In this document: positions 1-23,257 of the stretch, piece after piece | Layout of the letters: each line of letters starts with the position of its first letter | How positions within the stretch are numbered: position 1 is the stretch's first letter | Source: a virus | IMG/VR virus record: IMGVR_UViG_3300010354_000685 | Coordinates: 1 to 23,257 of that record | Strand: one strand, 5' to 3' | DNA: 23,257 nt | Made by a program: the position numbers and the translations under genes | Notes under the pieces: generated by a model | Database searches by the model: none | What the model was told of the DNA's origin: nothing | What the model saw: only the letters and a program-made list of their open reading frames with translations

Positions 1-1
1 C

Positions 2-421
2 AACCCTGGCCAAGGCATGTACATGGGCAACCCCATGATGCCTAACAACGCCAGCTTCTACATGGGTCCCCAAGCTGGTCAGGGCTACTTCCTGGCTGGT
101 GAGCCCGTGATGCCTACTGGCGTTCAGTTTGAAGGCGTTAAGTTCTTCGAGTCGACCAACTTCCCGACCAAGAACGTTAATGCTTCTTTTGACGGCGGTT
201 CTACTTTCCCCTCCCGTGAAGTGGCCCAAGGTTACTTCTTCGGTCCTCAGTCTATTGGTGTTGGTATTGGCGGCCCGAATGCTCAGGTGCTGATCAACAA
301 CAACGACGATTTCAGCCGTTTTATCATTCTTATCTGGCAACTGTATGCCGGTTTCGAAATCCTGAACAAAGATTTCGTTACGACCGCATTCAGCTTTGTG
401 CAAGATGACGGCACGGTTTGA
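2..421 (+). CDS. Virion structural protein, 5'-truncated (capsid-like candidate)
   Basis: The frame is open from base 2, so the gene begins before the window and only about 139 C-terminal residues are visible; the ATG at 17 is probably internal. The visible part starts with a Gly/Met/Asn/Pro-rich stretch containing two similar turns (MYMGNPMMP and FYMGPQAG). It ends in a hydrophobic segment with NNNDDFSRF and IWQLYAGFEIL. Codons are strongly biased (ggt, gct, ctg, aac, cgt), as expected for a very abundant protein, unlike the AT-richer genes from 1286 on. Together with the equally biased gene 37 bases downstream, this suggests a major virion component. Capsid is one possibility, but no diagnostic fold motif is readable. 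The structural role is an inference from codon bias and position. Confidence 0.6.
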   Translation, partial: NPGQGMYMGNPMMPNNASFYMGPQAGQGYFLAGEPVMPTGVQFEGVKFFESTNFPTKNVNASFDGGSTFPSREVAQGYFFGPQSIGVGIGGPNAQVLINNNDDFSRFIILIWQLYAGFEILNKDFVTTAFSFVQDDGTV

Positions 422-430
422 TAACTAACG

Positions 431-438
431 TATAAATT
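431..438 (+). promoter_or_regulatory. Candidate -10/late-type promoter (TATAAATT)
   Basis: TATAAATT lies 20 bases before the ATG at 459 in a 37-base gap, and AACATAGGAAAAG follows with an AGGA ribosome-binding site. It is close to the T4-type late box TATAAATA. No TTGACA-like -35 is visible, as it would fall in the upstream coding sequence. Confidence 0.35.
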
Positions 439-458
439 CACAACATAGGAAAAGATAA

Positions 459-1250
459 ATGACCTATTTGTCTGCCAAAAAAATCTATCCAGGTAACTGG
501 ATTGAGCCTCTGAACGGTTGGTACAAGAACATCGATAACGATGGCAATGGCACCAACGATGGTTCCAAGGGCGGCCCCACTTCGGTGCTGGCTGTCCCTG
601 GTTATCGCTACTTCCAGCAGCGTGGTTATGTCCCCGTGACTGCCACCTCTGGTGCAGGTGCTGTGGCATCGGGCAGTGTGATCGTTCCTTCGCCTTATCG
701 CCAGGACGACACCCGTACTGACATTACCGGCATGGTGATCTCTGGCAGCAGCACCATCCCTGCTTACGTGTATCGCGCCACCATCTCCGTTGCCTCTGGC
801 TGGGGTGATGGCCGCGTTGCTTCCGGTGTGTATGCCGCCACTGGTAACGTCATTACCTTTGGTCCTGGTCTGGTGTCTTCTGGTGATGCAGGCGCTGCTG
901 TGTCCCAGGCTGACCTCACCTCCACCACTTCTGGTGATCAAGCTGGTGAAGTTTTCTTCGCCGCTGGTACTGCCGCCTATAGCGCTCAGCCTTTCCTGAC
1001 CGCTACCGGTGCTCCTGGTGTGGCTGTGAATAACATCTACAAGCAGATCACTTCCTCCACTACTTACACCGTACAGGCTCGCGGTTCTCGTACTTCTACC
1101 AGCACTTCTGGTGGTTGGTACATTTCCAGTGGCGATGCCAACTCGGGTCGTACCGGTTACTTCGTGGTTGAAGTGTGCTATCTCCAGCCAGATGAAGCAG
1201 CTGGTTACGAAGATATCGACAGCTATCTCCTTGGCCGCACTGTTAGCTGA
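459..1250 (+). CDS. Putative virion structural protein (263 aa)
   Basis: ATG is preceded by an AGGA site 9 bases upstream. The 263-residue product is rich in Gly, Ser, Thr and Val with regular beta-type alternation and no charged coiled coil, signal peptide or membrane segment. It opens with NWIEPLNGWYKNID and ends with a short acidic region (PDEAAGYEDIDSYLLGR). Codon use is highly biased, like the preceding gene, so both are probably expressed at high level, as for capsid, decoration or tail-tube proteins. A perfect hairpin at 1262-1286 separates it from the poorly biased gene downstream. I do not recognise the family; a decoration or tail-surface role is only an inference. Confidence 0.6.
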   Translation: MTYLSAKKIYPGNWIEPLNGWYKNIDNDGNGTNDGSKGGPTSVLAVPGYRYFQQRGYVPVTATSGAGAVASGSVIVPSPYRQDDTRTDITGMVISGSSTIPAYVYRATISVASGWGDGRVASGVYAATGNVITFGPGLVSSGDAGAAVSQADLTSTTSGDQAGEVFFAAGTAAYSAQPFLTATGAPGVAVNNIYKQITSSTTYTVQARGSRTSTSTSGGWYISSGDANSGRTGYFVVEVCYLQPDEAAGYEDIDSYLLGRTVS

Positions 1251-1261
1251 ATAAGTTAAAC

Positions 1262-1286
1262 TAGGACCAGGTTACTACTGGTCCTA
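1262..1286 (+). promoter_or_regulatory. Perfect 9-bp hairpin abutting a start codon
   Basis: TAGGACCAG (1262-1270) and CTGGTCCTA (1278-1286) are exact reverse complements around a 7-base loop. There is no following T-run, so it is not a classical terminator. Its last base is the A of the ATG at 1286, and an AGGA core sits in the 5' arm. It could attenuate transcription after the high-expression genes, stabilise the upstream 3' end, or restrict initiation of the next gene. Confidence 0.6.
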
Positions 1287-1714
1287 TGTCAACTCTTCCA
1301 GCAATGCTTTATCAGCATAAAAAAACAGGTGCAAGAGTCAAAGTTGTAAGCGAATGGGATAACGGCGATTGGTTCATGGTCGAAGATCAAGACGGTCGCC
1401 TTTATACCGCTTATAAAACCGAACTTACACCTGATGAAGATGCAACAAAAAAAGTTAAAGCTCTTCAAGTAAAAGATAAAGCTTCAAAAGAAGAGCCGCG
1501 CACTTTTCCACCCGATCACCGCTTGAACATTAATTCAGCTACTCCTCAAATGATCGCTGATCATATTAAGGGTATTGGATTAAAAACAGCCCGCGAGATT
1601 AAAGATCTTCAAATGTCCTTATCGGGTGAGAGGTTTAATAATCTTGAACAACTTAAGCAAATTAAAAGAGTCGATTGGGATGCGGTATTGTCTGCGGATT
1701 TAATTCGCGTTTGA
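1286..1714 (+). CDS. Helix-hairpin-helix (ComEA-like) protein
   Basis: The 142-residue protein has two parts. Residues 7-50 form a small beta-rich, Trp- and acid-containing module (SEWDNGDWFMVEDQDGRLY) that may be SH3-like. After a Lys-rich linker, residues 80-142 match the ComEA-type helix-hairpin-helix pattern: RLNINSATPQMI, then IKGIGLKTAREI and a final helix pair. HhH modules bind DNA backbone non-specifically or mediate protein contacts. Possible roles are DNA handling in the head or at the connector. The ATG at 1286 touches a hairpin; ATG 1304 is an in-frame alternative, but neither has a strong Shine-Dalgarno site. Base composition is AT-richer than the two upstream genes. A strong terminator follows. 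Confidence 0.6.
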   Translation: MSTLPAMLYQHKKTGARVKVVSEWDNGDWFMVEDQDGRLYTAYKTELTPDEDATKKVKALQVKDKASKEEPRTFPPDHRLNINSATPQMIADHIKGIGLKTAREIKDLQMSLSGERFNNLEQLKQIKRVDWDAVLSADLIRV

Positions 1715-1724
1715 CACGCAACTA

Positions 1725-1748
1725 CCCCTGGAATTCCAGGGGTTTTTT
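1725..1748 (+). terminator. Rho-independent terminator
   Basis: CCCCTGG (1725-1731) pairs with CCAGGGG (1736-1742) around an AATT loop, and six T residues follow directly. It lies 11 bases after the stop codon of the HhH gene and closes the first transcription block. Confidence 0.93.
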
Positions 1749-1752
1749 AGTC

Positions 1753-1760
1753 TTAAAATA
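1753..1760 (+). promoter_or_regulatory. Candidate promoter box TTAAAATA
   Basis: The box lies between the terminator and the ATG at 1777, in a very AT-rich 35-base gap. Its placement immediately after a strong terminator makes a promoter here likely. No -35 match is seen. It fits the TTAnAATA/T pattern seen upstream of several other genes here. Confidence 0.45.
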
Positions 1761-1776
1761 AAAAATAAAACATACA

Positions 1777-2400
1777 ATGGCCGAAAGATCAATCGTTGAT
1801 GTTGGTAAATATTTACAGCAGTATGGGTTGCGTGTAGCGGAAAATCCAGCATTTGGTGGTGTAGGTGGCGGTCATTCCCCAACGGGTTACCATCCCAAAG
1901 GTCTTGCCATTGATGTGACTGATTGGCGCCCAGATATGGCCCCCGCATACGAAGGCGGCCCAAAACTGGACTGGAAAACACGCACTGGTAATCTTAGCTG
2001 GCGTGCAAAACAGCTTGGGCTGTTTAACGAAGCCCTAGGCCCTGGCGACCCAGGACACGACACTCATGTGCATTTGGCTTTGGCTGGTAAAAAATTCATT
2101 ACCGATCCACAGCTGCGATGGCTTGCTACAGGTCGTACTGTCAATGAGAAAGGCGAGCTAACAGATGTAATGCCAACAGCATCAACACCAGCTATTTCCT
2201 CTGAAAACCCTGGTTCTGTTTCTAATCAACAAGAGCAGATGATGGGTTATTTAATTGGTTCTTTATTTGCAGGACAGCAAAAAGAAAGTCCTAGAACTCA
2301 GCTTAGAAGAGAATTAGTGCAACAACTTTCGCAACCAAGCTCCACTCCAGATTTATTCAACACACTCTTAAACTCTGAATCAAATCCTTATCTTGCTTAA
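1777..2400 (+). CDS. M15-like D,D-/L,D-peptidase, putative virion-associated wall hydrolase
   Basis: The 207-residue protein carries the zinc-peptidase signature of the M15 family (VanY/D-Ala-D-Ala peptidase type): H39 and D46 in GYHPKGLAIDV and the H97-V-H99 pair in GHDTHVHLAL. Such enzymes cut peptide stems of peptidoglycan. Residues 1-110 contain the catalytic part, and residues 111-155 are a low-complexity linker. Residues 157-205 are a module that recurs at the C-terminus of the lytic-transglycosylase-like protein at 3884-4579. There is no signal peptide. It lies among virion genes and carries this shared tail, so a particle-associated wall-penetration role is more likely than the final lysis step; that is inference. 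It begins a new unit after the terminator at 1725-1748. Confidence 0.72.
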   Translation: MAERSIVDVGKYLQQYGLRVAENPAFGGVGGGHSPTGYHPKGLAIDVTDWRPDMAPAYEGGPKLDWKTRTGNLSWRAKQLGLFNEALGPGDPGHDTHVHLALAGKKFITDPQLRWLATGRTVNEKGELTDVMPTASTPAISSENPGSVSNQQEQMMGYLIGSLFAGQQKESPRTQLRRELVQQLSQPSSTPDLFNTLLNSESNPYLA

Positions 2401-2410
2401 TTCAGATCAT

Positions 2411-2418
2411 TTATAATT
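2411..2418 (+). promoter_or_regulatory. Candidate promoter box TTATAATT
   Basis: TTATAATT lies 21 bases before the GTG at 2440 in a 39-base gap and contains a perfect TATAAT hexamer. No TTGACA-like hexamer is found about 17 bases upstream. Downstream AACATACGGAAG carries the GGAAG ribosome-binding site. Confidence 0.45.
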
Positions 2419-2439
2419 GAGAACATACGGAAGTAAGCT

Positions 2440-2901
2440 GTGCAGCTTAGCGACTTTGATAAAAGTAGAGTCCGGTATCATCTGGGCTACTTCACGGTTT
2501 CCGTGCCAGCGGGTGACTATGCCCGTTTGGAAGAAGCACTGAATACGGTCCCAGATTCGTACTTCTACGACAAGATCATTATTCAGATTGGTCGCTGCGA
2601 CACAGCTGAAAAGAAGACTGAAGTTGCCACTTCGCCTTCTACCCGCCTTGAGAGTATTGCTGGTGACGTTGATCGTACGATCCGATCCAGTAATGCCAAA
2701 GAGGCACTCAAGGTTTGGGATGAGATTTATCTCTACGAAACCAACCGTTTAGCCGGCATCCTTTACGTTCCCAACTACAAGGATCCGTTCCAGGCTCGTT
2801 ACCGTTACGAACGCTCTGGTGCTGAATTCATCCAGGCATTACCTGGTCCTGCCGACACTGCTGTTGGTTCACGCATTTATTTACATGAGGTTTGGAGGTA
2901 A
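2440..2901 (+). CDS. Hypothetical virion protein, possible head-completion/connector (153 aa)
   Basis: GTG start preceded by GGAAG six bases upstream. The product is a compact 153-residue soluble protein with mixed charge and many Tyr/Arg residues: the N-terminus has YHLGYFTVSVPAGDYARLEEAL, the middle is helical (SIAGDVDRTIRSSNAKEALKVWDEI), and it ends IYLHEVWR. Codons are biased like the genes at 1-1250, suggesting good expression. Its stop (2899-2901) is two bases before the ATG of the next gene, whose GGAGG site lies inside this gene, so the two are probably translationally coupled. Size and position fit a head-tail connector or completion protein, but no family motif is recognised. Confidence 0.5.
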   Translation: MQLSDFDKSRVRYHLGYFTVSVPAGDYARLEEALNTVPDSYFYDKIIIQIGRCDTAEKKTEVATSPSTRLESIAGDVDRTIRSSNAKEALKVWDEIYLYETNRLAGILYVPNYKDPFQARYRYERSGAEFIQALPGPADTAVGSRIYLHEVWR

Positions 2902-2903
2902 GC

Positions 2904-3665
2904 ATGGCTGATCTTTACAATTATGCCAATCAATTTACACTTGGGCAGCTTTTTCGTGGCGGTCAAAATGTTCTTCAGGGCGCTGCAAATCTGTTAAATC
3001 AAGCGGGCATTGGCACCCGAGGAACTCCTCCTAGTAACACCAAAGGAGCAAGGCCTATTGGCACACAAGCCGTATTAAACGGTAAACCTGTCTATTGGGG
3101 AGGTGATAATTATGGTTGGCAATCGCTGAATGGCACAGGAAGTAGCGCCACGCTAAATGCTCTTAATGTCCCTGGTGCCCAAAGTCGTTTTACACAAGAT
3201 TCAGGGTTTCGTCCTATTGGAGGCACTCCAGCAGAACGTGCCCAAGCTGCAGAAACATCTCGCATTGCTCAACTTACCGCACAAGATCCTGAGCTTCAGC
3301 GTTATGAGGCTGCTCGTCTAAAGGCCGTAGCACCTGGCGCAACTGCAGAACAAGTGCAGTCAGCAGAAGACATTGGCATGCAGATGTGGGCAAAAGCCAA
3401 TCCCAAGCTTGCAGCAAAAGTCAAGCCTGGTCAAGCCGGTTATGACGCCATTCAAGGTTCCATGGCAGGAGAGGCAGCCCGTGCAGGTTTTGGCTATCAA
3501 ATGCCTGAGCAGATCACATTCACGCCTCCCCCTGGTGTCAACGTCCCCCAAGGTCTACCTTCCGTTCAGACCTTTGGACCGTCTTCCACCTATGGTACAG
3601 GAAGCCTTGAGGTAGATCCTGAACTGTCTAAAAAATTCCAGGCTCTTCTCAATCAAGCAAAATAA
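2904..3665 (+). CDS. Hypothetical phage virion protein (253 aa)
   Basis: The chosen start is ATG 2904, which has a near-perfect GGAGG site five bases upstream; a TTG at 2892 would add four residues but lies before that site. The N-terminal 35 residues form an amphipathic helix (YNYANQFTLGQLFRGGQNVL). Residues 57-74 hold a compact aromatic motif (GKPVYWGGDNYGWQS). The middle is Ala/Gln-rich and helical (around 105-165), and the C-terminal third is Pro/Gly-rich and ends FQALLNQAK. There is no membrane segment. It lies between a putative connector protein and a lytic-transglycosylase-like gene, which suggests a minor virion protein, perhaps ejected with DNA. No family is recognised. Confidence 0.55.
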   Translation: MADLYNYANQFTLGQLFRGGQNVLQGAANLLNQAGIGTRGTPPSNTKGARPIGTQAVLNGKPVYWGGDNYGWQSLNGTGSSATLNALNVPGAQSRFTQDSGFRPIGGTPAERAQAAETSRIAQLTAQDPELQRYEAARLKAVAPGATAEQVQSAEDIGMQMWAKANPKLAAKVKPGQAGYDAIQGSMAGEAARAGFGYQMPEQITFTPPPGVNVPQGLPSVQTFGPSSTYGTGSLEVDPELSKKFQALLNQAK

Positions 3666-3883
3666 TAATTCTTTGGCATTGCGTAGCATGTAAGCCCAAC
3701 CTACTGGACACAGATCTTTGATCTACGGGGGCCAGTGTTGTTGCTTTAAACCCATGATTCTCTGTCCCAACTTTGTCAAACGCCTTGCGACCAAACTTAG
3801 CCTTGTTGTTGCATTACAAGCTGTTTTTATCCCTGGTCTCAAAGCAAGCTCAAATTGGGTAGGAGAAAGTTAAATCAAACGCT
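3666..3883. other. 218-base intergenic region, largest gap in the window
   Basis: No tRNA arms, terminator hairpin or clear promoter could be found. One 39-codon ORF (ATG 3754, stop 3871-3873) encodes a peptide with a basic start and a hydrophobic stretch LSLVVALQAVFIPGL, but it has no Shine-Dalgarno site and a run of this length is expected often by chance. AGGAG at 3861-3865 lies 18 bases before the next ATG. The octamer GTTGTTGC occurs twice, before and after the middle of the gap. The region may hold a leader or small RNA, or be a remnant. Confidence 0.4.
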
Positions 3884-4579
3884 ATGGCTACGCCTAAAGT
3901 TGGTATTCTTCCACATGAAGAACGGATGGCAATCATCCGAGGTGCCAGGGAGCTTGGATTGCATCCGTATGAGTTCGGTGCATTCTTATCGCTTGAGTCT
4001 GGCCCCAACATGGATCCTAATATTGTTGGGGGTGCGGGCGGTCGCCATAAAGGCTTAATTCAATTTGGTCAAAACGAACAACAACTCTATGGCATCTCTG
4101 GGCCTCAAACCAGGGCTGCCCAAATGCCTAAAGTTCTTCAATACTTCAAAGACCGTGGTTTTAAACCTGGTCAAATGGGTATTGATCGAGCATATGCGAC
4201 GGTACTTGGCGGAAATCCAAACGTTTCATTGAATGCTAAAGATTCTTTTGGAACTTCCGTTGCAGGTGTTTTGCCCCGCTTCAAGCAAGGTGGAGATCTT
4301 TACAAGAACGCACAACGCGTTCTTGGTGATATTCCAGCTGATACGGAAATAACCCAACAGCAACCTGGAAAAGGACAAGACGTATCCACGGGTGGTTTCC
4401 TGCAAGGCTTTATGTCAGCCATGGCCGGTAATCAACCCAAGGAATTATCTGTCAGTGAATTACTAAGACAAGAAATTATGGGTCAAATCTTAAATCCTTC
4501 GCAACCAAACAAATCGTTTGAAAGGTTGCTTAACATGAATCCATACGGTTACAACACGTTAGAATTAACGAATCAGTAA
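3884..4579 (+). CDS. Lytic-transglycosylase-like (SLT fold) virion protein
   Basis: The 231-residue protein shows the transglycosylase pattern: a catalytic-type Glu at 38 in FLSLESGPN, then PNIVGGAGG and GLIQFG at 57-62, equivalent to the ESxxNP...GLMQ blocks of SLT enzymes that cleave the glycan strand. Helical segments follow (YATVLGGNPNV, then AGVLPRFKQGG). Residues 171-223 repeat the C-terminal module of the M15-like protein at 1777-2400. ATG 3884 is the first start after an in-frame stop at 3860; AGGAG lies upstream at a long spacing. The TAA stop is followed in the same frame by the next gene, whose start is a TTG. It probably opens the wall locally during DNA entry; that role is inference. 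Confidence 0.7.
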   Translation: MATPKVGILPHEERMAIIRGARELGLHPYEFGAFLSLESGPNMDPNIVGGAGGRHKGLIQFGQNEQQLYGISGPQTRAAQMPKVLQYFKDRGFKPGQMGIDRAYATVLGGNPNVSLNAKDSFGTSVAGVLPRFKQGGDLYKNAQRVLGDIPADTEITQQQPGKGQDVSTGGFLQGFMSAMAGNQPKELSVSELLRQEIMGQILNPSQPNKSFERLLNMNPYGYNTLELTNQ

Positions 4580-4594
4580 CAGCGCAGCAAAACC

Positions 4595-5377
4595 TTGGCA
4601 TCAACTAGCACGAATAAGCAGCCGCTTCTGGTTGACCGTCCGTTGTTCGATACGGTGCGTGTAACCACGCAAACTGTTGGTAACGCAACAACAAACACAT
4701 TGTTTGTGCAGGGTGGACAAGCACCGTCCATCCTTGTGGACATGGATGCTGCCCTGGAAGAAGACAATAATAATGGTGGTGTTATTGACTCTATTACGAT
4801 CACGCGCAATGACTTCTATCGGGAAGCAGACTACGTTGTTAATACAACAACCTCAGGAACTGTCATCTCCCTGGTAAGCGGACAAATCGTTAACGTCACC
4901 TCTACTGGCGTCATCACTGCAACCACACCCGCCAGCGGTATTGGCTATTACACTTACACCGGAGCAACGACGCTTACCGGCGTAAATACCGCTTTTCACT
5001 ACTCGGGTGGTACCTCCAGTGGCTTTACGTTTAACGGTGTAAATTACGGCACTCGCCCAGCCGTTACTTTTGTTTTCTACCACACGCGTAATACAACGAC
5101 TCCTATTCCCGCATCGGGCGATTACCGCGTATTGTTTGCCAAAACCGTTCCCGCCAACAGCGGCTCGGTCGATTGCTCGGATCTTCTGCCGCAATTAGCA
5201 GCACCAATGCCACAAGCGGGTGTGACCACTGGACTTGGCTCGACTGCCCCTCTCCGCAATAAGGGCATCTACCTGGAACGTGGCGACCGTATTTATGTGG
5301 GCGTGTTCCCAGATGGTCCAAATATCTCGGGATATAACCCTGGCGCTCACGTTATTGCTCAAGGCGGATTCTTCTAA
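4595..5377 (+). CDS. Putative virion structural protein (260 aa), TTG start
   Basis: The likely start is TTG 4595, five codons after the in-frame stop of the previous gene; no ATG occurs before residue 50, and ASTSTNKQPLLVDRP looks like a natural N-terminus. No good Shine-Dalgarno site is visible. The protein is Thr/Gly/Val-rich and beta-type, with a central low-complexity Thr/Ser region (residues 85-160). Its more ordered C-terminal part contains GDYRVLFAKTVPANSGSV and GIYLERGDRIYVGVFPDGP. The composition resembles the 459-1250 product. A surface, decoration or tail protein is likely but the family is not recognised. The next ATG is two bases after its stop. Confidence 0.55.
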   Translation: MASTSTNKQPLLVDRPLFDTVRVTTQTVGNATTNTLFVQGGQAPSILVDMDAALEEDNNNGGVIDSITITRNDFYREADYVVNTTTSGTVISLVSGQIVNVTSTGVITATTPASGIGYYTYTGATTLTGVNTAFHYSGGTSSGFTFNGVNYGTRPAVTFVFYHTRNTTTPIPASGDYRVLFAKTVPANSGSVDCSDLLPQLAAPMPQAGVTTGLGSTAPLRNKGIYLERGDRIYVGVFPDGPNISGYNPGAHVIAQGGFF

Positions 5378-5379
5378 AA

Positions 5380-7050
5380 ATGGCTAGAAAGAGTGGAAGC
5401 TCTTTTGGTAGTTTTAATGACACAAGAGCTTTTGCGGTCAATGGTGTCAAACCAATAACGACTGAGTTTTCCTTGGGCTCAATTCCTGATTCTTTATCTG
5501 CTGCAAACAGAGAATCAGCATGGGCGAGATGGAGACGCGGTTACGAGATAGCAACGTCTTCTTCCTATACAAATAATCTTTCTTATAGGTTTAAGTACAC
5601 CGTTCCGTTTCCCGAAGGGTTCTTACCTAAGGGTACGGAGTATCCAGATATCCTCGGCTACTTTCAAGGATTTCCAACGCGGAGCAAAGAGTTTCGCATG
5701 CACTGGGCCGGTAAAAAAACACCTGGCAGTGTTCGTTTTGACAAACTTAAATCCTATGTTGCTCTTTTAAATCGCTATTCATTTGATCATGGTCTTTACG
5801 ATTATGAGGATCCTGGTCAGTGGTTCGATGAAGAAGCAAAACAAACAAGAAACATCGATGCATATATTGGATCTGTTACAGAAGATGCCGACTACTGGTA
5901 CGTCAAATTAAATGGCGTTTGGACGAAGAGCAACAAACTGCCTCCTCCGTTGTATGTGGACTTGGGAACAGGACTTGAAGGATTAAAAGCACTTAATGGC
6001 GAAGTCTTGGAAGATCGAATCCTGTCAAAAGATGGGACGATTATCGACCGGGATACAATCGATCCAACCACACAAAAAAGATACGGATACGTTCAGGCTG
6101 TTCTTGTTGATACTGATGAAGAAACCGGAATCCTCAAGTTTAAAAAAGCAGGATCTGTCGAAGCTACTCCCGATCGAGCACTGGTAAGTCCGGCTACACG
6201 TCCTCCAGCTATTGGACGTTACTTTATCACTGGCCCTAGGTATTGCTGCACATGTCAAGATTTCACACATCGGCAATACAGTTACATGATGAATTTAGGC
6301 GCTAGTAATAAACGCGCCTTTCCACGTTCTTCTATTGCCAGTGTTAAGCCTGGACGTTATGAGATCTTAAAGAATGCAGGAGTGGTTGACAATGCTTTGA
6401 TGACAGACGCCGATGTTGACCGTATTCTTCAGATCGTAGCCCCAGGGGAGGAATTTATTCTTCCTGATACGGTGACAACGGAAAACATTGTTAATATCTT
6501 GGCGGCCAGAGACAACCCAGGTGTTTACAGTGAATTTGGCGCTTTGTATACAAGGTCTACAACTAATCCAGGATTAAGCGGCTCTGCGGCAGAAGGCATG
6601 CCGTCATACGAAGACTACTCTTCTGTTACCGTGCAAACAGATGCAAGTGCTATACCACAAATTCAGATAACATCATTAAGCGACTTTTGGACGCCTGTAT
6701 TAGACGAGTTGCGTTACTGCAAACATATCTATGCGATGCGTTTTCAAGATGACGTTTTTCCTCCAGAGCCTTCTGACTTTCCTGTTGGAGCGGGAAGCAT
6801 GGCCGCTTGGGAGCAGGAACTTGTTGCTCAAACACAGGAAGAGCAGGATAAACGCCTACGTAAATTATCGATTGAAGCGTTTTCTTATATGGACGTTCCG
6901 CCTTATAACGCTCAAGCGCAACACATGCAGCCTATGTTGCAACGTCTTTTTAATATTCCTCTGACTTATATTAAAATTAGTGGATTTACCATGTACGACA
7001 AGAACGGCACGGCGTACAGTCCGTCCCTTGGTGAAAAACCAGGAACTTAA
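5380..7050 (+). CDS. Large virion protein with split SWIM-like zinc motif (556 aa)
   Basis: ATG two bases after the previous stop. The 556-residue protein has an aromatic-rich N-terminal half (for example DPGQWFDEEAK and YWYVKLNGVWTKS). C290-T-C292-Q-D-F follows at RYCCTCQDFTHRQYSY, and C447-K-H449 occurs in LRYCKHIYAMRF. These are the two halves of a SWIM zinc finger (CxC...CxH, normally 6-25 residues apart), here separated by about 154 residues. The insertion includes a helical segment (DADVDRILQIVAPGEE) and low-complexity Ser/Thr stretches. The region after the motif is helical and charged (QEEQDKRLRKLS) and ends in an IPLTYIKISGFTMYD strand. There is no membrane segment. Its place before the fibre gene suggests a tail or baseplate protein; the exact role is unknown. 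Confidence 0.6.
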   Translation: MARKSGSSFGSFNDTRAFAVNGVKPITTEFSLGSIPDSLSAANRESAWARWRRGYEIATSSSYTNNLSYRFKYTVPFPEGFLPKGTEYPDILGYFQGFPTRSKEFRMHWAGKKTPGSVRFDKLKSYVALLNRYSFDHGLYDYEDPGQWFDEEAKQTRNIDAYIGSVTEDADYWYVKLNGVWTKSNKLPPPLYVDLGTGLEGLKALNGEVLEDRILSKDGTIIDRDTIDPTTQKRYGYVQAVLVDTDEETGILKFKKAGSVEATPDRALVSPATRPPAIGRYFITGPRYCCTCQDFTHRQYSYMMNLGASNKRAFPRSSIASVKPGRYEILKNAGVVDNALMTDADVDRILQIVAPGEEFILPDTVTTENIVNILAARDNPGVYSEFGALYTRSTTNPGLSGSAAEGMPSYEDYSSVTVQTDASAIPQIQITSLSDFWTPVLDELRYCKHIYAMRFQDDVFPPEPSDFPVGAGSMAAWEQELVAQTQEEQDKRLRKLSIEAFSYMDVPPYNAQAQHMQPMLQRLFNIPLTYIKISGFTMYDKNGTAYSPSLGEKPGT

Positions 7051-7059
7051 TAATTTGTT

Positions 7060-7067
7060 TTAAAATA
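7060..7067 (+). promoter_or_regulatory. Candidate promoter box TTAAAATA
   Basis: The box lies 20 bases before the GTG at 7088, in a 37-base gap, and is identical to the box at 1753-1760. It is preceded by TTTGTT and has no -35 consensus. Confidence 0.4.
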
Positions 7068-7087
7068 GAAACAACGAGCGAAAGACA

Positions 7088-10000
7088 GTGCTAATCCTTG
7101 GTTCCACCACAGATTTAATTCAGGTTGTTACTTCTAGTACAGCATCGCTAGAAGTGCATGCTTCCTATGTCGATAACGACAATGGTGTCATCAACCCCGA
7201 ACGCAAAAATACTGTTATTTCTTCTGCTACAACAACGACAATCGTTGAATCCCCTGATGAGAATATTCAACGCAATGTAAGAACGCTTTACTTTAAAAAC
7301 GAATCAGCCTCTGTTTCTAATACGTTAGACGTTCAACATACCGATGGTACAACGGTTACCACGGTATGGGAAGGAGCGCTTGCCGCAGGTGAAGAATTAG
7401 TTCTAGATCAAGAAGGCAATTGGCATGTCTATGACGCCAGTGGCCTAGAAAAAGTCTATGCCATGATTGGCCCTACGGGACCAGCAGGTAGTCCTGGAGG
7501 AGCCACAGGGCCTACTGGCGTTCAGGGAACAACAGGTCCTACCGGTATTCAAGGGACGACAGGTCCTACCGGTCCGCAAGGAACAACGGGTCCTACAGGT
7601 GTTACCGGTATTCAAGGTGCTACTGGTCCACAGGGAACAACAGGCCCCACCGGAATTGCCGGTCCGACAGGTGCACAGGGAACAACAGGAGCTACTGGCG
7701 CACAAGGCATTACAGGTCCCACGGGAGCTACTGGTCCAGAAGGAGCTACTGGTCCCACTGGTATTGAAGGACCTACCGGTGTCGAAGGACCCACAGGTGC
7801 ACAGGGAACAACCGGTCCCACTGGCGTACAAGGAACAACAGGCCCCACCGGAGCAACAGGTCTCCGTGGAGGCGTACGTTATAACTTCAGTACTTCGACA
7901 GTTAATGCCGACCCTGGCACAGGTGTATTCCGTTACAACAGCTCTACAATCTCAAGCGTTACATCCATTTACATTGATAATGCAGATGTCAACAACACTA
8001 GCCAAGCGGCGTGGATTACTTCGTGGGATGATTCTTCTTCCTCAGTAAAAGGTTATTTAACAATCAATGATGCCACTAGCAGCGGCACGTCATTAAATAT
8101 TTTCCGCATTACAGGCACTGTCACAGGGGCAACGGGTTATTACATTATTCCAGTCGAATATGTCATTGGGTCTCTTCCTGGTGGTGGCAGTCCTCTGACA
8201 ATTGAATTTTCAAGAACCGGAGACCTAGGAGCAACAGGTCCCACTGGTGACCAAGGAATAACAGGCCCTACTGGTCCATCTGGACCTACTGGCGTACAAG
8301 GTCCTACAGGTGTCCCAGGAGCTACCGGCTCAATCGGTATTACCGGAGCTACCGGCCCTATTGGCGCTACGGGTATTCAGGGGCCCACTGGTTCAATCGG
8401 TATTACCGGCGCTACAGGTCCACAGGGAGCAACAGGTGTTGCAGGTCCTACAGGTGTAACTGGTGTACAAGGAGCTACTGGCCCACAAGGTCCCACTGGT
8501 CCTGGAGGCCCAACAGGCGCCACAGGCGTACAAGGTGCGACGGGAGTAACGGGGCCACAAGGTATTACTGGCCCAACAGGAGCCACTGGTATTCAGGGTG
8601 CCACAGGTGCAGCAGGTTATTCTTCAAGCTTGTTTAAATACAATGCAAAGACATCAACCACAACAGGCGATCCTGGTGCAGGCTATTTAATTTGGAACAA
8701 TGCCACGCAAACAAGTTCCACAAGCATTAGTGTTAGTCATTTAACAAGCGACAGCGTTGATGCTGATATCTTTTTGGCTTTATTAGTTCAAGAAGAAAAG
8801 TTAACAATTCAAGATCAAAGCGCAAGCGCTAACTATCAAACTTGGAAGATCAATGGCACGCCATCAAATACAAATCCTGGAGCAGCAAACAGTTACTGGA
8901 CGTACCCCGTAAGTCTTGTGGCTTCAGGCGGTACTGGCACATCTAATTTTTCAAATAACCAAGCTGTTTTCTTGGCGTTGGTTAATGGTTTATCTGGACC
9001 TACTGGCCCCACTGGAGCTACCGGTCTGCAAGGAAGTACAGGTCCAACAGGTGCGACAGGTATAGCCGGTACAGCAGGGGCGACAGGAGCCACAGGCCCA
9101 CAAGGTGCTACAGGCGCTATTGGCATTACTGGTGCTACAGGAATCCAGGGTGCCACAGGTGCCACCGGAGCAACAGGTGCAATTGGCATCACAGGTGCTA
9201 CAGGTGTTCAAGGTGCTACAGGTGTCCAAGGTGCTACAGGCGCTATTGGCATCACAGGTGCTACTGGTATTCAAGGTGTTACAGGTGCTACAGGGCCCAC
9301 TGGCCCTCAGGGAACCCCTGGTGGGGCAACTGGGGCCACGGGAGCCACTGGTCCAGCAGGTACAAACGGCGCCACAGGTGCTACTGGCCCCGCTGGTACA
9401 GACGGTGCAACGGGTCCAACAGGTGTTACGGGCGCGACAGGCCCTGCAGGCAGCGGTGGCGTCTCCCTCGCGAGAATTGATACTAGATATTACTTTCCCT
9501 ATGGAGTTAATGCTGCTTCTACTACAAATGTAGTAATAACCGCAAATCGTGTTTACTATACAGCTTTTGTTAATACAACGACAACGACTTGGACCGAAGT
9601 AGGAATGAGGGTGACGACTGCGGCAGGAAGCTCTGCATTGCGTTTTGGTGTATATGCAGCCGGCTCTTCTGGCTTGCCAACAACATTACTTCAAGATTTT
9701 GGAACAGTTAGCTCTACTACAACCGGAACAAAAACAATTACGATATCATACCAAATGGATCCGGGTGTCTATTATCTGGCCTACACTTCAAACGGCGCTC
9801 CAACACTGGGCGGTTCGTCACTTACTGTTGCTTCTGTGACATTTTTATATGGATCACATAGTGCTGGGGTTACAGCTAGCATTGCGCTTTGGTACGAAGA
9901 CCCTGGCCTAAGCGGTTCTTTGCCAAGTACGGCAAATACCTCACTTTCTTTCCAAGATACTAGCCTTGTCAGGGCATATCCCTGGTTACGAATCGCTTAA
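7088..10000 (+). CDS. Collagen-like tail fibre protein (970 aa)
   Basis: GTG start. Residues 1-127 form an N-terminal domain, probably for particle attachment. Three uninterrupted Gly-X-Y stalks follow (128-262, 381-510, 637-791), built from GPTG, GATG, GVQG and GITG units with Thr very frequent in the third position. Between them are two globular domains (263-380 and 511-636) that resemble each other: both begin with an aromatic-Y-N strand, then DPGxG, a central (K)LTIxD element and a PV core. Residues 792-970 form a distinct beta-rich C-terminal domain, probably the receptor-binding tip. Collagen-like segments are known in phage fibres and form triple helices. The next gene, a glycosyltransferase-methyltransferase, starts 10 bases downstream and may modify it. 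Confidence 0.88.
7469..7873 (+). repeat. Collagen-like repeat block 1 (codes Gly-X-Y)
   Basis: About 45 Gly-X-Y triplets (residues 128-262 of the fibre), mostly built on GPTG, GATG and GTTG. The DNA repeat is degenerate at third positions (ggt, gga, ggc, ggg alternate), so it is a protein-level repeat and not a recent tandem duplication. Confidence 0.93.
8228..8617 (+). repeat. Collagen-like repeat block 2
   Basis: About 43 Gly-X-Y triplets (residues 381-510), with more Ile-containing units ([12 protein letters not shown]) than block 1. It links the two related globular domains of the fibre. Confidence 0.93.
8996..9460 (+). repeat. Collagen-like repeat block 3
   Basis: About 52 Gly-X-Y triplets (residues 637-791). 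It includes a higher-order repeat of roughly 36-60 bases around 9100-9290, where [13 protein letters not shown]-type units recur with high nucleotide identity. This is the most recently duplicated stalk and a likely place for length variation. Confidence 0.92.
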
Positions 10001-10010
10001 AAAGCTAACC

Positions 10011-11633
10011 ATGCAGCTTCATCTAATTGGCCTGTTCCACACGCGTACAACCCTAGATTATTCGCACTGCGCATTTACGGGAAAGGTCTTGCGTTTTCCC
10101 AAGATGATGCAGCGTTTTGGATATGAAGTTATTGAGTATTCAAATTTTGACAGTGAGTCTACAGCTGATGAGCATGTAGAAATTTTAAATAAAGAACAGT
10201 TTAATTCTTTCTTTGGTAAACGTGAGAAAACTGATTTCTTTGGAGATCACGCCTGTGTTGGCAGCCCTGCCCACCAGTTATTTGAAGAGCGTTTAATCGT
10301 TGAACTACATCAACGTGTCAAAGAAAAAGATATTATCTGCCATCCGTTTGGACACGCACATCAAAAACTTTTAGCCGAGTTCCCTAATAATCACCACGTT
10401 GAGACTGGTATTGGCTATCCAACTTTGATGCCGAATACTTTTCGCATCTTTGAATCATACGCATGGATGCATTATCACCAGGGGAAAGAAGACAGACAAG
10501 GGCGTAATTACGAGTGGGTTGTGCCTAACTACTTTGATTTAGATGATTGGGAGCCAAATGAAAAAAATGGAGATTATCTAGCTTTCCTTGGCCGCATTTG
10601 CAGCGCCAAAGGAATGGACACCATTCGTGCCATTGCAGATTATAGTCCGTGGCCCATCATTCTCCATGGACAAGGAGATCCATCCCCCTGGGCACACCCC
10701 AACATTTTTTATGAAGGCCCCATCTCTGGCATGGAGCGTTCCAACTTTTTGCGTAACGCACGAGCCGCATTGATGCCAACAAACTTTACTGAGCCGTTTG
10801 GGGGGAGTGGTGTAGAGGCAATGTTATGTGGTACTCCGTTGATTGCCGTTGATTACGGTGCATTTACAGAGACCATCGTGGATGGTGTCACAGGATTCAG
10901 GTGTCACACGCTTCAAGATTGGATTGATGCGATTGAAAGAGCAGGTGATTTAGATCGAAAACAAATTGCACGCATCACAAGAGAACGCTACAGCCTGGAA
11001 ACTTGCGGTGAGAAATATGACAAGATTTTCAAGGACATCAATGCGTTATGGGACAAAGGTTGGTATCAACTGAAAAATCATGATGTCATTGATTACACCA
11101 GTCTTGATATAGAGGAAAAACCCTTTGCCAAAAGGTTAGCTCGCTGGATTGACGATGCTTACTTTAGTCCCGATCTTCTGATCGATCTTGGTTGCGGACC
11201 AGGGACTTATGTTGAATGTTTTAATGAACTAGGGATTGATGCAATTGGATACGATATTGATCCACGGATAGAAGGTAAGCCCAATCTTTTTTGCCAAGAC
11301 CTTTTAACTGTCACGCCTGAGGAAAAGGCTGGCGTAGTTTTGTGTATGGAAGTAGCTGAGCACATGGATGAATCCAAAAACAAAGAAATCATCCAAGCTA
11401 TTTTGCGTTGTTTAGCACCAAAGGGAATTTTAATTTGGACAGCAGCAGCCCCTGGTCAAGGTGGGGTTGGCCACATTAACTGCAAACCAAAAGAATACTG
11501 GAGAGACCTAATGGATAAAACACCTGGTCTATGTCATATGCCAGGGATAGAAGACGCTTTAATAAAAGACATGAAACGAGGGTATCACATGGGTTGGTTT
11601 GTACAGAATGTATTGGTATACTGCCAGCAATAA
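10011..11633 (+). CDS. Glycosyltransferase (GT4-like)-SAM methyltransferase fusion
   Basis: The likely start is ATG 10011 (540 aa), 10 bases after the fibre stop; an upstream in-frame ATG at 9966 lies inside the fibre gene. Residues 1-350 look like a GT-B glycosyltransferase of the GT4 type: FLGRICSAKGMD at 192-203, a Rossmann-like IILHGQGD, and the E261-x7-E269 signature in EPFGGSGVEAMLCGTP, followed by ETIVDGVTGF. Residues 385-540 are a class I methyltransferase: DLGCGPG at 392-398, an acidic strand end (GYDID), and VAEHMDESKN with LAPKGILIW. The linker around 350-384 is helical. It probably transfers a sugar and methylates it. The adjacent collagen-like fibre is the obvious substrate candidate, but DNA or host surface glycans cannot be excluded. 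Confidence 0.85.
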   Translation: MQLHLIGLFHTRTTLDYSHCAFTGKVLRFPKMMQRFGYEVIEYSNFDSESTADEHVEILNKEQFNSFFGKREKTDFFGDHACVGSPAHQLFEERLIVELHQRVKEKDIICHPFGHAHQKLLAEFPNNHHVETGIGYPTLMPNTFRIFESYAWMHYHQGKEDRQGRNYEWVVPNYFDLDDWEPNEKNGDYLAFLGRICSAKGMDTIRAIADYSPWPIILHGQGDPSPWAHPNIFYEGPISGMERSNFLRNARAALMPTNFTEPFGGSGVEAMLCGTPLIAVDYGAFTETIVDGVTGFRCHTLQDWIDAIERAGDLDRKQIARITRERYSLETCGEKYDKIFKDINALWDKGWYQLKNHDVIDYTSLDIEEKPFAKRLARWIDDAYFSPDLLIDLGCGPGTYVECFNELGIDAIGYDIDPRIEGKPNLFCQDLLTVTPEEKAGVVLCMEVAEHMDESKNKEIIQAILRCLAPKGILIWTAAAPGQGGVGHINCKPKEYWRDLMDKTPGLCHMPGIEDALIKDMKRGYHMGWFVQNVLVYCQQ

Positions 11634-11660
11634 AAAACAGCTCTACAATTTGTAGAGCTG
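11632..11660 (-). terminator. Rho-independent terminator of the leftward HTH gene
   Basis: CAGCTCTACA (11638-11647) and TGTAGAGCTG (11651-11660) are exact reverse complements around a 3-base loop. On the minus strand the stem is followed by six T residues (11637-11632), the canonical order for a leftward terminator. It overlaps the end of the rightward fusion gene; on the plus strand the stem has no T-run, but it may still protect that 3' end. Confidence 0.9.
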
Positions 11661-11695
11661 CCATACATCCTCTTATCCCCGCTTTGTAATGTAGC

Positions 11696-11914
11696 TTACA
11701 CTGCAACAGGCACCATACCCTGTTTATGCAGGTGCTTCCTGACGGCAGACACATTCCACTTATAGCTGTCCCTGGACATGGTGCCAGGGAATGCCGCAAA
11801 GTGAGGACCAAGCTTCAGTGTGCCGTCATCGCGGTACTGGAACAGAGTCTTCTTGTCAATACCCAGAAGTTGTTCTGCTTGCTGGATTGATACCCAGCCG
11901 GGATGCTTAGCCAT
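11696..11914 (-). CDS. Excisionase/MerR-like HTH DNA-binding protein (72 aa)
   Basis: The 72-residue protein has a winged-helix pattern of the AlpA/Xis type: WVSIQQAEQLLGIDKKTLFQYRDDG as helix-turn-helix, a short wing (HFAAFPGTMSRDSYKW), and a last helix (NVSAVRKHLHKQG). Such proteins act as small repressors, activators or excisionases. It is the only leftward gene in the rightward 7-16 kb region and has its own terminator. It reads divergently from the HNH gene across a 136-base gap, so it may regulate that operon. The 19210-19623 product has a related HTH. No strong Shine-Dalgarno site is visible, and a TATAAG box lies only 20 bases before the ATG, suggesting a very short leader. Confidence 0.7.
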   Translation of the reverse strand: MAKHPGWVSIQQAEQLLGIDKKTLFQYRDDGTLKLGPHFAAFPGTMSRDSYKWNVSAVRKHLHKQGMVPVAV

Positions 11915-11926
11915 TGGAGTGGCAGT

Positions 11927-11942
11927 GGTTACCCTTATAACC
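11927..11942 (-). promoter_or_regulatory. Candidate promoter/operator: TATAAG within a GGTTA...TAACC inverted repeat
   Basis: On the minus strand TATAAG (11939-11934) lies 20 bases before the HTH start. It sits inside an imperfect palindrome with 5-base arms, GGTTA and TAACC. TTGACA occurs on the minus strand about 21 bases upstream, longer than the ideal 17. The overlap of palindrome and -10 element is a plausible autoregulatory site for the adjacent HTH protein. Confidence 0.35.
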
Positions 11943-12022
11943 TACCGCGAGTCAAGGGCTTGTCAACGCCTTTAAGGAAAGTTTTATCTCTTTGTTTTAC
12001 AGAGGAACATATGTGGGCAAAC

Positions 12023-12028
12023 TAGAAT
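12023..12028 (+). promoter_or_regulatory. Candidate promoter box TAGAAT before the HNH operon
   Basis: TAGAAT ends 22 bases before ATG 12051. The gap between the divergent HTH gene and this operon (11915-12050) must hold a rightward promoter. TTTACA at 11995-12000 is a candidate -35 at about 22 bases, longer than usual. The assignment is tentative. Confidence 0.3.
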
Positions 12029-12050
12029 GAATTAACGGCAATTAAATAGC

Positions 12051-12407
12051 ATGTTTTGCAGCCAGCACGAGCCCCTCGCCCTGCTAGTTGAACTAAAGCC
12101 AAAACTTGCAAAAAAACGTTTCAGAGAAGAGATATATAAAGCTTGGGACCATAAATGTGGCTATTGCCAAGAGCCGGCAACAAGTTTGGATCACGTAGTA
12201 CCTCGTTTTAAATCTGGTTCATCTAATCGAAATAACCTGGTTCCTTGCTGTCGACGTTGCAATTCAAATAAAGCGTCTAGCAATATGGAGGAGTGGTTTA
12301 AGCAGCAAGAATATTTTACGGAAGAAAAATTAGCTAAAATAAAAACCTGGATGGAAAATGAAATCATTAACCTATCTAGCTTCAAAGATCACTACCTTGC
12401 TTCCTGA
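12051..12407 (+). CDS. HNH endonuclease
   Basis: The 118-residue protein contains a complete HNH core with zinc ribbon: C36-G-Y-C39, L-D47-H48-V-V-P, R-NN-LVP (N61, N62), and C67-R-R-C70-NS-N-K. These match bacterial and phage HNH nucleases that nick or cut DNA using a metal ion. N-terminal residues 1-30 are basic, and the C-terminal 40 residues are helical (EEWFKQQEYFTEEKLAKIKTW). Phage HNH proteins act in packaging with the terminase or as homing enzymes. Here it leads an operon: its TGA overlaps the ATG of the 739-aa protein (TGATG), so their synthesis is probably coupled. No terminase is seen nearby, so the function stays open. Confidence 0.85.
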   Translation: MFCSQHEPLALLVELKPKLAKKRFREEIYKAWDHKCGYCQEPATSLDHVVPRFKSGSSNRNNLVPCCRRCNSNKASSNMEEWFKQQEYFTEEKLAKIKTWMENEIINLSSFKDHYLAS

Positions 12408-14626
12408 TGGCTTCTTTTACTTCCACGGTTGTTAATGGGCAACCTGTTTTGAAATATCTGGAAACAGATAATGAAGAGGAGAATGCTATTGCCGCAGATA
12501 TTGCCCAACGCTTTAATGCGGCTTTACCAGGTACCTATAAATCACAGCTAGCAAACATACAAAACAAGTACGGTAAAGATATTGTCAAAAAATATATTCC
12601 CACAGAAGCTTTAACTGCAATTACAGATTTTTATAAATCAAAAAACGTATCGACGAAATGGAATACAAGCAATGGAGCAAAGCCCCCCGTGGGCGAGTTT
12701 GATGCTACTTATTATTCCAAACAAGTGCCAGACGTTGTGCAGAAGTGGAAAGAAGCAGAGAAAGCAGTGGAATTTGGCGACCAGTCTCTGCCAGATGTAG
12801 ATATTACTGAGCGATATGACCCAGACACTTACCTTCAGTACCACTACACGACAGTTGGCAAGCACTCAGGTATACGCGCAAACGAAGTACAAGATCTTCA
12901 AACTGCAAAACAATACCAAGAAAAGTGGGTACCAACTGACAGAGAGCAACAGATCATGCGGGACACTCTCTTGGCAAAGGGAGCAGGGGAAACTTCTTTA
13001 GTCGAAAGAGAAACACAGAAATACGTTAATGAACAAGGCGAACTTCGTTTCAACGCATTGGTGTCAGACACCCTAAAAGAAAGCCTTAACGAATTAAAAA
13101 AGGCCAAATGGAAAGAGACTCAGACTGACTTCATGAGTCGCATGCCAGAATTCTCGGAAGTTTACAATTTAACTTCTAATTTATCCAATTCGATTTTGGG
13201 AGATACGGGCATTGGTGGTTATTTAAATATTATGGGAGGAAGTAAAGCAGAAGAAAAAGTAACCAAAGGTTTAAAAAATGCCCTGGGAATGGGCAATAAT
13301 GTTCAATACAACTGGCAACAATGGTTTGATAATACACTAACAAAAAGATATGAAACTCTTGAAAAAATACAAGACCCAACAGATGCAACCAAAGAGTATG
13401 AACTCGACAAGGAATTTGCAACGCGCTATATCAATGACTACTTAAAGCCACGTTTTGACACTTCTAAGTCAATGTCGGAATTTGTAAGTTATTTGGATGT
13501 TCTTGAGAGCGAACAAAATATCTTGCAGACTCAGACAGTGTCTAACAAGCTGAAAGAATTAGGTACGTTAAAAGCACAATCATTTATTAAAGATCTCGCT
13601 GCTACTGGCGCAACTCGTTATTTTGATCCTGAGTTTTATTTTAATCCAGGGGGGAACGACGCAAAAGCAAGCTTGTATCAGTTGCAAAAAGATAGCGTCG
13701 CAAAAGATTGGGATGCCGCCAAGAATAACCCAGACACTATTGCTGCTAACGGAGTGAGCTGGAGTCAGCTTGCTTATCAGTACGGTGTCGATTTGAACAA
13801 TAAAGATCAATTTGCACAACTACATTATCAAGTCCTTGGAAAGGATAAACAATATGATGCGGCTTCAGATGCACTGACTAATAAAGACTTGATAGATTTT
13901 ATTCAGAAAGATCTTGCGACAACATTATCAGAAGCAGAGAAAAACTATGGCTCTAATGTGTTTTTGGAATTTGTAACTCCGGAACAAATCGCAGATGTTT
14001 TGCTCAGCGGTCTAGACCCGGCCAAAACACCAGAAGCCTGGAAGGAAACTCTCAAGCAATACAACATTGAAGATACAGGTCAACCCATAGAAGAAGTTAA
14101 AAAACTGTTAATGCAAACAGTTAGAACAGTTCCCGCTGAATCAATTCGAAATGCTATTGAACAAATCAACAAACAAAACAAGACACCAACCCAGGAGTTA
14201 CTAGGAATTGAATACATCCAAAGACCTGAAGACGCAAAAACCGTTAAGTCAGAAGGAGAGACTACTTTATATAACGTATTCAAGAACGCTGGTTTCTCTG
14301 GAACTGAAGATGAATTTTATACCAATTTTATGCCTGATGTGAACAGGAGTGAAATGGCATTACTAAGTCAGGGACAGAAAGGCACGGATACCGAAGGAAG
14401 TGTCTGGGCTAGCTTGAAGAGCAAAGATCCTTTCGAAGTGATGGGAGCCGCCGAGAGTTTATTTGATACAACATCCACTAAACCTACAACAACTTCTACC
14501 GCAAAGACAAGTAAAACGTCTGGCTATCTTACAATGTTGGAAGATGAAGATGCTAACGCTAAATCAAAGAGCGGGCAACAAATCTTAAATGAATTTACAT
14601 CAATGTTTGGCGGGTTTAAATTCTGA
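12407..14626 (+). CDS. Large putative internal virion protein (739 aa)
   Basis: The start ATG overlaps the HNH stop (TGATG). The 739-residue protein is strongly helical and rich in Lys, Glu, Gln and Asn, with no signal peptide or membrane segment. Two regions resemble the FDxxYY...PDV...HY...G repeat found in many bacterial and phage proteins: residues 98-157 (FDATYYSKQVPDV, then LQYHYTTVGKHSGIRAN) and 406-480 (FDPEFYFNPGG, then FAQLHYQVLGK). Long helical segments lie between (220-250, 315-390 and 490-600). A Ser/Thr/Lys-rich stretch (TSTKPTTTSTAKTSKTSG) precedes the C-terminus, which ends in a hydrophobic helix (ILNEFTSMFGGFKF). Size, composition and place fit an internal or ejected virion protein or a tape-like protein; that is inference. 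Its TGA overlaps the ATG of the next gene. Confidence 0.6.
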   Translation: MASFTSTVVNGQPVLKYLETDNEEENAIAADIAQRFNAALPGTYKSQLANIQNKYGKDIVKKYIPTEALTAITDFYKSKNVSTKWNTSNGAKPPVGEFDATYYSKQVPDVVQKWKEAEKAVEFGDQSLPDVDITERYDPDTYLQYHYTTVGKHSGIRANEVQDLQTAKQYQEKWVPTDREQQIMRDTLLAKGAGETSLVERETQKYVNEQGELRFNALVSDTLKESLNELKKAKWKETQTDFMSRMPEFSEVYNLTSNLSNSILGDTGIGGYLNIMGGSKAEEKVTKGLKNALGMGNNVQYNWQQWFDNTLTKRYETLEKIQDPTDATKEYELDKEFATRYINDYLKPRFDTSKSMSEFVSYLDVLESEQNILQTQTVSNKLKELGTLKAQSFIKDLAATGATRYFDPEFYFNPGGNDAKASLYQLQKDSVAKDWDAAKNNPDTIAANGVSWSQLAYQYGVDLNNKDQFAQLHYQVLGKDKQYDAASDALTNKDLIDFIQKDLATTLSEAEKNYGSNVFLEFVTPEQIADVLLSGLDPAKTPEAWKETLKQYNIEDTGQPIEEVKKLLMQTVRTVPAESIRNAIEQINKQNKTPTQELLGIEYIQRPEDAKTVKSEGETTLYNVFKNAGFSGTEDEFYTNFMPDVNRSEMALLSQGQKGTDTEGSVWASLKSKDPFEVMGAAESLFDTTSTKPTTTSTAKTSKTSGYLTMLEDEDANAKSKSGQQILNEFTSMFGGFKF

Positions 14627-14925
14627 TGTCTGATACACATAAGCGGGCAGCAAAGGCAGCAAAACTTGCGAAGGATTCCATGCATTGCAATAAACCCCGT
14701 CGCACCCCTGGGCACAAAACAAAATCACATGTGGTAAAAGCGTGCGAAGGAGGCGAGGAAAAGATTATCCGCTTCGGACAACAAGGCGTAGAGGGAGCTG
14801 GTAAACACCCCAAAACAGAGAAAGATAAAGCACGTAAGCGTTCGTACTATGCCCGCCATAACGCCCAGGATCCCAATCCTGAAAAGATGTCAGCACGTTA
14901 CTGGAGCCACCGTGTCAAATGGTGA
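14626..14925 (+). CDS. Small basic phage protein (99 aa) with IRFG...YWSHRVKW pattern
   Basis: ATG overlaps the previous TGA (TGATG), so translation is probably coupled. The protein is highly basic (many Lys, Arg and His). It has the ordered blocks SHVVKACEGGEEKIIRFGQQG, a Lys-rich linker (PKTEKDKARKRSYYARH) and the ending KMSARYWSHRVKW. I recognise this block order from small uncharacterised proteins found in many phages and some large viruses, but cannot name the family with certainty. The positive charge suggests nucleic-acid binding, for example DNA compaction or packaging. A second basic mini-protein follows at 14964. Confidence 0.7.
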   Translation: MSDTHKRAAKAAKLAKDSMHCNKPRRTPGHKTKSHVVKACEGGEEKIIRFGQQGVEGAGKHPKTEKDKARKRSYYARHNAQDPNPEKMSARYWSHRVKW

Positions 14926-14963
14926 TTTCTCCGCTAAGCTGCATGGGCTGATTACTTTCCAGC

Positions 14964-15089
14964 ATGGCCAAACCCAAATCAACCACCACTCACATTGAGG
15001 GCAAGCCCAAGACCACTTCTATTGGTCAAGGTCAAAATAGCCGTCCTGAACGCCGAGGCAAGAAGAAGCTACGCGGCCAAGGTAAATAA
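14964..15089 (+). CDS. 41-aa basic phage mini-protein
   Basis: The ORF begins MAKPKSTTTHIEGKPK and ends RRGKKKLRGQGK. It has 41 residues, about one third Lys or Arg. The pattern TSIGQG...RPERRGKKK.RGQG resembles short basic proteins encoded next to lysis and packaging genes of several tailed phages, which supports it as a real gene despite its size and weak Shine-Dalgarno site. It lies 38 bases after the 99-aa basic protein and ends 14 bases before the hairpin of the lysozyme gene, so ribosomes finishing here may influence that hairpin. Nucleic-acid binding is plausible from charge alone. Confidence 0.6.
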   Translation: MAKPKSTTTHIEGKPKTTSIGQGQNSRPERRGKKKLRGQGK

Positions 15090-15103
15090 AATTTATGTAT
15101 ATT

Positions 15104-15125
15104 GGGAGTAATAATGATTACTCCC
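15104..15125 (+). promoter_or_regulatory. Perfect hairpin sequestering the lysozyme RBS and start codon
   Basis: GGGAGTAAT (15104-15112) and ATTACTCCC (15117-15125) are exact reverse complements. The loop is AATG, which contains the start codon ATG 15114-15116. The GGGAG Shine-Dalgarno core is the 5' end of the stem. Folded RNA would hide the ribosome-binding site. This layout resembles the hairpin that silences early-transcript translation of T4 lysozyme gene e. A TATATT box (15098-15103) directly upstream could start a shorter transcript lacking the 5' arm. Confidence 0.8.
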
Positions 15126-15782
15126 ATGTCGGATCTTTCGTGTGCTATTAATTTAATTCGTAAATACGAAGGATTCAACGAAAAAGCTTACCCCGATCCG
15201 ACCACTGGCGGTGATCCCTACACCTTTGGGTATGGCACACAATTTTACCCAGACGGTTCCCCAGTGCGAAAAGGGCATTGTTGCAGTAAAGAAAAAGCCT
15301 TGGAATACTTGTTTCACGAGATTAACTTAATCGAAACACAGCTATTAAAACTTAACTTTGGACTAGAAAGCCACATGCTCCAAGCTTTGATTTCATTTGT
15401 GCACTCAATCGGCTGGGAACCTTTTTTGTACACAAGCATCATCGACCATCTTGAGCTGGAAAACTACGAGAGCGTTACTCACGAAATAAGTCGATGGATT
15501 TTTGATGCTGATCATAAAGTCATCGGGGGTCTCTTGGATCGGCGCAGAGAAGAAATTGATCTATTCCTCCAAGGGGTCAGCAACATTCCCGGCTGTGCCA
15601 ACGGTGTTTTACTGACTGCCTTCCGTAATTACACTGCATCTGCAAAGCAGGTTAACGCAATTAGGCAATTAGAAGAAGCCATCAATCCCTATGTGCTCTC
15701 CGAATTTGCCAACAACTTCCAAACAGAAGAAGACCCTTGGGGGATTGAGGAAGATGACACATATTTATTGTTTGACAGATAG
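15114..15782 (+). CDS. GH24 (T4-type) lysozyme, probable endolysin
   Basis: The best start is ATG 15114 (222 aa), six bases after GGGAG; TTG 15102 and ATG 15126 are in-frame alternatives. Residues 14-45 show the GH24 active site: E19 in RKYEGF, D28 in AYPDPTTGG and T37 in YTFGYGT, matching the Glu-Asp-Thr triad of T4 lysozyme. The C-terminal lobe has the expected helices and the conserved GGLLDRRREEIDLFLQG segment (around 140-157). Residues 160-222 form a Cys- and acid-containing extension. There is no signal peptide, so release would need a holin. It cleaves glycan bonds between MurNAc and GlcNAc. The start is enclosed in a perfect hairpin, suggesting delayed translation. Confidence 0.88.
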   Translation: MITPMSDLSCAINLIRKYEGFNEKAYPDPTTGGDPYTFGYGTQFYPDGSPVRKGHCCSKEKALEYLFHEINLIETQLLKLNFGLESHMLQALISFVHSIGWEPFLYTSIIDHLELENYESVTHEISRWIFDADHKVIGGLLDRRREEIDLFLQGVSNIPGCANGVLLTAFRNYTASAKQVNAIRQLEEAINPYVLSEFANNFQTEEDPWGIEEDDTYLLFDR

Positions 15783-15784
15783 AC

Positions 15785-15792
15785 TTAGAATA
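15785..15792 (+). promoter_or_regulatory. Candidate promoter box TTAGAATA
   Basis: TTAGAATA lies in the 24-base gap after the lysozyme, 14 bases before ATG 15807. It fits the TTAnAATA/T pattern. A TTGACA lies only about 8 bases upstream, too close to serve as a standard -35. Confidence 0.35.
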
Positions 15793-15806
15793 GTTGCATC
15801 TGAAAC

Positions 15807-16106
15807 ATGCAGAGAGGAATGGAAGAGTCAGTCGAAGCGAGAGAGTACGAGCTTCCATTGGAACTGCAGTTCTCTATGCGGAAAGCAGAGCTTGCGGCAC
15901 GTGAGCTAACCTGGGACGAACTGTATTACGCTCTTCTTAACCTGTACCATCAACGACTGATGGAGTGGTACGCGATCAAGTCTCTCCTGGAAGACGAGAA
16001 TATCTCAATTGATTTTGACATTCCAACTGACTTGGAATTAGAAGAACTCGCCGCCGCATGTACATACGACGACGAGGATGATGACGACGAACTTCAGCCG
16101 TTTTGA
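15807..16106 (+). CDS. nblA: NblA-like phycobilisome degradation protein
   Basis: Residues 14-63 resemble NblA: YELPLELQFSMRKAELA, then LTWDELYYALLNLYHQRLM and a final helix (AIKSLLEDEN). This matches the family layout LSLEQxFxxR...LSxEQAQExLxxLxxQxM...LL of two short helices joined by a turn. NblA binds phycobilisome rods and directs them to the Clp protease, and copies are known in freshwater cyanophages. The protein is longer than the usual 55-70 residues because of a very acidic C-terminal tail (residues 66-99, ending DDEDDDDELQPF). ATG 15807 has no clear Shine-Dalgarno site; ATG 15819 is preceded directly by AGAGAGGA. It converges with the DUF3310 gene, with a 13-base overlap. A generic helical protein is the alternative. 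Confidence 0.62.
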   Translation: MQRGMEESVEAREYELPLELQFSMRKAELAARELTWDELYYALLNLYHQRLMEWYAIKSLLEDENISIDFDIPTDLELEELAAACTYDDEDDDDELQPF

Positions 16107-16609
16107 GCTTCGTCAAACGCAATAAGGCGATCTAAGTACCACTGACCTTTTTTCAGTGACTTGGTACCGCCTTTCATTCGTTCACGCCAGCCATACTTCA
16201 TTAAATTGCCTTTGCAATAACCACGGAATTCTTCCGGTGTTAAAGCAGCTTCAATTGCTTCAATACATTCAATTTCGCCATCGGTGTAGTGGGGAGGATG
16301 ATTCACTTCGTCCCCTTGAACTACGGGCGCGTTTTCTTTAACAGCCCAAGGTACCGGGCAAACGCCATCCTTGCATTCCATGGCAGGTTTATCGCTGAAT
16401 ACTGTAATCTGGTCTACCGGATCAAACCACGACGTTTTGCCGAAAGCATCTGTTCCCTTTCCCCCGGTTCCGGTAGTTCCAGTACCAGTGCTTTCGGGCG
16501 CGGTGAAGCTCCAAGTGATAGGCCCTCCTCCATCGATGGGATGTAACCCGTCGTTCCTAGACGTTGACCCTCGAGATTCAATGGGTTCCTTTCGAGTCCC
16601 TGTTGGCAT
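16094..16609 (-). CDS. DUF3310-domain protein (171 aa)
   Basis: Residues 101-166 match DUF3310, a domain common in phage genomes: VNHPPHYTDGEIECIEAIE, FRGYCKGNLMKYGWRER, then KKGQWYLDRLI. It is often found with nucleotide-metabolism genes, but its biochemical role is not settled. Residues 1-100 form a low-complexity region rich in Gly, Thr and Ser followed by KTSWFDPVDQITVFSDKPAMECKDGVCPVPW, which is unusual; many family members begin near the domain. The start has an AGAGGA site 8 bases upstream that lies inside another leftward ORF (16414-16758), so two frames overlap for 196 bases. It converges with the NblA-like gene. Confidence 0.82.
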   Translation of the reverse strand: MPTGTRKEPIESRGSTSRNDGLHPIDGGGPITWSFTAPESTGTGTTGTGGKGTDAFGKTSWFDPVDQITVFSDKPAMECKDGVCPVPWAVKENAPVVQGDEVNHPPHYTDGEIECIEAIEAALTPEEFRGYCKGNLMKYGWRERMKGGTKSLKKGQWYLDRLIAFDEAQNG

Positions 16610-16755
16610 GCAACTAATCCTCTGTTGTACATGTCATACAATGGTACGTCATTTTCTTCGTTATCGAGAGGGGCGCCAAAATCTTCTTCATCAAGACAAC
16701 GGCACTTCACTTCGTCTTGTACAAAAGAGTCAAGAAACCCAGCGGCAGAATGCAT
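16414..16755 (-). CDS. Hypothetical small protein overlapping the DUF3310 gene
   Basis: A leftward ORF (ATG 16755; a GTG directly upstream at 16758) codes about 113 residues. Its first 55 residues look genuine: acidic and Cys-containing (DEVKCRCLDEEDFGAPLDNEENDVPLYDMYNRG). The rest (LGTTGYIPSMEEGLSLGASPRP) is also protein-like but is read in a different frame from the DUF3310 gene, with 196 bases of overlap. Either two proteins share this DNA, or a frameshift joins the N-terminal part to the DUF3310 frame. It lies divergent to 16814. No known domain is recognised, and no strong ribosome-binding site is visible. Confidence 0.45.
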   Translation of the reverse strand: MHSAAGFLDSFVQDEVKCRCLDEEDFGAPLDNEENDVPLYDMYNRGLVACQQGLERNPLNLEGQRLGTTGYIPSMEEGLSLGASPRPKALVLELPEPGEREQMLSAKRRGLIR

Positions 16756-16781
16756 CACGGCTAAACATTGATTCAGGTCTT

Positions 16782-16789
16782 TTACAATA
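16782..16789 (+). promoter_or_regulatory. Candidate promoter box TTACAATA in a divergent gap
   Basis: The box lies 24 bases before the TTG at 16814. The gap between divergent genes (16759-16813) must hold promoters for both directions unless the leftward gene is read from upstream. On the minus strand the same area reads TATTATTGTAAAAG, which can also serve as a -10 element. Confidence 0.35.
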
Positions 16790-16813
16790 ATAAGATGGCA
16801 AACATTTAAGACT

Positions 16814-17164
16814 TTGAAAGCAAGTCAAAACTCTGGTACATCAGGAGCCGAAGTTTCTGATTTGCGTCCGGAACAGGCTTATGACACAGATCTGCGTCGC
16901 CTGGATCCAGAAGAGCGGTTTGCTACAGAGAGCATTAATGACAATCAAGAACGTGTTGCCCGTTACATGAAAGCAGCACGTACCGCTGGAGCATATCAAC
17001 AACGCACCGGTATTTCAGAGCCCTCCATTCGAGGGAAGACTCCCAGGTCCAGGGCTTCTATTGAGGGGACAGAGCTTCCTACTACTGGAGACTCAGGGGG
17101 GCGCAGCGGAGCAATTGGCTACGCCCGAAAACCTAAGCCTAACTTTGGGAAACCTTTTGTCTAG
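16814..17164 (+). CDS. Hypothetical charged protein (116 aa), TTG start
   Basis: This is a rightward gene within an otherwise leftward cluster. The only start near the 5' end is TTG; the first in-frame ATG would remove about 50 residues. The product is hydrophilic and charged. A helical middle (RLDPEERFATESINDNQERVARYMKAARTAG) is followed by a basic, Pro/Gly-rich, probably disordered C-terminal half ending KPKPNFGKPFV. There is no membrane segment or known motif. No comparable leftward ORF covers this stretch, which supports it. Its stop TAG at 17162-17164 overlaps the stop of the leftward dCTP deaminase gene, both using the palindrome CTAG at 17161-17164. Confidence 0.55.
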   Translation: MKASQNSGTSGAEVSDLRPEQAYDTDLRRLDPEERFATESINDNQERVARYMKAARTAGAYQQRTGISEPSIRGKTPRSRASIEGTELPTTGDSGGRSGAIGYARKPKPNFGKPFV

Positions 17165-17748
17165 ACCTGGGAAAAGACCACATTGTTAGGTTGGTCTTGA
17201 TACTTACCTTTTCGATCTTGATACGTGGTATGGCAGGGGTTGCCACGATAGAACAGTAGTTGTGTAATTCCTTCATTGGCGTAAATGCGATTGAAGAGTC
17301 CAGTGCAATTACTGATCTCAAGCGTCAGGTAGCCTTCCCAACCGCTTTCGGCAGGTGTAATGTTGACTAAGATTCCCGACCGCGCATAAGTTGATTTACC
17401 TACGGCAACAACGGTGACATCCCTAGGGAGTTTTAACCGTTCTTGCGCAACACCAAGACAGTATCCGTACGGAGGAAGCAAGAAATATTCGCCTCGTTCG
17501 TCTTCGAAAAGTTCAGCTGGCTTAAGAATGTCAGGATCAAAGTTCTTTGGATCACAATCCCCTGCTTGCACTTTGCCAAAGATTAGGCATTGCTTGGGAG
17601 AAAGACGGATGTCATAGCCGTATGAGCTAAGGCCATAGCTCAAAAGTTTGCGTTCTCCTTCTTTGTTAATCAGACGATCAACAAAGGGAGCAATCATCTC
17701 CTCTTCTTCAGCAAGTTTTTTGATTTCCCAGTCGGCCAGGACGCTCAT
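17161..17748 (-). CDS. dcd: dCTP deaminase
   Basis: The 195-residue protein has the trimeric dCTP deaminase/dUTPase fold signatures: SYGYDIRL at 42-49, AVGKSTYARSGI at 115-126 (phosphate-binding loop), and PAESGWEGYLTLEISN at 132-147 with the catalytic-type Glu at 144. A C-terminal region with YQDRKGKYQDQ completes the active site. The length is normal for the family (about 190). It converts dCTP to dUTP, feeding dTTP synthesis; some relatives also hydrolyse dUTP to dUMP. An AAGGA site lies three bases before ATG. The preceding leftward gene ends 33 bases upstream. The stop overlaps the convergent unknown gene at CTAG. Confidence 0.9.
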   Translation of the reverse strand: MSVLADWEIKKLAEEEEMIAPFVDRLINKEGERKLLSYGLSSYGYDIRLSPKQCLIFGKVQAGDCDPKNFDPDILKPAELFEDERGEYFLLPPYGYCLGVAQERLKLPRDVTVVAVGKSTYARSGILVNITPAESGWEGYLTLEISNCTGLFNRIYANEGITQLLFYRGNPCHTTYQDRKGKYQDQPNNVVFSQV

Positions 17749-17769
17749 AAATCCTTGGAATCGTCCTTT

Positions 17770-17775
17770 AGTATA
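17770..17775 (-). promoter_or_regulatory. Candidate internal promoter box TATACT before dcd
   Basis: On the minus strand TATACT lies about 21 bases upstream of the dcd ATG, in the 33-base gap after the methyltransferase-like gene. No convincing -35 is visible. It may give dcd extra transcription within the leftward cluster. Confidence 0.25.
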
Positions 17776-17781
17776 CCGAAA

Positions 17782-18369
17782 TTAACAGATGACTCTTCCC
17801 TTTTCCGAATAAATTTCTACAAAACGTTCGATAGCTGCTGTGCTGTCGTTTATAGGGGGAAGGTAGACGATAAAAGAAGTGCAAGTTTTATGTGGCTTTA
17901 CCTCCCCCTTGATGTTCCGCATTAAGATTGGGGCAGTTCTTAAAATGCACACCGGAAAATCAAAGATCTTTTGTTCATAACGAATCATGTCAGGACAGTT
18001 GGTGAAATAAATTCCTTGCTCTACTTCACCAGCAATCCACTCGCGATATAAACGTCGAAACCAAACGGCATGAGACGAGGTAAGTGTCATGGATGACGCC
18101 CGTGTCATTTTCCACCGCTGGTTCTTTTGATCCCAGAAGTAGCAGCCACTTGGAGGGAAGAGGTAAACTTTTCCAAACCAAGGTTGTGCATTCAAGCCGT
18201 CTTGCGATGGAGTGTAGTACTCTTGCGCACCAACGTATTCATTTGCAATTGCAGAGCTGGCCACGTCTAAATCAATACCGCCCATTACAGCATTGGCAGC
18301 ATTGACAAGATCACGATTTGTAATTAACTCAGCATCCTCACGTCTAACTGCAGTTGCAAATCCTGTCAT
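17782..18369 (-). CDS. Phage Dam-type N6-adenine methyltransferase-like protein, altered motif
   Basis: The 195-residue protein follows the phage Dam layout: DLDVASSAIANEYV at 33-46 (equivalent to DVAAS...N), YYTPSQDGLNAQPWFGKVYL at 51-70, then the region where active enzymes have D/N-P-P-Y/F. Here it reads FPPSG (71-75), so the first and last residues of the catalytic motif differ. A C-terminal block with FDFPVCILRTAPILMRN and SFIVYLPP is also family-like. Active members transfer methyl from SAM to adenine N6, often protecting phage DNA. The change may mean altered chemistry, loss of activity or a divergent subfamily. The start lies two bases after the previous stop. Confidence 0.65.
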   Translation of the reverse strand: MTGFATAVRREDAELITNRDLVNAANAVMGGIDLDVASSAIANEYVGAQEYYTPSQDGLNAQPWFGKVYLFPPSGCYFWDQKNQRWKMTRASSMTLTSSHAVWFRRLYREWIAGEVEQGIYFTNCPDMIRYEQKIFDFPVCILRTAPILMRNIKGEVKPHKTCTSFIVYLPPINDSTAAIERFVEIYSEKGRVIC

Positions 18370-18371
18370 TT

Positions 18372-18755
18372 TTATTTTTCCGACTGTTCGTTATAGTCTA
18401 TTTCTAAATAGCGAATGCCTGCGCCATCGTTGATGAGGTAGCCAGCTTTTTCCTGTGGATCAATCTTTTGAGCAGCAGACAGGATACGACGAAACGTTTC
18501 GGCCAGATCTCCGTTGTTTGCCTGTTCTTCTTGTTCTTGTGCAGAATGAATTTCTTTTAACGTCAGGTAAAACATGGTGCGATCTGAGTTGGGCTGAAAA
18601 CACATGACACCTGGGCCCTCTGCTTCCCAGAACTTTACATAGAGTCCTCCCATGTCACCAAGAATAAGCTTCATGGTGGCGTCGAGCATTTTGCTGCGCG
18701 TCTCATCCAGCTCTGGGCCAATCACAGAAGTGATTAATTTTTCGCGGCGGTTCAT
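18372..18755 (-). CDS. Hypothetical protein (127 aa) in leftward operon
   Basis: The ATG overlaps the stop of the upstream gene by four bases (ATGA), and the next gene starts two bases after its own stop, so it is a firm operon member. The protein is soluble. It starts with a charged helix (REKLITSVIGPELDETRSKM), then a beta-rich middle (GGLYVKFWEAEGPGVMCFQP and TMFYLTLKEI), a Glu/Gln-rich helix (SAQEQEEQANNGDLAETFRRIL), and a C-terminal strand region (GYLINDGAGIRYLEIDY). No catalytic motif or zinc site is recognised. The context with methyltransferase, deaminase and HTH genes suggests an early DNA-metabolism or regulatory role, without direct support. Confidence 0.6.
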   Translation of the reverse strand: MNRREKLITSVIGPELDETRSKMLDATMKLILGDMGGLYVKFWEAEGPGVMCFQPNSDRTMFYLTLKEIHSAQEQEEQANNGDLAETFRRILSAAQKIDPQEKAGYLINDGAGIRYLEIDYNEQSEK

Positions 18756-19210
18756 TTTTCTAGTAATCCTTGTCTTTGAAGCGATTCTACAAGTTTTTCC
18801 GTTGGCTGGTACATGACGACAAGCTTGCCCAGAATTCCTCTTTTCTTAACTAGCTTTCCGTTTTCATCACGAACTTTGTTGAATTCGCCTGAACGGATAA
18901 GATATTCAGCAACGCAACGTAACCGTCTTTTTAAAGGCAGTTCCGCCTGGGGAAATTTGCCACATATTGTGTCAACCTGCATGTCCTTAAAGGCCAAACG
19001 CAAGCGATTTGCCAAGGTCATATTGGAATTTAAATCCTCCTGTTCATAGTTCCGCAGATTTTCTAAATAGCGCTGGAGGCAACCATTATCAAATGATCCT
19101 TCAGGGGGAAGGAACATTTCGACTTGTAAAGCCAAGGAAGAAGGAAGCGTCGTTTTGTAGTTTTCGGTTGAAACTAAGGAAATATCAACCCCCTGGAAAC
19201 GATGGGCCAT
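18752..19210 (-). CDS. Hypothetical protein (152 aa), possible DNA-binding, coupled to HTH gene
   Basis: The chosen start is ATG 19210, which overlaps the TAA of the upstream HTH gene (TAATG); longer starts up to 19279 would lie inside that gene. It has 152 residues. An N-terminal segment (FQGVDISLVSTENYKTTLPSS) precedes a mainly helical part (LQRYLENLRNYEQEDLNSNM, then LANRLRLAFKDM) and a basic, possibly winged-helix end (LKRRLRCVAEYLIRSGEF, then KVRDENGKLVKKRGILGKLVVMY). The C-terminal layout, helix pair plus charged hairpin, would fit a winged-helix DNA-binding domain, but this is only a shape argument. It overlaps the next gene by four bases. Confidence 0.6.
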   Translation of the reverse strand: MAHRFQGVDISLVSTENYKTTLPSSLALQVEMFLPPEGSFDNGCLQRYLENLRNYEQEDLNSNMTLANRLRLAFKDMQVDTICGKFPQAELPLKRRLRCVAEYLIRSGEFNKVRDENGKLVKKRGILGKLVVMYQPTEKLVESLQRQGLLEK

Positions 19211-19623
19211 TATTCCAGCCGCCCAAACGGACGTGGCGCATAAAGAGTATTGCCTTGTCGAAGGTCGGCAAAAGAGCACTCTTTATTTTTTGCAAATGAT
19301 TGGATCAGCCGATTCCATGGAATACGAATCAACGCTTTTCGCTTGTGGTCTGGGGATACATTGACATAATGAATGCCTTCTACCCAGCCCTTGTCAGGGG
19401 TTTTGCGTCCGATTGAAATCCAGTTTCGAATCGTCTGATCTGAAACACCCAATCGTTTTCCGCATTCTTCGGTTGAGATGTACTCATCGGCAAAAGCCTC
19501 TGGAGTCAACGTAGTTGTTTCGCCGTCTGCATACCGACTATGCCATAAAGAAGAAAGAACGTTTTTGATTCCCTTTAATTCATAAGCAATGTCTTCAAGA
19601 CCCTTGCGCATTCCGTATCGCAT
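19210..19623 (-). CDS. HTH (excisionase/MerR-like) regulator, first gene of leftward operon
   Basis: The 137-residue protein has an N-terminal helix (RKGLEDIAYELKGIKNVLSSLW) that may dimerise, then an AlpA/Xis-type winged HTH at about 49-107: YISTEECGKRLGVSDQTIRNW, then a wing containing GIHYVNVSPDHKRKALIRI and WNRLIQSF. It resembles the shorter HTH protein at 11696-11914 but has extra N- and C-terminal parts. As first gene of a tightly packed leftward operon, divergent from the rightward gene at 19674 across a 50-base gap, it is well placed to autoregulate or switch both. M1 is at 19623; ATG 19611 is an in-frame alternative. The stop overlaps the next start (TAATG). Confidence 0.75.
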   Translation of the reverse strand: MRYGMRKGLEDIAYELKGIKNVLSSLWHSRYADGETTTLTPEAFADEYISTEECGKRLGVSDQTIRNWISIGRKTPDKGWVEGIHYVNVSPDHKRKALIRIPWNRLIQSFAKNKECSFADLRQGNTLYAPRPFGRLE

Positions 19624-19673
19624 AACAAAACTGTTTTTTAAATGCTAAGGTATGGGAAAATCTTTTGCGTCTT
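19624..19673. promoter_or_regulatory. 50-base divergent intergenic region
   Basis: This gap separates the leftward HTH operon from the rightward block and should hold promoters for both. It is AT-rich, with a T6 run at 19634-19639 and GGTATGGGAAAAT. No confident -35/-10 pair can be named. Confidence 0.4.
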
Positions 19674-19970
19674 ATGGAAGACCAGATTCCCCCCAGCCAA
19701 CAACCAGCTCGTGTCCCTATTCAACCAGACATTACGCCTGAGCAGCTAGAACAGCTTAAGGCCCGCGCTCGTCAGCTAGCCATTCAGCAAACACTGGCAC
19801 AACAAGCAGCGACACCTGCGCAACCGCAAGTCATTTATGTGCGTCGCAACTTGACCGTTGCAGAACTCCTCCTTGTAATTCTACTTTCTTGTGGAATTGT
19901 AACAGGAGTTCAGTGGGGTTGGTCAACGGTTTCCAATCTTTTGCCGCGCATTGAAGTAAAAGTACGTTAA
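19674..19970 (+). CDS. Small single-TM membrane protein (98 aa)
   Basis: ATG 19674 is preferred; TTG 19665 is in frame upstream. Residues 1-55 are Pro/Gln-rich with a helical section (TPEQLEQLKARARQLAIQQTLAQQ). After a basic RRN, residues 60-80 form one hydrophobic segment (LTVAELLLVILLSCGIVTGV), then WGWSTV and a short basic end (PRIEVKVR). The basic residues at the start of the segment would favour N-terminus inside. A holin or spanin-like role is possible because the window encodes a signal-less lysozyme, but position and topology alone do not prove it. It opens the last rightward block, divergent from the HTH operon. Confidence 0.55.
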   Translation: MEDQIPPSQQPARVPIQPDITPEQLEQLKARARQLAIQQTLAQQAATPAQPQVIYVRRNLTVAELLLVILLSCGIVTGVQWGWSTVSNLLPRIEVKVR

Positions 19971-19980
19971 GTAATTGCAT

Positions 19981-19988
19981 TTATAATA
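19981..19988 (+). promoter_or_regulatory. Candidate promoter box TTATAATA
   Basis: TTATAATA lies in the 43-base gap before GTG 20014, 25 bases upstream, and contains a perfect TATAAT. No TTGACA is found at normal spacing. It shares ATTTATAAT with the box at 2411. Confidence 0.45.
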
Positions 19989-20013
19989 AGTAAAAAGAGC
20001 GCGTAAAAAGTAC

Positions 20014-20316
20014 GTGAGCAACCGAAAGATTAGTGAATTTCCATCCATTAATGCGGCGGAGATTGACACTCAAGATATTCTGACGCTTGTTCACGTATTT
20101 GAGGTTGACCCTACACTGCGCAATCGTAAAATTACTTTTACGCAGTTTCGCGCTTATCTCGATCAATACTACGCAAACGTAAAGATTGGCCAGGAAAAAA
20201 CTCCGGCCAGCGCATCTGCTACTGGTACCAAAGGAGAAATTGCCTGGGATAGTGATTACATTTATGTTTGCGTTGCAACAGATACCTGGAAACGAGCTGC
20301 ATTATCAACTTGGTAA
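20014..20316 (+). CDS. Short fibre/tail-type structural protein (100 aa)
   Basis: GTG start. The N-terminal half NRKISEFPSINAAEIDTQDIL followed by NRKITFTQFRAYL is a pattern I know from phage tail-fibre proteins that begin with a statement-like NxKIsxFp segment. The C-terminal half (TGTKGEIAWDSDYIYVCVATDTWKRAALSTW) is a compact beta module common at the ends of such proteins. At 100 residues it is much shorter than a full fibre, so it may be a fibre adaptor or a reduced copy carrying only head and tip modules. It lies 20 bases before the repeat fibre and probably shares its transcript. Confidence 0.65.
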   Translation: MSNRKISEFPSINAAEIDTQDILTLVHVFEVDPTLRNRKITFTQFRAYLDQYYANVKIGQEKTPASASATGTKGEIAWDSDYIYVCVATDTWKRAALSTW

Positions 20317-20336
20317 TTAAAAAGAAGGAATAAACA

Positions 20337-22811
20337 ATGGCATTCGGTACTCTAAAAGTAGACACGCTTACCTATACGGACGGTATTGGGGAAGCCAATA
20401 TAACAGTCTCAGGTATTGCAGAAAATCTGGGACGAAACCTAACAGTTACCGGGACTGTATCCGGTGATGTTGTCATTGGGGGTACGCGGGTTTACGGCCT
20501 TACAGTTACTGGCGTCAGTGGTTTATTTACTACGGTTACGGGAACAACTTCTCGTTTTACAACACAAAGCGGTGTAACTTTTACTGGCACCACTGCTAAT
20601 TTTGTAAGTGGTGTCTTCACGACACAAGTATCAGGCGCCGTTATTACTGGTGATACAGGTCGTTTTACAACCTTTACAGGAACAAATGTAAACGGTGTAA
20701 CGGCAGTATTTACGACAGGTACTTTTACAGAAGTATCCCCATTAGCATCGCTTACTGTAACCACAGGAATTGTTGGCAGCGGCAGTGCCGCAAGTCCTGG
20801 ACTTATTGCGATTGGGGACGTTGATACAGGTTTATACTTTCCAGGAACCAATCAGATTGGTATTGCAACAAGCGGTGTTGGACGTGTCCTGGTAGATAGT
20901 TCCGGCAATGTAAATATTGATAGCGGTGTTTTTTATATTGATGCTGCAAATAATAGAGTTGGTGTTAATAAAACAAATCCAGCAACAGCGTTTGATGTTT
21001 CTGGGACAGTTACTGCATCAGGCTTTACAGGACCATTAACCGGTAACGCATCTACTGCGACCACATTACAGACTGCACGTACTATTAACGGTGTTAGTTT
21101 TAATGGTTCTGCAAATATAACGATTAGTGGTAGTACAACTAATGCGGCCACTTTTGACGCAGGCGGAACGGGCGCTACTGCTGGAACCACATTTGACGGA
21201 AGCGTTGCTCGAACAATTTCCTACAACACAATTGGCTCTCCAAGTATCTCTGGCTCCAATGCAACTGGTACCTGGGGAATCAGCGTAAGCGGAAATGCTG
21301 CAACCGCAACAAAACTTGCAACTGCACGCAACATTAACGGTGTTGCATTTGATGGTACGGCCAATATTACGATTCCCGCAACGGCCGCTAATGCTGTTAC
21401 TTTTAACAATAGCGGCACGGGAAGCGCTACAGGTATTACCTATGACGGTAGCACCGCAATTACTGTTTCTTACAACACACTAGGTGCTCCTAGTGCCACA
21501 GGCGCAAATGCATCTGGCACGTGGAATATTGCAATCCTGGGCAATGCAGCATCCGCCACTGCTCTACAAACAGCACGCAATATTAATGGAGTTAGTTTTG
21601 ATGGTACTGGAAATATCACAATCACAGCCAATACCACAAATACTCTTACGCGCGGTTCTTACTTAACAGGAGACAGCTTTAACGGATCACTTGCAACTAC
21701 ATGGGCAGTAGATGCAACAACTACCAACACGGCAAGTAAAGTTGTTGCGAGAGACGCGTCTGGTAATTTTGCAGCGGGTACAATCACAGCGTCTTTGAGT
21801 GGCAACGCATCTACTGCAACAATATTACAAACCGCACGTACAATTAACGGCACTTCTTTTAACGGTTCAGCAAATATTACAATTACAGCGGTAAATCCTT
21901 TTTCTCATACAAACGGATCTTATTTAACCGGTAGTGCGTACGATGGATCCGGTGCTGTTACCTGGGCTGTTGATGCAACATCTACAAACACCGGAAATAA
22001 GGTCGTAGTCAGAGATACTTCTGGTAATTTTGCCGCAGGTACAATTACAGCAAACCTTACCGGAAATGCAAGCACTGCCTCAACATTTCAAACGGCACGT
22101 AATATTAATGGCACTTCTTTCAATGGATCTGCAGATATTACGATTACAGCAAACACTACAAACGCATTGACATTCAACAACGGTGGAGCAGGTGTTCTTT
22201 CAGGAAGTACGTTTAATGGCAGTGGTGCAGCCACGATTTCCTACAACACCATTGGTGCACCAAGCACAGGAGGCGCTAACGCCACTGGTAATTGGGCAAT
22301 TAATATTACCGGTTCTGCTGCAACATTAACAACGGCACGCACATTTACTATTGGTAATACTGCAAAAACTTTTGATGGCTCTGCAAGCGTAACCTGGACA
22401 TTAAATGATATTGGATGCGGAGACGTATTTGCCACCGGTATCCAAACACTTACAAACAAGACAATTGCAGGCGGTATTTATACAAGCACTGTTGATGTTA
22501 CCGGCTCTTATAGAAGTGGAATTACAACAATCGCTGCCAGTAATATTGATTGCAGTGCGGGAAATTATTTTACAAAAACCATTTCATCAAACACTACTTT
22601 TACGATAAGCAGCGTACCTGCGAGTCGCGCTTATTGTTTTACGCTTGAATTACAACATGACAGTGGAGCAGTGACATGGTTTTCTGGTGTAGAGTGGCCA
22701 GGGGGGATTGCACCAACGTTGACAGCTGGCAAGACTAGTTTGTTTATCTTTGTTACTGACAACAGCGGAACACGTTGGCGCGGTGCATTCTTAGCTAATT
22801 ACACTAACTAA
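20337..22811 (+). CDS. Repeat-rich tail fibre protein (824 aa)
   Basis: ATG follows AGAAGGAA at good spacing. Residues 1-150 are Thr/Gly/Val-rich beta repeats (TVTGTVSG-type). Residues 150-235 hold a more ordered domain (GLYFPGTNQIGIATSGVGRVLVDSSGNV) typical of phage fibre shafts. Residues 244-690 carry six copies of an 80-87-residue repeat with the core QTARxINGxSFxGxANITI. Residues 700-824 are the C-terminal tip with NIDCSAGNYFTKTI, YCFTLELQHDSGAVTWF, WPGGIAPTL and a final WRGAFLANYTN, a layout seen in fibres of marine and freshwater phages. It probably forms a trimeric host-recognition fibre. The next gene starts one base after its stop. Confidence 0.83.
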   Translation: MAFGTLKVDTLTYTDGIGEANITVSGIAENLGRNLTVTGTVSGDVVIGGTRVYGLTVTGVSGLFTTVTGTTSRFTTQSGVTFTGTTANFVSGVFTTQVSGAVITGDTGRFTTFTGTNVNGVTAVFTTGTFTEVSPLASLTVTTGIVGSGSAASPGLIAIGDVDTGLYFPGTNQIGIATSGVGRVLVDSSGNVNIDSGVFYIDAANNRVGVNKTNPATAFDVSGTVTASGFTGPLTGNASTATTLQTARTINGVSFNGSANITISGSTTNAATFDAGGTGATAGTTFDGSVARTISYNTIGSPSISGSNATGTWGISVSGNAATATKLATARNINGVAFDGTANITIPATAANAVTFNNSGTGSATGITYDGSTAITVSYNTLGAPSATGANASGTWNIAILGNAASATALQTARNINGVSFDGTGNITITANTTNTLTRGSYLTGDSFNGSLATTWAVDATTTNTASKVVARDASGNFAAGTITASLSGNASTATILQTARTINGTSFNGSANITITAVNPFSHTNGSYLTGSAYDGSGAVTWAVDATSTNTGNKVVVRDTSGNFAAGTITANLTGNASTASTFQTARNINGTSFNGSADITITANTTNALTFNNGGAGVLSGSTFNGSGAATISYNTIGAPSTGGANATGNWAINITGSAATLTTARTFTIGNTAKTFDGSASVTWTLNDIGCGDVFATGIQTLTNKTIAGGIYTSTVDVTGSYRSGITTIAASNIDCSAGNYFTKTISSNTTFTISSVPASRAYCFTLELQHDSGAVTWFSGVEWPGGIAPTLTAGKTSLFIFVTDNSGTRWRGAFLANYTN
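21066..22385 (+). repeat. Six-copy fibre repeat (about 240-261 bases per unit)
   Basis: The core QTAR/INGxxFxGxxNITI begins at 21066, 21315, 21564, 21825, 22086 and 22326 (residues 244, 327, 410, 497, 584 and 664). Spacings are 83, 83, 87, 87 and 80 residues. The last copy is divergent (LTTARTFTIGN). Between cores, YNTIGxPSxxGxNAxGxW and SYLTGxxxxGxxxTWAVDAT segments alternate, giving two sub-types. Confidence 0.85.
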
Positions 22812-22812
22812 A

Positions 22813-23257
22813 ATGGATCCAATTTCCACACCGTTATTAGCGGCTTCTCAGAAAGAACAAGAATATGATGGCTGTATTGCCATCACCTGCGGCAACTCTC
22901 CATATATAAATGTTTATCCTTTTACGCGTGCAAGTGGGTTTGGAACAAAATATAGCAACCCAAGTACGCTACCAAACAGCGGAACATTCCAAGCGCGTTC
23001 TGTAATTTTTACAACAGATGGAACAGTAATTGCTTGGCCTTCTAATACCGCTGCTTCTCCTGCAAATCTTTTTTTCTACTCCTGGTCAAAAGCTACAGGC
23101 TTTGGAGCAAGAATAACGCAGACTTCGGGACCTACAGCTAGTAATCTATATGCTTCAGCTACGACAAAACCTTCTGAATACGGCGGGGGATGGCACTACA
23201 TATTATTTGGGGGAAGCGATGGATTGATTTGGCGTTATCACGTAGCAAGTGGATCCG
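22813..23257 (+). CDS. Phage tail/fibre-type repeat protein, 3'-truncated
   Basis: ATG one base after the previous stop; the frame is open for 148 codons to the window end. The sequence has repeated short units: PYINVYPFTRASGFGTKYSNPSTLP, then FYSWSKATGFGARITQTSGP, each followed by a hydrophobic strand (ARSVIFTTDGTVIAWP; WHYILFGGSDGLIWRYHVASG). Alternation of GFGxxY turns and short strands suggests a beta-propeller-like or WD-like arrangement, as in some phage tail proteins. Immediate proximity to the fibre gene suggests a virion role, perhaps fibre-associated. Function and full length cannot be judged. Confidence 0.65.
   Translation, partial: MDPISTPLLAASQKEQEYDGCIAITCGNSPYINVYPFTRASGFGTKYSNPSTLPNSGTFQARSVIFTTDGTVIAWPSNTAASPANLFFYSWSKATGFGARITQTSGPTASNLYASATTKPSEYGGGWHYILFGGSDGLIWRYHVASGS

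Follow-up and report, generated by a model that had tools for sequence, protein, structure and literature searches.

The lysozyme locus and its start codon

The window, i.e. the whole stretch of 23,257 nucleotides analysed here (IMG/VR record IMGVR_UViG_3300010354_000685), contains a lysozyme gene preceded by a 41-aa open reading frame, with no terminator seen between the two. A hairpin with a perfect stem of 10 bp and a loop of 4 nt (15103-15126) lies at the start of the lysozyme gene and is abutted on its upstream side by a promoter-like motif, and the same layout is found at a second gene (1286-1714) of the window (Table 1). The lysozyme scores 64.5 bits against PF00959, well above the curated cut-off of 22.3, and its nearest relative among phage isolates is the lysozyme of Synechococcus phage S-EIV1 (59% identity). 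With homologues of both the lysozyme and the 1286-1714 gene and with similar gene order and neighbours, the window belongs to the S-EIV1-like lineage.

Table 1. Features at the two start-codon hairpins of the window
Feature	Position	Strand	Evidence
Promoter-like hexamer TAAACT (inferred), abutting the second hairpin	1257..1262	+	TAAACT in most relatives; TAATAT in L337 group
Second start-codon hairpin, TAGGACCAG-GTTACTA-CTGGTCCTA, 9 bp, ending on the A of ATG 1286	1262..1286	+	paired changes in relatives
142-aa protein, weak helix-hairpin-helix match, only in S-EIV1 lineage	1286..1714	+	
Intrinsic-terminator-like hairpin and T run after the second gene, CCCCTGGAATTCCAGGGGTTTTTT	1725..1748	+	inverted repeat
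41-aa ORF upstream of lysozyme	14964..15089	+	same-size, same-position ORF annotated in S-EIV1 (73040-73165)
Promoter-like motif TATGTATATT (TGTGTATGATT or TATTAT in relatives), with hexamer TATATT abutting the stem	15094..15103	+	101/102 distinct rows
Lysozyme hairpin, 5' arm TGGGAGTAAT	15103..15112	+	perfect 10-bp inverted repeat; compensatory change among relatives
Inferred transcription start, 7 nt past the hexamer, inside the 5' arm	15110	+	hexamer spacing, predicted
Lysozyme hairpin, loop AATG, with non-conserved ATG 15114-15116	15113..15116	+	ATG here in 3/188 loci
Lysozyme hairpin, 3' arm ATTACTCCCA	15117..15126	+	ends on the conserved start codon's A
218-aa lysozyme (PF00959), starting at the conserved ATG 15126	15126..15782	+	Pfam E=1.5e-17; PHROG 7 endolysin; S-EIV1 homologue annotated from same ATG

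The lysozyme reading frame offers two in-frame ATG codons, one in the hairpin loop (15114) and one at the end of the stem (15126). The original prediction had taken the loop codon as the start. Among 188 homologous loci, however, an ATG occupies this position only in the window and in two near-identical contigs, whereas elsewhere the loop reads ATA, GCT, ATT, GTA and others, and any in-frame ATG, GTG or TTG between -24 and -1 is found at only four of the 188 loci. Loop-length variants among the homologues even throw the loop region out of frame. Since, in addition, the lysozyme in the GenBank record of S-EIV1 begins at the equivalent of the downstream codon, we reject the loop ATG as the gene start and place the conserved start at 15126, where the stem overlaps with nothing but the A. 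The GGGAG run in the 5' arm, previously taken for a Shine-Dalgarno (SD) site, consequently lies 17 nt from the real start, a distance beyond that of an ordinary SD, and no normally spaced one is present. Starts of this kind are usual in this phage, as an SD-like 4-mer precedes only 5 of 25 genes in the window and 19 of 128 genes in S-EIV1. The analysis corrects the start codon of the lysozyme and suggests control at the start site without a Shine-Dalgarno sequence.

Several further features of these genomes were recorded. Positions 7088-10000 of the window encode a protein of 970 aa that is rich in collagen-like repeats (Pfam Collagen, E=4.8e-57), and positions 9966-11633 encode a glycosyltransferase-methyltransferase fusion, just after which lies a perfect 11-bp inverted repeat (11638-11660). 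The terminase large subunit of S-EIV1 (L085:9080-11620) carries an insert of about 333 aa (residues ~199-531) which is absent from 21 relatives and matches the intein splicing domains PF14890, TIGR01445 and TIGR01443.

Comparative evidence for an RNA stem

In the window the hairpin pattern occurs once and in none of 100 shuffled sequences. It was originally described as a perfect 9-bp stem with a 4-base loop; stem and loop are real, but the stem is one pair longer. Folding of an 81-nt stretch also forms the hairpin, with a z-score of only -1.92, and since folding energy alone is therefore unconvincing it is the comparative evidence that counts. The 188 loci yielded 64 distinct 24-nt cores, 42 of which are in the register of the window. 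Within these 42 cores, 96.9% of the cells hold standard pairs, as compared to 89.4% after shuffling (not reached in any of 500 shuffles) and 32-64% in slid controls, and 44 cells are altered on both sides as compared to 14.5 in the shuffles (again 0/500). The T-A closing pair is invariant (42/42). Parsimony on the tree of lysozyme coding sequences, a count that rests on this one tree and ignores recombination, gives about 33 double-compensatory changes and 32 single changes that leave the pair intact, as opposed to 12 that break it. The conserved stem spans positions -23 to +1, i.e. the translation initiation region of the lysozyme, with the A as the only paired base of the AUG.

The cores contain 43 G-U pairs and only 5 A-C mismatches. 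Even though 23 of these G-U pairs fall on the innermost pair, 20 are left when it is set aside, and an imbalance of this kind argues for plus-strand RNA, and against DNA, as the molecule in which the stem matters. It also bears on the idea that the palindrome is a DNA operator, at which a dimeric repressor or activator overlaps a promoter. At both genes the palindrome does overlap a promoter-like motif. Yet the arms vary widely within the lysozyme family and are unrelated between the two genes, and in the L114-L118 group the stem is wholly different, a turnover incompatible with recognition by one fixed DNA-binding protein. On the G-U/A-C counts and this turnover we reject the operator, which we regard as highly improbable. 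Judged from the aligned leaders, the plus-strand RNA stem of the lysozyme leader is under selection in the S-EIV1 lineage.

Cores outside the register of the window mostly fold too, either with other loop lengths or with different stems; the L114-L118 group forms an unrelated, longer stem in which the upstream motif is incorporated, and the A of the ATG is its final base here too. A search among relatives for substitutions that break the stem without compensation thus came out in favour of the stem, a few divergent lineages excepted. In the divergent leaders L112, L117, L119, L120, L136 and L173 the stem is weak or missing, and most of them keep the upstream motif. The folds of the lysozyme starts of four other cyanophages, S-CBS2, S-CBS3, S-2L and S-CREM1, contained no hairpin ending on the start codon. 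A search of Rfam matched the element to no family, and the literature searched, which comprised papers other than the S-EIV1 genome paper, contained no earlier report of it.

The upstream motif as a candidate promoter

The TATATT box described as lying directly before the stem is found at 15098-15103 and thus reaches one base into the stem. The motif to which it belongs precedes the lysozyme stem in 101 of 102 distinct rows. Among 458 ORF starts of five related genomes it stands at 12, which include some of the lysozymes. Clades with unrelated upstream sequence keep it as well, and it is retained in L117, L119 and L120 despite their weak stems. At the predicted transcription start site, all 61 rows have T(-17) and A(-16). 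We take the motif for a putative promoter, and with the usual hexamer spacing the 5' end of its message would lie inside the arm. The leader of such a message would measure about 16 nt, and the RNA would not be leaderless, as had been considered possible.

No convincing -35 element was seen upstream of the motif, and a protein with sigma-70 region 2 (PF04542) was not found in eight related genomes. We also considered a general late promoter and rejected it, as motifs of the TRTGTAT type are not systematically repeated before other genes in five related genomes. Both the S-EIV1 record (position 52445) and a related genome, G002 (position 82239), have an extended -10 sequence, TGNTATAAT, in front of a small gene whose size is similar in the two, which suggests that there are host-type promoters elsewhere in the S-EIV1 lineage.

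The position of the motif immediately upstream of the stem would also fit a hairpin at the very 5' end of the message, where transcription begins just before the stem and the structure acts positively, by protecting the end or by positioning ribosomes. Stem-loops at 5' ends stabilise certain bacterial and phage mRNAs. However, the usual spacing from a -10 hexamer places the start within the arm, and a stem ending on the A of the AUG should impede binding of the 30S subunit, and hence we think this explanation improbable.

The same layout at a second gene

A long hairpin that ends on the start codon is found at only two genes of the window, the lysozyme gene and the 1286-1714 gene, and the two hairpins share their layout but are unrelated in sequence. 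Over about 150 loci the outer pairs of the second hairpin co-vary (AGG/CCT, AAG/CTT, GGG/CCC, GAG/CTC and AAA/TTT) and its loop is free to change; its inner pairs are nearly invariant, which makes the covariation weaker than that of the lysozyme stem. The S-EIV1 orthologue (62875-63306) bears an 11-13 bp version. The abutting hexamer, TAAACT, is a poor match to a -10 element.

When the window, S-EIV1 and four related genomes were scanned for hairpins of at least 8 bp, 11 had the A of an ORF start as their exact end point as compared to about 2 at each other offset. Owing to two additional paired bases, the scan scored the S-EIV1 lysozyme stem at offset -2, and it did not list the G002 lysozyme stem. 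Ten of the 11 belong to the lysozyme (four) or to the 1286-1714 orthologue (six), and the remaining one looks like chance. What comparison of the homologues establishes is thus a conserved plus-strand stem, its register with the AUG, the abutting motif and the recurrence of this arrangement at two genes.

The second gene shares 83% identity with its S-EIV1 orthologue and matched no other phage isolate record. Its 142-aa product is about 80-98% identical in hundreds of viral contigs, with S-EIV1 as the only isolate record, and may be of use as a marker gene of the lineage. The predicted structure of the protein encoded upstream of this gene is of low confidence (pLDDT 58.8).

A model for bypass of the start-codon hairpin

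Opening of the region from -15 to +10 of the lysozyme message was calculated to cost on average 15.2 kcal/mol in a long RNA and 6.7 kcal/mol in an RNA cut at -17, the cut point being assumed (n=102), and the difference exceeds 4 kcal/mol in 88 of the 102 rows. Shuffling of the 5' arm lowers the cost to 9.4. For the second gene the corresponding values are 18.5 in the long and 3.5 in the cut RNA (n=77). On this modelling the stem would inhibit translation, and the timing of lysis may be affected.

We suggest, with a probability of roughly 60%, that at two genes of this lineage a hairpin occludes the start codon and is bypassed by an internal promoter, in a manner resembling gene e of the unrelated phage T4. 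Read-through RNA from the upstream genes would contain both arms and form a 9-10 bp stem over -23 to +1, on which 30S subunits would load poorly at the lysozyme start. The hexamer overlaps the stem by one base, and RNA initiated from it would begin about 7 nt further on, within the 5' arm; lacking a complete arm it would form no stem, and its AUG would be open behind a short SD-less leader. The hairpin is thus probably preserved so that lysozyme is made only from messages that start inside it and not from read-through. Lysozyme synthesis would in this way be split from the upstream operon and put under a promoter of its own, and the 1286-1714 gene would be served by the same design. If this is true, accessibility of the AUG is set by the position of the transcription start.

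Ribosomes of the 41-aa gene had been proposed to open the stem as well. The distance from the stop codon of this gene to the stem is 13 nt in the window and about 25 nt in S-EIV1, which leaves no conserved opener. Moreover, the genes upstream of the lysozyme run in the same direction and resemble late genes, so that the hairpin may serve to counter something other than the early read-through known from T4, and that the lysozyme is separated from its upstream operon is the safer statement. Overall, the idea of a hairpin like that of T4 gene e is strengthened by the compensatory changes, the conserved abutting motif and the second gene, but the start codon in the loop, the SD site, the ribosomal opening of the stem and the leaderless RNA are either wrong or unsupported.

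But could the hairpin not simply keep expression low at all times? In that case it would be present on all messages and hold both gene products below those of the upstream operon genes, there would be no internal promoter, and the motif would have another role. The stem alone is predicted by the modelling to inhibit strongly, both genes follow a gene on the same strand without an intervening terminator, the -35 box is lacking and TAAACT is weak as a -10 element, all of which agrees with constant down-tuning. It would not readily explain why conservation of the upstream motif depends neither on the upstream gene nor on the stem, or why at both genes the end of the hexamer coincides with the edge of the stem, as an internal promoter requires; a plain weak initiation site would moreover suffice for this purpose without a covarying stem. 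We therefore consider constant down-tuning unlikely, albeit the strongest of the alternatives. Cleavage in the stem or loop by a nuclease would free a 3' fragment on which the start codon is open and so give the same relief of occlusion, and the freely varying loop and stem sequences would be tolerable to a structure-specific enzyme. However, the conserved upstream motif would be left unexplained and the stem is short for double-strand cleavage, so that we give processing very little weight. Ranked by likelihood, constant down-tuning is followed by the 5'-terminal protective stem, nuclease processing and the DNA operator, in this order. Bypass of the hairpin from an internal promoter remains our preferred reading.

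Comparison with known systems

The closest characterized relative, S-EIV1 (KJ410740), has homologues of both the lysozyme and the second gene with the hairpin in the same register at both starts. It differs from the window in that its lysozyme stem is bulged and its motif reads TATGTTTATTAT, and the element is unannotated in the record. As the S-EIV1 isolate and its Synechococcus host have been described, control of the lysis gene is directly testable in this system.

In phage T4 the leader of the lysozyme gene e forms a hairpin and is served by late promoters, and soc, 49 and I-TevI are further genes of this kind (PMC3014915). The T4 case is experimentally proven, whereas the device described here is proposed from sequence comparison, and the two lineages are unrelated. 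The T4 3' arm carries the strong SD AGGAGGT whereas the arm found here is pyrimidine-rich and has no SD; the T4 promoter is TATAAATA and differs from the TRTGTAT(G)ATT-like motif; and in the present lineage the A of the AUG alone is paired and a second gene shares the device. Then again, a hairpin covers the lysozyme initiation region on longer transcripts in T4 and would do so here. A promoter at or in its 5' part yields shorter T4 transcripts without the 5' strand, and the candidate promoter of the present lineage would act likewise. The same calculation gives an opening cost of 15.9 kcal/mol for the long T4 gene e RNA, close to the mean of 15.2 kcal/mol obtained here, and about 4.7-4.9 kcal/mol for the short one. 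The comparative evidence thus points to the trick of T4 gene e in an unrelated and very common lineage of freshwater cyanophages, and at more than one gene. Whether one goes further and sees in it a switch that depends on structure only and not on an SD, that holds the -10 hexamer, the 5' arm and the AUG in one register at two dissimilar genes, and that arrived by evolution at the principle of T4 gene e independently, is in our opinion evenly balanced.
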